A DNA stretch of 45,210 bases from a virus: the IMG/VR virus record IMGVR_UViG_3300050138_000206, positions 1-45,210 of that record; one strand, given 5' to 3'. A program made the translations under genes and the position numbers. Shown one piece after another: positions 1 through 45,210 of the stretch (positions are counted from its first letter, which is position 1; each line of letters begins with the position of its first letter). The notes beneath the pieces were generated by a model, which was not told where the DNA came from, made no database searches, and worked only from the letters and a program-made list of their open reading frames with translations.

Positions 1-743
1 CGCGGCCCCGCCCGCTGGGCGGCCCCCCCCGCGACCCTCGCGGCAGCCCTCGCGGCAGCCCTCGCGGCAGCCCACGCGGCAGCCCACGCGGCAGCCCCCG
101 CGGCAGCCCACGCGGCATCCCACGCGGCAGCCCTCGCGGCATCCCACGCGGCATCCCACGCGGCAGCCCTCGCGGCGACCCTCGCGGCAGCCCCCGCGGC
201 AGCCCACGCGGCAGCCCCCGCGGCATCCCACGCGGCAGCCCCCGCGGCAGCCCCCGCGGCATCCCACGCGGCAGCCCACGCGGCAGCCCCCGCGGCATCC
301 CACGCGGCAGCCCCCGCGGCAGCGGCGGCGCTTCGCGCCGCCTCGATCGTTGGCTGAGCCTTGCGCGCGGTGGCCGTCGACGTCAGCGGGATGAGCGCCT
401 CGAGCGCGGCTGCCTGGTCGGTGAGACCGGCGAGTCGGAGCCACATCGGAGTCTGCGTGCGGACGAGCCAATCGGCCGCCATCCAGGCGCGCGCGTTCTC
501 GACCTTCACGCCGTTCTTCGTGCCGACGATGCGCGGGACGACCGGGATCAGCAGCTGCCGATCGGCGTCGTTGAGTGTGTCGTTCCAGCTCCGCAGGAAT
601 GCGGAGATCACCGGACTGGCACATACCGGGTGATCGCTATGCTTCTCGCCTGCCACCCAGGCGACGGCCTCCATGACGCACATGCCCTCGTCGAACGAGC
701 TGTGCGCACCGTGCGCGAGCCGGATCAGTTGCTCAGTCTCCAC
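1..743 (-). CDS. Hypothetical phage protein with C-terminal tetrapeptide repeats (partial, runs off left edge)
   Basis: Open minus-strand frame from a GTG at 743 with no stop before the window edge. The GTG follows a GAGGAAAA ribosome-binding site, and it overlaps the stop of the small gene before it. The first ~120 residues are an ordered globular domain with phrases such as CVMEAVAWVAGEKHSDHP and ASPVISAFLRSWND. I recognise this as a recurrent hypothetical family of phages and actinobacteria with no established function. The rest is about 24 units of four residues (Ala/Asp-Ala-Ala-Gly/Trp/Arg). Near the edge the frame passes a run of eight C at 23-30. The partial frame at 45092-45210 is probably its C-terminus. 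Confident that it is a gene, not about its role. Confidence 0.8.
   Translation of the reverse strand, partial: METEQLIRLAHGAHSSFDEGMCVMEAVAWVAGEKHSDHPVCASPVISAFLRSWNDTLNDADRQLLIPVVPRIVGTKNGVKVENARAWMAADWLVRTQTPMWLRLAGLTDQAAALEALIPLTSTATARKAQPTIEAARSAAAAAGAAAWDAAGAAAWAAAWDAAGAAAGAAAWDAAGAAAWAAAGAAARVAARAAAWDAAWDAARAAAWDAAWAAAGAAAWAAAWAAARAAARAAARVAGGAAQRAGP
31..330 (-). repeat. 12-bp tandem repeat array encoding (A/D)-A-A-(G/W/R)
   Basis: About 24 tandem 12-bp units. On the minus strand the unit is G(C/A)T GCC GCG (G/T/A)GG. Two codons are nearly invariant. The first alternates between Ala and Asp (rarely Val), and the last alternates between Gly, Trp and Arg by a single base. A 12-bp unit preserves frame, so copy number can vary without breaking the protein. 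It is inside the coding sequence and is not a CRISPR array: the units are contiguous, with no spacers. Confidence 0.9.
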
Positions 744-864
744 TGGGTTTTCCTCGTAGTTTGTGCCGGTCCCGCCATTCCCAATACACGAGCACGACGA
801 CCGACACGATGCCGGCTGTCGCGAGCGCACCGCCGAACATCTCACCAAAAAGGCGCCAGCTCAC
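733..864 (-). CDS. Small single-span membrane protein (43 aa)
   Basis: A 43-residue frame begins with a GTG whose last bases are the TGA stop of the HNH gene (GTGA overlap). It ends in a TGA lying inside the start of the next gene, so it is probably translated by coupling. Residues ~10-29 are hydrophobic (GGALATAGIVSVVVLVYW) and are followed by a basic tail (RDRHKLRGK), consistent with one membrane span and a cytoplasmic C-terminus. An internal ATG at codon 9 is an alternative start. Function unknown; small membrane proteins are common in phage early regions. Confidence 0.6.
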   Translation of the reverse strand: MSWRLFGEMFGGALATAGIVSVVVLVYWEWRDRHKLRGKPSGD

Positions 865-1265
865 GCGTGCACCCTACGCGCGGCCTGGTACTCTCTCGCA
901 CATGAGCGGTGATACCGCGGCCCGGCCGCTTGCGATTGGCGCGCCGGATCCGTCCTGCGAACGGCGCTAAGGTGCTGTGGATCGACGTACCCCTTGCAGT
1001 ATTGGCACGGTAGCCAGTCGGCGTGCCCGCACGCGTCGAGCGCACGCTGCCGGGTGTGCAACAACCAGTGATATTCGTGGCTCTCGCAAAGCACGAGATT
1101 CGACGGGGCGTTGTTGTACTTGTCCCCGTCGATGTGGTGCACTTCGGCGCCAGGCGGAATGCCACGGCCGAGCGCCCGGGCAGCGACAACAACATGCTCG
1201 TGCACCCAGCCGAAGCGGTCCGCGTTCGGATGGTCGGGCATCTTCACGTGCGGATAGCCTTTCAT
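861..1265 (-). CDS. HNH endonuclease
   Basis: A 134-residue protein with an HNH_3-type core. His-His-Ile-Asp-Gly-Asp (EVHHIDGDKYNN) is followed by an Asn-Leu segment and CESHEYHWL, which fits the H-N-H metal-binding nuclease fold. A Cys pair (CQYC) and a later SCAREY segment may form a small zinc site. Proteins of this type are usually free-standing homing endonucleases that cut DNA lacking the insertion. The start ATG overlaps the upstream stop (TGATG). It lies among early genes and is one of four HNH genes in the window. Confidence 0.85.
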   Translation of the reverse strand: MKGYPHVKMPDHPNADRFGWVHEHVVVAARALGRGIPPGAEVHHIDGDKYNNAPSNLVLCESHEYHWLLHTRQRALDACGHADWLPCQYCKGYVDPQHLSAVRRTDPARQSQAAGPRYHRSCAREYQAARRVHA

Positions 1266-1675
1266 CAGCCGGCGACTCCGGCCAGGTCTAGCTTCTCCGA
1301 TGTAAGCGGGAGCTCCTTCTGATCGCCGAGCCGACGCGCCAGTCGCTTGAGCGCATCCGTCCGCTCTTCGCTGCCCTCGGTCCCGATGCCGAGGTGCAGC
1401 TCGCGGCTCTTCGTCTGGTCGACGTCCTCCATCGTGAGCGCGATCCCGGCGAGCACCGCCAACCGCTGCGGGTGGGTGAAGGCGACGTCATCGGCCTCCT
1501 TCGTCGTCTCGACCGCGTGCGACGCGGTGTCGATATGACCGAGTTGCGAGTCGGCGGCGATCGTGGCGAGTGTCGCTTTCTCGTATGCCTTCTGGGCCGC
1601 TTCGGTGACGCGCTTGATCCGACCGAGCGCGTGACGACAGGTGTCGCGCTCTTCGGTGCTCAGGGCGAGTTGCAT
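1265..1675 (-). CDS. Hypothetical early phage protein (136 aa)
   Basis: A hydrophilic, mostly helical protein. Residues ~1-60 are rich in Glu, Lys and Ala (TEERDTCRHALGRIKRV), and the middle contains VAFTHPQRLAVLAGIALTMEDV. No catalytic motif or membrane segment is visible and I do not recognise a family. It lies between the Sak4-like ATPase upstream (2 bp gap) and the HNH gene downstream (stop/start overlap), so it probably belongs to the recombination/replication block. It does not look like a single-stranded DNA-binding protein: it lacks the aromatic-rich OB-fold pattern and an acidic tail. Confidence 0.65.
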   Translation of the reverse strand: MQLALSTEERDTCRHALGRIKRVTEAAQKAYEKATLATIAADSQLGHIDTASHAVETTKEADDVAFTHPQRLAVLAGIALTMEDVDQTKSRELHLGIGTEGSEERTDALKRLARRLGDQKELPLTSEKLDLAGVAG

Positions 1676-1677
1676 GG

Positions 1678-2727
1678 TCAGTATCCCTCGGTGACAGCGT
1701 TAGGTGTCGCCCGCCTCGCATCGTCGATGCCGAGCCCGTCGGGCGCGCTCGATGACGCGCCAATCGACGGGCTTTCGCCGTTTGGGCCGGCGATCACTCC
1801 CTCGAGATGCCCGATCATCGTGTCCGCGCCCCGTGCACTGAGCGGCCGCTTGAGTCGCTCCTCGACGTCCACCGCCAACAGGCCGGGCACGGCCGGGTTC
1901 GCGAGTAGGTCGAGGAGCCGCGAGATCTGGCCTTCATCGGCCGGCGGCCCCTTGGCCGTCGACTTCGGCGCGCCGTTGCCGTTGGACTGGGCCACGATCG
2001 GCGCGGCCGCTGGCGCCGGTTCAACTGCCGGCGCGGCGGAACTCAGCCACGTGCGCAGCTCACGGGCGATGTCCGGCTTCCGCAGATCCAGGAGCTTCCC
2101 GTCAAAGAGCCCGGTCCGATCCTTGGACGCGCCAGCCTTGTGGTCCATCTGCAGTTCGAACATGAGCGAGAACTCGTAGTCGAAACCCTCGCGCTGGACG
2201 GCGGCGAGGCCAACCTTCTTCGGCGCATGCTTCCCTTTGCCGTCCTCGCTGACGACGTACTCCTGTTTCGTGCGGAACGTCGCGATGACGTGGGCCGGCG
2301 TCGCGAGCAGCGTCGCTTGGAAGCCCGAGTGCTCTTTCGAGAACTCGCCCCAATTCGTGAAGTGGTTGCCCCCGCGTAGGTCTTTCTCCTCCTTGCGCGC
2401 GAGGATGCCACCGGGCCCGGCCCATTGGTGCGAGAGCGAGTCGATGATGATGACCTCGTAGCCCGCATCGACCGCGGTGCCCAGCGCCTCGATGTAGCGG
2501 TCGGATTCGTACGGTGCATCGAGGCGGAGCGTGTCGAACTCGAACCGGTCGGCGTAGAGCGAGGCCGATCCGTTCTCCGTGTCGATCAGGGCGATCCGAC
2601 CGTTGGGTGCGAGGCCCTTCGCGAGGTGCAGCGCGCCGAGCGTCTTCCCCGAGCCCGCCGGCCCTTGGATTCCGATCTTGAGTTTGACCGCGCGACGCGC
2701 AGCCCGTGTAAAGGTCATCTGTGCCAC
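1678..2727 (-). CDS. RecA-like P-loop ATPase, probable Sak4-type recombinase
   Basis: A 349-residue ATPase of the AAA_24/RecA-like phage class. Walker A is GPAGSGKT at residues 22-29 and Walker B is EVIIIDSLSH near 91-100. A sensor-like stretch (HVIATFRTKQEY) follows. The Pro/Ala-rich tail after ~240 looks like a flexible linker, and a short helical domain follows it. This arrangement matches Sak4-type single-strand annealing recombinases of phages, which act in recombination-dependent replication. I chose GTG at 2727 because AGGAG lies five bases upstream and the previous gene ends at 2736. An upstream start at 2772 would overlap that gene, and ATG 2718 is also possible. Confidence 0.8.
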   Translation of the reverse strand: MAQMTFTRAARRAVKLKIGIQGPAGSGKTLGALHLAKGLAPNGRIALIDTENGSASLYADRFEFDTLRLDAPYESDRYIEALGTAVDAGYEVIIIDSLSHQWAGPGGILARKEEKDLRGGNHFTNWGEFSKEHSGFQATLLATPAHVIATFRTKQEYVVSEDGKGKHAPKKVGLAAVQREGFDYEFSLMFELQMDHKAGASKDRTGLFDGKLLDLRKPDIARELRTWLSSAAPAVEPAPAAAPIVAQSNGNGAPKSTAKGPPADEGQISRLLDLLANPAVPGLLAVDVEERLKRPLSARGADTMIGHLEGVIAGPNGESPSIGASSSAPDGLGIDDARRATPNAVTEGY

Positions 2728-2735
2728 AGCTACTC

Positions 2736-2966
2736 CTATCCCTGTTGGTTGACGTACTTCGGGGGTTCCCATTCATTCCAGTCGTCGCCATCGCCGCGCG
2801 AGACCTGACAGCCGCGCACACCGGTCGCAGAGTCGGGATCCAAGTAGGTGACGCGGAACGTCGCGCGATGGGTCTCGTACCAGATTTTTTCGATCGTCCA
2901 CTCCCGGCCGTCGAACGCTGTGAACGTCTCGCCGACTCTTGGGCGATGCAGCTGCACGCTGGTCAT
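2736..2966 (-). CDS. Hypothetical protein (76 aa)
   Basis: The ATG at 2966 overlaps the stop of the HNH gene upstream (ATGA), which decides the start. A longer frame exists but would overlap the HNH gene. The sequence looks beta-rich, with a compact pattern of aromatic residues ([20 protein letters not shown], then [10 protein letters not shown]). That suggests a small barrel or SH3-like domain, but I recognise no family. It directly precedes the Sak4-like ATPase. Confidence 0.65.
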
Positions 2967-3439
2967 TGGGACGCCTCTGCCTTGCGTCGCGCATAGGTCC
3001 GACGGCACCGCGCCAGACTACATTCCCGGCAACTCCTGTATGCCGGCTTGCCCGGTCTGCGACTGTCGTAGTAGGTGTTTTCCGGCGTGAACTCGTGACC
3101 GTGGTTGCAATGCGTTCGCCGCGCCGCCCATCGCTGTACGCGGCCCTTCTCCACCATGTCTCTCATGTTGTCGCTGTGCGTCCCCAGGAACAGGTGCGCC
3201 GGATTGCAACAGATGGGATTATCGCAACGATGACAGACGCATAGCCCCGCTGGTATCGGCCCGTATGTCAGTTCGTAGGCAAGACGATGTGTCTTGAGCA
3301 GACGACGACGGATGCCAATCTGACCGCGGCCGCTAGGGTCAGCGTAGCCCGTCCAGAGCCAACAATCGCCTGACTTGTCGACGCGAGGCCAGAAGCGGTC
3401 CGACACTGGTCGGATGCGGTACTGTGGGCGGGCAGTCAT
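2963..3439 (-). CDS. HNH homing endonuclease with C-terminal zinc ribbon
   Basis: A 158-residue protein. The N-terminal part has [18 protein letters not shown] and [19 protein letters not shown]. The HNH core follows as [20 protein letters not shown], then [10 protein letters not shown]. The C-terminal 50 residues carry paired Cys/His (THCNHGHEF and [10 protein letters not shown]), probably a zinc ribbon that helps bind DNA. The layout is typical of phage-encoded HNH homing endonucleases. It is closely similar in plan to the HNH at 39111-39524. The start at 3439 overlaps the upstream stop (ATGA). Confidence 0.9.
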
Positions 3440-3594
3440 GGATGGATCGCCGCCTGCACGGACGGTGGCACCGTGCCGATGTCGTTGGCGATGATGTGCC
3501 CGATCCACGCGAGCGCACACGACAGCACGAGCCAGAACGCGAGGCCTTGCCAGTCGCGCAGCACCACGCGCCGTCGCTTCCGCCAGTGCGTCAT
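3436..3594 (-). CDS. Small membrane protein (52 aa)
   Basis: A 52-residue frame with ATGA overlaps at both ends, so it fits the operon exactly. A basic N-terminus ([13 protein letters not shown]) is followed by one hydrophobic span ([19 protein letters not shown]) and a short polar tail. By the positive-inside rule the N-terminus should be cytoplasmic. No family is recognised. Confidence 0.6.
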
Positions 3595-3803
3595 CGAGCG
3601 CCCATTGGCAGGCCGCGCTTGTGTGCTGCTAGCTTGGCCTCGAGCGCGTCGATGTGAGCGACGATCGCCTTCTCAGCGGCAACGACGCGGTCATAGGCGC
3701 CGCCGTCGGGCATCTGATCCCGCGGGTCTTCGTTTGCTTCGATCTCACCGAGTTCGCGCGCCCGCATCGATAGGGTCATGACCAGCAGTTCGACGGGACG
3801 CAT
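3591..3803 (-). CDS. Hypothetical protein (70 aa)
   Basis: A small hydrophilic protein. The second half ([20 protein letters not shown]) looks like an amphipathic helix or short coiled coil, so the protein may be dimeric. It begins 2 bases after the upstream stop and its own stop overlaps the next start. No motif reveals a function. Confidence 0.6.
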
Positions 3804-3805
3804 GG

Positions 3806-4033
3806 TCAGCCCCGCCCATAGACAGCGACCGTCGTCGCCAGCTGGTCGCGCTGGGCGTCGATCGCGCGGACGAAGAGCGCGTGGAGCAGCCGATTGGCGC
3901 GTGTTTCCCGCACGTGTGGCGGCAGTGGGTCCGCGGCAGGCTGCGAGTCGAGCGAGCCCGAACCGGAATTGTGATAGCGCCCGGGCGTCTTTGTGACGGT
4001 CGGTGCGACGGGTTTGCGGCCTGACGTGTGCAT
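3806..4033 (-). CDS. Hypothetical protein (75 aa)
   Basis: The first half is polar and Pro/Ser/Gly-rich and probably disordered. The second half (RANRLLHALFVRAIDAQRDQ) is probably helical. Its start overlaps the stop of the Phd-like gene by one base. It holds the place where a toxin would sit in a Phd/Doc or YefM/YoeB pair, but nothing in it resembles a Doc (HxFx motif), RelE/YoeB or PIN toxin. Function unknown. Confidence 0.55.
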   Translation of the reverse strand: MHTSGRKPVAPTVTKTPGRYHNSGSGSLDSQPAADPLPPHVRETRANRLLHALFVRAIDAQRDQLATTVAVYGRG

Positions 4034-4254
4034 CAGGCCGCCTCTGATTCGGTGATCCGGAGGAAGTCTTCCGGTGACACGATGTAGGCGATGATCTGGT
4101 TGTTCCGCGTGATCGGGATGCGTTCGTTGCGGTATCGCACCCGATTGATGACCTCGGTCAGGTTCACCCGGGCCTCTCCAATCCCCATCGGATCAGCGGC
4201 CAGACCAGCCACCGCGTCGTTGCGGTCATTGCCATTGTCAGGGATCCGTCGCAT
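4033..4254 (-). CDS. Phd/YefM-type antitoxin-like protein, first gene of the lytic operon
   Basis: The core is GIGEARVNLTEVINRVRYRN, then ERIPITRNNQIIAYIVSPED. This is the Phd/YefM fold: a beta-alpha DNA-binding N-domain with the 'EAR..L' helix and the 'I.R......V..' strands. These proteins bind DNA as dimers and usually neutralise a cognate toxin. No toxin gene is adjacent. The first ~22 residues are atypical, so translation could instead start at an internal ATG (MGIGEAR). No clear Shine-Dalgarno precedes the ATG at 4254. As the first gene from the switch it may act as an early transcription regulator or an antitoxin against host toxins. Confidence 0.75.
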   Translation of the reverse strand: MRRIPDNGNDRNDAVAGLAADPMGIGEARVNLTEVINRVRYRNERIPITRNNQIIAYIVSPEDFLRITESEAA

Positions 4255-4289
4255 ATAATGGAAGTAGGAAAGTTTAGGTCTCTTATACC

Positions 4290-4318
4290 TTGCGCCAATC
4301 TATTATGTCCCGTATAAT
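4290..4318 (+). promoter_or_regulatory. Sigma70-type promoter for the repressor
   Basis: TTGCGC (4290-4295), a 17-bp spacer and TATAAT (4313-4318) form a near-consensus promoter pointing at the XRE-type gene whose GTG is at 4369. The expected start of transcription is near 4325. The -10 box lies inside the right half of a palindrome at 4301-4319, so the repressor could repress its own promoter. Confidence 0.75.
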
Positions 4319-4325
4319 AAGTCAA
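4297..4325 (-). promoter_or_regulatory. Probable lytic (early) promoter facing the repressor promoter
   Basis: On the minus strand TTGACT (4325-4320) and TAGATT (4302-4297) are separated by 17 bp. The -35 matches consensus at 5 of 6 bases and the -10 at 4 of 6. Transcription would begin near 4290 and read into the Phd-like gene and the long minus-strand operon. The spacer contains the palindrome at 4301-4319, so a bound repressor would block it. Confidence 0.55.
4301..4319. promoter_or_regulatory. Palindromic operator in the lysis-lysogeny switch
   Basis: TATTAT-GTCCCGT-ATAATA is a perfect 6-bp inverted repeat around a 7-bp centre. It overlaps the -10 of the repressor promoter and sits within the spacer of the opposing promoter. 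This is a plausible single operator for the XRE-type repressor. A second perfect palindrome (GGAATATTCC, 4334-4343) lies just downstream, in the presumed repressor leader. Confidence 0.6.
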
Positions 4326-4368
4326 GACGCGGCGGAATATTCCTCACACTTTTTCTCCGTCGTGGCAA

Positions 4369-4725
4369 GTGTTTGACTTTATTGGACTTGGGCGGCGCCT
4401 CTGGTGGGCGCGGAAAGCGCTCGAGCGCCGGAGGGGCGGTGATGTCACATATGAGGAGCTGGCAGCGCTCGTGTCGAAAACGCACGGCGGCCGATCGTTC
4501 GCCGCTCCGCAGATGTCAGACTATGAGAAGGCCAAGCACCCGCCGAAGCTGGATGCGGTGCTCGCGTGGGCACAGGCGTGTGACGTGGATCCCGGCTGGC
4601 TCGCCTTTGGGGATGACACGGAAGCCAAGGCGCCTGCTGGCGTGGCGATCCCAGAGCCGCCGCGGGCTGGGATCGTGGGACGGTCAGCCGGCCCTAAACG
4701 AGGCGCAAAACGGCGCGCGGGCTGA
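4369..4725 (+). CDS. XRE-family helix-turn-helix protein, probable phage repressor
   Basis: A 118-residue protein. Residues ~25-80 resemble an HTH_XRE domain: VTYEELAALVSKT as helix 1-2, a recognition segment around FAAPQMSDYEKAKHPPKLDA, then LAWAQACDVDPGWLAFG, which is typical of cI/XRE-like regulators. The C-terminal 35 residues are Pro/Gly/Lys-rich with no LexA-type peptidase, so induction by RecA-stimulated self-cleavage is not expected. It is the only regulator transcribed away from the lytic operon, and its promoter overlaps the palindrome. The GTG start lacks a strong ribosome-binding site. Confidence 0.75.
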   Translation: MFDFIGLGRRLWWARKALERRRGGDVTYEELAALVSKTHGGRSFAAPQMSDYEKAKHPPKLDAVLAWAQACDVDPGWLAFGDDTEAKAPAGVAIPEPPRAGIVGRSAGPKRGAKRRAG

Positions 4726-4876
4726 CGCGCTCGAGAAACGCGCGCATCTCCTCGAGGTCCCGCTCGCGATAGAGGTCGGTGCGCACCAGCAGCCGACGCA
4801 CCAGGTGCCCGTCATGGTCGACCGCGGCGAGTTCCGTGAAGCCGCCGAACTCCGTCACATAGACGTCGCGCTCCAT
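4694..4876 (-). CDS. Small hypothetical protein in the immunity region (60 aa)
   Basis: The ATG at 4876 has a GAGG eight bases upstream. A longer frame to 4921 lacks a better start. The sequence (DVYVTEFGGFTELAAVDHDG, then a Arg/Glu-rich helix) looks like a small alpha/beta protein; no family is recognised. Its 3' end overlaps the end of the repressor gene by 32 bases in convergent orientation, so its transcript would be antisense to the repressor tail. That position suggests a role in lysogeny control, which is inference only. Confidence 0.5.
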   Translation of the reverse strand: MERDVYVTEFGGFTELAAVDHDGHLVRRLLVRTDLYRERDLEEMRAFLERVSPRAVLRLV

Positions 4877-4923
4877 TGGCCGTGCCTCGTGCTCTGTCCG
4901 TTCGCGTACGCTTCCCGACAATA

Positions 4924-4935
4924 GACACCGGTGTC
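4924..4935. promoter_or_regulatory. 12-bp perfect palindrome in the divergent intergenic region
   Basis: GACACCGGTGTC is a perfect palindrome between the divergent starts of the 4694-4876 and 5022-5459 genes, 12 bp from the parS-like site. It could be a regulator-binding site. No known consensus is claimed. Confidence 0.4.
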
Positions 4936-4947
4936 GGACAACCTCAT

Positions 4948-4963
4948 TGTTTCACGTGAAACA
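4948..4963. promoter_or_regulatory. parS-type ParB-binding site
   Basis: TGTTTCACGTGAAACA is a perfect 16-bp palindrome and matches the widely conserved bacterial chromosomal parS consensus (TGTTNCACGTGAAACA). ParB loads at such sites, spreads, and works with ParA in DNA segregation. No parA or parB gene is visible in the window, so any ParB would come from the host. It lies in the 145-bp gap upstream of the secreted-protein gene. Confidence 0.85.
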
Positions 4964-5021
4964 TTCTACCAGATCGAATGTCCCCCGCCCCCCATTCCTA
5001 GTCGCAAAAAAGGACCGCCCC

Positions 5022-5459
5022 ATGCGTAGGACCCTGTTCGCTCTGCTTACACTCATGTTTGCCACTCCCCTCGTCGCGCAGGATACCCCGACATCGGTGA
5101 GCGTGACTGTCGCCGGCACCCGCGCGCACGCCACAGACCTGACCACGGCCGCGCTAATGGCCCGCGGGTACTCGATTGCGTCGGCCAGTGAGTACGCGGT
5201 CGTCACCGCACCCGGCGAGATGCGGGGCGGCATGTCGAAGTTCCGACTCACGATTCACGCCGCGATCGCGGGCGTTGGCACCGACTCGACGCACGTGACC
5301 CTCTCGGCGATCGCGACAGGAATTGGCACCCCGCTCCTGAATTTCCAGCCACCGAGCGCATCGGTGACGGTGAAACACAAACCAGAGTACCGCGAGCTCC
5401 AAGGGATCCGCGATGCGATCGCGGCCACGGCAACCGGCGTCGCGACTACTTCGCCGTAA
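5022..5459 (+). CDS. Secreted/periplasmic protein, possible lysogenic-conversion gene
   Basis: The ATG at 5022 follows AAAAAGGA with a 7-base gap. An in-frame start at 4947 would begin in the parS site and lacks a ribosome-binding site. The first ~20 residues (MRRTLFALLTLMFATPLVAQ) form a Sec signal peptide with a probable A-Q cleavage point. The mature ~125 residues alternate strands and helices (VVTAPGEMRGG, THVTLSAIATGIG), with no enzyme motif. It is transcribed from the lysogeny side, opposite to the lytic genes, so it may be expressed in the lysogen and change the host envelope. Exact role unknown. Confidence 0.65.
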   Translation: MRRTLFALLTLMFATPLVAQDTPTSVSVTVAGTRAHATDLTTAALMARGYSIASASEYAVVTAPGEMRGGMSKFRLTIHAAIAGVGTDSTHVTLSAIATGIGTPLLNFQPPSASVTVKHKPEYRELQGIRDAIAATATGVATTSP

Positions 5460-5976
5460 TCGCGCGGATGCCGTAGCCCGCGACAGCGAAGAGCGCCCGC
5501 TCGCCCCACGTGAGGAGCGGGCTCGGTCGACGGGCCGCCTCCGCTCGATACATGCCCCGCCAGAGCGCGGCCTGTGCGCTGTCCACCGTGTGCCGCTTGT
5601 CGCAGTCGGTGCGGAGCACACTGCAGGCGTGGACTGCCGAGTCCGCGGCCGCCACGAACCGGATGACCTCGACCGTGTCGTGGATGTTCTTGAGCAGCGT
5701 GTCGCGCTGCAGCTGGTAGACGGTCGTGGTGTGGTTGACGTGGATCGTGTCATGGACATACGCCGTATCGACCTTCGGGGCGACCCTGGCCAGCGAGTCG
5801 AGCGCATGCCGGTCGGCCGCTTCCGCCGCCCGCGCCACGGCCGACGCGCCGATCTGTCGGTACCAGAGATAGCCCAGCCCGAGGAGCGCCACGACGGCGA
5901 GCCCCTCGAGCCACGGCCGGAGCGTGGCGAGCGTCAGGCCAGTGCTCGCCGGCGGCGCCGGCTCAGGGACCGACAC
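5446..5976 (-). CDS. Membrane-anchored protein of the lysis block, possible Rz-like spanin
   Basis: A 176-residue protein. One membrane span at ~26-42 (GLAVVALLGLGYLWY) is followed by a long helical, partly coiled-coil periplasmic-type region with two Cys (CSVLRTDC). A second hydrophobic patch is near the C-terminus. It starts inside the end of the endolysin gene (14-bp overlap). Position after the endolysin, together with an N-terminal anchor and helical ectodomain, fits an inner-membrane spanin of the Rz type. Sequence identity to any known Rz is not claimed. It is the last gene of the lytic operon and converges on the secreted-protein gene. Confidence 0.55.
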   Translation of the reverse strand: MSVPEPAPPASTGLTLATLRPWLEGLAVVALLGLGYLWYRQIGASAVARAAEAADRHALDSLARVAPKVDTAYVHDTIHVNHTTTVYQLQRDTLLKNIHDTVEVIRFVAAADSAVHACSVLRTDCDKRHTVDSAQAALWRGMYRAEAARRPSPLLTWGERALFAVAGYGIRAITAK

Positions 5977-6451
5977 TCACGTAGCCCAGCAGCCTGACGC
6001 CGCCCCGATCCTTGACGAACACGCCGACCCCTTCGCGGCTGCCCGTCTCGTCGGTATTGCCCTCGCACGTCAGGATCGTAGGCGAGACGCGCACCACGAC
6101 GCCGCAATGATCCGCCAGGCCGCCAACCGTGCCGAAGTCGTAGAGCGCGAGCGCGCCGAGCTCGGGACTCGTGACCCAACGACCGGCCTTCACCGCAGCC
6201 AGGTGCCACGCTTCACACGCGGCATTACCGAGCAGCGGGAGACCGGCGGCTTTCCACGCCGCCCGCGCGAACGACATGCACCATGGACTCCCAAGCGGTG
6301 CGCCCGCATCCGAATTCCACGCGTCGATCAGCCCCGAGCGATTCGAGCCGGGCGGCGTCTCGTATACGCCGACGCGGGCCAGCGCCCACCGCGCGACATC
6401 GGCGCCGTCGAACGTGTCGGCGTCATCGATCCAGGGGGCGGGGTAGTTCAT
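5963..6451 (-). CDS. CHAP-type endolysin
   Basis: A 162-residue NlpC/P60-CHAP-type cysteine peptidase or amidase. The catalytic Cys58 is in SPWCMSFARAAW, the His is in GLADHCGVVVRV (about 115), and a polar residue in TCEGNTD (about 130) completes the site. The protein is a bare catalytic domain with no wall-binding repeats and no signal peptide, so it needs a holin. The ATG at 6451 overlaps the stop of the small membrane gene before it (ATGA). It would cut peptidoglycan at the end of infection. Confidence 0.85.
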   Translation of the reverse strand: MNYPAPWIDDADTFDGADVARWALARVGVYETPPGSNRSGLIDAWNSDAGAPLGSPWCMSFARAAWKAAGLPLLGNAACEAWHLAAVKAGRWVTSPELGALALYDFGTVGGLADHCGVVVRVSPTILTCEGNTDETGSREGVGVFVKDRGGVRLLGYVSVGP

Positions 6452-6615
6452 ACGTGCCCCATCCCGAGCCGCATGACGAGATAGACGACCCACAGAATCA
6501 CCATCACGCCCGCGAGTAGCCAGCGCCACGTCGGCCACGGCGCCGCTGGTGACGGGATGTTGCCCAGCGCGAGCAACGACACGATCGCGAGAATAGCGAG
6601 CAGAATCGGTGTCAT
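6448..6615 (-). CDS. Small two-span membrane protein, holin/antiholin candidate (55 aa)
   Basis: A 55-residue frame tied to both neighbours by ATGA overlaps. Two hydrophobic spans (TPILLAILAIVSLLALG and LLAGVMVILWVVYLVM) are separated by a short Pro/Trp-rich turn. Size, topology and position immediately before the endolysin suit a class II-like holin or a holin partner. It cannot be separated from the next candidate on sequence alone. Confidence 0.6.
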   Translation of the reverse strand: MTPILLAILAIVSLLALGNIPSPAAPWPTWRWLLAGVMVILWVVYLVMRLGMGHV

Positions 6616-6893
6616 GGTGCCATCTCCGGTGGTGAGGGGGCTTGCACGCCGGCCGTCGCAGCAGCTACGGCGACTTTTGCTTTCACGATCGCATCAATCG
6701 GCCCGCCGTCGCGCACAGCGAAGAGCGCCCCCGCGAGGGTCGCCGCGGCGCCGAGCGTCCCGAGATCGGGGTGCACGAACATCTTGACAATGAAGGCCAG
6801 CACCACGAGCACGCCACAGATGCGCGTCGCTGACGGCGTCCATCCGTCGCTCGAGGCGACAATGCTCGCGATCCAATGCATAAGGGTGCTCAT
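6612..6893 (-). CDS. Probable holin (93 aa)
   Basis: A short amphipathic N-terminus is followed by a strong span (ICGVLVVLAFIVKMFV), a Gly/Ala-rich weakly hydrophobic stretch (LGAAATLAGALFAV) and a polar Ala/Pro tail. Length and position fit a phage holin, which would release the endolysin to the wall. The starts and stops overlap both neighbours. The small two-span protein downstream is an equal candidate for the pore former. Confidence 0.6.
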   Translation of the reverse strand: MSTLMHWIASIVASSDGWTPSATRICGVLVVLAFIVKMFVHPDLGTLGAAATLAGALFAVRDGGPIDAIVKAKVAVAAATAGVQAPSPPEMAP

Positions 6894-7651
6894 GGTCTGT
6901 TAGGCACCGGCTGAGCCGGCACGGTGATGGTGGGGGTCGTGTTGCTGTTGCCGCGCGTCGCGAGCCCGATCCCCGCCGCGATGATGGCCGCCGCGAACAG
7001 GACCACCATCGCCCAGATGGCCAGCTGATTCGCCTTAACGGCCGTCGACGTCTGCATCGACTCCACGCGCTGCACGCCCGCGCCTTGCTGTTCGAACTGC
7101 TTCTTCTCGACGCCGGAGATGCGCGTATCAAGCGCCGCTTGCACGACGGCCAGTTGTGCCGCCAGCGCCTTGGCGGTGTTCTCGACGGCGAGCCGCAACA
7201 ACTCTGCTTGGTTCTTGGCTTCCGAACTCGCGACGGCGACCGCGGTCGCCGACGTGGCGATGATGGCGTTGATGCGGTTCGCCTCGGCGAGGGCGACGGC
7301 ATCGATGCGCTTGGATTCCGCCTCGCGCAATTTGGTCTCGTGTTCGACTCGGAGTCGCGCCTCCGCTTCGAGGCTTTTCACGGTGAGCGCCAGGACGTCA
7401 TCGAGGCGCCGCCGTTCGCTGACGGTGGCCTCCTCTGAGCAGCGGTGCTCGACCTGGCTGAGTTCGCGCGACGCCGACAGCCGGGCGTCGAGCAGGTCGT
7501 CGATGCGTCGCTTTTCGGCGGCGGCAAGATCGTCGAGTCGTGTAACCTGCGCGGCAACCAGTTGCAACACGTTCTTCGTCGGGTCGATCGTCGGACCGCC
7601 GGCCGCATCGATCGGAATGCCGTCTGGCGGCGGGCGCGGGGCGGCCATCAT
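6890..7651 (-). CDS. Long coiled-coil protein with C-terminal membrane anchor
   Basis: A 253-residue protein. Residues ~30-200 are almost wholly helical with heptad-like spacing (EKRRIDDLLDARLSASRE and KLREAESKRIDAVALAEANR). A single strong span follows near 220 (LAIWAMVVLFAAAIIAAGIG), then a short Thr/Pro tail. Start ATGs at 7651/7648 overlap the stop of the tail gene; a longer frame exists but lies inside that gene. It sits between tail and lysis genes. A role in lysis timing or in linking the envelope layers is possible but unproven. Confidence 0.6.
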   Translation of the reverse strand: MMAAPRPPPDGIPIDAAGGPTIDPTKNVLQLVAAQVTRLDDLAAAEKRRIDDLLDARLSASRELSQVEHRCSEEATVSERRRLDDVLALTVKSLEAEARLRVEHETKLREAESKRIDAVALAEANRINAIIATSATAVAVASSEAKNQAELLRLAVENTAKALAAQLAVVQAALDTRISGVEKKQFEQQGAGVQRVESMQTSTAVKANQLAIWAMVVLFAAAIIAAGIGLATRGNSNTTPTITVPAQPVPNRP

Positions 7652-9504
7652 CAGCCCAGCCCAGGATAGCGCAGGAAGCTGTTGATAAAGGCCCCGACCA
7701 CACTGCTCGCCGTGTAGCCCGGCGCCGTGAGTTGCACCCGCACGTAGGTGAACCCGTTGACCGGCGCGATTTGCCACGAGCCACTCGTCGCGCCGGCTGA
7801 GGTCAAAAGCACCATCGGCGGCACGGTCGTCGCCCCGCCGTAACTGCCGCTCGACAGCCCTTGGATGTAGGTGATCGTGACACTGGCGCCCGGTGGCAGC
7901 TCGTTGTCGCTCGGCAGCGTGATGCTCACCACGAGCGGCGCGCCCGATGTCGATTGCGAGAGCGTCAGCGACGCGATCGCCGACAGCTTGTAGCCGGCCA
8001 GCATCGTCACTACCGCCGCGGTCGAGGCCGGCGATGTCCCCGCGCCCGCCTTCGTCTGTTGCGCCGTGTAGCTGTACGTGTTCGGATAGACCGCCGAGTT
8101 GTCGAACACCGTACAGTGTCCCGCGGTCACATCGGCGGCCGTAATCGTGTAGATCGCGACGATGACGCCGCCGCGGTTCAGCCTCACCAGATCGCCGGCC
8201 GTTGGCGCGGTGACGAACGTCACCTTCATCCCAACCCAGCCAGGGAACAGCCAGCTGCCCCCAGACGGGCCGGTACCGCCGCCGGTGCCACCGGTGCCCG
8301 CAAACGTCGCCGCGGCCAGTGTCGGCGCGCTGGGCGTCGAGGCGCCCGCGTTCCGGGTGCTCACGATCGTGAGCGCGAGCCCGCGGCCGGTCGCCTTGTC
8401 GTAGGGGACAAACGTCGCATACCGCACGGGATCACCCGACGTCACCGGCAGCTGCAGCGATGTCTTCGTCGGATCCAAGTCGGTCACCCAATTCGCGAAG
8501 TTCTCAACGGTCTCAATCACCGGATCGGTGGCAAAGACCTCGGAGTAGACGCGAATGAACCCGGTGCCGACATCGGCGGTAATTGCGTACGTGACATTGT
8601 TCGCATCGACCGTGGCGACGATCGTCGGCGCATTGCTCAAGGGGAGCGCCGTGACCACGTAGCTCGAGCCGGCGGTCCGCGTCGGGGTGATCACCATCCC
8701 CGGGCCGCCCGTCGTGAGCGTGGGCGACCCGGTGGTCACCGTGTACGGCGTCACGCGGTAGGTGCCCGCGGCTTGCGCCAGGATCACATCGGAGCCCGTC
8801 GATCCGCCCGCATGGATATGCCCGGGCCCGAAGACGCCAGGCGCGGTCTGCGGCTCGACGAAGTACTCCATGTGTCCGAATTGATGGTCGCTGGGCACGG
8901 TATAGGTCGCCGTCAGCGCGACGGTCATCCCCGACGGCATGACGATCGCCACCGGCTGGATGTTCATGTCTGGCGGCGGGGCGACCGGATAGTCGGCCGG
9001 CGCCAGGGCAACCGACGGGTCGATCGCTACGCGCGCGGAGAATGCGGAGTCGGTGGTGCCCGGCCGCACGGCTTTCACTTGGAACGCGCGGCGCACACCG
9101 TCTGGCGGGAGCGACAGCTTCTCGACGAACCACGTGAATGGCGCCACCGGCCGCCGGTCGATCTCAACCCACGACCCATAGACGTTGGTGCCGACGCCCG
9201 TCTCGAGCGCCATCTGGAAAGCGAGCAGCGTGCCCGGGACCGGCTCGGTGTTGAAGATGGCGATCCCGGCGGACCGGGGATTCGGATACAGGGTGACGAA
9301 TGGCACGATATCGTCGGGCGCCGCGCACGTGCCGACGCCGCTCGAGGTCGTGAACGTGACCTGTTGGGGTGTCGTGAACCCGTTCGAGGGCGCTGGCTCC
9401 ACGTGCGCCACGGCGGCGATGTACTGCGTGTTGGGCGTCAACCCCACGAGTCGGAGCTTCGTGGCGCCCGGCGGCAGCTGTTCGATCGGCATGAGCTTCG
9501 CCAC
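7651..9504 (-). CDS. Beta-rich tail-tip/adhesion protein (617 aa)
   Basis: A 617-residue protein of repeated beta-sandwich-like segments. The N-terminus reads like a fibronectin type III strand pair (GATKLRLVGLTPNTQYIAAVA). A Gly-rich hinge (GGTGGGTGPSGGSW) near 400 separates it from further Ig/Fn3-like modules. No enzyme motif is seen. The GTG start overlaps the TAG of the giant tip protein by one base. It lies last in the tail cluster, where siphoviruses keep receptor-binding or accessory tip proteins. Confidence 0.65.
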   Translation of the reverse strand: MAKLMPIEQLPPGATKLRLVGLTPNTQYIAAVAHVEPAPSNGFTTPQQVTFTTSSGVGTCAAPDDIVPFVTLYPNPRSAGIAIFNTEPVPGTLLAFQMALETGVGTNVYGSWVEIDRRPVAPFTWFVEKLSLPPDGVRRAFQVKAVRPGTTDSAFSARVAIDPSVALAPADYPVAPPPDMNIQPVAIVMPSGMTVALTATYTVPSDHQFGHMEYFVEPQTAPGVFGPGHIHAGGSTGSDVILAQAAGTYRVTPYTVTTGSPTLTTGGPGMVITPTRTAGSSYVVTALPLSNAPTIVATVDANNVTYAITADVGTGFIRVYSEVFATDPVIETVENFANWVTDLDPTKTSLQLPVTSGDPVRYATFVPYDKATGRGLALTIVSTRNAGASTPSAPTLAAATFAGTGGTGGGTGPSGGSWLFPGWVGMKVTFVTAPTAGDLVRLNRGGVIVAIYTITAADVTAGHCTVFDNSAVYPNTYSYTAQQTKAGAGTSPASTAAVVTMLAGYKLSAIASLTLSQSTSGAPLVVSITLPSDNELPPGASVTITYIQGLSSGSYGGATTVPPMVLLTSAGATSGSWQIAPVNGFTYVRVQLTAPGYTASSVVGAFINSFLRYPGLG

Positions 9505-12500
9505 TACGCCGCCTGCGTGGCGAGGAAGGTCATGAGCGCACCATACACGTCTTGCGTCGACCCAGCGCCGCCCTTCCGCGCGTAGCTCGCATCGAGGAGA
9601 CAGGGCCGCTGCGCGAGTCCGTCGGGTCGCGCGTAGGGCGTGCCGGGGTTCGGCGGGTTGTTATAACGGCTCGTCTGATCGGAGAACTGAGAGCACCCGA
9701 CGCCCACGCAAGACGACCAGTGGGCTGCCCAGACCGGGAAGATGCCGGTGACGAGCGTATTGACGTATGTCCGGTCACGGAGCGGCACGCCCGTCCCGGC
9801 TGCGACGCCGAGTTGCGTGTCGTCCTTCATGTCCATTTCCGTCGCCGCCCATTTGAGCCCCAACCCTTCGAGTTCCGTGAAAAACGTATCGAGCGCGGCC
9901 TGGTCGTTCGCACTGAAGCCAAGCGCGGCATCCAGCTGGTGCTTCAACCCCACCACTAAGCTCGATGCCGAGATGCCCTCCCCGAGGATCGTGTTCATCC
10001 CGTCCACGACGATGCTCTTCATCAACGACTGCGTCTGGTATTCGAGCGAGTCTTGCGTGACGATGATCTTGACGCCAGGGTCGATCGCGAGCGCGAGCGC
10101 GGCGGCCTCGGCGATCCAGTTCACGCCGATGTAGTTGAACCACGGACAGGCCGCATACCCTGTCGTGCCCGCCGTCGTGTAGGGACTAATGGCGATGACG
10201 AGCTCCGTGATCGGGCCGCCGCTTCCCACCGTGCCGTACTGTGTGACGAGCGCGCCATACGCCCCGGCGATGATCGCCTGCATCGCCTGCGTGGCACTCG
10301 TCTCGTCTTTGATGTACGTCGCATACCATGCCGCGGCCGACGGCACCGCCGAGAAGAGAGCCATCCGCACTTTCGTGCCCTGGGCGACGGCCTTCGTGAT
10401 CTGCGCCTTGGCTGACGTCAGCGTGAAACTGATCGCGGTCGGGCTCGACGCACCCGACATCATGTAGCGTTCGTTGAACGCCACCTCTTCCGTCATGAGG
10501 CCGCCGGCGCCGGCGATCTCCGTCCAGTTATTCCCGTAATTCGCCTGATACGGCGCCTCGCCCCCGTAATTGATATTGACCGAGAGCAGGAACTTCTTGC
10601 TCGAGGCATTCGCGGCAGCCGCCAGGGTTGTGTAACTCGTGCTCGACACCACGGCGGGCAACGTTGCGAGCACCCCACTCACGGTATCGGTCGCCGTCAA
10701 CGTCGACGGGCCCGGTGCGACGGGCGTGATGACGCCAGTCGTCAGGCCGATCGTCATCTTCGTGACGTCGCTCGAGGTGTAGTGGATCGTGCGGCCGGTC
10801 ATGAGTGTGCCGGTCGTATCGTACGGCAGCGCGACGATCGTGGCGGGCGTGCCCATCGCGAGCGCGATGCTCGTAATCGGGCCGACGCCGCCCCCACCCA
10901 GCCCGCCCGTGCCACTACCCGATCCGAGTTGGGCGTTGATCAGGGACGTGAGAGTCGCCACGCTGTAGAGCGACATATGCTGCATCTGCGTGCCGCCCGG
11001 CATATTCGGCCGGCTCTTCGCCGCGTATGTGAGATACGCCTGCGTCCCATAGACGCCGCCCAATCCCTCGAAGAGCTCGGGGAAGTACGGCGGGTAATCG
11101 CTCGACTCGCTCGGTGAGAGCGACCCGATGTTCTGAATTCGGTTCAACTCGAACGAGCCGGCGAGTTGCAGTAGTGTCTTCTGCTTCGTGAACTCATTCG
11201 GGCCCCCGCCCGCGAAGACGACTTGGCATGCGCTGACGAGCGGGAGGAAGCTGTAATAGTCGTAGTGCGTCGTGCGCCCCGTGCGGAGGAGTTCCTCGTG
11301 CAGACCCCCCGCCTGCGACCCTGTCGCATTGATGTCGAACACGATTGCCGCGTCGACCTTCGCCGCGACGTCTGCCAGTTTGGTCGTCCCGTCTGCGGCG
11401 GTCGCCGGCGTCTGCGACCCTTGGAGGTAGAAGGCGCAGAGCGCCATCACGTAGAGCGCCCAGCTCCGCCAGTTGTTCGTGAACCCCGTACCCGGCTCGC
11501 CCGAGACAAAAGGGCCGATGATCGACAGCATCGTCGGATAGATCGACGCGTAGATCCACGCTTCCACCAACGCGCGGTCGGACCATTGCCACCCGGTCGG
11601 GTTGGTGGTCACGCTATACACGCCGGCCGACCAGTTGCCGTGCAGTGCCTCGTCCAGGAGACAGGCGGCCTGCAGGATGCCGTTGATGAGCGTCCCGAAG
11701 ACGAGCGGCCCGTCATTGCCGGCGAAGCCGACGGGGTTGGCGCCCAACGTCACCGACGTATTGATCGTCGCCCAATTCCGCACGATGTCGCACGCAGCGG
11801 GCGCACTCACGTTGTCGATATAGCCGCGCAGTGCCGTGAGCAGCGCGCCCGTCGCATCGTTCCCGACGATCCCCTGAATCACGAGCGCTTGGTTCGTATG
11901 CCCGGCACCGGGGTTGGGCGACTCGTAGTAGTACTCGCCCGGGCACGCGAACGCGTGGAGCGAGCCCGGCATCGCGCCACCCGTGATCGTTCCCGTCGGA
12001 TAGAGCGCCGCCAGCGTTGCCAGCGAATTGCGCCGACTCGCCACCGCCGCCGCGTCCGTCCGGAGCAACGTCAGCGCCGCCGCTTGGGGCGCAGTCCCGG
12101 CCTTGGCCGCGGCGATGCTCGCCGCCAGGTGATCGCCTGCCCAGATCTGCGCGCCGTAGGGTGCACTGCTCGCTGGTACGCCGAGTGTCGCCCCGTTGAT
12201 CACGAGGTTCCGGATCGTGACCCCAGCGCCCGGCGTCACGGTCACCGTCGCCATGCCCACGACCCCGGTGTCGGTGGCCGTCAGCACGCACGTGCCGGGC
12301 GCGACACCCGTGACCGCCCCGCCACTCACGGTCGCAATGCCGTGATTGCTCGTGTCCCACGTGATCGTGCGGCCCGTCATCAGGTTGCCGAGCGTGTCGT
12401 ACGACGCCGCCGTCACCGTCGCGATCGCGCCGGCGACGACGCTGAATGCCGACAGGGAGATGAACACCGTCTCAACCGTAGGCGTCACGCCCTGCAGCTG

Positions 12501-15371
12501 GCCGCCCGAAAGCCAGACCTGAATCGGGGTCGTGGCGTCGGGAGTCACCCACGCGACATCGACCACTCCGTTACCGATGTCCGTCGCGGTCAGCCCGGTA
12601 ATCGAGTCCGGCGACGCCAGGGTCAGTGCGGTCCACCCAACCCAGAGCGACGGCAGCATCCCGCCGCCCGGCCTGACGTGGGCGCGGACGTATACGGTCG
12701 ATCCCATCGAGACTGGGGGCAGCGTGAAGACGCCCGCCCCGAGATCGGTGAGCTCGGCATCGAGCGCGAGGATGCCCGACACACCGGCCGCCGGCGCGCC
12801 GACGATCAGCGTGTTATTCGCGTTCGGCACCGAGTACTCGACCGACAGAATCCCGTTCGGGTAGGCGGCCTGCATCGCCGCGAGGTTCGTGATCGTGACA
12901 TCGACCACGTGCATCGGGTCGTACGCGTCTTGCGCCAAGGTGAAGGTCGGCGCGAGTGACGCGGGCTGCTCGGCCGGTCCCAAGTCTTCAACTACGTACT
13001 CGTAGCCTTCGGGGTGTGGCGTCTTCTTCTTCACCATCACGAGCCGCGGGCCGCCGCGCTGGTTGAGCGCCGGGTTCGGCATCTGATTCGATTGCCAGAT
13101 CACCAGGTCGCCGACGTTGACCTGCGGGCTCGATGCCAGGATGTCGATCGTCCCGATGGTGGCCCCACGGCCATAGCGCTCGAAGATCCGATTCGCGAGC
13201 GCGGAGCCGAGCTGGTACATCGTCTGGACCGACTGCATCGTCGCGGAGCCGTAGCCGCCGGGGATCGTGTAATCTTGCTCCTGCGTGCCGTACGTCGCGA
13301 AGTCCTCGTCGATGAACGGCGCGGTCGACGGTACTTCGACGACGTCGTCCGTCGAGCGCGCGGCATTGAGCGTCGAGTCCCACGCGAGGAAACTCGTGTA
13401 CGCGAACGTCACTTTCTGGACGATCGATTGCTCATCGAGATCGAAGATGACCGGCTCGGAGCCCGGCTTGCCGAAGCGATCGGCATCGGTCCACGTCACC
13501 GTCGGCAGATCGGTCGGGACGTTCCGCACCATGACGAGCTGATACTTCCCGTCTGGTCCGATGCGGAGCGCGACCCCGAGCGGGCCGCCGATCCACTGCT
13601 CGAACATCTTGGACAAGAGCATCGGCTGCGTGACGCGGGCCACGAGCAGGAGATCGGGGCCGAGCTGCGCTCGCACCCCACCGCCCGTGGCGACCGGCGT
13701 CCACGACGCATCGCCGGGTTGCGGCGAGACGACGCCGACCGTCGTGTCATCCCACTGGATGTGCGCATTCACCCAGAGCGTGCAAAGCAAGTCGACCGGG
13801 TGCATCGAGATATGGAGCGGCGTGTCTTGCGAGATCCCAAGCACGACCGCTTTGAGCATCAGATTCGCGCCGGCGGCCGGCATCGGCACGCTGTTCCCGA
13901 ACTGATCGACCGGTGCGATCGGTTGCAGTGTGACCGGGTCGATCCGATAGAAGTCGTGCCAGTCCACGAGAATCGATCGCGCGCCGGGGCTCCCTGTCTG
14001 GATGGCGCTCCCATAGATCAAGACCGGCGTCTTCGTGTAGCGCGAGCCTTGCTCGACCGCGTTGTTGTAGAACTGCGGGTACGCATTCACCGACACACGC
14101 TGCCCGGTCGATGGGATTTCGATCTGCAGGCAGATGCCGCCGATGATCCACCCCAGGCCCCCGAGCGTCGCGTCGACGACGCCACCAGCCGCGGTGGTGC
14201 TCACGCCCTTGGGCACACCGGCCCCGTTCGGGGAGAGGAACGTGCCACCATACCCCGTGGGACTGGGGCCGAACTGAGAGCAAAGGCTCGGGATGAGGGC
14301 GTTGGCCGAGCTAAAGTCCCACGGGATATTGCCACCCGACGCAAAGCGCCACGGTGGCTCACCCGGATTCTTGACCGGCTGTTTCCACCAGCCCGAATCG
14401 ACGCGGATCTTCATCGACTGGGTCGAGGTCCCGAGCGTGAGCACGGTACACGACATGCCGCCGTAGTCCTGCACCATTCCCCAGCCCGGCAACAGCGTCG
14501 CCCAGAGTGGGAGCCAGTACGTCGTGTTCGGTGGCGGCGTGCTCGCCGGGACCGCGAGGATCGACACGTACGCCATCCCGTCGCCGCCGACCACGACGTA
14601 GCCGACCGGATACGTGCCGGCGCTGACGTAGATCCCCGCGGGAACCAGGCCCGGCGGCAGCACGGCCCAATACGTAGCGTTGGGCGGTTGTGTATTGCTG
14701 TTGTTCGCCGTGCAGATGTATTGCAGTCCATCGAGCGGGTTGGTGACGCAGATGCCCGGCGTGTACGCGTGCCCGGACCCTTGCCACGCGGGCGCCGGCA
14801 AGATCGACCCAGAGCCACCGACGGTGGCGACCGGTTGATGACCGCCGATCGGGCCGCCGAGTACGCACGTCCCCATCTCGAGGCTCGGGCTGATCGTTTG
14901 GAACACGGTCATCGATGTCTCGAGCCGTCGAGTCTCGCCGACCGTCCACTCATACACATCGGCGGTGACGAGCTGGAGCCGGTTGATGTAGCCCGCGCAC
15001 ACGACCTCGGGCCACGTCACCCCGCCATCGGAGGAGATCGACAGATATGCGCGGCGCGAGAGAAAGACGTTCCGGCCTTGCGCATCGCCCAAGGCCGCCG
15101 TAATCACGCCGCCCGGTGTGCCCGCGCCGGGGATGATCCCACCGGCCCCGAGCGTCGCGGGCGCATCGATGACACGCACCCGATACACCGCGCACGTCGG
15201 TGTCCCATTGAGCGGGTCGATCTCCGCGCCGTCGGCGTCCGGCTCTTGCGCGATATACGGGTAGCCCGAGCCCGCGACCGACGTAAAGGTGAACGCATCG
15301 ATCGTCCCATCGGGCGCGTCGAGCGTCGACGCGTCGCGGACCCGGAGTTGCCACGCGCGCGCGCTACTCAT
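9504..15371 (-). CDS. Giant tail-tip protein with carbohydrate-binding, Ig-like, alginate-lyase-like and GH10-like modules (1955 aa)
   Basis: The start at 15371 overlaps the upstream stop (ATGA). Residues ~1-850 are the tail-tip part. They include two tandem carbohydrate-binding-like repeats near 197-290 (Tyr...Gly...Tyr...PP-N-x-T-Tyr-Trp, as in ChtBD3/CBM5). An Fn3-like stretch follows to ~950, then a BID_2 Ig-like domain (~960-1050). Next is an alpha-helical toroid resembling PL5 alginate lyases (~1050-1490; TNNWRSW and HYDYYSFLPL), and a second Ig-like domain (~1500-1577). The last is a GH10-like barrel (~1580-1955; FNERYMM, VVGLKHQLD, ATEMDMKD, CLLDASY). In both enzyme-like modules one expected catalytic residue is missing. 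Likely role: binding or degrading surface polysaccharide during adsorption. Module names come from reading motifs. Confidence 0.7.
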   Translation of the reverse strand: MSSARAWQLRVRDASTLDAPDGTIDAFTFTSVAGSGYPYIAQEPDADGAEIDPLNGTPTCAVYRVRVIDAPATLGAGGIIPGAGTPGGVITAALGDAQGRNVFLSRRAYLSISSDGGVTWPEVVCAGYINRLQLVTADVYEWTVGETRRLETSMTVFQTISPSLEMGTCVLGGPIGGHQPVATVGGSGSILPAPAWQGSGHAYTPGICVTNPLDGLQYICTANNSNTQPPNATYWAVLPPGLVPAGIYVSAGTYPVGYVVVGGDGMAYVSILAVPASTPPPNTTYWLPLWATLLPGWGMVQDYGGMSCTVLTLGTSTQSMKIRVDSGWWKQPVKNPGEPPWRFASGGNIPWDFSSANALIPSLCSQFGPSPTGYGGTFLSPNGAGVPKGVSTTAAGGVVDATLGGLGWIIGGICLQIEIPSTGQRVSVNAYPQFYNNAVEQGSRYTKTPVLIYGSAIQTGSPGARSILVDWHDFYRIDPVTLQPIAPVDQFGNSVPMPAAGANLMLKAVVLGISQDTPLHISMHPVDLLCTLWVNAHIQWDDTTVGVVSPQPGDASWTPVATGGGVRAQLGPDLLLVARVTQPMLLSKMFEQWIGGPLGVALRIGPDGKYQLVMVRNVPTDLPTVTWTDADRFGKPGSEPVIFDLDEQSIVQKVTFAYTSFLAWDSTLNAARSTDDVVEVPSTAPFIDEDFATYGTQEQDYTIPGGYGSATMQSVQTMYQLGSALANRIFERYGRGATIGTIDILASSPQVNVGDLVIWQSNQMPNPALNQRGGPRLVMVKKKTPHPEGYEYVVEDLGPAEQPASLAPTFTLAQDAYDPMHVVDVTITNLAAMQAAYPNGILSVEYSVPNANNTLIVGAPAAGVSGILALDAELTDLGAGVFTLPPVSMGSTVYVRAHVRPGGGMLPSLWVGWTALTLASPDSITGLTATDIGNGVVDVAWVTPDATTPIQVWLSGGQLQGVTPTVETVFISLSAFSVVAGAIATVTAASYDTLGNLMTGRTITWDTSNHGIATVSGGAVTGVAPGTCVLTATDTGVVGMATVTVTPGAGVTIRNLVINGATLGVPASSAPYGAQIWAGDHLAASIAAAKAGTAPQAAALTLLRTDAAAVASRRNSLATLAALYPTGTITGGAMPGSLHAFACPGEYYYESPNPGAGHTNQALVIQGIVGNDATGALLTALRGYIDNVSAPAACDIVRNWATINTSVTLGANPVGFAGNDGPLVFGTLINGILQAACLLDEALHGNWSAGVYSVTTNPTGWQWSDRALVEAWIYASIYPTMLSIIGPFVSGEPGTGFTNNWRSWALYVMALCAFYLQGSQTPATAADGTTKLADVAAKVDAAIVFDINATGSQAGGLHEELLRTGRTTHYDYYSFLPLVSACQVVFAGGGPNEFTKQKTLLQLAGSFELNRIQNIGSLSPSESSDYPPYFPELFEGLGGVYGTQAYLTYAAKSRPNMPGGTQMQHMSLYSVATLTSLINAQLGSGSGTGGLGGGGVGPITSIALAMGTPATIVALPYDTTGTLMTGRTIHYTSSDVTKMTIGLTTGVITPVAPGPSTLTATDTVSGVLATLPAVVSSTSYTTLAAAANASSKKFLLSVNINYGGEAPYQANYGNNWTEIAGAGGLMTEEVAFNERYMMSGASSPTAISFTLTSAKAQITKAVAQGTKVRMALFSAVPSAAAWYATYIKDETSATQAMQAIIAGAYGALVTQYGTVGSGGPITELVIAISPYTTAGTTGYAACPWFNYIGVNWIAEAAALALAIDPGVKIIVTQDSLEYQTQSLMKSIVVDGMNTILGEGISASSLVVGLKHQLDAALGFSANDQAALDTFFTELEGLGLKWAATEMDMKDDTQLGVAAGTGVPLRDRTYVNTLVTGIFPVWAAHWSSCVGVGCSQFSDQTSRYNNPPNPGTPYARPDGLAQRPCLLDASYARKGGAGSTQDVYGALMTFLATQAA

Positions 15372-17452
15372 TTCTGCGAGAAGTAGAGTTGGTTCAACCC
15401 GAGATACATCGTCGAGGGTGGCCCGTACTGCGACAAGAGGCCGCCGTAGGTCTGGTTGAACATCAAGAACTGCCAGCCCTTCGAGCTCGTCGCCTGCAGC
15501 ATGTCGAAGCCCGGTACCGGCGTCCACGTCCCCGCGATCGTCGAGTCGTAGGCCAGCACCACGGCGCCGATCGGACCCGTCCAGATCTTGATATAGGCGT
15601 CTTGCGTGGTGCCCGGCGTCGTCTCCTGGCCGTAGATGAACTGGAATTCACGCCAGAGCGAGGCGCCGATATTCAAGCTCCCGTTCGGCTCCTGCGTGAT
15701 GAGCGGGACATAGGGCGGTCCGATATCGAGACGCGGGTAGTTGTTGAACCCATTGACGCCACCGCCCTGCAGGTTGGCGATCACGTACCCCGTGGTGTCG
15801 TCGATCGCCTCGAAGCTGAAGACGTGGTTCTCGGTCGACTGTCCACAGCGGGGCTCCATCAACTTGAGACCCGTGATGAGCGGACCAGGCGCCCCGCTCG
15901 ACCGGAGGACACTGGTGTTGTGCCAGTTGCGTGTTCGCACCTGTCCCTTCCCGAAGAGCACCCCGGCGACGGTGCCCCCGGGCTGGTTGAGCGACACACC
16001 CCATACCACGGGGTTGTACCCACCGTTCAGCTGCGGCGTGTACTTGACTTCGACCCCCGGCCCATCGGGGGCGAGTGCGATGTAGCTCGGGTCGATGCCC
16101 GACGCCGTCTGTCCGGTCGCCGTGTAGTTGTTGAATACCGACGGGATGACCGACCCTTGCGTCCACGTCCCGCCGTCCGTGATGGCAGGCGGTACGGTCA
16201 TATCGCCGGTATTGATGACCGGCGTCATCCCGCTCGGCTCATTGCCGGTGCCGGGCCCAGCACACGTCACAGCGACCGTGCAGGAGAGACTCGTCCCATG
16301 CCGCGTGACCGTGAGTGTCGCCGCGCCCGCAGCCACATCGGTGACGAGCGCGCCGGCGGCGCCGGTCACGCCGGTCGTCGTCGTTGCCTTGCTCGGTGCG
16401 CTCGATACGACGTCGTACGTCGTGCCGGCGCCGCTCGCAGTAACCGGAACGCTGACGACCCATGGCGTCGCACTGCCGCCGCCCGTCGCGGTATCGGCGA
16501 CCGTGACGACGACCGTCCCGACGCCACTACCGCTCACGAGTCCGGAACTATTCACCGAGCCGAATGCGCCGCCGCTGGTCACGGTATAGCTGTACGTCCG
16601 CGTTGCCGGCGTCAGCGTCCCGGTCGCACCGAATTGATCTTCGGTCTCCGGATGCAGTTGCACCGTGCCGCCGTTGACGCAGGTCGGCGAGCCGAAAGTC
16701 GGCTGATACGTGACCGTCGTCGGCGTGTACGTCGTCGACGAGTCCGTGCCGCCGCCGATGAGCGTGTACGTGCCGCTCGGTGTCAGGACCGGACCGCCGG
16801 ATACGCACGACACGAACGTCGACGAGCCGGGCGCATCATCGAAGCGCCAGCCGGCGATGATCTGACCCAACGTCGGGATCGCGTCAGTCGTCGGCAGCGC
16901 GTTCAACAAATAGATCGAGTCAATAATCTGCGCGAGACCGCCCCCTTGGTACCCGCCGTTCACTTCGACTTGTCCGTTGCCGGCAATGACGGGGAACACG
17001 CCGTTGTACGCCGCCACCGAGTAAAACACGCTCGAGCCGCTCGCGAGTCCGTCGACGAGCGTGCCGGTCGCCGTATCGTCGTAGATCGCGTAGCCGTGGT
17101 CGAAGACGGAGTGCCGCATCCAGAAGAGCGCCACGATGTATCGGCCATTCGCGAGCGCTGCGTACGACCCCGGCGCATAGCTCGGCGTCGCGACGTTGCC
17201 GCCGCCCGGAATGTTCATCCCTAAGCTGAACGCACTGCTGCTGCCAGCCGTGAAGCCGATCGCGGTCTTTCTATTCGCGTCCGTGCTGTCGTCGACTTGC
17301 GCGAGCGGATAGCCGAACGTCGGGAAGCCCAGCTTCAGCCCGTCGACTTTGAAGCGGACTCGCCAGATCAGATCGCCGCTGCCGACGCTCTGTAGCGCCG
17401 GAATGTTGACGCACCGAGCGGTCGCGGCGGCCGCCAGACTGAGGAGACCCAT
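15368..17452 (-). CDS. Lectin-like tail protein with LamG-like and Ig-like modules (694 aa)
   Basis: Residues ~1-205 look like a concanavalin A/LamG-type sandwich (DLIWRVRFKVDGLKLG, then GRYIVALFWM, ending IIAGWRFDD). A Ser/Thr/Gly-rich middle of Ig-like strands (~210-410) follows. The C-terminal ~250 residues form a second jelly-roll-like domain (WREFQFIYG, AYIKIWTGPIGAVV, TMYLGLNQLYFSQ), similar in style to polysaccharide-binding or lyase-like lectin folds. GAGG lies six bases before the ATG. It sits between two other Ig-containing tail genes and is probably a virion adhesion protein. No catalytic site identified. Confidence 0.65.
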   Translation of the reverse strand: MGLLSLAAAATARCVNIPALQSVGSGDLIWRVRFKVDGLKLGFPTFGYPLAQVDDSTDANRKTAIGFTAGSSSAFSLGMNIPGGGNVATPSYAPGSYAALANGRYIVALFWMRHSVFDHGYAIYDDTATGTLVDGLASGSSVFYSVAAYNGVFPVIAGNGQVEVNGGYQGGGLAQIIDSIYLLNALPTTDAIPTLGQIIAGWRFDDAPGSSTFVSCVSGGPVLTPSGTYTLIGGGTDSSTTYTPTTVTYQPTFGSPTCVNGGTVQLHPETEDQFGATGTLTPATRTYSYTVTSGGAFGSVNSSGLVSGSGVGTVVVTVADTATGGGSATPWVVSVPVTASGAGTTYDVVSSAPSKATTTTGVTGAAGALVTDVAAGAATLTVTRHGTSLSCTVAVTCAGPGTGNEPSGMTPVINTGDMTVPPAITDGGTWTQGSVIPSVFNNYTATGQTASGIDPSYIALAPDGPGVEVKYTPQLNGGYNPVVWGVSLNQPGGTVAGVLFGKGQVRTRNWHNTSVLRSSGAPGPLITGLKLMEPRCGQSTENHVFSFEAIDDTTGYVIANLQGGGVNGFNNYPRLDIGPPYVPLITQEPNGSLNIGASLWREFQFIYGQETTPGTTQDAYIKIWTGPIGAVVLAYDSTIAGTWTPVPGFDMLQATSSKGWQFLMFNQTYGGLLSQYGPPSTMYLGLNQLYFSQK

Positions 17453-17460
17453 TTATCGCC

Positions 17461-18594
17461 TCACGGGACAATACCGCCGTACTGATCGACGGTCGTAAAG
17501 GTGATGTCGGTCTGTTGGCCCGGTGCAGTCAGCACAACGCTCCCCGACGACGGCACGACGCCCGCACCGACGCTCGGCACCGTGGTTGCTTGCGCCGTCG
17601 CCGTCGCACTCGGAGTGAGTACGACCTTCGCCGTGATGTTCGCCGTCTGGCCACCGGCCTTGGGTGGACCGATCATCGCGGTCCCGTTCCCGTTATCCGT
17701 GACCGGCACATTCGCGTTGTCGCTCGACCACGCGAGCATCCCCGCCGTGTAGGGCAGCACCGTGCCGTCCGTATTCCGCACTACCGCGGTCATCACCTGT
17801 GCCGCGACGCCAGAGACCCCGACTTGCGGGGTGCCGGCGTACGTCGTCGCCGTAAACGCCATCGGGGACGGCGACAGGACCACCGAGCTCGCCATCTGGT
17901 TGACCGTCACGGTGATCGGGATAATGACTTGAGTGCCGCCCGCACTCACGAGAATCGAGGCTTGTCCTGGGGCGATCGAGGTCACATTCCCGTTCTGATC
18001 GACTTGGGCGATCCCCTGATTCGTCGACTGCCAGGTCACCGGGATCACGACGGTGTTCCCGGTCGCATCGGTGACGACCGCCGTGAGCGTCAACGGGTTG
18101 ACACCGGCCAGCATGACGAGTGCTGACGGGGTGACGGTGATCGTGTAGAGCACCCCGAGCTGGTTCTTGTACTGACACAGCATCGGCGCCGCGACGGTGT
18201 TGAGCAGCGAGAGCGAGAGCGTGTACTCGACATTCTTCCGGTCGTACTTGAGGGCGCACTTGGCGCCCGGCTTGAGCCAGCAGGTATACGTCGCGTCGTA
18301 GAGGTCCTGGGTGACGACGACGACCGTGCCACCGGATTCGAGCCACTGCTTGAGCCGGAGCGCGACCGACATCTCGACGGCCGGGATATGCGTGATGTCG
18401 AAACTCGCCGTGTAGTCCGTCCGATAGATGAACTTGAAGGTCTGCCCGGTCGCCATCGCGACCGTCGCCGTGCCAATGTCCTCACCGTCCGGCAGCCAGT
18501 TCTCGAAGATCGGCAGCGTGGTGGGCAACGCAGCTGACCCGACGCCATCGGTAAAGGCGATATACGCATTCGGGTTCGCGAGGACTTGCGTCAT
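17461..18594 (-). CDS. Distal tail-like protein with C-terminal Ig-like domains (377 aa)
   Basis: The first ~150 residues (IAFTDGVGSAALPTTLPIFE, TGQTFKFIYRTDYTASFDI) form a compact beta-rich domain in the position of a distal tail/baseplate-hub protein, directly after the tape measure. A BID_2-like Ig domain follows (~150-235; TPSALVMLAGVNPLTLTAVV, then WQSTNQGIAQVDQNGNVTSI). At least one more Ig-like domain makes up the C-terminus. TAATG couples it to the tape-measure stop. Such Ig domains on virion proteins usually give weak, broad binding to cell-surface glycans. Confidence 0.65.
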   Translation of the reverse strand: MTQVLANPNAYIAFTDGVGSAALPTTLPIFENWLPDGEDIGTATVAMATGQTFKFIYRTDYTASFDITHIPAVEMSVALRLKQWLESGGTVVVVTQDLYDATYTCWLKPGAKCALKYDRKNVEYTLSLSLLNTVAAPMLCQYKNQLGVLYTITVTPSALVMLAGVNPLTLTAVVTDATGNTVVIPVTWQSTNQGIAQVDQNGNVTSIAPGQASILVSAGGTQVIIPITVTVNQMASSVVLSPSPMAFTATTYAGTPQVGVSGVAAQVMTAVVRNTDGTVLPYTAGMLAWSSDNANVPVTDNGNGTAMIGPPKAGGQTANITAKVVLTPSATATAQATTVPSVGAGVVPSSGSVVLTAPGQQTDITFTTVDQYGGIVP

Positions 18595-20681
18595 TAGGAG
18601 AGTCCCGGCACGGTATAGCCGCGCCCGACCGCGTATTGGAGTGCTTTGACGAGCCCGCGCTGCATGCTCGGATCGTTGTAGCCGACGACGTTGATGATCG
18701 GTTGCACGAGGCCCGGGAACTGATTGCCGGCCGCAAATGGGGAACCGGCGGCGGGCTGCAGATAGGTGGCAGCCAGGATACCAGTCGGCGAGAGCGCACC
18801 GGTCGTCCCGCTGCTCCCTGAGCCCGGCGCCGCACCGCTTTGCGAGACCGCACTGAACGCGGCACCAAGCGCCATCAGCGCCACGCCCGCCGCGATCGAC
18901 GCCGGCCCTGAGGTGAACGGGTTGGCGAGGAGTGGCGCGAGTCCCGACATGATGACGCCATACTCAAGCAGGGCTTTGCCGTGCTCCGTAAACATCTGCC
19001 CGAAGCCGGCCATCAACGACTTCCCAAACGATGCCAGCGCTTTCGAGAGGTTGCCCGTCTTGAACGCGCTCTCCATCCCGGCGCTCATGGCATCGCCGAC
19101 CGCCGTCCACGCCTGCTTCGTTAGGTCGACGAACTGCGTCCGCATTGAGACGAGCGTCGCTGCCGTGCGGTCCTTCATCATCTGAGCGAGATCGACGCCC
19201 TTGTCTTTCTTCTCGACCGTCTGGAGCTCCTGCACCATTGCCGCCTTCTTCGCCGCGTCCTGCTCAGTCGCGATCCATTGCTTGAGCGCCGCGATATACG
19301 CGTCGAGGTCGATCGTGTTCTGCGCTGTGGCGTTGCCAGTCCGGTCGAGTGTGGCCAACGCCTGCCCCATCTGCTTGAGCGACGGCGTGAGATCGCGGGA
19401 CGTCGTGTCGGCCAGATGCATCGTCGAGTCTTGCATCCGCTGCAGCGCGACGATCGTGCCCTCGAACTGGTTGCCCTGCATGCCGGTGGCGTCGACACCG
19501 GTATGTGCCTGGGCCTGGCCGAGCGGGCCGGTGTAGGTGGCGATCAGCGGATGCTCTTTCCGGTACGCGGCCGCGAGTGTCGCCGCGTCCGCGGCCGCTT
19601 TGGCTGCCCGTTCGGCCGCGGCGCCCTTCGCCGCCTTGACGTTCTCCGCGGTGATCGCTTGCGTGATATCGAGGATCTTCCCCTCGAGCGCGACTTCCTC
19701 TTTCAGGATATTGACACGGTAGCTGTCCGACTCGCCCTTGGACTTCATCCACGCGAGTGCCCCGGACGGCGCGAACGAGTGGCCTGATTCCTTCTCGACA
19801 TCGCCCAAGATCTTGCTGACTTGCGGAGCGAGGAACGCTTGCGTCTGGCTGGCGTTCGGCGCCGACAGGATCCGGGACCATCCCTCGAGGACCTTCGAGA
19901 GGAGCGACATCGAGCCCGTGAGCATCCGCGCCATGATCCCATCGCCCGTGGTGAACGACGCCATCAGTTCGTCCCACGACTTCTTGACGTCGCCCATCGC
20001 GCCGGTCAGCCCGCTGTGCATCTGCTTCGCCATCCCGTCCGACGCCGCGTGCGCTTTGTCGAGCACGAGCGCCATGGCGCCTGCGAGGTTCCCCGTATCC
20101 TCCATCGCCTTGATGACTTTCGCCTCGTCGGTCGTGAACGTGATCCCCGCGAGCCGAAGCATCCGCATGCCATGCTCGGGGTCTTCGAGTGCCCGGCCTA
20201 GCTTGAACGCCCAGTCTTCGATCGACCCGCCGCGGTTCGATGCGAGGTCGGCCGAGATCTGCATCGCCCGCTGGAACACGTCGCCCTGCACGTCGCGGAA
20301 GATCATGAGCGATGCCGCGGCCTGTTCGATCTGCGGCTTGGAGAAGAGGCTCGTCTTGGAGAGCGACGTCGCCATCGCGTCGACTTGCCGCGCTGTGATG
20401 CCTGACGCATCGCCCGTGGCGCGGATCATCCCGGCGACTTTGAGTTGCGCGTTCTGCGCATCCTCGCCGGCTCTGACCATGTCCTCGAAGAGCCCGACGA
20501 CCTTATCGAGCGCGACGAGTCCGATGATCGTCGACGTCAGCTGCGAGAGCGCGTCGTCGAGCGAGCTGACGCCGGGCTTCGCGTCGTCCTTGGCAGCCCG
20601 CCCGACGTCACGCAGCTTGTCCGCCGCCTCATCGGCACCGGTCGTCTGAACGACGACATCGAGCCCCAGGAAACTCGGCAT
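18594..20681 (-). CDS. Tail tape measure protein
   Basis: A 695-residue, mainly helical protein. It has an N-terminal region typical of short tape measures (SLDDALSQLTSTIIGLVALD, DMVRAGEDAQNAQLKVAGMI) and alternating Ala/Gln/Lys-rich helices. A hydrophobic segment near 575-625 (GVIMSGLAPLLANPF, GVALMALGAAFSAV) may insert into the membrane during DNA entry. Tape-measure length sets tail length; by the usual ~1.5 angstrom per residue, a tail near 100 nm is implied. It follows the frameshifted chaperone genes, as in most siphoviruses. Confidence 0.9.
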   Translation of the reverse strand: MPSFLGLDVVVQTTGADEAADKLRDVGRAAKDDAKPGVSSLDDALSQLTSTIIGLVALDKVVGLFEDMVRAGEDAQNAQLKVAGMIRATGDASGITARQVDAMATSLSKTSLFSKPQIEQAAASLMIFRDVQGDVFQRAMQISADLASNRGGSIEDWAFKLGRALEDPEHGMRMLRLAGITFTTDEAKVIKAMEDTGNLAGAMALVLDKAHAASDGMAKQMHSGLTGAMGDVKKSWDELMASFTTGDGIMARMLTGSMSLLSKVLEGWSRILSAPNASQTQAFLAPQVSKILGDVEKESGHSFAPSGALAWMKSKGESDSYRVNILKEEVALEGKILDITQAITAENVKAAKGAAAERAAKAAADAATLAAAYRKEHPLIATYTGPLGQAQAHTGVDATGMQGNQFEGTIVALQRMQDSTMHLADTTSRDLTPSLKQMGQALATLDRTGNATAQNTIDLDAYIAALKQWIATEQDAAKKAAMVQELQTVEKKDKGVDLAQMMKDRTAATLVSMRTQFVDLTKQAWTAVGDAMSAGMESAFKTGNLSKALASFGKSLMAGFGQMFTEHGKALLEYGVIMSGLAPLLANPFTSGPASIAAGVALMALGAAFSAVSQSGAAPGSGSSGTTGALSPTGILAATYLQPAAGSPFAAGNQFPGLVQPIINVVGYNDPSMQRGLVKALQYAVGRGYTVPGLS

Positions 20682-20684
20682 CGC

Positions 20685-21475
20685 CTACTGCCCCGCGCCC
20701 GGGGGCGGCATGAGGCGCCACACGCCCGTGGTCGTCGCCTGCGCGAAGTCCTTTGTGGCTTCCTCATGCTCGCGCCACATCTTCGCAAGGCGCGACTCCC
20801 GCGCACCCTGCACACGGTTCTCGATGCGATCGTGCATCCGGTCCTCGACCGACTTGAGCATCTCTATCCCCTTGGTCCCGCCGACGACCGCTGCGGCAAT
20901 CGCCGTGTGCATCTTGTACATCGCATCCGTGCGCTCACTCTCCCGCCGCACGCCATCGAAGTACTCCTGCTCGCGGAGCAGCTGGTACGCGTAGAGTGTC
21001 CGGACCCATGGCGCATTTAGGACCCGCCAGACATCGCTCCCACTGGCGACGGCGACGCGGTGGCAGATGTGACCGACGGAGTCTCGGGGGGCGAGCCCGG
21101 CGAGCCGGTCGGCGTCGTCCCCCTCACCCCGTTTGGGTCCAGGTCCTCGAGCGCGGTCTTCGTCCGCTCCTCCATGTCGATGACTGCTTTCCTGGCCGCG
21201 CCGATGATGCCGAAGATCTGCCCGAAGCTGAGGTCGGCCATTTCCTCGGGCGTGGCGTCCGGCATCAACTTGACCAGCATCGCGAGCGTGGCCGTGAGCT
21301 GCGCCTTCGGATCGCTGATCTGTTGGATGTCGTCGATCTCGACGGCCTGCAGCGCCGTCGGCGTCTTGAGGGCGCGGTGTGGCGCGCCCTCCACGAGTTG
21401 AATGCGGGCGACCACGCGCCGGAGTAGGGAATACTCCGGCACGTTGTGCCGCACGAGGCCGTTCCCGTCACTCAC
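20685..21475 (-). CDS. Tail assembly chaperone, -1 frameshift fusion (gpGT-like)
   Basis: The frame upstream of the tape measure has no good start of its own, and its conserved part begins before any ATG (DVWRVLNAPWVRTLYAYQLL). It is continuous, without stops, in the -1 frame back to a canonical slippery heptamer C-CCA-AAC at 21137-21131 inside the preceding gene. Slippage there would fuse that gene's first ~110 residues to this frame, ending at TAG 20687-20685. This is the G/GT arrangement of lambda-like tails, in which the fusion loads tube protein onto the tape measure. Confidence 0.8.
21017..21475 (-). CDS. Tail assembly chaperone (gpG-like, zero frame)
   Basis: A 152-residue product of normal translation. 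The GTG at 21475 overlaps the stop of the major tail protein (GTGA). Helical segments (VVARIQLVEGA, AVEIDDIQQIS, EEMADLSFGQIFGIIGAARK) are followed by a Pro/Ser/Thr-rich tail after the slippery site. It is made in excess over the frameshift product and acts with it to chaperone the tape measure during tail assembly. Confidence 0.8.
   Translation of the reverse strand: MSDGNGLVRHNVPEYSLLRRVVARIQLVEGAPHRALKTPTALQAVEIDDIQQISDPKAQLTATLAMLVKLMPDATPEEMADLSFGQIFGIIGAARKAVIDMEERTKTALEDLDPNGVRGTTPTGSPGSPPETPSVTSATASPSPVGAMSGGS
21131..21137 (-). promoter_or_regulatory. -1 programmed ribosomal frameshift site (CCCAAAC)
   Basis: Read on the minus strand, the zero-frame codons CCA AAC preceded by C give X-XXY-YYZ with X=C, Y=A, Z=C. 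Both tRNAs can re-pair after slipping one base back. The -1 frame stays open from here to 20685. A G-rich stretch follows immediately and might help pausing; no pseudoknot was worked out. Confidence 0.75.
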
Positions 21476-22074
21476 GGGAATGCTCCGGCTAGCATCTCTT
21501 CGATGCCGTAAGGGCAGTCGTCGAGCGTCGCCGTCGCCCCAGTGAACGGGTTGACCGCGCTCATGTCGAGGCATGCGTCGAACTCGACATCGAATTCGAC
21601 CAGCGTCTTGTCTTTGCCGGCTGGCGCGTACTTGATGCAGAGAAACTTGTGGAAGCGGACCTGCACAAACGTCCCCGCGGGGCGCCGGAACGTGAGCCGG
21701 AGATCCGTGCCGTAGTCGGTAGGCTGATAGAACTGCGACGCCGGCTTCGCGAAGTAGACCAGCGACACTTGGCCCGACCCAGACACGCTTTGGAGTCCTG
21801 GCTCCATGAGCCCGAGCGGCGTGTGGCCGAACTGCACCAGCTTGCCTTTGATCTTCGCGTCGTACTTCGTGATGCGCGACAGTCCGACAACCGGCGATCG
21901 CATGCCGTCGAACTCTTCGTGCGTGACCGTCACCCCGCGATCGAACGAGAGTCCGCCTTTCGACCGCCCGATCAATGGCGGGGGCGTCAGGGTGTTCGCG
22001 CCGACGTACAGCGCGCCCGTATCGGGCAGGATGTCGGTTGGGAGATTACCATCCCAGCCGGGATAACTAGACAT
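21472..22074 (-). CDS. Major tail (tube) protein
   Basis: A 200-residue, beta-rich protein located directly before the chaperones and after the tail terminator, which is the usual place for the tube subunit. It contains long strands (GGLSFDRGVTVTHEEFDGM, KTLVEFDVEFDACLDMSAVN) and ends in a helix-rich segment. These features fit phage tail tube proteins that stack in hexameric rings. The ATG at 22074 lies inside the end of a 15-codon leader frame and has CGGAG six bases upstream. Confidence 0.75.
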   Translation of the reverse strand: MSSYPGWDGNLPTDILPDTGALYVGANTLTPPPLIGRSKGGLSFDRGVTVTHEEFDGMRSPVVGLSRITKYDAKIKGKLVQFGHTPLGLMEPGLQSVSGSGQVSLVYFAKPASQFYQPTDYGTDLRLTFRRPAGTFVQVRFHKFLCIKYAPAGKDKTLVEFDVEFDACLDMSAVNPFTGATATLDDCPYGIEEMLAGAFP

Positions 22075-22114
22075 GATGGACTCCGGGTCGAGGCGTGGTC
22101 TGAGGCGTGGTCAT
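22067..22114 (-). CDS. 15-residue mini-ORF ahead of the major tail gene
   Basis: MTTPQTTPRPGVHHV is preceded by a strong AGGAG. Its ATG overlaps the stop of the tail-terminator gene and its TAG overlaps the start of the major tail gene. It is short and Thr/Pro-rich, with a direct repeat (ACCACGCCTC twice). It may be a translated leader that couples or tunes synthesis of the tail tube protein rather than a functional peptide. Confidence 0.4.
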   Translation of the reverse strand: MTTPQTTPRPGVHHV

Positions 22115-22611
22115 CGTCCTACTCCTGTTTCCTGTCCGATGTACGACGGCCAGGTGAACCCATCGAATTGCATGTACTCGCGGCACACATCGCGGTCGGC
22201 CGGCTCGGTGTACGCGAAGTAGCTCTGCCGCATCCGCGTCGAGCGAATGACGCAGACGTCGTTCGGCATCTGCCAGTCGACGAGGCCGGCTTCGATCTGA
22301 TCGGCGATCGCCGAGAGCGCAACGAGGTTCGGGCGGCTCCGCGGCCGATGCCAGCAATCGACTTCGAGCGTGAATGTCTGCAGCCCACCATGCGTGGTGC
22401 TGTCGCCCTGGCGCGCCATGATGCGCACGGTCACATACGGGAAGAGCGGCTTCTCGGGCGCCTTCACCATCCACACGCGGCCGCCGATGATGGTCGAGAG
22501 CGGAACGGGTACGCTCTGGCCGGGCTGCAGGTAGACGGCCGGAAGGAAACCCAGGATGCGGGCGATCAGCCCGTCGTAGATCCCTTGGGTGGATGCGGTG
22601 GAGGCGGTCAT
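22111..22611 (-). CDS. Probable tail terminator / minor tail protein
   Basis: A 166-residue protein between the connector genes and the major tail protein, the usual position of the tail terminator. N-terminal helices (YDGLIARILGFLPAVY) are followed by strands with RVWMVKAPEKPLFPYVTVR and a C-terminal mixed region. A small alpha/beta fold with 'PYVTV' after the first helices is common in gpU/DUF3168-like terminators. Assignment rests mainly on synteny. Confidence 0.6.
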   Translation of the reverse strand: MTASTASTQGIYDGLIARILGFLPAVYLQPGQSVPVPLSTIIGGRVWMVKAPEKPLFPYVTVRIMARQGDSTTHGGLQTFTLEVDCWHRPRSRPNLVALSAIADQIEAGLVDWQMPNDVCVIRSTRMRQSYFAYTEPADRDVCREYMQFDGFTWPSYIGQETGVGR

Positions 22612-22628
22612 GTGTTATATTCCCAGAC

Positions 22629-23027
22629 ATGCCGCGTAAGCCACTCTTGCCGGGCTTTGTTGAACTGCACCGAGGCAGAGTCAACGAATGTTGGATCTAC
22701 CCGACGAAACACGACCGACTCGGATACGGTACGGCGATGCTGAATGGGCGTAAGGGACTCGCGCACCGCATGGTGTACGAGATGCTCGTCGGCCCAATTC
22801 CCAAGGACGCTGAGCTCGACCATCTGTGCCGCAACGCGGGTTGCTGCAATCCGGCGCACCTGCAACCGGTTACGCATCTGGAGAATGTCCGCCGCGGAGA
22901 TAGGCCAGCGGGAACGCGCTGTCGCGTCTGCGGCACGGCGAGAACCGCAGCCAATCTGTACGGCAGCAGATGTAAGGTCTGCGCGGCACGGCGGCAGCGG
23001 GAATACAGGGCGCGGATGCATGGCTAG
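22629..23027 (+). CDS. HNH homing endonuclease inserted against the tail operon
   Basis: A 132-residue protein with ECWIYPTKHDRLGYGTAML, an HNH core (ELDHLCRNAGCCNPAHLQPV, then THLENVRRG) and a C-terminal Cys4 zinc ribbon (CRVCGT...CKVCAAR). It is on the plus strand inside a minus-strand structural operon and overlaps the next gene's 3' end by four bases. That is the mark of a mobile homing-endonuclease gene. A TATATT at 22616-22621 could serve as its own -10 with almost no leader. An upstream in-frame ATG (22593) is less likely because it lies within the neighbouring gene. Confidence 0.85.
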   Translation: MPRKPLLPGFVELHRGRVNECWIYPTKHDRLGYGTAMLNGRKGLAHRMVYEMLVGPIPKDAELDHLCRNAGCCNPAHLQPVTHLENVRRGDRPAGTRCRVCGTARTAANLYGSRCKVCAARRQREYRARMHG

Positions 23028-23413
23028 TCCGACTCCATATAGGACCGCGCTAGCTCACTGAACACGTCCATCATCTCCGGCCCCGATGAATCCAATGCCG
23101 GCCCCCATATTTCCACTCGTTCAAATTGTCGAGTGAACAAATTCATATGGCCTTGTTCCCAAAAGGCGGCGTAGTCGACATCGGTGCCGACCGAGATCGC
23201 GCGGCCGCCATTGTCGCCGTCGTACGGATCGGAGATCGTGACCGAATTCATCACGCGGCCGGTGACGAAAGCTCCCGTCGTATAGCCACCAGCGAGCCCG
23301 CGCATCACTTCGTTGCGATACACGTAGCCCGCACCGATGAGACCCGCGTCGAGCGCGTCCGGCATCAGGTCGGCGAACTCGTCGGATCGGTCGAGGTTGA
23401 TGGTGAGCGGCAT
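23024..23413 (-). CDS. HK97 gp10-like minor tail/connector protein
   Basis: A 129-residue protein. N-terminal helices precede a segment (AGYVYRNEVMRGLAGGYTTGAF) and the pattern GTDVDYAAFWEQGHM, which is characteristic of HK97 gp10-like proteins, in which 'Y-A-xx-xE-xG' recurs. These proteins act at head-tail completion. The start at 23413 follows the upstream stop by one base; a longer frame is not needed. Confidence 0.7.
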   Translation of the reverse strand: MPLTINLDRSDEFADLMPDALDAGLIGAGYVYRNEVMRGLAGGYTTGAFVTGRVMNSVTISDPYDGDNGGRAISVGTDVDYAAFWEQGHMNLFTRQFERVEIWGPALDSSGPEMMDVFSELARSYMESD

Positions 23414-23414
23414 T

Positions 23415-23768
23415 TCAGGCGCCCGTCCCGACCGAGACCGTGAGCGGGATGTTCGGCACGAACTCGCCGGCATAGCGGATGAGGCGGAGCAGCGGCAGCC
23501 GGTCGCCGCCCGCGATCCGCCACTGATCGCCCGTCAGTGGGTCGAGCACGATCGCGCCATCCGGCACCTTCGCGGTGTCACGGATGAGGATCGTCGCGCT
23601 CCGCTCCGCGCGCTCGGTCGTGGCGATTGTCTTGTCGGTCGCTTGGCCGAGTGGAATGATCCGACCCCACACAGTCGAGGTGTACGTGTACGACGGACTC
23701 TCGACGTTCTGGTCGAGAGTCGCGTCGCTGTACGCGTACACCTGTAGCCGCTGCGTGAGCATCGGCAT
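23415..23768 (-). CDS. Head-tail connector/stopper-like protein
   Basis: A 117-residue, beta-rich protein (LTQRLQVYAYSDATLD, TVWGRIIPLGQAT, RSATILIRDTAKVPDGAIV, DQWRIAGGDRL). Length, strand pattern and position between the gp6-like adaptor and the gp10-like gene fit head-tail joining proteins of the SPP1 gp16/HK97 gp7 type. Assignment is by position and style, not by a decisive motif. Confidence 0.6.
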   Translation of the reverse strand: MPMLTQRLQVYAYSDATLDQNVESPSYTYTSTVWGRIIPLGQATDKTIATTERAERSATILIRDTAKVPDGAIVLDPLTGDQWRIAGGDRLPLLRLIRYAGEFVPNIPLTVSVGTGA

Positions 23769-23773
23769 TGCTC

Positions 23774-24145
23774 TTACGCGATCCCCATCTCGCCTTCTGC
23801 CTCGATGACGAGCGTGGTCACCGTACCCGCGAGTCCCGTGAAGAAATCCGCGACATCGAGTCGGAGTGCGCCATAGAACTCGATGTAGCTGTTGGCGGGC
23901 ACTGACAGCGTGCCGCCCATGAACTCCGTGCCGGCCGCCGAGCCACCCGTTGCGCCGATGAAGCCGGAGAACGCGACCGGCGACGCCGACTTGTTGATGA
24001 TCCGGATGTGCCGGAGGATGTAGTACGTGTTCGTGCTCGTCCCGGGAGGATTCACGCCACCCGTCAGAGTCGGCGGGTTGAACAAGTTGCCCGCCGATGC
24101 GGCCACTGCGACTGGCCCGAGTCGTACCGCTTTGTTGCTTGCCAT
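23774..24145 (-). CDS. Hypothetical beta-rich structural protein (123 aa)
   Basis: Starts at ATG 24145 (MASNKAVRLGP); the longer frame to 24202 overlaps the preceding gene. The body is a beta-sandwich-like chain (YYILRHIRIINKSASPVAFS, NSYIEFYGALRLDVADFF, TTLVIEAEGEMGI). Such small jelly-roll proteins near capsid genes are sometimes capsid decorations or fibre components. No family is recognised. Confidence 0.6.
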   Translation of the reverse strand: MASNKAVRLGPVAVAASAGNLFNPPTLTGGVNPPGTSTNTYYILRHIRIINKSASPVAFSGFIGATGGSAAGTEFMGGTLSVPANSYIEFYGALRLDVADFFTGLAGTVTTLVIEAEGEMGIA

Positions 24146-24173
24146 GTTCGCATCCCTCGCTAGAGTGAAATTG

Positions 24174-24920
24174 CTATGCCGATCCGTGGCGCCGCTGTCC
24201 AAACAACCGAGCCCACGCCTGCTGTGTCGCCGTAAACGCCGTCGTCATCACGAGCGCCATATAGAACTGGACGGGATTCGTCCCGAGCGTTTGACCTGAA
24301 TAACCGCCGAGAACCAAACAGCCTTCCGTCGTGTTCGCCGATGTGGCGATCGTGCCCGTCACCGCGGCCGTCCCGCCCACCGCGCTCGCCCCCGTCGTGC
24401 CCGTCGCGCTCACGCACGTCGTCACGATCTGCCCCGACGTCCGCGCCACGCCTGAATCGACCACCGTATCGGCGGTCCCGATGTTGCCTTCCCAATGCGG
24501 CGTGGTGTTCACGGCGAGGTAGAGATCCGTCGCATTTCCACTGCACCCGCCCAACACCGCCGCCGACCCGTTGCTTGCGCTTCCGGCGAACGTCGTCGAT
24601 AAGACGGCGAGCATCGATCCCACCGTACCCGCAAATGCCAGTGTCGCCAGCGCCTGCGCCAACGGATCACCGGTCCCTGACCACACGACCGGTTGTCTCG
24701 GCGCCGTCGAGGCGATCGTCGGGAAGAGATTGCTGTGCAGGTCCGTCAGAGATGGCCCAAACCCAGCGCCCCGGAAGTCCGCCCACGCCGTCACGTTCAG
24801 CGTTGACAGCGTTTTCCCCATCTCGCAGTCGACGCACACCTTGACCTTGACGTCGCCGCCGAGCCCCGCCACTAATCGTCTCGGCGTAAACACCGCCGCC
24901 GCCATCATTGCGCCGACCAT
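24174..24920 (-). CDS. Hypothetical structural protein (248 aa)
   Basis: A 248-residue Ala/Thr/Ser/Gly-rich chain with a Cys pair (CVDCEMGKT) near the N-terminus and many short strands (VKVKVCVDCE, SMLAVLSTTFAGSA, PVQFYMALVMTTAF). TAATG couples it to the collagen-like gene. Codon use matches its neighbours. It may be a virion decoration or fibre partner; no function is evident. Confidence 0.55.
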   Translation of the reverse strand: MVGAMMAAAVFTPRRLVAGLGGDVKVKVCVDCEMGKTLSTLNVTAWADFRGAGFGPSLTDLHSNLFPTIASTAPRQPVVWSGTGDPLAQALATLAFAGTVGSMLAVLSTTFAGSASNGSAAVLGGCSGNATDLYLAVNTTPHWEGNIGTADTVVDSGVARTSGQIVTTCVSATGTTGASAVGGTAAVTGTIATSANTTEGCLVLGGYSGQTLGTNPVQFYMALVMTTAFTATQQAWARLFGQRRHGSA

Positions 24921-26491
24921 TAGTGGATCTGCCAGACGGTGCCGTCATCGACGAACAGCGCGGACATGCCGGGGGCGAGCGTGATCTGCAGCGTCGACCC
25001 CGAGTCGTTGATGGTGAGGCTAAAGGTCGACGCGAGCAGGTTGGTAATGCTCACGTTCTGCCCCAGAAAGTGCGTCGGCAGCTGGACGATCTCTGTCGCC
25101 GTCGTATTCGTGAGGTACCAGAACGCGCCGAGACACTGCGCGCTCGTCAGCGTCAGCGTGGCCGCGATGGCCTGCTTGAAGATCTGCGCGAGCCCGGCCG
25201 CACTCGCCTGCACGGGCGGGGGCGTCGTGATCTGATCGTACTCGAGCCCCGCATCTTCGCTGGACAGGAACACCGTCATCCCACTGCCTGTCCCGCTTGC
25301 GCCCTGCGCGCCCTGCGGCCCCGGAGGGCCGGGGACATGCATCGGCTCGTCGGGCAACTCGGGGTCGAGGATCATGTGCACCGCGGTCGCCGGACCCGTC
25401 GCCCCCTGCGCGCCCGGCGTGCCCGGCGGCCCGGGCACATGTAGTGGCTCGTCCGGTAACTCGGGCTCCATCACCATGCTGACGGCTGGCGCGGCGGCGA
25501 TGCCTGCTGTGCCTTGTGCGCCCTGCGGCCCTACCGGTCCTGGCACATGCAACGGCTCGTCCGGCTGTTCCGGCTCCCACACCATGCTGACGGCAGGCAC
25601 CGCCGCCACGCCCTGCGCGCCTTGCGCGCCAGCCGGGCCGGGCGGGCCGGGCACATGCAGCGGTTCGTCTGGTAGTTCGGGCTCCAGCACCATACTGACG
25701 CCCGCCGAACCGCTCACACCCTGACCGCCAGGTGCACCGGGCGCTCCGGGGATCATCCACGGGTCGTCGGGCACTTCCGGTTCGATCGCGTGAACGGGAC
25801 CGGCTGTGCCTGCGACGCCCGCCGTCCCCTGTGGGCCCGGCGGCCCCGGTACGTGCAGCGGCTCGTCCGGTAGTTCAGGCTCCAGCATCATGCTGACGCC
25901 AGTCGCGCCTGCAGTTCCCTGCGCGCCAGCAGCGCCCGGCAAGCCAGGCACCATCATCGGATCGTCAGGGACGTCAGGTTCGATCGCGTGCACCGGGCCC
26001 GCGATCCCCGCCACGCCCGGCGTTCCAGGCACTCCCGGTGGCCCCGGTATCTGCATCGGGTCGTCAGGCACGTCAGCGTCCACCACGATCACCTGACCCG
26101 CCTTGCCTACTGCGCCCGCCACGCCTGGTGGCCCCGGCACCTGCATCGGGTCGTCGGGCGTGTCGGCGTCCAGCAGCACCGTCACACCGGCCGGCCCCGC
26201 CGCGCCCTGTGCCCCTTGCGCGCCCGGGAGTCCTGGCGGCCCGGGAATCTGCATCGGCTCGTCGGGCACATCGGCGTCGAGCACCACTGTCACACCGGCA
26301 ACGCCTTGTGAGCCCTTTGCGCCAGCAGGGCCCGGGACCATCATCGGGTCGTCGGGCACCTCCGGATCGATGACGTGAACAGGACCGGGCGCACCGGCCT
26401 TGCCAGCCACGCCCGGGCCACCAGGCACGCCCTGATTCACCTCGACGACTGGCGCTTGGCCAGGACCGGTGACAATCACGGGGCCGGTCAC
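24920..26491 (-). CDS. Collagen-like fibre protein with 11 interrupted repeats (523 aa)
   Basis: Residues ~30-390 hold about 11 units. Each starts with a ~16-residue acidic motif (for example MVLEPELPDEPLHVPG) and continues with 5-6 collagen Gly-X-Y triplets such as GPPGPQGAQG. The C-terminal ~110 residues form a globular, mostly beta domain (VFLSSEDAGLEYDQI ... GMSALFVDDGTVWQIH). Such a head often trimerises collagen-like stalks. The product is probably a trimeric, flexible virion fibre or capsid decoration. It lies among connector genes rather than the tail-tip cluster. The repeats could vary in number by recombination. Confidence 0.85.
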   Translation of the reverse strand: MTGPVIVTGPGQAPVVEVNQGVPGGPGVAGKAGAPGPVHVIDPEVPDDPMMVPGPAGAKGSQGVAGVTVVLDADVPDEPMQIPGPPGLPGAQGAQGAAGPAGVTVLLDADTPDDPMQVPGPPGVAGAVGKAGQVIVVDADVPDDPMQIPGPPGVPGTPGVAGIAGPVHAIEPDVPDDPMMVPGLPGAAGAQGTAGATGVSMMLEPELPDEPLHVPGPPGPQGTAGVAGTAGPVHAIEPEVPDDPWMIPGAPGAPGGQGVSGSAGVSMVLEPELPDEPLHVPGPPGPAGAQGAQGVAAVPAVSMVWEPEQPDEPLHVPGPVGPQGAQGTAGIAAAPAVSMVMEPELPDEPLHVPGPPGTPGAQGATGPATAVHMILDPELPDEPMHVPGPPGPQGAQGASGTGSGMTVFLSSEDAGLEYDQITTPPPVQASAAGLAQIFKQAIAATLTLTSAQCLGAFWYLTNTTATEIVQLPTHFLGQNVSITNLLASTFSLTINDSGSTLQITLAPGMSALFVDDGTVWQIH

Positions 26492-26832
26492 GGGACCGTC
26501 ACCCCGGCTTCGAGGATGAACGGACCGTGCAGCCAGCGCACGAGCAGCCCGGACGACAGCGCGCGATAGTCGTAGGTGTAGAGGCCTGGCGCGAGCGTCG
26601 ACATGATCGCTTCGAGCACGGTCGGCGTGATCGTGCCTGCCACGCCGCCATTCACGAGCGAACCACTGGCGGCAACGTCAAGCAGCAGCGTGCCGCCAAT
26701 CTCGTCATAGACCTGCATCGAGCTGACCCACGACGTGACATCGGTGGGCGTGCCCGGCGTCGACTCGAAGGTGAACGGTTGCGCGAAGTCCGCGTTGTTC
26801 GAGCATCGGATCGGCCAGTAGCTCGCGATCAT
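26488..26832 (-). CDS. Hypothetical protein (114 aa)
   Basis: The ATG at 26832 overlaps the preceding stop (ATGA); a longer frame reading through the upstream gene is out of phase with real coding. The protein is beta-rich (PFTFESTPGTPTDVTSWVSS, GLYTYDYRALSSGLLVRW, GPFILEAGVTV) and resembles small virion proteins that accompany fibres. No named family. Confidence 0.6.
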   Translation of the reverse strand: MIASYWPIRCSNNADFAQPFTFESTPGTPTDVTSWVSSMQVYDEIGGTLLLDVAASGSLVNGGVAGTITPTVLEAIMSTLAPGLYTYDYRALSSGLLVRWLHGPFILEAGVTVP

Positions 26833-27089
26833 ACGCCGATCGCCGCGTTCAGGCGCTCGCGCGTCACAACCCCGACCTCGACCAGCACGTTGAGGATGCC
26901 GACTGCATCGTCCCGGAGCTTCTGGAGTTGGCCGCACTCGTCCGCGTAGCCCCGGGCGACCGCGCGCCGAGTCGCATCGGCGTCGAGAATCCTGTGGTCC
27001 ATCTCGAGTAGCCGCCGCCGCATGTCCGCGTTTGAGGCGCGCAGCGCAGCGATCTGCTGTTCGGGTGTATAGAGCCCGTTGCTGTTCAT
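26829..27089 (-). CDS. Small helical protein (86 aa)
   Basis: The start at 27089 overlaps the stop of the gp6-like adaptor. Almost wholly helical and charged (EQQIAALRASNADMRRRLLE, then ECGQLQKLRDDAVGILNVLV), consistent with a short coiled coil. The last four residues and its junction repeat those of the adaptor gene: the same 18 bp spans both gene ends. Function unknown. Confidence 0.6.
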   Translation of the reverse strand: MNSNGLYTPEQQIAALRASNADMRRRLLEMDHRILDADATRRAVARGYADECGQLQKLRDDAVGILNVLVEVGVVTRERLNAAIGV

Positions 27090-27697
27090 ACGCCGATCGC
27101 CGCGCCCGCACCGGGCAGCGCCGACAACAGGGTGCAGATCCGCGGCGGCAGTCCACTCGTGTCGAACGACTGCGTCACGCCACCGCCAGCGCCCACCGTC
27201 TTGAGCGCGGGGTTCGGTGAGTCGAAGAGCCACGCGACGATGTTGCGGATCACGAGGCTCGCGATCGCGCGGTACTTCGTGGCCCACTCCGGGTGATTCA
27301 CGAGGCCCGCGTGATACGTGATCGTGTACGGACCCTGGCCGAAGTAGGTGCCAGGGTTGCCGTAGAGGATGCCGGACAGCGGGTCGAGCCGGTACGTCGT
27401 CGGGTCGACGAGCGTGCCATCGAAGCCTGAGACGACTGGGTACGGCAGCAGCGCGACCGGCCGGCGCGCGAGTAGAAGCGACATCGGCGAGGAGAACGTC
27501 GCGGTCGGCTGTGATTGCGTCGTGTCGTCGAGCTCCACGTACACGGTGTCAGCGACCGGGACGCCGGTCTTTTGCTGCACGATCGACTCGGCCGCAGCCA
27601 TGAGCGCGGCGAGCTCGCCATCGACCGACGTGTCGCTCAGATCGATGTGACACGAGACCTTGAGGTCGTCGAGCGTCGGGAGCGGCGCGAGACTCAT
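27086..27697 (-). CDS. Head-tail connector (gp6-like adaptor)
   Basis: A 203-residue protein. The N-terminus (TLDDLKVSCHIDLSDTSVDG, then LAALMAAAESIVQQKTG) is the typical start of HK97 gp6/SPP1 gp15-like adaptors, which begin with 'L..LK..L.id....D..l..l...A...ie..tg'. The mid-region RLDPLSGILYGNPG and a helical C-terminus also fit. The adaptor docks below the portal. It is found downstream of the capsid gene, as expected. Confidence 0.8.
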   Translation of the reverse strand: MSLAPLPTLDDLKVSCHIDLSDTSVDGELAALMAAAESIVQQKTGVPVADTVYVELDDTTQSQPTATFSSPMSLLLARRPVALLPYPVVSGFDGTLVDPTTYRLDPLSGILYGNPGTYFGQGPYTITYHAGLVNHPEWATKYRAIASLVIRNIVAWLFDSPNPALKTVGAGGGVTQSFDTSGLPPRICTLLSALPGAGAAIGV

Positions 27698-27704
27698 ACG
27701 TCAC

Positions 27705-27908
27705 TCATGCCGGTGACATCGGTGTCCACAGTTTCGGGCGACGCGGTGTCCCGCTGCCCAGTTCCATCAGCTGCTCGCCCATGCGACAGGCGTCGCCTGG
27801 CTGTAAGTCCACGACTGCCTCGCCGCCGTGGTCCGCCCAAATGCGAACGCGCACCGTTCGGTCCTTCTCGTTCCGGCCTACGCTGATGTGCGCTTGCGGC
27901 GGCGTCAT
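27705..27908 (-). CDS. Hypothetical protein (67 aa)
   Basis: A short protein with a beta-rich centre (RTVRVRIWADHGGEAVVDLQ) and an acidic/Met-rich tail. Its start overlaps the stop of the GT4 gene (ATGA). No family is recognised; the pattern would suit a small barrel. Confidence 0.55.
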   Translation of the reverse strand: MTPPQAHISVGRNEKDRTVRVRIWADHGGEAVVDLQPGDACRMGEQLMELGSGTPRRPKLWTPMSPA

Positions 27909-29305
27909 CGCGTCACCATGGGTTCGGGCACCTGATAGCGCTTGGGCTCGGGCGCTGGCGTATGCACCGGCTCCCCACGTGGCACGTGCACGGGCTCACC
28001 TTGCGGTGTCGTGATCTTGCCCGGCAGTGGCAGCGGCGGATCTTCCGGCGCCTTGAGCCACGGGTAGTCGTCGCCCGGCCGCATCGCGGGCACCGTCGCG
28101 CCATCCGACGGAGTGTGGATCGCCTGACGGATCTTCTCCTGCAACTCAGGCTTCCCACGCTCAGCCAGGACGTTCAGGTACATCGCCGACACGCGCTCGT
28201 AGGAATGCCAGTGCCACACGTACCGCCGCATCTTCTCGGCCGCCTGCTCATAGACGAGCGGCGCTTCGATCAGCGCGGCGATCGCCTCCTCGAGCTGCGC
28301 GGCATCATCGGCGAACAGGTACGGGCAATAGCCTATATGAGCTTCATGGAGCCGCTTGGTCCGTGCGTCGCCGGCGATCACTGGCATGCCCATGGCGCCC
28401 GCCTCGAGCCCCGAGCCTTGGAGGCCCAGCCAGAACGAGTCAAAGCACGCGTCGCACGTGGCCTTCCACGCGAGCGCTTGCGGATGTTTGTGGCCTTCGA
28501 TCAGCACGGCTTGGACTTTGAGTCCTTTGCTCGTCAGTCGATCGCAGGCCTCGAGGAAGACGTCGGTCCCCTTGATCGACCGGTACGTCGGGCTGTGCGC
28601 AATCCGAAACGGCCGGCTGTACCCGCCACGGCCGTGGGGGGCATACATCGCCCTGAGCGCGGCGAGCCGACGCACGGGTTGCGTCATCGGCACCCACGCG
28701 AGATCGCCGTACTCGCTGTGGTCCAACCGTGCACCGATCTGGATCGCTTCGAGCCGGTCGTCCCGCCGCTGATCGACGAGCCGTGACTGCGGGCCACCGG
28801 TGGCCGCGTCTGACGGGTGCACGGAGCCGTGGTAGTTCACGACGAGTTGGCCTTTCCAGCGGACCATCGTATACGACAGCGCCCACGTGTCGACGTGACA
28901 GTGCACCACGTCGGCCGTCCCGATCGCGACGGCCAGCACGGACCGAGACTTCCCCATGTCGAGCTGTCGGTAGTTCGTGTACGGGTTCTGGTTGCCACCC
29001 CGGAAGAGCGCCGAGGCGTGTGGCGTCGTGTGATTGATCGCGGAATGAAAGCGGTACGCGGCCGAGCCTGGGTCATAGGCACAGGTCTGGGCAATGGTGA
29101 GCGCGCCGGGCGTGCGCTCGCCGGTCCACACATCGGCATCCACGTCATCATCGGCGCCCAGATCTTCCCCCAGAATGACACGGCCCGGCCGGGTCCACCA
29201 CCGCACGTACGCGTCGGCTTGGGCCGGGTCGCTCGCATCCACGACGCGATCGATGTGTGGCGCGATCGCGTCGTGGACTTGCTGCGAAGCAAAGCTGTGC
29301 GCCAC
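27905..29305 (-). CDS. GT4-type glycosyltransferase (466 aa)
   Basis: A GT-B-fold, family 4-like enzyme. The N-domain includes VHCHVDTWALSYTMVRWKG and VVNYHGSVHPSDA. The C-domain includes RIAHSPTYRSIKGTDVFLEA, then GSGLEAGAMGMPVIAGD, the usual donor-binding signature with its Glu. It would move a sugar from an activated nucleotide sugar to an unknown acceptor. The last ~60 residues form a Pro-rich tail with two copies of GEPVH. GTG 29305 overlaps the TAG of a 16-codon mini-ORF. The gene directly follows the major capsid gene, so virion glycosylation is one guess. Confidence 0.8.
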   Translation of the reverse strand: MAHSFASQQVHDAIAPHIDRVVDASDPAQADAYVRWWTRPGRVILGEDLGADDDVDADVWTGERTPGALTIAQTCAYDPGSAAYRFHSAINHTTPHASALFRGGNQNPYTNYRQLDMGKSRSVLAVAIGTADVVHCHVDTWALSYTMVRWKGQLVVNYHGSVHPSDAATGGPQSRLVDQRRDDRLEAIQIGARLDHSEYGDLAWVPMTQPVRRLAALRAMYAPHGRGGYSRPFRIAHSPTYRSIKGTDVFLEACDRLTSKGLKVQAVLIEGHKHPQALAWKATCDACFDSFWLGLQGSGLEAGAMGMPVIAGDARTKRLHEAHIGYCPYLFADDAAQLEEAIAALIEAPLVYEQAAEKMRRYVWHWHSYERVSAMYLNVLAERGKPELQEKIRQAIHTPSDGATVPAMRPGDDYPWLKAPEDPPLPLPGKITTPQGEPVHVPRGEPVHTPAPEPKRYQVPEPMVTR

Positions 29306-29355
29306 TACTTCGGCTCGCCTGGCTGCGGCTTCGGGTCTGGCTTTGGTGCGTTCAT
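29305..29355 (-). CDS. 16-residue Pro-rich mini-ORF ahead of the GT4 gene
   Basis: MNAPKPDPKPQPGEPK has a strong AGGAG seven bases before its ATG, and its TAG shares a base with the GTG of the glycosyltransferase. The GT itself lacks a comparable ribosome-binding site. It probably serves to bring ribosomes to the GT start by coupling. A second mini-ORF of the same design precedes the major tail gene. Confidence 0.4.
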   Translation of the reverse strand: MNAPKPDPKPQPGEPK

Positions 29356-29366
29356 CGTTTCTCCTG

Positions 29367-30794
29367 CTAGGTGTGGATGAGCAACTGCACGAACGGGGAA
29401 TGCGGGTCGATCTCGACGCCGCCGCTGGCCTTGTAGGCGTACGTCCCATCGGGGATCGGGATGCCGCCGCCGCGTGCGAAGAAGCGGTACGACATCACGT
29501 CCTGGAAAAACGCCACATGAATGCTCGACTCGACGGTCAGCTGCGCCCTGAGCCCCACGGCATAGAAGTCGGGGTTGATCAGGTTGATGTCGCCCGTCTG
29601 CCCGGCAGTCGGCAACAGATCCGACTCGATGACCGGGATGCCGAGCAGGGTCGTCCCCGGCTTGCCGCGGAGATCCGTCAGGAACGTGACGAATGCGGTG
29701 CCGGTCGTCCCCGCAGGGAGCGCGAGGGCGAAGATGTACGGCATGGTCCGACGCGACACGAGCCAGTAGCTGTTCGGCCCGTGCGTGTGGTAGCTGTACA
29801 TCGTGAACGCGTCCTGGGTGGTGAACGTGTTCGCGGTCTGTCGGTCGAGCGTCAGGAGCGCGGGGTTGGCTGGGTTGAGTGCGCCCAGTGGCATCCCGAG
29901 GCCGGTGCCGTCGATCGTCATGTGCTCGTTCATTGCGTTCATCACCTGCCCACCCACGAGCGAGGTGACGACCGGCTGGATGTCGCCGGTGAAGTCGTCG
30001 GCGATCGTCTCATCGCCGATCTGGGCCGCCGCCGCGTACTTGTACATCGTGAGCACGCGCTGACTGAACGCGGGCTCCAGGATCGGCTTGGTCCCAGCCT
30101 CACCGATGATCGTGACGTTGGCGATGCCGGACGTCGGCCGCGCGTTCGTCGGGTCCGTCTGCCGCACATACGGGATGCGGAGCGTGCGGCCGCTCACTGA
30201 ATAGCGGCGCGCATTCTGGAGCAACCCGTACTGTTCGTTGTCGATCATGAAGATCGACTGCTCCTGCTGCAGTGGCAGCAGGTATTCCGCGCCCGAGGTG
30301 TCGCCGGCCGTGCCGACAATCGTCCGCGTGACCATCTGGACTTCGTCGAGCACCGCGCGCTGCTCGGTGGTCAGACTCTCCCGAATGCCTCGATCGGCCC
30401 AGGTGGCCTTGAGGAAGTCGTTCGGGGTGTCGAACACGGAGAGGATCTTGGTCTGGAGCTCCTTCGCGCGCTTCTGCCACCCGCCCTTCGGCGTCTTCTT
30501 ACTCACCATCGTGCCCTTGGTACCGGGCCCGTCGACGCGTTGCATCCGGTCGACGCGGGTGTTGCCCTCCTCGTCTTCGGTGACGGCATGCGTGTCGCCG
30601 CCCTGGCGCTGGACCTCTTTCTCAGGCGTAAACTCGGCGAGCATGTTGGAGCGCGCCATCAGCGTGTCGTACTCCTTCTTGGTGGCGGCGAACTCCTCGG
30701 CCGTGAACTTCGCCTCGGGATCGCCGATCTTGTCGATGAGCACCTTGGCTTTCGCCCGGAGCTCAGTCGCTTCTCGACTCTTGGTTACTGGCAC
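29367..30794 (-). CDS. Major capsid protein (HK97 fold)
   Basis: A 475-residue protein. Residues ~1-130 form a charged helical region (LRAKAKVLIDKIGD, EEFAATKKEYDTLMARSNML), the scaffold-like delta domain removed by the protease. The rest matches HK97-type capsids: SGAEYLLPLQQEQSIFMI at the N-arm, LRIPYVRQTD, TKPILEPAFSQRVLTMYKYA in the spine/E-loop region, GTGLGMPLG and TLLGIPVIESDLLP in the A/P domains, and GVEIDPHSPFVQLL at the end. The GTG has AGGA seven bases upstream. It follows the prohead protease gene, as is usual. Confidence 0.9.
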   Translation of the reverse strand: MPVTKSREATELRAKAKVLIDKIGDPEAKFTAEEFAATKKEYDTLMARSNMLAEFTPEKEVQRQGGDTHAVTEDEEGNTRVDRMQRVDGPGTKGTMVSKKTPKGGWQKRAKELQTKILSVFDTPNDFLKATWADRGIRESLTTEQRAVLDEVQMVTRTIVGTAGDTSGAEYLLPLQQEQSIFMIDNEQYGLLQNARRYSVSGRTLRIPYVRQTDPTNARPTSGIANVTIIGEAGTKPILEPAFSQRVLTMYKYAAAAQIGDETIADDFTGDIQPVVTSLVGGQVMNAMNEHMTIDGTGLGMPLGALNPANPALLTLDRQTANTFTTQDAFTMYSYHTHGPNSYWLVSRRTMPYIFALALPAGTTGTAFVTFLTDLRGKPGTTLLGIPVIESDLLPTAGQTGDINLINPDFYAVGLRAQLTVESSIHVAFFQDVMSYRFFARGGGIPIPDGTYAYKASGGVEIDPHSPFVQLLIHT

Positions 30795-30804
30795 AGCGGT
30801 ATCC

Positions 30805-31611
30805 TCACGGAGAAAGCAGAGTGTGCAGTCGCTTCATCTCGCTCCGCACAAAGGCAATGCGCTCGTCGAGACCGACTGTCGCTACTGTCGTCGCCGCTGA
30901 TCGGATCTCGCTATCCGTTGGGGTGTGCCCATTGGCGTTGCGATTTGCCCCAGCGTCGGGGTGGGTCAACTCACCGAGGCCGAACTCACGCGCCACGGTG
31001 AGCAGTTCTTTGCGCGGGACGGTGGTCAACAACGTCCGGAGCGCCACCAGCTGCGCGTGCACCCGCTCTTCCGGCGTGCGGCGCGCATGCATCACTTCTG
31101 TGCCCGGGACCGCCGGCATCGGCGTCACCGAGATCTCCGCGAGCTCGACCTCCTTGAACGCGAAGATCTTGTCCTGCGGGTCGCTCGGGTCCGGCTCGTA
31201 GTCCGCGTCGCGGATATAGACGCCGACCGAAAGACCGGTGAAGGCGTTGGCCGTAATGACCGTCTTGCAGTAGTCCAGGCCCGAGCGGCCCGCGTCGGTA
31301 TCGAAGCAGTCGGCGAACATCATGAGTGCGTTGCCGATGTCCGGCGTCTCACGGACCACGCCGATGTGCGCCTTCGTCTCATGTTCGTGGTCGAGGAACA
31401 GCTGCACCTTCCCGGACGCCACCTTCTCGGCGCGTGTCTTATCGAAACAGCCAGCCTTGAACATCGTGCCGTAGGCGTCCGCGACGCCGTAGACGCACGC
31501 GCGGCCGGTGATGCTGCCGGCGATGCCGTCGGGTAAGTCGCCCTTCGCGCGGTCGATCAGGCGCGGAACCCACGGCCGCTGGACGAGCTGACGTTCACGC
31601 ATCGCTGTCAT
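30805..31611 (-). CDS. HK97-family prohead protease
   Basis: A 268-residue U35-type serine protease. The catalytic His is in VQLFLDHEHETKAHIG (near 75), the Ser is in AFTGLSVGVYIRD (near 148), and the signature EVELAEISVTPMPA follows. It cleaves the delta domain from the capsid during maturation. A C-terminal helical tail (~190-268) may act in self-cleavage or scaffolding. The start ATG overlaps the portal stop (ATGA). Confidence 0.9.
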   Translation of the reverse strand: MTAMRERQLVQRPWVPRLIDRAKGDLPDGIAGSITGRACVYGVADAYGTMFKAGCFDKTRAEKVASGKVQLFLDHEHETKAHIGVVRETPDIGNALMMFADCFDTDAGRSGLDYCKTVITANAFTGLSVGVYIRDADYEPDPSDPQDKIFAFKEVELAEISVTPMPAVPGTEVMHARRTPEERVHAQLVALRTLLTTVPRKELLTVAREFGLGELTHPDAGANRNANGHTPTDSEIRSAATTVATVGLDERIAFVRSEMKRLHTLLSP

Positions 31612-34091
31612 GTGCCCTCACCTGGGTCGCCGTCAGTCGTGTCGTCCTCACCGTCGTCAGACGTGGTGTGGTACAACAGGCCGCACCGGCAGTTGATGAC
31701 CTCTTCGGGGTCGCCGTCCTCATCGCCCGGATAGGCACATCCGTTGTCAAACGTCTCGTCGATCGGGATCTCGACGCCGTCGAGCTCCGCGTGGGAATCG
31801 CGAACGAGCGCATCGCCCTGTGTTAGCCATTCCTTTGTCTCGACGACGCCGGACAGGTTGGCCGACCGATACTCGCCCTCGTTGAGTGCGCCGATCGCCT
31901 CGGTGCGCGCGATCATGCGGGCACGCATGGCGGTCATGTCGTCGCCGAACGCCGTGCTCGAGACGAGATCGGCCATCTCCTTCATCGTCATGCTCGAGTC
32001 GAAGGCCAGCGACATCGCGGCCGTGATCTGTTCCTGCGTCGTCGGGCCGACATTGGCGGCCAGGTTCTTCGCCCGGCGTTTGATGGCGAGCGCGACCTGT
32101 GGGTTGGAGAGATCCCAGTTGACCGACAGCGCAGCCGACACGCCCATCCCACCGGTATCGACGGCCTCGCTGATGAGATCGGCGAAGTCCGACTCCCAGT
32201 CGAGAACGAAGAGGCCGCCCGGCACGCGGTAGAGATCTTTGATCTCCTTTAGGGCGGCATTCACATGCGGGTCGGGGATCGTTGCCCGAAGCGCGCGGCC
32301 ATGCGAGTGGTGGCGAATGATCTTGTCGACCTTGTCGCGCTCGATGCGGAAGCGGATATGCGCCGCTTGCTGCATCTTCGGCTCGTGCCGCTCGGCTTTC
32401 GATTGCAGCGCCTGCCACGCGGCCGTCCGTACCTCGGGTGCCAGCGCTGTGCGGCGCTGCTGCAACGGCTGCAGCACCTCGGCGCCGCTCGTCGAGCCAG
32501 GCTCGGACGTGATCACCGACTTTGGCGTCGGCTTCCCGCCCGGACCGCCCGCAGGTTTCTTGTCCTTCGGGTCGCCGCCACCCTTCCCCTTGTCGCCGGT
32601 GTTCGCGCCGGCTGCGGCCGCTTGCGCACCGGTCTTGATCGCGCCGACCCGCGCGTCGTGCATCTCCGACTGCTGGTCCACCGCTGCGAACTGCTCGGCG
32701 ACGGGCATGATCTTCGTCAGGCTCGGCACGTAGAGCGTGTCGGTGTCATCCATCTTGTCGGGTTGCCCGACGTAACTCCGACCCTCTTCGCGCGAGAGCA
32801 GGCCGCCGACGACGGCCGCCGTCACACGCGTCCACGTCTCGGTCTCGTCCTCGGTGAGCTCGGAGAGCGACTTACGCGAGAAGCGGCAATACGCGTTCGG
32901 GCCAAACTCCGGCATGAACCACGTATTGAAGAACGCTTCCCAGTCCCGCATCTGTGGCAGCACGGTCTCTTGGATCAGCCGGAAGCGCGCCTCGAGGAAC
33001 TGCTTGCCGGAGAGCCCGCCGCGATCACCGGCGCCGACCGCGGATCCCACACCAACCGCCCGCGGATCGACGCCGAAGCAGGCACAGATATCTTCGCGCG
33101 CGACTTGCCGAAGGTTGGGGAACTCCAAGTCTTTGAGCGTAAAGCCGATCTGCTTCACGTCTTTGACGCCGCCCATGAACGACGTCTTCCCGCGATCGCC
33201 GCGGCCGATGTTCCGCTCGTAGTACCGATCCTTGAGCTTCTGTGCTTCATGCTCGCCCAGGAGTGCGTCGAGCATGATAATCGTGCCCGCCGTCCCATCG
33301 TTGTGCACGACCTGGCGTACGTAGTTCGACGCTTCGTTGTCCGTCGAGATGTCGAGCAGCGCGGCGGCGGCCCGTGGGTAGCCGAAGATCCAATCGGTCG
33401 CCGTCATGTCGGCGCAGTGCAGCATGTCGAGCGCCGGCGTCCGGTGCCGGACCCCATACCGATCGCGCCAGTCGTAGAGGATCGGCTCTTCGGTCTCGGC
33501 GTCGAGATACACGTACATCAGTCGCTCGGGGTGCACGAGGCGGAGCATGAACGGCAGGCCGCCGCCGCTCGACTGGCCTTGGCGGTCCGACGTCGCACCC
33601 TCACGAATGATCGCCGCGAACCAATTGCCGTAGAGCGAGTAGTGCACACCGATCAGCTGACGGAATCGGTGCGGGCTCATCGAGAAGTACGGGCGATCGA
33701 ACACGGCTTGCGCGGGATGCTCAGGGAGGAGGATCACATCGCCCGCGCCACCCTTCTGGACCGTCTCCTTCTCTTGCAGCTTCCGGTACACTTCCATCGG
33801 CACGGCGGCGACGATGTTCGTAATCAGTCGGACGCAGGCCATGACCACCGGGTGCTTCTCGAAGCCGATGAGCCGCGCCTGTGTGCCGTCCCGCTGCATT
33901 GTCGACGGCGTGTCGCCTTTGGTGATCGACCAGCCGGCTTGGTTGTTAGCCAGTCCCCAGTTGCCGACCGAGCCCGCGGACCGACGTACGAGCGCGCCGC
34001 TCCCGTTCACCGAGGACGGCGTGGACACGCGCGCGACGCGCTGGCGTTCGGCCAGCACGGCGCGCGTCGAGTCCGACAACAGGCGTTGCAT
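31608..34091 (-). CDS. Portal protein fused to a MuF-type head morphogenesis domain (827 aa)
   Basis: Residues ~75-480 are an HK97-type portal: HPVVMACVRLITNIVAAVPM, FRQLIGVHYSLYGNWFAAII, HNDGTAGTIIMLDALL, LSGKQFLEARFRLIQETVLP. A Gly/Pro/Lys-rich linker (~490-550) joins a helical region to a Phage_Mu_F-like domain. The latter has MIARTEAIGALNEGEYRSA, WLTQGDALVRDSHAELDG and the closing NCRCGLLY near 800. Portal and MuF are separate genes in most phages, so this is a natural fusion. The portal ring is the DNA gate; MuF proteins are internal head proteins ejected or used in assembly. Confidence 0.85.
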   Translation of the reverse strand: MQRLLSDSTRAVLAERQRVARVSTPSSVNGSGALVRRSAGSVGNWGLANNQAGWSITKGDTPSTMQRDGTQARLIGFEKHPVVMACVRLITNIVAAVPMEVYRKLQEKETVQKGGAGDVILLPEHPAQAVFDRPYFSMSPHRFRQLIGVHYSLYGNWFAAIIREGATSDRQGQSSGGGLPFMLRLVHPERLMYVYLDAETEEPILYDWRDRYGVRHRTPALDMLHCADMTATDWIFGYPRAAAALLDISTDNEASNYVRQVVHNDGTAGTIIMLDALLGEHEAQKLKDRYYERNIGRGDRGKTSFMGGVKDVKQIGFTLKDLEFPNLRQVAREDICACFGVDPRAVGVGSAVGAGDRGGLSGKQFLEARFRLIQETVLPQMRDWEAFFNTWFMPEFGPNAYCRFSRKSLSELTEDETETWTRVTAAVVGGLLSREEGRSYVGQPDKMDDTDTLYVPSLTKIMPVAEQFAAVDQQSEMHDARVGAIKTGAQAAAAGANTGDKGKGGGDPKDKKPAGGPGGKPTPKSVITSEPGSTSGAEVLQPLQQRRTALAPEVRTAAWQALQSKAERHEPKMQQAAHIRFRIERDKVDKIIRHHSHGRALRATIPDPHVNAALKEIKDLYRVPGGLFVLDWESDFADLISEAVDTGGMGVSAALSVNWDLSNPQVALAIKRRAKNLAANVGPTTQEQITAAMSLAFDSSMTMKEMADLVSSTAFGDDMTAMRARMIARTEAIGALNEGEYRSANLSGVVETKEWLTQGDALVRDSHAELDGVEIPIDETFDNGCAYPGDEDGDPEEVINCRCGLLYHTTSDDGEDDTTDGDPGEGT

Positions 34092-34111
34092 CGCGGGGAA
34101 TGCCCCGCGAG

Positions 34112-34495
34112 TTACGCGGCCGGTGCAGCGGGTGGCAGAATACTCGTGTCGAGACTCTGGATCACTGCATCGTGCGCGGCGATCGCAGCGGCCTGCGTCT
34201 GCAGCGTCGAGTCGACCGTGTCGAGTCGAGTCCCAAGTGCGGTGGCATCAGCGGCCGAGATCCCGCCACTGCTCACACCTGCCTGGAGCGCAGCCTGCAC
34301 GTCGGCAGACAGCTTCGTCATGTCGGTCGCCACCTGCGTCTGCGCGGCCGTCTGAGCCGTGCTGTCAGTCTGTAGCTTGTCGATCTTTGCGTTGAGGTCG
34401 TCGATGGCGGCCATGATAGTCCCCAGCTTAGAGAGAATGGTGTCTAGGCGCGTGGTGAGCGCGCCTAGCGAAAAGAATGAGCGGAGCCAGTTCAC
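34112..34495 (-). CDS. Coiled-coil protein of the head region (127 aa)
   Basis: The GTG overlaps the upstream stop (GTGA). A short hydrophobic N-terminus (MNWLRSFFSLGALTTRLDTI) is followed by long heptad-like helices (MAAIDDLNAKIDKLQTDSTA, LGTRLDTVDSTLQTQAAAIA) and a Pro/Ala tail. This could be a trimeric coiled coil, perhaps a small scaffold or fibre. No specific family. Confidence 0.6.
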   Translation of the reverse strand: MNWLRSFFSLGALTTRLDTILSKLGTIMAAIDDLNAKIDKLQTDSTAQTAAQTQVATDMTKLSADVQAALQAGVSSGGISAADATALGTRLDTVDSTLQTQAAAIAAHDAVIQSLDTSILPPAAPAA

Positions 34496-34833
34496 GAGCT
34501 GCGGGAGAGCAGCCGCTGCACGCCGACCGAGCTACCGGTTGCGCTCAAGCCCGCAGCCACACCCGCCGTGTACGCGGTCGCCCATGCGGCCGCCGTCTGG
34601 GTGATGCCGCTCGAGGCGCCAGCGCTGGCATCGCTCGTGATGTTCTGTGTGGCGGCGACGATCACGACCTCGACGCCCTCGGTCTGGAACTGGTCGAGCG
34701 TCGGCGACCGCATCGCCCAGTACTGATCGACCGCTTCGCCCGGTGAGGCCGCGACGAACCACGCGACGCCGCCATTGGACGACCGCACGCGGTACACGTA
34801 CGTGACGCCGGGATACCCGTAGTTACCAGCCAT
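34492..34833 (-). CDS. Hypothetical protein (113 aa)
   Basis: The N-terminal half is beta-like (GYPGVTYVYRVRSSNGGVAW, then SPGEAVDQYW). The second half is an Ala/Thr-rich helix (AAAWATAYTAGVAAGLSATG). It sits between the terminase and portal genes. I do not recognise it. Confidence 0.55.
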   Translation of the reverse strand: MAGNYGYPGVTYVYRVRSSNGGVAWFVAASPGEAVDQYWAMRSPTLDQFQTEGVEVVIVAATQNITSDASAGASSGITQTAAAWATAYTAGVAAGLSATGSSVGVQRLLSRSS

Positions 34834-34838
34834 GATCG

Positions 34839-35078
34839 TTATCCTCGTCGATGTTGGTGGGGCCGGTCATAGCGGACATCATGGCCGGGACGGACACGGA
34901 GTCGGGGCATCGTCGCCGCCAACCACCGGCGGATCGCCACGAGATCGAACGGCGTGGCGGGCCGTGGCAGATCGATCCCGAGCCCATCGTGCGAGAGTCG
35001 CGCGTCGGGAACAATCGTGCGGAGCACACCGCCAGCCGCGAACCACGCGTCGGTGAGATTGACGGTGCGCTCAGGCAC
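34839..35078 (-). CDS. Hypothetical protein (79 aa)
   Basis: The GTG start at 35078 overlaps the preceding stop by a few bases; a longer frame runs through the upstream gene in another phase and is unlikely. The product contains VNLTDAWFAAGGVLRTIVPD and FDLVAIRRWLAATMPRL, then an Arg/His/Asp-rich tail. It may be a small DNA- or metal-binding protein, but no motif is decisive. Confidence 0.5.
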   Translation of the reverse strand: MPERTVNLTDAWFAAGGVLRTIVPDARLSHDGLGIDLPRPATPFDLVAIRRWLAATMPRLRVRPGHDVRYDRPHQHRRG

Positions 35079-35418
35079 GCTGGCGCTCCTGGCTGAGCCG
35101 CTGCTCGCGCATGGCGCGGTTCGTCGCTTGAAGCTTCTGCCAGATCTCGGGATGCGCGCGGTAGTAGCGCTTGCCGTATTCGGATTTCCGCTTCGCGCTT
35201 TTCTCTGCGCTCTTGGCGAGACACTCCTGACAGCGCGCGGGCGGACGTGCACCGATGGTGGTGAAGAGTCCGACGTCGCCCGAGCGCTCGTAGATGTCGA
35301 GCCCCGTACAGCCACACGTGTAGTGGACCGGCATGCAGATGTGGCGGCTCGGCACGCCGGTGACGAGCACGTTGTGCCAGCGCGGGCCGCCCATCAGTTG
35401 CACCATCATGCGGTGCAA
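35071..35418 (-). CDS. Cys-rich hypothetical protein (115 aa)
   Basis: Contains YTCGCTGLD and ARCQECLAKSAEK, a likely zinc-binding four-Cys arrangement. A very basic helical tail (KSAKRKSEYGKRYYRAHPEI) suits nucleic-acid binding. The start is uncertain: TTG 35418, ATG 35409 or ATG 35406. All lie in or next to a perfect RNA hairpin. It follows the large terminase gene. Confidence 0.55.
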   Translation of the reverse strand: MHRMMVQLMGGPRWHNVLVTGVPSRHICMPVHYTCGCTGLDIYERSGDVGLFTTIGARPPARCQECLAKSAEKSAKRKSEYGKRYYRAHPEIWQKLQATNRAMREQRLSQERQRA

Positions 35419-35419
35419 C
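35397..35419 (-). promoter_or_regulatory. Hairpin at the start of the Cys-rich gene
   Basis: GTTGCACC and GGTGCAAC form a perfect 8-bp inverted repeat around a 7-nt loop that holds the ATG-ATG start codons on the minus strand. In mRNA this would hide or present the start, just after the terminase stop. No T-run follows, so it is not a rho-independent terminator. Confidence 0.5.
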
Positions 35420-35427
35420 CCAGCGAG

Positions 35428-36807
35428 CTACACGACGAACACCTGTGGCCCGATGAGGAGATGCGAGAGCGCCCACACGAGCGCGTCAACGCGATCCGGT
35501 GAGGTCGAGATCCCACCGCCCGCGCGCGTGAGCAGATCGTGCTCACTCCGCTCGTCGGGGATGAACGTGCACATCTGGTCCTCGAGTGTGCCGAACGTCC
35601 CGACGTGGTGCACGCGCTCCTGTTCGTACAATGCCGCGACCGGCTCAGCGCGTATGCGCTTGCCGCGGGATGCTGTGACTTTGGTGATGGCGAGCGAAGG
35701 GTCGACAACTCTCAGCGCCTCTTCTACGAGGTCACCGCCATTGTTGACTTCACATACAATGCGGTCTGCCGAGAGGGCTCGATAAGCGTTGGCCACCTGT
35801 TCAGGCCAGCGTGAAGCTGGGTATCGGCCTGACACATCGCGGAGAATAAAGGCGTGGCCCTTCCACGCGCCCGTCCCCAACGCTGCCGCAATAATACCCG
35901 TCTCGTTGCTGTCCGCGCTAGAGGTCACCGCCGGGTCGACCCCGATGACCAGCCGGCCGAGGCTGGTGAGCGCGGGGTGATCCGGCCCGACTCGGTTGTG
36001 TTCGATCAGCGAATAGCGCCAGAGCGCGCCCGGGATATCGGTCAGGAGCTCGGCGTAAATCTCCTGGCGTCCGAGCGTCGTCCCTTCGTAGCGCTCGACG
36101 ACATCGGTCCACCACGAGTCGGCCAGGTTCGCGCGATTCGCGTGGCTCGAGTCGGTCGTCACGATACACGTGCTCGCCGCCTGCTGCGATTCTTTCAAGA
36201 GCGACCGAATCAGCGGGATCGGCTTAGGCGTCGTGGTGAGGACCACTTGCGGATGCTCGCCAACCCTCAGACCGAGCAGCGCATTGTCGAACGACGCCTG
36301 CGGGTACTGCCAGCTCGAGATCTCGTCGAGCCACGCGAAGGAGCTATTCAGTCCGCGGAACCGGTCCGGCTCGGCGCCCGACCGCACGGAGCCGATGACG
36401 CCGTTGGGCCACACGACCCGCTGCTTCGACGGCGCGTAGTGCGGCGTGAAGTCGGCGGGCGAGGTCGCGAGGATGCCAGCCGGGCCCTGCACCATGATAT
36501 CACGAGCATCGGACGGTGTCGCAGCGCCAAGCAGGATCATGGCGTCATGGCCGAGCCGCGCGCGTCGGTTCGTGACGTTGGCGCCCGTCCATGTCTTGCC
36601 GGCGCCCCGTCCGCCGAGCAGGAGCCATTTGTGCCAGTTACCCGTCGGCTCCCGCTGACTCGCCCGTGCCCAAAACTCGTAGTCCTTGGCCCACGCCAGA
36701 AACGTCGACGTCGGCATCTTGGCGATGATCGATTCCCGCACCGAGGGCGGCAGCGACGCGAGATAGTCGGCGGAGTACGTCCCGCTTCGCTTCGTGTGTG
36801 TCGGCAA
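35428..36807 (-). CDS. terL: Terminase large subunit
   Basis: A 459-residue packaging motor. Walker A is GGRGAGKT at 65-72 and Walker B is FAWLDEI near 157-163. A motif III-like TTTPKP follows (191-196). The RNase H-like nuclease domain shows an acidic residue in IGVDPAV (Asp291), a second in CEVNNGGD and a third in RVDALVWALSHL. N-terminal WLLLGGRGAGKT context is typical of Terminase_6-class enzymes. Its first ~56 codons overlap the small-subunit gene in another frame. A later ATG (36717) would shorten the overlap. Confidence 0.9.
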   Translation of the reverse strand: MPTHTKRSGTYSADYLASLPPSVRESIIAKMPTSTFLAWAKDYEFWARASQREPTGNWHKWLLLGGRGAGKTWTGANVTNRRARLGHDAMILLGAATPSDARDIMVQGPAGILATSPADFTPHYAPSKQRVVWPNGVIGSVRSGAEPDRFRGLNSSFAWLDEISSWQYPQASFDNALLGLRVGEHPQVVLTTTPKPIPLIRSLLKESQQAASTCIVTTDSSHANRANLADSWWTDVVERYEGTTLGRQEIYAELLTDIPGALWRYSLIEHNRVGPDHPALTSLGRLVIGVDPAVTSSADSNETGIIAAALGTGAWKGHAFILRDVSGRYPASRWPEQVANAYRALSADRIVCEVNNGGDLVEEALRVVDPSLAITKVTASRGKRIRAEPVAALYEQERVHHVGTFGTLEDQMCTFIPDERSEHDLLTRAGGGISTSPDRVDALVWALSHLLIGPQVFVV

Positions 36808-37096
36808 TGGTCTCCCCCGTGCTCAGCTGCAACTCTTGTTTGTAGTTCTGGCCCAGCACCGAACGCGCCAGGTGTAACACGGTCGGCACGTCGTCTTTGT
36901 CGAGTAACCGCTTGAGTGCCATGCGGATGGCGTTCTTTTCTTTGGCGTGTCCGCGCTGAATAGCAGTTACGTACCCGCGCCTCGACAACGTGGCCCTCGA
37001 CAAGCCGGTGAGGAGCGCAATCTCATCCCACTGGCAGCCGGCTGCGGCCATCGTTTCAACCTGCTGCTCCGTGTCAATCTGCTTTTGTTTAGCCAT
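36638..37096 (-). CDS. Probable terminase small subunit
   Basis: A 152-residue protein. The N-terminal helix-turn-helix (WDEIALLTGLSRATLSRRGY) suits recognition of the packaging start site. A helical oligomerisation region follows (IRMALKRLLDKDDVPTVLHL, SVLGQNYKQELQ). It directly precedes the large subunit. The last ~50 residues lie out of frame over the large-subunit gene and are low-complexity. ATG 37096 is preferred; GTG 37099 is one codon earlier. Confidence 0.75.
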   Translation of the reverse strand: MAKQKQIDTEQQVETMAAAGCQWDEIALLTGLSRATLSRRGYVTAIQRGHAKEKNAIRMALKRLLDKDDVPTVLHLARSVLGQNYKQELQLSTGETIADTHEAKRDVLRRLSRVAAALGAGIDHRQDADVDVSGVGQGLRVLGTGESAGADG

Positions 37097-37328
37097 CACT
37101 CGGGTGCTCGCGCGTCGTCTGAAACGTCGGCTCGGCGCCCGTTCGATCGACGACGCGCACCGCGCACCCCATGACCGCGGTCGTACAGAGGTGCACGAAC
37201 ATGGTAGCGAACTCAGTCGAGACGTACATCGTGCCGTGTCCGATCATGTGGCCTGGCTCGCCGAGTGAGACGCGGACGCGTCGTTGCCACTGGGGCTGAT
37301 GGCGGTCGACCTCGAGCGAGAGGATCAC
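37089..37328 (-). CDS. Hypothetical protein (79 aa)
   Basis: The GTG at 37328 overlaps the preceding stop (GTGA). A long frame upstream of this point lies over the zinc-ribbon gene and is not coding. The product is beta-rich (LSLEVDRHQPQWQRRVRVSL, then VSTEFATMFVHLCTTAVMGC). No motif is recognised. Confidence 0.55.
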   Translation of the reverse strand: MILSLEVDRHQPQWQRRVRVSLGEPGHMIGHGTMYVSTEFATMFVHLCTTAVMGCAVRVVDRTGAEPTFQTTREHPSDG

Positions 37329-37588
37329 GTGATCCCATGCCTCGCACGGATCGTGGCTGATGCGGCGACGATGACCTTCGACCGGTTCGCGAACTGCTGC
37401 TCGTCGGGTGTGAGCTTCCGCATGCGCATGCGACTGTCGTACTTCGCCACCGCGCCACAGCTGTTGCAGATGGCGAAGTCGTTCGGCCGCGCCATCACCG
37501 GCTCGACGAGGTTGACCATCGCGTTGAGCTTGGCGTTGCACACCGGGCAGCGCTGGGCCGGGACGGGGAGTTCGGGCGAGAAGGCCAT
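37325..37588 (-). CDS. Zinc-ribbon protein (87 aa)
   Basis: Two CxxC knuckles, RCPVCNAKLNAM and ICNSCGAVAKYD, are 25 residues apart and should bind one zinc. A basic tail follows (SRMRMRKLTPDEQQ). TGATG couples it to the upstream gene. Small zinc ribbons of phages often bind DNA or regulate transcription, possibly of late genes here since the terminase genes follow. That role is inference. Confidence 0.65.
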   Translation of the reverse strand: MAFSPELPVPAQRCPVCNAKLNAMVNLVEPVMARPNDFAICNSCGAVAKYDSRMRMRKLTPDEQQFANRSKVIVAASATIRARHGIT

Positions 37589-37953
37589 CAGCGACCGTCC
37601 GCGCCTTTCTTCGGGATGATCGGCACGGTGAGTCGCTTCTCGAGTGCCTCGAGCGCGACGCCGCTCGTGTCGGCCGCAGTCGGGTATCGCTCGCGCAGCA
37701 GCGCTTCGATCGTGTCTGTGTGGCGCGTGAGATCGGGCACCAGCGGGCCGTACGTTGTCGGATCCGTGCGCACGATGGTGAGCATGTCGCGGAGTTCCTC
37801 GTGCAGCGGCACGAGCGCCACGCGCAGATCCTTGGGCGGGCCGCCCTCGTTGAGCGCCGGGATCTGGTGGCCTTTCATGGCGCGGAAGGCGGCGAGCTGA
37901 GCGCCCATCGTGTCGAGTCGCCGCGCGATCGTATCGAACGTCGGGGTTGTCAT
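37588..37953 (-). CDS. Hypothetical helical protein (121 aa)
   Basis: The start at 37953 overlaps the upstream stop (ATGA). It contains FDTIARRLDTMGAQLAAFRA, then LVPLHEELRDMLTIVRTDPT, and appears mostly helical with some coiled-coil character. No family is recognised. It lies in the string of small genes that leads into the terminase block. Confidence 0.55.
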   Translation of the reverse strand: MTTPTFDTIARRLDTMGAQLAAFRAMKGHQIPALNEGGPPKDLRVALVPLHEELRDMLTIVRTDPTTYGPLVPDLTRHTDTIEALLRERYPTAADTSGVALEALEKRLTVPIIPKKGADGR

Positions 37954-38414
37954 GGTGTGCCCTGTTTGAGATATAGCGCAGCGTGCTCGGGTCCAGCGAG
38001 CGCATCGGCGAAGCCGGCCTGGTCCTGCGGGAGCAAGAGCGCGAGCAAGAGACACGCGCCGCGTCCGACATCGCGCCGATGCCAGCTTGGCGAGCCAACG
38101 CCCCAGAAAAGCAGCGCAGTATGCACCTGCAGCACGCGCGCCATGAGTGCGGCGCCGAGCGGCTCGCGCAACTTGGACTGCGCCATTGTCATTTGGGCGC
38201 GGGTGCCGTCCATGAGTTCGACGTGACACTCGACGGTATTGGCGACGAGATCGTAGATAACGCGGCTCGTGAGGAGTGGGCGCACGTATTCGTATTCCGC
38301 CACGGGCACATCGATGTCGACGACCTCTTGGATCGGCGACTCATCGACGGACTGATGCAGGTAAGGCACGATCGCCCGCGCAGCTTTCTCGATCTTCTTC
38401 TGACGGCGCGTCAT
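37950..38414 (-). CDS. Hypothetical protein (154 aa)
   Basis: The ATG at 38414 overlaps the VRR-NUC stop. A basic N-terminus (MTRRQKKIEKAARAIVPYLH) is followed by PIQEVVDIDVPVAEYEYVRP and a hydrophobic segment near the end (GACLLLALLLPQ). It resembles no family I know. The terminal hydrophobic stretch is short for a membrane span. Confidence 0.55.
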   Translation of the reverse strand: MTRRQKKIEKAARAIVPYLHQSVDESPIQEVVDIDVPVAEYEYVRPLLTSRVIYDLVANTVECHVELMDGTRAQMTMAQSKLREPLGAALMARVLQVHTALLFWGVGSPSWHRRDVGRGACLLLALLLPQDQAGFADALAGPEHAALYLKQGTP

Positions 38415-38719
38415 GCGGGCCGCCCGAGCCAGTCGCGCACGACTTCGACGCCGCCGAGCAGGTAGATAATGCCATGCTGATCGCACAGGCTGTGGAACCG
38501 TTTCTGTGTCTGCGTCTCGCGCGCCGTGCTGTGCTTGACTTGGACATAGGCGTGACCGCGGAGCGGCGAGAACGTGATCTGATCCGGCACGCCCGGCGTC
38601 TGTGGCACGCGTCCGCTCACGGCCAGTCGGTAGACGTCGCACTCGCACTGCCTGAGCAGCGAACACACGCGCTCGTACTCGGGCCAACCCGACGCCTCGT
38701 CCCGGGTCGAGCGGTTCAT
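38411..38719 (-). CDS. VRR-NUC-type nuclease (102 aa)
   Basis: A small PD-(D/E)xK nuclease of the VRR-NUC class. An N-terminal Glu is in SGWPEYERVC, the Asp is in TPGVPDQITFS, and the catalytic Q-V-K is in GHAYVQVKHSTA; a C-terminal helix follows. Free-standing VRR-NUC genes are frequent in phages and probably resolve branched DNA in replication or packaging. Its place near the terminase genes supports that. Confidence 0.8.
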   Translation of the reverse strand: MNRSTRDEASGWPEYERVCSLLRQCECDVYRLAVSGRVPQTPGVPDQITFSPLRGHAYVQVKHSTARETQTQKRFHSLCDQHGIIYLLGGVEVVRDWLGRPA

Positions 38720-39114
38720 CGGCCGCGCGTCGCCGGCGTGGCGGGTGGCAGCGGCGTCAGCGGCTCGCCTGGCTCGGCGTCGCGAGGCTGCCAGCGCCAG
38801 CGGAGCCAGGTCCGCGCCTGCTGGACTTCCGAGCCGTTCATTTCGCGCTCGGCCTCTTTCTGGTCGAATAGCACAACGCGCTCGTCCGAGCCGAGCGTGC
38901 AGGTCGATGGGAACGGCGGCTCTTTGCCTTTCGGCTTCGGCGTATCCGGTGGCTTGGACTGGAACACGATCGGCTTCGTGCCGTAGGAGCTCGCGATTAC
39001 GAGCGTCGGCCGGTTCTGGGTCCACGTGCCGTCGGCGTTCCGGGTCGCCGGCTGTGGACTGAACTTGACATAAACACATTGCTGGTAAGTCTGCTGTGGC
39101 TGTGGAGCTGTCAT
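38716..39114 (-). CDS. Hypothetical protein (132 aa)
   Basis: Contains YQQCVYVKFSPQPATRNADG and PTLVIASSYGTKPIVFQSKP, then Pro-rich segments (FQSKPPDTPKPKGKEPPF and PGEPLTPLPPATPA) that are probably disordered. Both ends overlap neighbouring genes by ATGA. No function can be read from it. Confidence 0.55.
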   Translation of the reverse strand: MTAPQPQQTYQQCVYVKFSPQPATRNADGTWTQNRPTLVIASSYGTKPIVFQSKPPDTPKPKGKEPPFPSTCTLGSDERVVLFDQKEAEREMNGSEVQQARTWLRWRWQPRDAEPGEPLTPLPPATPATRGR

Positions 39115-39524
39115 CTGGATGCCCTCTGTTTGCGTTGATATTCACGGCTGATGGCGTTCGCGCAAGCACGGCACCGGCGGCCACCCGTTGGTCGAGCCCA
39201 CGTGTTCTCGGGTGTGAACTCATGGCCGTGCTTGCAGTGTGTCTTGGCGCCGCCGGGATTCCAGCCGCGGCCCTTGGCTGCCATGTCGCGCATGTTGTCG
39301 CGGTGAGTACCAGCAAACAGGTGCGCGACGTTCACACAGGCCGGGTTGTCACACGAGTGCATCACATGCACGCCCTTGGGCAGCGGACCGTGCGTAGTCT
39401 CGTAAGCCCTACGGTGCGCATACACCTGGCCGTGCCCGGTTCGCTGGTATTGCTCAGCGTCGTACACCTGGCCGTATCCGGCTTTCGTCCGCGTGCCCTG
39501 CCATTCGACGCAGTCAGAGTTCAT
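39111..39524 (-). CDS. HNH homing endonuclease
   Basis: A 137-residue protein with CVEWQGTRTKAGYGQVY, THGPLPKGVHVMHSCDNPAC, VNVAHLFAGTHRDNMRDMAA and a C-terminal Cys/His ribbon ([26 protein letters not shown]). The order and spacing follow the HNH at 2963-3439 closely, and both contain NMRDM and [10 protein letters not shown]. The two genes are probably recent relatives. The start at 39524 has GAGG five bases upstream; a longer start at 39560 would overlap the GT2 gene further. Confidence 0.9.
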   Translation of the reverse strand: MNSDCVEWQGTRTKAGYGQVYDAEQYQRTGHGQVYAHRRAYETTHGPLPKGVHVMHSCDNPACVNVAHLFAGTHRDNMRDMAAKGRGWNPGGAKTHCKHGHEFTPENTWARPTGGRRCRACANAISREYQRKQRASR

Positions 39525-40305
39525 ACGGACCTCGAACGATGGCGCCAGCCGTCGGGGCAACGACGCGTGGCGACGGCATCGTGGGTGCGGGGAAGAGCGC
39601 GCGGATCTGCTCGAGGGTCCACGCTTTGTATGCGTCGGTCATGGTGTCCGTCAGCGAATCGGCGCGCGCGCGGTGCATGTACACGGCGTGCGGCATGGAC
39701 TGCGGCCGCGTGTAGTGGCCGATCACACCAGCGGCTTCAGCTTTCGCCGCGAAGTGCCAGTCCTCGTTGCCGCCTGTGAAGCGTTCGTCGAACCCCTGCA
39801 GGCGATCCCAGATGGCGCGCCGCCAAACCGCGCAGCCCGGAATGGGGTTCCGCTCGAGCACGGCGCCCGGCCGCCACGGACCGGGGAACCACTCGCACGT
39901 CCGCGTCCCGAACTCTTTGACGCGTGGGTAGGCGCACGGCGCAGCTGGCACCGATGCCAGTACACTCACCATGAGGGCGACGTAGTTCGCCGACAGCATG
40001 TCATCGGCGGCGAGACAGGCGACGAGCGCGGGCGGGTCGGCGTGCGTCGCGAGCATGGCCATCCCGAAGTTGACGGCCGGTGCGAGTCCGTGGTGCGTGG
40101 GGCGCACGAGCATCACCCGATGCGGCGCGCGGCGGCGATCGTCGATCCACCGCGCGACACGGTCCCCGGTGCCATCGGTCGAGCCGTCGTCGACGACGAC
40201 CGCCACCCACTCCGGGGACGACTGCCCCCGGAGTGAGTCCAGCGCATCGGCGACCCACCGCACCGCATTGTACGCGGGGACGACGAAGCCGATGCGGTCG
40301 GTCAC
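39514..40305 (-). CDS. GT2-type glycosyltransferase (263 aa)
   Basis: A GT-A-fold, family 2 enzyme. It begins RIGFVVPAYNAVRWVADALD, then VAVVVDDGSTDGTGD (nucleotide binding) and LVACLAADDMLSANYV (the DxD-like metal site). GNEDWHFAAKAEAAG holds the probable catalytic ED. It would transfer a sugar from a nucleotide sugar to an unknown acceptor, which in phages may be DNA, host surface or virion protein. GTG 40305 overlaps the previous stop (GTGA), so I prefer it to ATG 40317. Confidence 0.8.
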   Translation of the reverse strand: MTDRIGFVVPAYNAVRWVADALDSLRGQSSPEWVAVVVDDGSTDGTGDRVARWIDDRRRAPHRVMLVRPTHHGLAPAVNFGMAMLATHADPPALVACLAADDMLSANYVALMVSVLASVPAAPCAYPRVKEFGTRTCEWFPGPWRPGAVLERNPIPGCAVWRRAIWDRLQGFDERFTGGNEDWHFAAKAEAAGVIGHYTRPQSMPHAVYMHRARADSLTDTMTDAYKAWTLEQIRALFPAPTMPSPRVVAPTAGAIVRGPYEL

Positions 40306-40466
40306 GTCGAGCCCCATGCCGCGACGCCGGCGGCGAACAGCGCCTCGACATCGGCGAGGATCTCGGCCACCGAGCGATAGGCATCGTTCGCGCCGCTGGC
40401 CGTTTCCAATCGGTCGGCCGCCATGAGGATCGCGGCCATGAGCTGCTTGATTTGCGCGTCGGTCAT
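40302..40466 (-). CDS. Small hypothetical protein (54 aa)
   Basis: A mostly helical, Ala-rich protein (DAQIKQLMAAILMAADRLET, then SVAEILADVEALFAAGVAAW) with no strong membrane span. It follows the membrane-protein gene by one base and overlaps the start of the GT2 gene. No family is recognised; it could be a small partner of its neighbours. Confidence 0.5.
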   Translation of the reverse strand: MTDAQIKQLMAAILMAADRLETASGANDAYRSVAEILADVEALFAAGVAAWGST

Positions 40467-40467
40467 C

Positions 40468-40857
40468 TTAGGCCGTCCCTCGGCCCGTATTCACTGCCCG
40501 ATCGGCGCGCCCCCACTCCCATAAGCGCATCGCCGCGCCGACCAGTACTAGGGCAAATCCGACGATGGTGAAGGTGCCGGTGATCACGTGTGCCACGCCG
40601 CTCGGCGAACCCAGGTACCGCCACAGGTGTACCGCGACGAACCCATACCCCACCCCCAGCATCATCACCGGGCGCCCCACCACCAGCCAACTGCGCGCAG
40701 GGCCGAGCGCCCGATATGCCCATCCCCACCCCAAGGCGATATACACGACGCCACACACCATCAGCCCGATATCGAGTCCCGGCGAGGGCGCCAGATTGAG
40801 CACGCTGGTCGCGATCGGCGGCAGCGCGAACAGCGCCACGAGTAGGAGCACGCTCAT
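40468..40857 (-). CDS. Multi-span membrane protein (129 aa)
   Basis: ATG 40857 overlaps the preceding stop (ATGA). About four hydrophobic spans are visible: SVLLLVALFALPPIATSVL, LMVCGVVYIALGWGWAYRAL, VVGRPVMMLGVGYGFVAVH and VITGTFTIVGFALVLVGAAM. It lies in the early/middle region, well apart from the lysis genes, so a role in superinfection exclusion or membrane remodelling is possible. A competing frame on the same strand has a poor composition and was not accepted. Confidence 0.65.
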   Translation of the reverse strand: MSVLLLVALFALPPIATSVLNLAPSPGLDIGLMVCGVVYIALGWGWAYRALGPARSWLVVGRPVMMLGVGYGFVAVHLWRYLGSPSGVAHVITGTFTIVGFALVLVGAAMRLWEWGRADRAVNTGRGTA

Positions 40858-41087
40858 CGGGACCTCCGAATACGCTTGCGCACCCACACGACCGGCGGCA
40901 CGACCGCCCACATGTTACCGCCGCCATCTCCACCCAGGCCGCACTTTATCAGCGCCATAAACGCGGCCAAGTTGACGCCCGTGAGCCCGATGTCGGCTGC
41001 CCACGAATACCCTTCCGTCGCCATGCCAAGCAGCAGCGACGCCGCAAAGCCCGTCCCTTCCGGGCTACACCCCATGCCCTGAATCAT
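40854..41087 (-). CDS. Small membrane protein (77 aa)
   Basis: The ATG at 41087 has GGAG nine bases upstream. Hydrophobic stretches (GTGFAASLLLGMATEG, GLTGVNLAAFMALIKCGLGG, WAVVPPVVWV) suggest two to three membrane passages, with a basic C-terminus (RKRIRRSR) in the cytoplasm. It probably works with the four-span protein next to it. Function unknown. Confidence 0.55.
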   Translation of the reverse strand: MIQGMGCSPEGTGFAASLLLGMATEGYSWAADIGLTGVNLAAFMALIKCGLGGDGGGNMWAVVPPVVWVRKRIRRSR

Positions 41088-41091
41088 TGTG

Positions 41092-41190
41092 CTATTCTCC
41101 GGCTTGCCAAGGGGAGCCGTCGCGTGCAGACACACGCGTCGACCGTTCGGCGGGCAAGTCGCCGCCGAGCTCTCCTGCTGTGTTCGTCAT
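41092..41190 (-). CDS. Tiny hypothetical protein (32 aa)
   Basis: A 32-codon frame between two genes. Its ATG overlaps the upstream stop (ATGA) and its TAG falls four bases before the next start. The peptide is polar (TNTAGELGGDLPAERSTRVS). Without it the operon would have a 100-base gap, which is out of character, so it may be real. Confidence 0.4.
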   Translation of the reverse strand: MTNTAGELGGDLPAERSTRVSARDGSPWQAGE

Positions 41191-41363
41191 TCTGGGTCTC
41201 CGAGGTGCCACGGCGGCACGTCATGGTCGAGGTCGTCATGAGCTTCTGAGGCGAGTGCGAACATCCGTTTGGCCTTCATGACGCACAGCTCCTCGCTCGG
41301 ACGGGTCGTGGCCGTGATTATGAGCATCACAGCCATGATCGCGATGCACTGCTGGTCAGTCAT
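41187..41363 (-). CDS. Small hypothetical protein (58 aa)
   Basis: The start at 41363 overlaps the end of the replication ATPase gene by eight bases. An N-terminal hydrophobic stretch (CIAIMAVMLIITATT) is followed by an acidic, polar half (HDDLDHDVPPWHLGDPE). The stretch may be a membrane anchor. No family is recognised. Confidence 0.5.
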   Translation of the reverse strand: MTDQQCIAIMAVMLIITATTRPSEELCVMKAKRMFALASEAHDDLDHDVPPWHLGDPE

Positions 41364-42507
41364 CGTCCTGCTCCCACGCCTCGCCACGGTCGAGGTCGTG
41401 CAGTTCTCCTTGGGATGGTCGGTCATCACGGTTCAGCGGTTCCGGTTCTACAACGGTTCTCTCCCCTTTAGGGGAGAACCGTTGGGAACCGCTGGAACCG
41501 TTGACCATCCCTGCGGTTCCGAACAGTTCTGGAACTACGGCACCGTTCGGAACCGTTCTATCGGGCACAACCCAGATGGGGCGTCCCGCCCGGTTCGAAA
41601 TGTCCTGGATGCGGCCAGCACGAGCGTGCTCATGTAGGAGCACGAGGACAACAGATTTGCCGATCTTGAGCGCCTTGCCGATCTTCTGTGCGTTGCTACA
41701 GCCGGGGTTGTTGAGCACGTAATTGAGTAGGGCATCGGCCTGCCGGATGACCGTCGGCACGGTCGCCATCGGCGCCTCGGCGAGCACGAACTGCCGGTCG
41801 ACCGAGCGCAGCGCGAACGACTGGACGGGAATTCGGCCGCGGGCCCGCACGTCGACGACGCCCTCCTCGCCGGGCCGCGCCGTCATGTTGAGGACCACAT
41901 CGCACGTCGCGGCGATGGCGCCAGAGCCTCGCTCCCGCGGGCTCTCAGATTTCGTGTGGTGATGGTTCAGGACAATGGCGGGGCCCCCGCGCGCGGTTTC
42001 GAGGAGCACATGCAGCACGCGCGTCATCTCCGTCTCATCCCGTTCTGACTCGATGTCGAGCGCGTACCCAAACGCCGCCAAGGTGTCGACGACGATGAGT
42101 GCCCAATCCTGGGCCGCCTCGAGCGCGCGCTGGAATCCGTCGAGCCCTTGGATCTGGTGCACGAGGAAGATCCGCTCGTCGGTCGGCCGATAACCCATCT
42201 CCACCATCGGCCGCCACATGTCCGCCAGCGACTCCTCGAGCCCGAACCAACACACGCGACCCGGCGAGTCCTCGTTCAGCTGCTGACCGAGGAACCGGCT
42301 GCCCGTCGCGACGGCGATCGCCGCTTGCCGAAGGAGCGTCGACTTGCCGACCTTGTCTGGGCCAGCGAGCTCCGTCAGCCGCTGGCGCCACGCGAGGTAC
42401 GGCACGAGCGGCGTCGGTGGCACCAAGAGGTCGGGGTTCAGCATCAAGGCGACGTCCCAACTCCCGCCGTACGGCGGCGGGCGGACAGCGCGCGCCATCT
42501 CAGGCAT
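41356..42507 (-). CDS. AAA_25/RepA-like replication ATPase (383 aa)
   Basis: A RecA-fold hexameric-type ATPase. Walker A is GPDKVGKS at 49-56, Walker B is WALIVVDTLAAFG, and a sensor His stretch is in IVLNHHHTKSESPRERGS. The pattern matches AAA_25 proteins (RepA/RSF1010-type helicases and phage replicative helicase or loader proteins). A C-terminal winged-helix-like segment (ALLNYVLNNPGCSNAQKIGK) may bind DNA. The start at 42507 overlaps the upstream stop by eight bases. With no polymerase or primase in the window, it is the best candidate for the replication protein and would recruit host enzymes. Confidence 0.8.
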   Translation of the reverse strand: MPEMARAVRPPPYGGSWDVALMLNPDLLVPPTPLVPYLAWRQRLTELAGPDKVGKSTLLRQAAIAVATGSRFLGQQLNEDSPGRVCWFGLEESLADMWRPMVEMGYRPTDERIFLVHQIQGLDGFQRALEAAQDWALIVVDTLAAFGYALDIESERDETEMTRVLHVLLETARGGPAIVLNHHHTKSESPRERGSGAIAATCDVVLNMTARPGEEGVVDVRARGRIPVQSFALRSVDRQFVLAEAPMATVPTVIRQADALLNYVLNNPGCSNAQKIGKALKIGKSVVLVLLHEHARAGRIQDISNRAGRPIWVVPDRTVPNGAVVPELFGTAGMVNGSSGSQRFSPKGERTVVEPEPLNRDDRPSQGELHDLDRGEAWEQDDD

Positions 42508-42778
42508 CGGGACACGACTCTCCCTGCGAGGCGCGGAAGCGTTGGCGACACCTGGGATCGTCGAGTGGCCCGCGATAGAGCTGACACCACCGGACCCACG
42601 CGTCGCCGCTCGCCGTGTCCCTGGCGAGGAGCCGCTCCGTCTCGGCCGCGGCCCACTTGACGAACTCGTACCAGTCCGCTGGCACCCGATCACCGGAATC
42701 GGTGACCACGACCTCGTCCTGCGCGAGCGCGGGGTGAGGCGCCGAACGACGGAATCCGTGCCGCCTGGAGCGTGGCAT
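42500..42778 (-). CDS. Hypothetical protein (92 aa)
   Basis: The ATG at 42778 has GGAG ten bases upstream; a GTG at 42787 is too close to it. The protein has a basic N-terminus (MPRSRRHGFRRS) and a helical Trp-rich middle (DWYEFVKWAAAETERLLARD). It may be a small DNA-binding partner of the adjacent AAA_25 ATPase. It is the first gene after the attachment region. Confidence 0.5.
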   Translation of the reverse strand: MPRSRRHGFRRSAPHPALAQDEVVVTDSGDRVPADWYEFVKWAAAETERLLARDTASGDAWVRWCQLYRGPLDDPRCRQRFRASQGESCPDA

Positions 42779-42838
42779 CAGATCCACGCTCCGGTTGCGG
42801 TTCTATGTGCAGATTCTAGGTTTATGGGGGTCAATGCG

Positions 42839-42938
42839 CCCCCGAGGAGAAGACTCGACCCCGCATTCCACGGCCATAACCACTACAATAGATGTCGTGG
42901 TAGGCCGGGTCGGGGGTTCGAGTCCCTCCTCGGGAGCT
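42839..42938. other. Probable attP: tRNA 3'-end-like sequence in a large imperfect palindrome
   Basis: The gap next to the integrase holds a good match to a tRNA 3' half on the plus strand. It has a T-arm GGGGG-TTCGAGT-CCCTC and a 3' acceptor strand CTCGGGA (42912-42935). No D-arm or anticodon arm precedes it, as expected for an attP carrying only the 3' part of a target tRNA gene. The upstream arm (42841-42862) is its near inverse complement: CCCGAGGAG and CTCCTCGGG pair perfectly, as do ACTCGA and TCGAGT. Inner repeats (GGCC; ACCAC/GTGGT) extend the stem. It could also serve as an origin or recombination site. Confidence 0.65.
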
Positions 42939-42973
42939 ACCTTGACTCGTTGGATTGGCAGTTAACGCGGCTT

Positions 42974-44134
42974 TCACGCGTCGCCCTCCGATGTCGGTTG
43001 CGGTTCAGTTGCACTGTCGGGCCCAGACAAGAGGTCAGCGACCCCTTTGAGCCGGTCGCCCCGGTCCTTCATATACTTCTCGGCCTCGCGAATTCCGTCG
43101 CCGATCCAGGCCATCGCGAGCCGCACATCGCCGCCGGTCGCATCCACCACATCGCCCACCACACCGCGCCGGAATCGGTGCATCGCATTCATGTGCACGT
43201 GCGCCACGCCGGCGCGTTGCTCCGCCTCGAGTAGCATCTTTCGCACGGTGTCGTAGTGGATCGGCCGGCCCGCGGTCCGAGCCTTGGGTGAGAAGAACAC
43301 CCATTGCTGCGCATCCTTCGCGCGCTGCTTCCAGATCACGGCGACGTCGAAGGCCAGCTGCACCTGACGCGGTACAGGTTGGACGCGCTCCTTGCCGACC
43401 TTGTCCCACCGCGCGCGCCAGCGAATAGCGTCGCCGTCGTAGTCGTCCCACTGGAGATGCAGGATCGCATTCGTCCGGCCGCCCGTGTAGTGCGCGATCA
43501 CGCAGAACGCCCAGGCGCGCCATTGCCGGCTGCTCTTAGGGTTCAACGCGCCGATGATCTTGAGCGCGTCGGCTGACCGGTACTCGGCGGTCTCTTGTCT
43601 TTTCTCTTCCTTCGCCGCCTTCACCTGGTAGTCCAGGATCCGCGTTGGTGGCACGAGCTCACGATCGACCCCGAACCGATAGACGCGCTTCACGAGCTCG
43701 ACGTGCTTCCGGATCTGCGAGATGGCGATCCCTATCTTCCGGAGCTCCTTCCGGAATTCATCGAGCGTCTCACGCGTCACGAGCTCCGCCTTGGCGGTGA
43801 TGCCGGCGTAGAGTGCCCATCGGCGCCAGTGGCGCGCGTAGTTGATCCTCGTCTTCGGTCGGAGCGCTTCCCACTCGGCATCCATGTACCGAGCCCAGAG
43901 TCCCTCGAGCGTGATCGGCGGTGGCTTGGGTGGTGAGCGGAGGGCCACCGCTAGCGTCTCCGCGAACGCTTTCGCCTCGCGCCGGCCTTCGGGTGCATCG
44001 GGGTAGGACCGCGTGACCAGCTTGCCCTTCACGCGCCACTGGACGCGCGTGTAGCGAGCGGTCGGCGTCTGCTCCGTAAAGACGGTGACGGAGTGGGGAC
44101 GCATACCAAATCGGCCCAGATGCTTCCGCGTCAC
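42974..44134 (-). CDS. int: Tyrosine recombinase (phage integrase)
   Basis: A 386-residue integrase. Residues ~1-70 form an arm-binding type N-domain with a three-strand pattern (YTRVQWRVKGKLVTRSYP), and ~72-165 a SAM-like core-binding domain. In the catalytic domain Arg220 (YTGGRTNAILHL), a Lys near 246, His319/Arg322 (HRFR) and Tyr354 (EKYMK) are visible. IGD (344-346) replaces the usual LGH, so the second His is Asp. GTG 44134 overlaps the preceding stop (GTGA). The gene reads toward the attachment region, which lies just past its stop, and is part of the same minus-strand operon as the lytic genes. Confidence 0.9.
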   Translation of the reverse strand: MTRKHLGRFGMRPHSVTVFTEQTPTARYTRVQWRVKGKLVTRSYPDAPEGRREAKAFAETLAVALRSPPKPPPITLEGLWARYMDAEWEALRPKTRINYARHWRRWALYAGITAKAELVTRETLDEFRKELRKIGIAISQIRKHVELVKRVYRFGVDRELVPPTRILDYQVKAAKEEKRQETAEYRSADALKIIGALNPKSSRQWRAWAFCVIAHYTGGRTNAILHLQWDDYDGDAIRWRARWDKVGKERVQPVPRQVQLAFDVAVIWKQRAKDAQQWVFFSPKARTAGRPIHYDTVRKMLLEAEQRAGVAHVHMNAMHRFRRGVVGDVVDATGGDVRLAMAWIGDGIREAEKYMKDRGDRLKGVADLLSGPDSATEPQPTSEGDA

Positions 44135-44331
44135 GTGGACGCCTCGAGCGCCTTCCGATGCTTCGCGCTGTCTCGGTGCCGCAGAATTGCTCGAGCCATG
44201 GCCTGTGGAGGAGAGAGCCAGGTCAATGACTGTCCGCACTCAAAGCAGATCCAGTGGGATTCCCGCGGGTAGCCGTATGGGTCGTACCGCCCGCTGTCGC
44301 GCAGCTGCTGGGCGATTTGGTCGACGGTCAT
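44131..44331 (-). CDS. Small zinc-finger-like protein, possible excisionase/regulator (66 aa)
   Basis: The ATG at 44331 overlaps the preceding stop (ATGA). It shows WICFECGQSLTW, then RAILRHRDSAKH, a C-x2-C...H-x6-H arrangement that could bind zinc. Immediately upstream of the integrase is a common place for an excisionase or directionality factor, but the sequence does not resemble known Xis proteins. Treat that role as speculative. Confidence 0.55.
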   Translation of the reverse strand: MTVDQIAQQLRDSGRYDPYGYPRESHWICFECGQSLTWLSPPQAMARAILRHRDSAKHRKALEAST

Positions 44332-44672
44332 GCAGCTGACTCCTTTGCCGCCGCGCGCGCGGCGCCACGGGCCGCGTCCAGATTGGCACGCTGGGGCACG
44401 ACACAGCGCCGGTAGCGCCGGCGCCGGCCATCGATGCGCGCGTTGTCCTCGCTCTCCCAGCTCGAGAATCGCGTGCGGAAGTAGCCGCGCGATCGGCCAG
44501 AGCGGAGCATGGCCTCGTCCTCGGAGAGCCAATCGAGATACGCCGATGCTGACGTACGGACATCGGCGACGAGCTGCTCAATGTGATCGGCCTCACGACC
44601 GTGGCCACGTGCGCGGAGCACCGCGGCCTGGCCAGACCAGTCGGCGAGCACCTGGCTGAGGTCAGTGGTCAC
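44328..44672 (-). CDS. Hypothetical protein, basic C-terminus (114 aa)
   Basis: The GTG at 44672 fits the operon; a longer frame would overlap the small membrane gene. The first half is helical (LSQVLADWSGQAAVLRARG, ADHIEQLVADVRTSASAYLD). The second half is strongly basic (MLRSGRSRGYFRTRFSSW, IDGRRRRYRRCVVPQ), suggesting DNA or RNA binding. It might act with the integrase or in early regulation. No family is recognised. Confidence 0.55.
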   Translation of the reverse strand: MTTDLSQVLADWSGQAAVLRARGHGREADHIEQLVADVRTSASAYLDWLSEDEAMLRSGRSRGYFRTRFSSWESEDNARIDGRRRRYRRCVVPQRANLDAARGAARAAAKESAA

Positions 44673-44676
44673 CGTC

Positions 44677-44781
44677 TCATACGTCGCGGTCGTCCGCGCG
44701 GCCAGCCACGAACAGCGCCGCACACACGACTACGGTGGCCAGGATCACGACTGCGACACCAAAGAACAGGAGCGTTCGCAT
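44677..44781 (-). CDS. Small single-span membrane protein (34 aa)
   Basis: MRTLLFFGVAVVILATVVVC and the following ALFVAG make one long hydrophobic span, ending in a charged tail (RADDRDV). TAATG joins it to the upstream gene. It is one of several tiny membrane proteins in the early part of the operon. Function unknown. Confidence 0.55.
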   Translation of the reverse strand: MRTLLFFGVAVVILATVVVCAALFVAGRADDRDV

Positions 44782-45095
44782 TATCTCGTCGGCTGCTGCG
44801 CGCGGGCCACGGCCAAGCTGGACGTCAGCACGGACGTCTCGAGTGCGACGATGTACTGCGCGCGTGCGAGGTCGCCCTGCTCGGCGCCGATGCCGTGGCG
44901 CCGCTGCAGGAAGTTCAGGCCGCCGACCAGCAGCTTGGCGATTAGGAGCAGCGGGCGCTTGTAGATCGCCTTCCAGCCGTGATGGGCATCGCTGGCCCGC
45001 TGGACGCGCGCACTGATCGTCTCGCCAGGATTCCCGTCGGTTGCGGCGTTCCACCAGATGTCGGTGGCGAGCAGCAGTTTCACGGCGTACGTCAT
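44781..45095 (-). CDS. Hypothetical protein (104 aa)
   Basis: Contains MTYAVKLLLATDIWWNAATD, then HGWKAIYKRPLLLIAKLLVG and a helical C-terminus (GDLARAQYIVALETSVLTSS). It is mostly helical and weakly hydrophobic in the middle, but probably soluble. Its ATG overlaps the stop of the partial gene at the right edge. No family is recognised. Confidence 0.55.
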   Translation of the reverse strand: MTYAVKLLLATDIWWNAATDGNPGETISARVQRASDAHHGWKAIYKRPLLLIAKLLVGGLNFLQRRHGIGAEQGDLARAQYIVALETSVLTSSLAVARAQQPTR

Positions 45096-45210
45096 CGGCC
45101 GAGCAGCTGCGCGATGCGCTCAGGGATCGTTGGCAGGTCCTCGTGATGCAACGCGATCATCCGCTCGACCAGCTCGAGCGCTGACTGCTGGAGCGCTTCG
45201 ACCGTAGGTC
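45092..45210 (-). CDS. C-terminal fragment of a gene entering from the right edge
   Basis: The last 38 or so codons of a minus-strand gene end PTVEALQQSALELVERMIAL then HHEDLPTIPERIAQLLGR and stop. As I recall, proteins of the family starting at 743 end in just this way after their Ala-rich repeats ('...LQxSAL-LxxRMI'). This is therefore probably the missing end of that gene, which makes the window circular. Joined directly the frames differ by one base. Removing one C from the eight-C run at 23-30 restores a single 286-residue frame. Confidence 0.65.
   Translation of the reverse strand, partial: PTVEALQQSALELVERMIALHHEDLPTIPERIAQLLGR

Follow-up and report, generated by a model that had tools for sequence, protein, structure and literature searches.

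The stretch of DNA analysed here (the window) is the whole of IMG/VR record IMGVR_UViG_3300050138_000206, 45,210 bases long with a GC content of ~66%. Its genes encode, among others, a tape measure protein and an integrase, together with a terminase, a portal, a major head protein and a head protease; the phage is temperate and tailed, most likely a siphovirus. On the minus strand, the tape measure gene is followed by genes for a 377-aa Big_2 protein and a 694-aa tail-module protein, and then by the gene for a 1,955-aa protein (P0001), whose ATG overlaps the stop codon of the 694-aa gene (ATGA). An earlier reading of the letters alone (hereafter the sequence-only reading) had described a giant protein at this place, and the gene is indeed intact: the frame is uninterrupted, its GC3 is of the coding type in all domains (0.84-0.92), and its codon-position GC of ~0.6/0.5/0.85 in every domain resembles that of the portal and head genes. 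Long plus-strand ORFs lie opposite P0001 and are probably by-products of the high GC. By eye, the 694-aa neighbour contains concanavalin-type jelly-roll-like and Ig-like stretches.

From its N-terminus to its C-terminus, P0001 consists of an N-terminal region, a first Ig-like domain, a PL5-like toroid, a second Ig-like domain and a GH10-like barrel (Table 1). Counted from the tape measure gene, it is the third gene to follow, which is the position of a tail hub or Tal protein. Gene order is what supports a tail-tip identity, which is therefore presumed throughout. For the tail-tip region proposed in the sequence-only reading, the position after the tape measure gene holds, while homology of aa 1-930 to hubs was not found: comparison of this part with Pfam, PHROGs, NCBIfam and three loci (L313, L314 and L005) gave no match. 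The only homology within it is a short segment with two motifs that, by eye, we label CBM-like and that appears to be inserted in the presumed hub; nothing in this segment exceeded a Pfam cut-off, and over ~97 aa it is 42% identical to a tail-fibre-like ORF of a Pseudomonadota genome (L229). The two Ig-like domains are paralogues (45% identical, E 2e-13), and one stands ahead of each enzyme-like domain, just as had been read from the sequence.

Table 1 Features of the tail gene module and of the 1,955-aa protein (positions are those of the window)
Feature	Residues (aa)	Position	Strand	Evidence or remark
Tape measure protein		18594..20681	-	phrog_27166, E 2e-22
377-aa Big_2 protein		17461..18594	-	Pfam Big_2, 27.6 bits
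694-aa tail-module protein		15368..17452	-	no match to family models (Pfam, PHROGs and others)
CDS, 1,955-aa tail protein P0001		9504..15371	-	uninterrupted ORF
N-terminal region, presumed tail-tip/hub	1-925	12597..15371	-	gene order; no family match
CBM-like segment, two motifs	~190-290	14502..14804	-	CBM5/12-like by eye
Ig-like domain 1 (Big_1/Big_2-like)	964-1047	12231..12482	-	Pfam 18-19 bits, below cut-off
PL5/PF05426 alginate-lyase-like toroid	1059-1485	10917..12197	-	PF05426 above Pfam cut-off
NNWRSW	1299-1304	11460..11477	-	N1300 = AlgL N201; W1301 replaces catalytic H202; W1304 = W205
RTGRTTHYDYY	1363-1373	11253..11285	-	R1363 = AlgL R249; Y1370 = catalytic Y256; Y1373 = Y259
Ig-like domain 2	1497-1575	10647..10883	-	paralogous to Ig-like domain 1
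GH10-like barrel	1580-1955	9507..10634	-	GH10 profile, hhalign, TIM-barrel model
PITELVIAIS, beta-strand 4 region	1720-1729	10185..10214	-	methods differ on the acid/base: E1723 or S1729
TEMD	1844-1847	9831..9842	-	GH10 nucleophile E1845 and D1847 retained
617-aa protein, directly downstream of P0001		7651..9504	-	no match to family models (Pfam, PHROGs and others)

The alginate-lyase-like toroid suggested by the sequence-only reading was recovered by profile searches. PF05426 (Alginate_lyase) scored 25.4 bits on the whole protein and 26.9 bits on the domain alone, with a cut-off of 22.2, and a profile made without the window sequence gave the toroid 21.5 bits, as against at most 3.1 for shuffles. 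The PF05426 match spans model positions 129-245 of 275, which is the active-site half only. An AlphaFold model of the toroid was of low confidence (pLDDT 50, pTM 0.44). Its top PDB matches (Z up to 12.7) were PL5 enzymes, with PL17 and further alginate lyases ranking next, and these count as supporting evidence at most, because a PL5 alignment had served as input to the model. A BFVD search with this low-confidence model returned no meaningful match.

To locate the active site, we mapped the residues of P. aeruginosa AlgL onto the toroid and onto a sample of 76 cellular PF05426 domains, most of which come from genomes of Pseudomonadota and Bacteroidota. Seven of the eight mapped positions are retained in the toroid (N201, W205, the Glu of the EL motif, R249, a second Arg, Y256 and Y259), all of them aligned at top posterior, and the sole change is that of His202 to Trp1301. 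The NNW that had been picked out in place of the Asn-His pair (aa 1299-1301) lines up with NNH in PL5 enzymes, and the Tyr context described as kept (HYDYYSFLPL) belongs to a stretch in which R1363, Y1370 and Y1373 are all retained. The toroid site is thus altered, as proposed, through the exchange of His for Trp, but less so overall than the proposal implied, with Asn, Arg, both Tyr and Trp205 in place. Of the PL5 catalytic set itself, only the His is missing.

The known PL5 alginate lyases and multifunctional PL5 lyases AlgL (4OZV), A1-III (1HV6), PanPL (7WXJ) and Smlt1473 (7FHU) share with the phage toroid the equivalents of Asn201, Trp205, Arg249, Tyr256 and Tyr259. The phage toroid differs from them in having Trp for His202 and an insertion between the two motifs, in that no PL5-like N-terminal half, lid loop included, can be made out, and in being fused to a tail protein. 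At the His202 position, the cellular sample has His in 68 of the 76 domains, Trp in 4, Arg in 2, and Leu and Val in 1 each, counts that are not population frequencies because the sample consists of the better-scoring matches. Judged from these alignments, Trp at this position is rare, not unique.

Three of the four cellular Trp cases (L265, L266 and L267) form a subfamily of their own, whose active site is altered. They read NNWQSHR, in which the His and Trp of NNHxxW have apparently been exchanged; their R249 position is Gln or Glu, and the catalytic Tyr is retained. The phage toroid resembles them in its Trp at the His202 position, but it has a second Trp at the Trp205 position, where the subfamily has His, and it retains the Arg249 that the subfamily lacks. 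We therefore rejected membership of the toroid in this subfamily, and a viral scan using the subfamily found nothing. Two further cellular domains, L264 (NNLYYW) and L279 (SNVSTW), lack the catalytic His and have the Asn, Arg and Tyr. The cellular search also turned up a Rhodocyclales MAG of 4 Mb (G026, the genome of L133) with seven PF05426 matches, which is unusually many.

His1369, beside the catalytic Tyr, was considered as a stand-in for the lost His but is unsupported as a novelty: a His occurs there in Smlt1473 and other PL5s too, in addition to the His of NNH. A PL8-like arrangement with His1358 was set aside, as PL5 aligns gap-free across this stretch.

Published work on the missing residue allows a prediction for the toroid. 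In AlgL, H202 has been assigned to neutralising the anionic intermediate, and, against a kcat of about 16 per s for AlgL, the H202A, R249A and Y256F mutants have no detectable activity in vitro (PMC8829089); in vivo, H202A behaves like wild type, for which the authors suggest residual activity (PMC8829089). In Smlt1473, H168 (equivalent to AlgL H202) hydrogen-bonds the +1 sugar, and Tyr222 serves as both base and acid (PMC8511899). His-to-Ala mutants of A1-III (4F10) and PanPL (7WXP) are, according to their PDB titles, deposited with bound substrate. From the behaviour of AlgL H202A and the role of Smlt1473 H168, we infer that the His-to-Trp toroid should still hold a uronate chain, with slow cleavage or none. 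The AlgL mutant thus gives the prediction a backing in the literature; the Trp1301 side chain could, instead, block the cleft.

The second enzyme-like domain, read earlier as a GH10-like barrel, was likewise upheld by profile comparison, even though Pfam GH10 (PF00331) scored it below the cut-off of 22.1 (14.9 bits on the whole protein, 19.7 bits on the domain alone). A profile of 40 GH10 sequences gave the barrel 48.4 bits, compared with 1.5 for the best shuffle, and hhalign against GH10 returned a probability of 97% with an E value of 1.3e-10. With phmmer, cellular GH10s were matched at E values of about 1e-5 to 1e-6, and some of these matches reach the C-terminal RPDGLxQR motif. The structural model, built on a GH10 alignment, is a (beta/alpha)8 TIM barrel of moderate confidence (pTM 0.76, pLDDT 65), with GH10 PDB entries matching at Z up to 29.5. 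On these comparisons, the homology of the barrel to GH10 is firm.

The two catalytic carboxylates of GH10 fare differently in the barrel. In every alignment that reaches TEMD, E1845 falls on the GH10 nucleophile of beta-strand 7, in agreement with the nucleophile context that the sequence-only reading regarded as kept. The acid/base position, in contrast, depends on the method. Four MAFFT modes with all GH10s, and hhalign with realignment, place it at E1723 of PITE; some small alignments, phmmer against 3W25 and hhalign without realignment place it at S1729; and one hhalign run places it at I1726. The E1723 register needs fewer gaps, but it makes strand 4 SGGPIT, a poor strand, while the S1729 register offers a better one (ITELVIAIS). 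The barrel model has a pLDDT of about 53-61 near strand 4, and its input alignment already favoured E1723. The loss of the acid/base Glu at VIAIS (aa 1725-1729), as proposed earlier, is therefore not established, and most of the deeper alignments choose E1723, six residues upstream.

Beyond the carboxylates, and whichever register is chosen, the cleft itself has changed. All eight of the near-invariant GH10 cleft residues examined (K47, H80, W84, N126, N169, Q203, H205 and W273, near-invariance being judged among 40 GH10s) are replaced in the barrel. In the region of the conserved -1 subsite, the replacements are K47 to M, H80 to A, W84 to A, Q203 to K, H205 to Q and W273 to S; a Thr stands at a conserved GH10 Asn (given as N126 or N169), and the WDVVN motif with its Asn is missing from the barrel in any register. 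Conservation of 40/40 at the acid/base and nucleophile columns is by design, because the genome-derived GH10s were chosen partly by their NE and TE motifs; the other columns are unaffected by this selection. Compared with GH10 xylanases such as XynAF1 (6JDT), the phage domain is homologous over most of the barrel and has the nucleophile Glu and the next Asp in common with them, and it differs in the absent WDVVN, the replaced cleft and a score under the Pfam cut-off. Normal xylanase activity of the barrel thus appears unlikely. The altered barrel site proposed earlier was right about the retained nucleophile and understated the rest. The more general claim, of two enzyme folds with altered sites, is supported as regards the folds; as for the sites, that of the toroid is otherwise intact and that of the barrel is not.

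We favour the reading that P0001 is a tail-tip or adhesion protein with enzyme-derived modules for glycan engagement, which would mainly bind and might retain slow lyase activity; we give it about an even chance of being right. Its C-terminal half would display the PL5-type toroid and the GH10-type barrel on Ig-like spacers, and the modules would mainly bind chains of host-surface polysaccharide or exopolysaccharide during adsorption. The toroid retains the charge-neutralising Asn and Arg and the catalytic and substrate-binding Tyr, with Trp where His contacts the +1 sugar; its cleft should therefore still bind a uronate polymer, while lyase turnover should be slow or absent. The barrel, having lost the xylan -1 subsite, would most likely be a binding or structural module, or else take a different glycan as substrate. 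Since one key residue is lost in the toroid and most of the sugar site in the barrel, gripping host-surface sugars is probably the main role of the pair. The position in the tail module and the CBM-like segment matching a tail-fibre-like ORF both support binding; retention of the toroid's catalytic Tyr and Arg speaks against it, as does the possible presence of both GH10 carboxylates (E1723 and E1845), which would fit a hydrolase acting on another substrate. Between the alternatives left by the sequence-only reading, namely that the enzymes use other residues or have become glycan-binding modules, we favour the latter. A bolder form of the binding reading, which we advance only tentatively, is that two unrelated folds for degrading polysaccharides have both become glycan receptors in a single protein of the phage tail, the toroid being a natural substrate trap made by a single His-to-Trp change and the barrel an emptied xylan site. 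If so, the tail engages host exopolysaccharide without cleavage or only slowly.

The strongest rival holds that toroid and barrel are both active as depolymerases whose chemistry or specificity has shifted, the toroid working by syn elimination with Tyr1370 and Arg1363 alone and the barrel using E1723 and E1845 on a non-xylan exopolysaccharide. Depolymerases are frequent on phage tails (PMC5380687), and the PL5 Tyr acts as both base and acid for mannuronate (PMC8618178, PMC8511899), which together with the apparent residual activity of AlgL H202A in vivo (PMC8829089) would suit such a toroid; the deep MAFFT alignments and the realign mode of hhalign would supply the barrel with its acid/base. 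Set against this, AlgL H202A and H192A lose most of their activity (PMC8829089), the cleft residues are replaced at every position examined, and the register that provides E1723 comes at the price of the poor strand 4, in a part where the model is of low confidence. We consider two active enzymes unlikely. Still less probable, in our estimate, is a slow lyase next to a barrel that is merely a structural or binding remnant: it would accommodate the single change in the toroid beside the dismantled cleft of the barrel, but AlgL needs His202 for measurable activity in vitro (PMC8829089). That the modules are mere passengers in decay, under no selection for a function, seems very improbable, for although conserved barrel residues are lost and, close relatives not having been found, constraint is not visible, the 1,955-aa frame is intact with the codon-position composition of essential structural genes, and retention is position-specific for Asn, Arg, Tyr, Tyr and Trp in the toroid and for TEMD in the barrel.

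Tails that bear enzymes are a known kind. A review reports alginate lyases of phages and a xylanase of a Caulobacter phage (PMC5380687), and two IMG/VR phage contigs, L313 (4283-7960, 1,226 aa) and L314 (4769-7906, 1,046 aa), hold long hub-like ORFs with a GH10 at the C-terminus, as in P0001. Because these carry an intact GH10, with WDVVNEP and HISEL, the fusion of GH10 to a tail protein has precedents, and their GH10 domains are possibly active enzymes on phage tail tips. They differ from P0001 in that no lyase-like module was seen, and no similarity to the N-terminal region of P0001 was detected. An Ig-like domain accompanies GH10, again as in P0001, in the solved structure of a termite gut GH10 (4HU8).

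What is new is the combination of a PL5-type toroid with a GH10-type barrel in one tail protein, together with the states of both active sites. Searches among phages, plasmids and IMG/VR gave no close relative of this arrangement. IMG/VR was scanned for peptide patterns taken from the lyase, barrel, hub and portal parts, and genomes for the lyase part, and none was found; nor did tblastn find one with the whole protein against phages and with the lyase part against plasmids. These searches mostly detect close relatives only. A lyase-domain search of 398 Pseudomonadota genomes gave noise only. The protein bears on the question of how often tail enzyme folds bind rather than cut, especially in temperate phages, as its two folds are unrelated and their active sites stand at different stages of change.

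The best handle on related IMG/VR viruses is a Sak4/RecA-like ATPase gene at 1678-2772 (33 loci, identity up to 60%); none of the 23 viral records reached through this recombinase gene shares the tail protein. Upstream of the tape measure gene lies a 523-aa ORF (24920-26491) that matches phrog_5073 and phrog_1806 (collagen-like and other tail fibre families) and is possibly a second adhesin.

Follow-up and report, generated by a model that had tools for sequence, protein, structure and literature searches.

A probable lambda-type attP in a tRNA-Asn segment of a tailed phage carries an inverted copy of its own core

The window analysed here, that is, the whole stretch of 45,210 bases of the virus record IMGVR_UViG_3300050138_000206, carries terminase, portal, head and tape-measure genes. 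A tyrosine integrase gene (P0001, 42974-44239, minus strand) was recognised from its Pfam and PHROG matches (PF00589, E 2.9e-9; phrog_1, E 7.6e-24) and from the integrase alignment A1, which puts a possible real start near 44134. The integrase ORF ends just before a segment of tRNA sequence, with which it is convergent, and a gap of 186 bases separates its stop from P0003 (42500-42787, minus strand), a small co-directional ORF just past the P arm, for which the Pfam and PHROG searches returned no family match. A replication-type AAA_25 ATPase gene (41356-42693, minus strand; PF13481, E 8.9e-16) adjoins the attP and lies outside it. Integrase, attP, P0003 and ATPase gene run in a single direction, all on the minus strand. 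Because phage genes lie on both sides of the site, it would be an unintegrated attP rather than a junction. A plus-strand ORF spanning the site (42344-43234) was rejected as a gene; a PHROG search up to E 1 gave nothing for it, and it is antisense to the integrase and the ATPase. At the start of P0003, a perfect 9-bp inverted repeat with an 8-base loop (42767-42792) abuts the P-arm site. Elsewhere in the window, 24 copies of a 12-base tandem repeat (CCCACGCGGCAG) occupy 35-323, near the contig start, a region that matches a repeat in the prophage of genome G113, and overlapping long-period tandem repeats at 25299-26207 lie in a tail-fibre gene matching a collagen-like minor tail family.

The tRNA sequence at the site comprises a T-arm/acceptor sequence at 42912-42937. 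From 30-mer matches and ARAGORN, the plus-strand segment 42905-42937 was assigned to the 3' part of tRNA-Asn(GTT), with variable loop, T-arm, 3' acceptor strand and discriminator, and is the putative attP core. ARAGORN found no whole tRNA in the window, and a whole or split tRNA gene at the site was discarded as a candidate, the 3' part alone being present. The 30-mer at 42907-42936 has an exact match in at least 80 genome stretches; among the 80 matches listed, 76 stretches have titles beginning with Gemmatimonad-, the rest being Persephonella, Xanthomonadales and two other bacteria, and 73 hold a whole tRNA-Asn(gtt) according to ARAGORN. Among those listed without a whole gene, L051 was not called as it is cut by the contig end, and L016, L026, L037, L039, L044 and L055 are orphan 3' parts by eye. 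L037 and L055 start at the variable loop, whereas L016, L026, L039 and L044 start at the anticodon loop and therefore point to elements with a different crossover. An attP-like tRNA half beside the integrase, as the earlier note had read it, is thus present at 42905-42937 with a convergent tyrosine integrase, and the bacterial tRNA that should share its 3' end was found in the tRNA-Asn of Gemmatimonadota.

We then compared the integrase with its relatives. At E<=1e-25, P0001 has relatives in 15 of 395 Gemmatimonadota genomes, the best being 55% identical. Of the 15 loci, 10 have a whole tRNA gene (five Thr, two Asn, two Lys and one Arg) at a distance of 76-684 bases beyond the match, and at each of the 10 this gene and the integrase gene converge. 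In alignment A1, residues R255, K280, H354, R357 and Y389, which we take to be the catalytic R, K, H-x-x-R and Y of a tyrosine recombinase, are invariant in 8 of 8 integrases; the N-terminal part, where an arm-binding domain would be expected, is also conserved, the Pfam match covering the catalytic domain alone. At residues 379-381 tyrosine recombinases usually have LGH, with the customary H/W; the present family has an invariant G-D there (IGD in the window), D381 apparently standing at the H/W position in 8 of 8 sequences.

The junctions of several relatives could be read directly. In G113, a 42,449-base contig (C111; L124-L126) has the tRNA-Asn segment at both ends, in contig C110 (L127) a whole tRNA-Asn is linked to the integrase-side end of the phage, and in contig C30 (L128) the opposite phage end adjoins an orphan 3' part, beyond which lies other DNA. 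Read from these contigs, C111 is a 42.4-kb Gemmatimonadota prophage inserted in tRNA-Asn, and its two junctions are found on the contigs next to it. The segment common to its ends extends from the variable-loop region to slightly beyond the 3' end and matches 42905-42937 of the window. Prophage junctions at the core were also seen in G150, and the tRNA-Thr users G245, G355, G395 and G203 have the same limits, their common sequence beginning at the variable loop. Integration at the tRNA segment, as first proposed, was therefore seen for relatives, a relative's prophage junctions lying on the same tRNA-Asn segment, and not for the window phage itself; judging from the tRNA matches, this phage most likely integrates into the tRNA-Asn gene of a Gemmatimonadota host. 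In a two-sequence integrase alignment search, one virus record (L140) had an integrase 53% identical, and its integrase-side end is the same sequence as the G113 prophage end; a second (L141) was distant. Searches of viral_contigs with the integrase, portal and ATPase proteins gave no close relative of the window phage, and searches of the phage collection by DNA and by integrase gave no match. Spans of about 2 kb from a whole tRNA gene to an orphan 3' part, at 6850-8910 of G006:C199 and at 1126-3378 of L100 (G018), are possible minimal integrated elements.

An attP for comparison was obtained from 9 of the 15 integrase relatives. G248, G308 and G172 were left out, their second end not having been searched, as were G003 and G006, in which the orphan halves begin with the anticodon loop and were not assigned to the integrase, and G053, whose two halves differ; the weaker pairings among the nine are G002 (joined ends with different cores) and G342 (half tRNA by the integrase, no whole gene). 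In the window, the 12-mer CGGTTGCGGTTC at 42792-42803 (plus strand, -113 from the core) has a sole other exact copy at 42995-43006 (+90 from the core) on the same strand. These exact 12-bp direct repeats are the putative P-arm and P'-arm arm-type integrase sites. The alignment score of the P against the P' flank is 12 in the window, with 2 of 300 shuffles as good. None of 300 shuffles was as good in G113 (18.5), G150 (23), G002 (20) and G245 (13.5), and the remaining scores were 11.5 in G203 (2 shuffles as good), 11 in G018 (3), 11 in G355 (5), 12 in G342 (5) and 11 in G395 (9), which gives at most 5 of 300 in eight of the nine relatives and 9 of 300 in the ninth. On the P side, the offset of -113 in the window compares with -118 to -138 in the relatives; on the P' side, offsets are mostly +83 to +93, with the exceptions of G355 (+115) and G342 (+132). 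As read from the sequence, this layout is that of a lambda-type attP, and we infer that the integrase binds the flanking repeats.

Between the P-arm site and the core, repeat search and alignment located an inverted near-copy of the T-arm/acceptor part of the core (left arm, 42838-42862, minus strand). Its paired arms are 42838-42849/42926-42937 (12 nt, 92%) and 42852-42862/42914-42924 (11 nt, 91%), with nested inverted arms at 42849-42872/42896-42919. The alignment of the inverted copy scores 33; the best of 1000 dinucleotide-shuffled linkers reached 31, and the best of a further 500 reached 23. Both the inverted near-copy and the nested repeats between the copies are thus as the earlier note had described them; the foldable hairpin of 100 bp that it proposed does fold far better than shuffles, but is slightly longer, a quasi-palindrome of 117 nt (42830-42946) reaching 9 nt past the tRNA segment on the integrase side. 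When 42830-42950 was folded alone, the z-score was -6.1 as DNA and -6.6 as RNA, with 0 of 200 shuffles as good, and the pairs span 42830/42946 to 42887/42893. Strong folds exist elsewhere too, and among 4509 segments of 121 nt the GC-corrected fold of this region ranks third (z -4.1), behind 41391-41541 (z -5.3) and a region at about 23611-23791 (z -4.4). The hairpin begins 27 nt beyond the integrase stop codon. On the strand of the integrase mRNA it forms 48 pairs (-75.5 kcal/mol, 4 G.U), as against 42 pairs (-67.5, 0 G.U) on the opposite strand, with z-scores of -7.6 vs -5.2, and of -8.3 vs -6.7 in the comparison with the relatives. No match was found in Rfam, nor in viral_contigs by a pattern scan for the same hairpin; in the 395 Gemmatimonadota genomes, the pattern occurred three times, and by eye the tRNA-Asn 3' segment was absent from all three. 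The use of the copy as a second att site for inversion was dismissed, the two copies differing by gaps inside the core.

The relatives do not share this structure. Their nine attPs gave inverted-copy scores of 10-20, compared with 33 in the window, the best being G355 (20, with 20 of 500 shuffles as good), and fold z-scores of -2.7 to +0.6 on the integrase strand (window, -8.3) and of -2.2 or weaker on the other (window, -6.7). An inverted copy or a comparable fold is present in none of the nine, and the hairpin is therefore not needed for integration in the family, which leaves the suggestion that the inverted copy belongs to the integration machinery unsupported. Among the phages found, the inverted copy is peculiar to the window phage, as far as the compared sequences go; since the nearest relative found is distant, closer relatives outside the searched collections may share it. 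In the collections searched, neither a lysogen of the window phage nor a relative above 55% integrase identity was found.

Separated by about 50-90 bp, the two inverted copies of att-like sequence could be imagined to anneal on one strand into a folded single-stranded attP, the hairpin itself being the recombination substrate, as in CTXphi, where a pair of inverted att sites with a spacing of about 90 bp is described as forming a 150-bp forked hairpin (PMC3089051). The likeness lies in the paired inverted att-like copies tens of bp apart and able to form a hairpin. However, CTXphi is a single-stranded filamentous phage that uses the host XerC/D, whereas the window encodes an integrase of its own, together with head, terminase and portal proteins such as double-stranded tailed phages have, and putative arm-type repeats flank its core; neither a single-stranded genome nor a dependence on host Xer recombinases fits these genes. 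The left copy is, moreover, interrupted, the relatives integrate at the same segment without an inverted copy, and the flanking repeats point to an ordinary lambda-type reaction. We consider a folded attP highly improbable.

The P linker of the window is slightly shorter than those of the relatives (-113 vs -118 to -138), so that nothing was inserted in it, and the pairing extends beyond the tRNA segment to phage bases (42942-42946 with 42830-42834), an indication that the attP, rather than a host tRNA, served as template. Template switching writes a reverse complement beside its template, and is described as a known mutation that can make RNA hairpins in one event (PMC8794818). Judging by length and pairing, the inverted copy is most likely a quasi-palindrome specific to this lineage, written over the P-arm linker when replication switched template to the phage's own core.

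We also considered functions linked to transcription and replication. A stable GC-rich hairpin between two co-directional genes could be an intrinsic terminator for the integrase or for a replication operon leader, and cluster K mycobacteriophages are described with a putative stem-loop terminator inside attP (PMC3203893), but no terminator-like site (hairpin and T run) was found on either strand of 42600-43100, and we hold this explanation to be very unlikely. Of the control of integrase mRNA end formation suggested in the earlier note, what stays possible is a hairpin in the integrase 3'UTR; an intrinsic terminator is not found in that interval. The hairpin could likewise serve the AAA ATPase, whose AAA_25 gene adjoins the site, as a replication origin or a place of single-strand initiation. 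However, a dense cluster of GAACCGTT/AACGGTTC repeats at 41434-41558 is a better candidate for the origin, and in 2-kb steps no clear GC-skew turn appears at 42-43 kb, which makes this role hardly credible. The proposed link with replication is reduced to the adjoining ATPase gene: nothing else ties the hairpin to replication, and the repeat cluster 1.3 kb away fits an origin better. This cluster falls within the 3'-terminal part of the ATPase gene, and its repeats are candidate phage origin iterons; 4 of the 5 window copies of GAACCGTT fall within 41434-41558 (shuffle mean, 0.85 per window), a region that has the strongest GC-corrected fold in the window.

In phage lambda, sib is an RNase III hairpin beyond attP (order int-attP-sib), and integration parts sib from int. 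This element downstream of int is described as lowering int mRNA (PMC5300877). An integration-sensitive retroregulator of this kind would act in transcripts running from int through attP, where RNase III would cut the hairpin and the int mRNA would decay; integration at the core would take the left arm off the int mRNA and lift the repression, so that the integrase would be in short supply during lytic growth and at hand when a lysogen excises. The integrase, attP, P0003 and the ATPase gene are indeed co-directional, the hairpin lies 27 nt past the int stop, and the best fold is on the int-mRNA strand (48 vs 42 pairs). In an attL modelled with one arbitrary host tRNA (L006), the hairpin is replaced by an antisense tRNA fold (-59.1, z -3.5), compared with -76.3 and z -7.6 for attP. 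As with sib, a long hairpin is thus predicted past the int stop, and modelled integration parts it from int. On the other side, the structure is kept in none of nine relatives, the nearest of which is 55% identical in the integrase, and the int-attP transcript, its promoter and the cleavage are all hypothetical. The strand preference, taken from the minimum-energy fold, may weakly support such a retroregulator, the G.U asymmetry of 4 to 0 having a one-sided chance of 1 in 16. We regard an integration-sensitive retroregulator as unlikely, and slightly less likely still the more specific proposal that the att core itself forms one side of an RNA hairpin which would destroy the integrase mRNA only in the unintegrated phage, a sib-like retroregulator fused with attP which would have arisen de novo by template switch in one lineage. 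If true, recombination would directly rewire the control of its own recombinase, and, should the hairpin control int, the site would illustrate how one mutation at an att site can give rise to an RNA switch that senses the state of the phage.

The explanation that we prefer, and hold to be very probable, is a lambda-type attP in a tRNA-Asn segment with a lineage-specific template-switch quasi-palindrome that is not required for recombination. The attP itself is ordinary in kind and has good support from sequence, and the inverted copy is its single odd feature, so far found only in the window phage. The tRNA match, the repeats with their positions, the integrase family and the related prophage junctions are read from sequence, and we infer that the window phage integrates at 42905-42937. 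In this lambda-type attP, the phage's own tyrosine integrase would bind the arm-type repeats on either side (42792 and 42995), and strands would be exchanged within 42905-42937, probably near the 5' (variable-loop) end; integration would take place in the host tRNA-Asn gene, the 3' part carried by the phage restoring a whole tRNA. A template switch would have written the quasi-palindrome over the P-arm linker without lengthening it, and any function of the hairpin would most likely be at the RNA level, in the 3' untranslated part of the integrase mRNA. From the site one can read the likely host phylum (Gemmatimonadota, which is poorly sampled), the likely target gene (tRNA-Asn) and the likely extent of the attP, for a phage that has no close relatives in the searched collections. 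It also outlines an integrase family whose attPs have one layout and whose targets are tRNA-Asn, -Thr and -Lys genes.

The attPs of lambda, L5, Giles and CrimD in tRNA genes likewise have their own tyrosine integrase adjacent, a core made of a tRNA 3' part and arm repeats on both sides. In CrimD, the arm-type repeats are described as 11 bp long and paired; pairs in direct orientation are described for Giles and L5 (PMC3203893). Unlike these attPs, the P linker of the window carries an inverted copy of the core. Crossover subsites given for Islander are the anticodon loop, the T loop and the T/acceptor junction (PMC4383910), whereas the common core of the window begins at the variable loop and the crossover within it is putative. 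ICEKp1, an element in tRNA-Asn, is described with an int expression that differs between the integrated and excised forms and with stem-loops near the junction (PMC13023037), which resembles the window; however, its stem-loops are in the int 5'UTR and its int is read from the tRNA promoter, whereas the int of the window converges on the tRNA and the hairpin lies past its 3' end. In a literature search on sib, retroregulation and attP hairpins, the titles and abstract openings named no att-overlapping hairpin of such a kind. Both lambda sib and the hairpin described here lie downstream of int, but the latter would overlap the att core itself.
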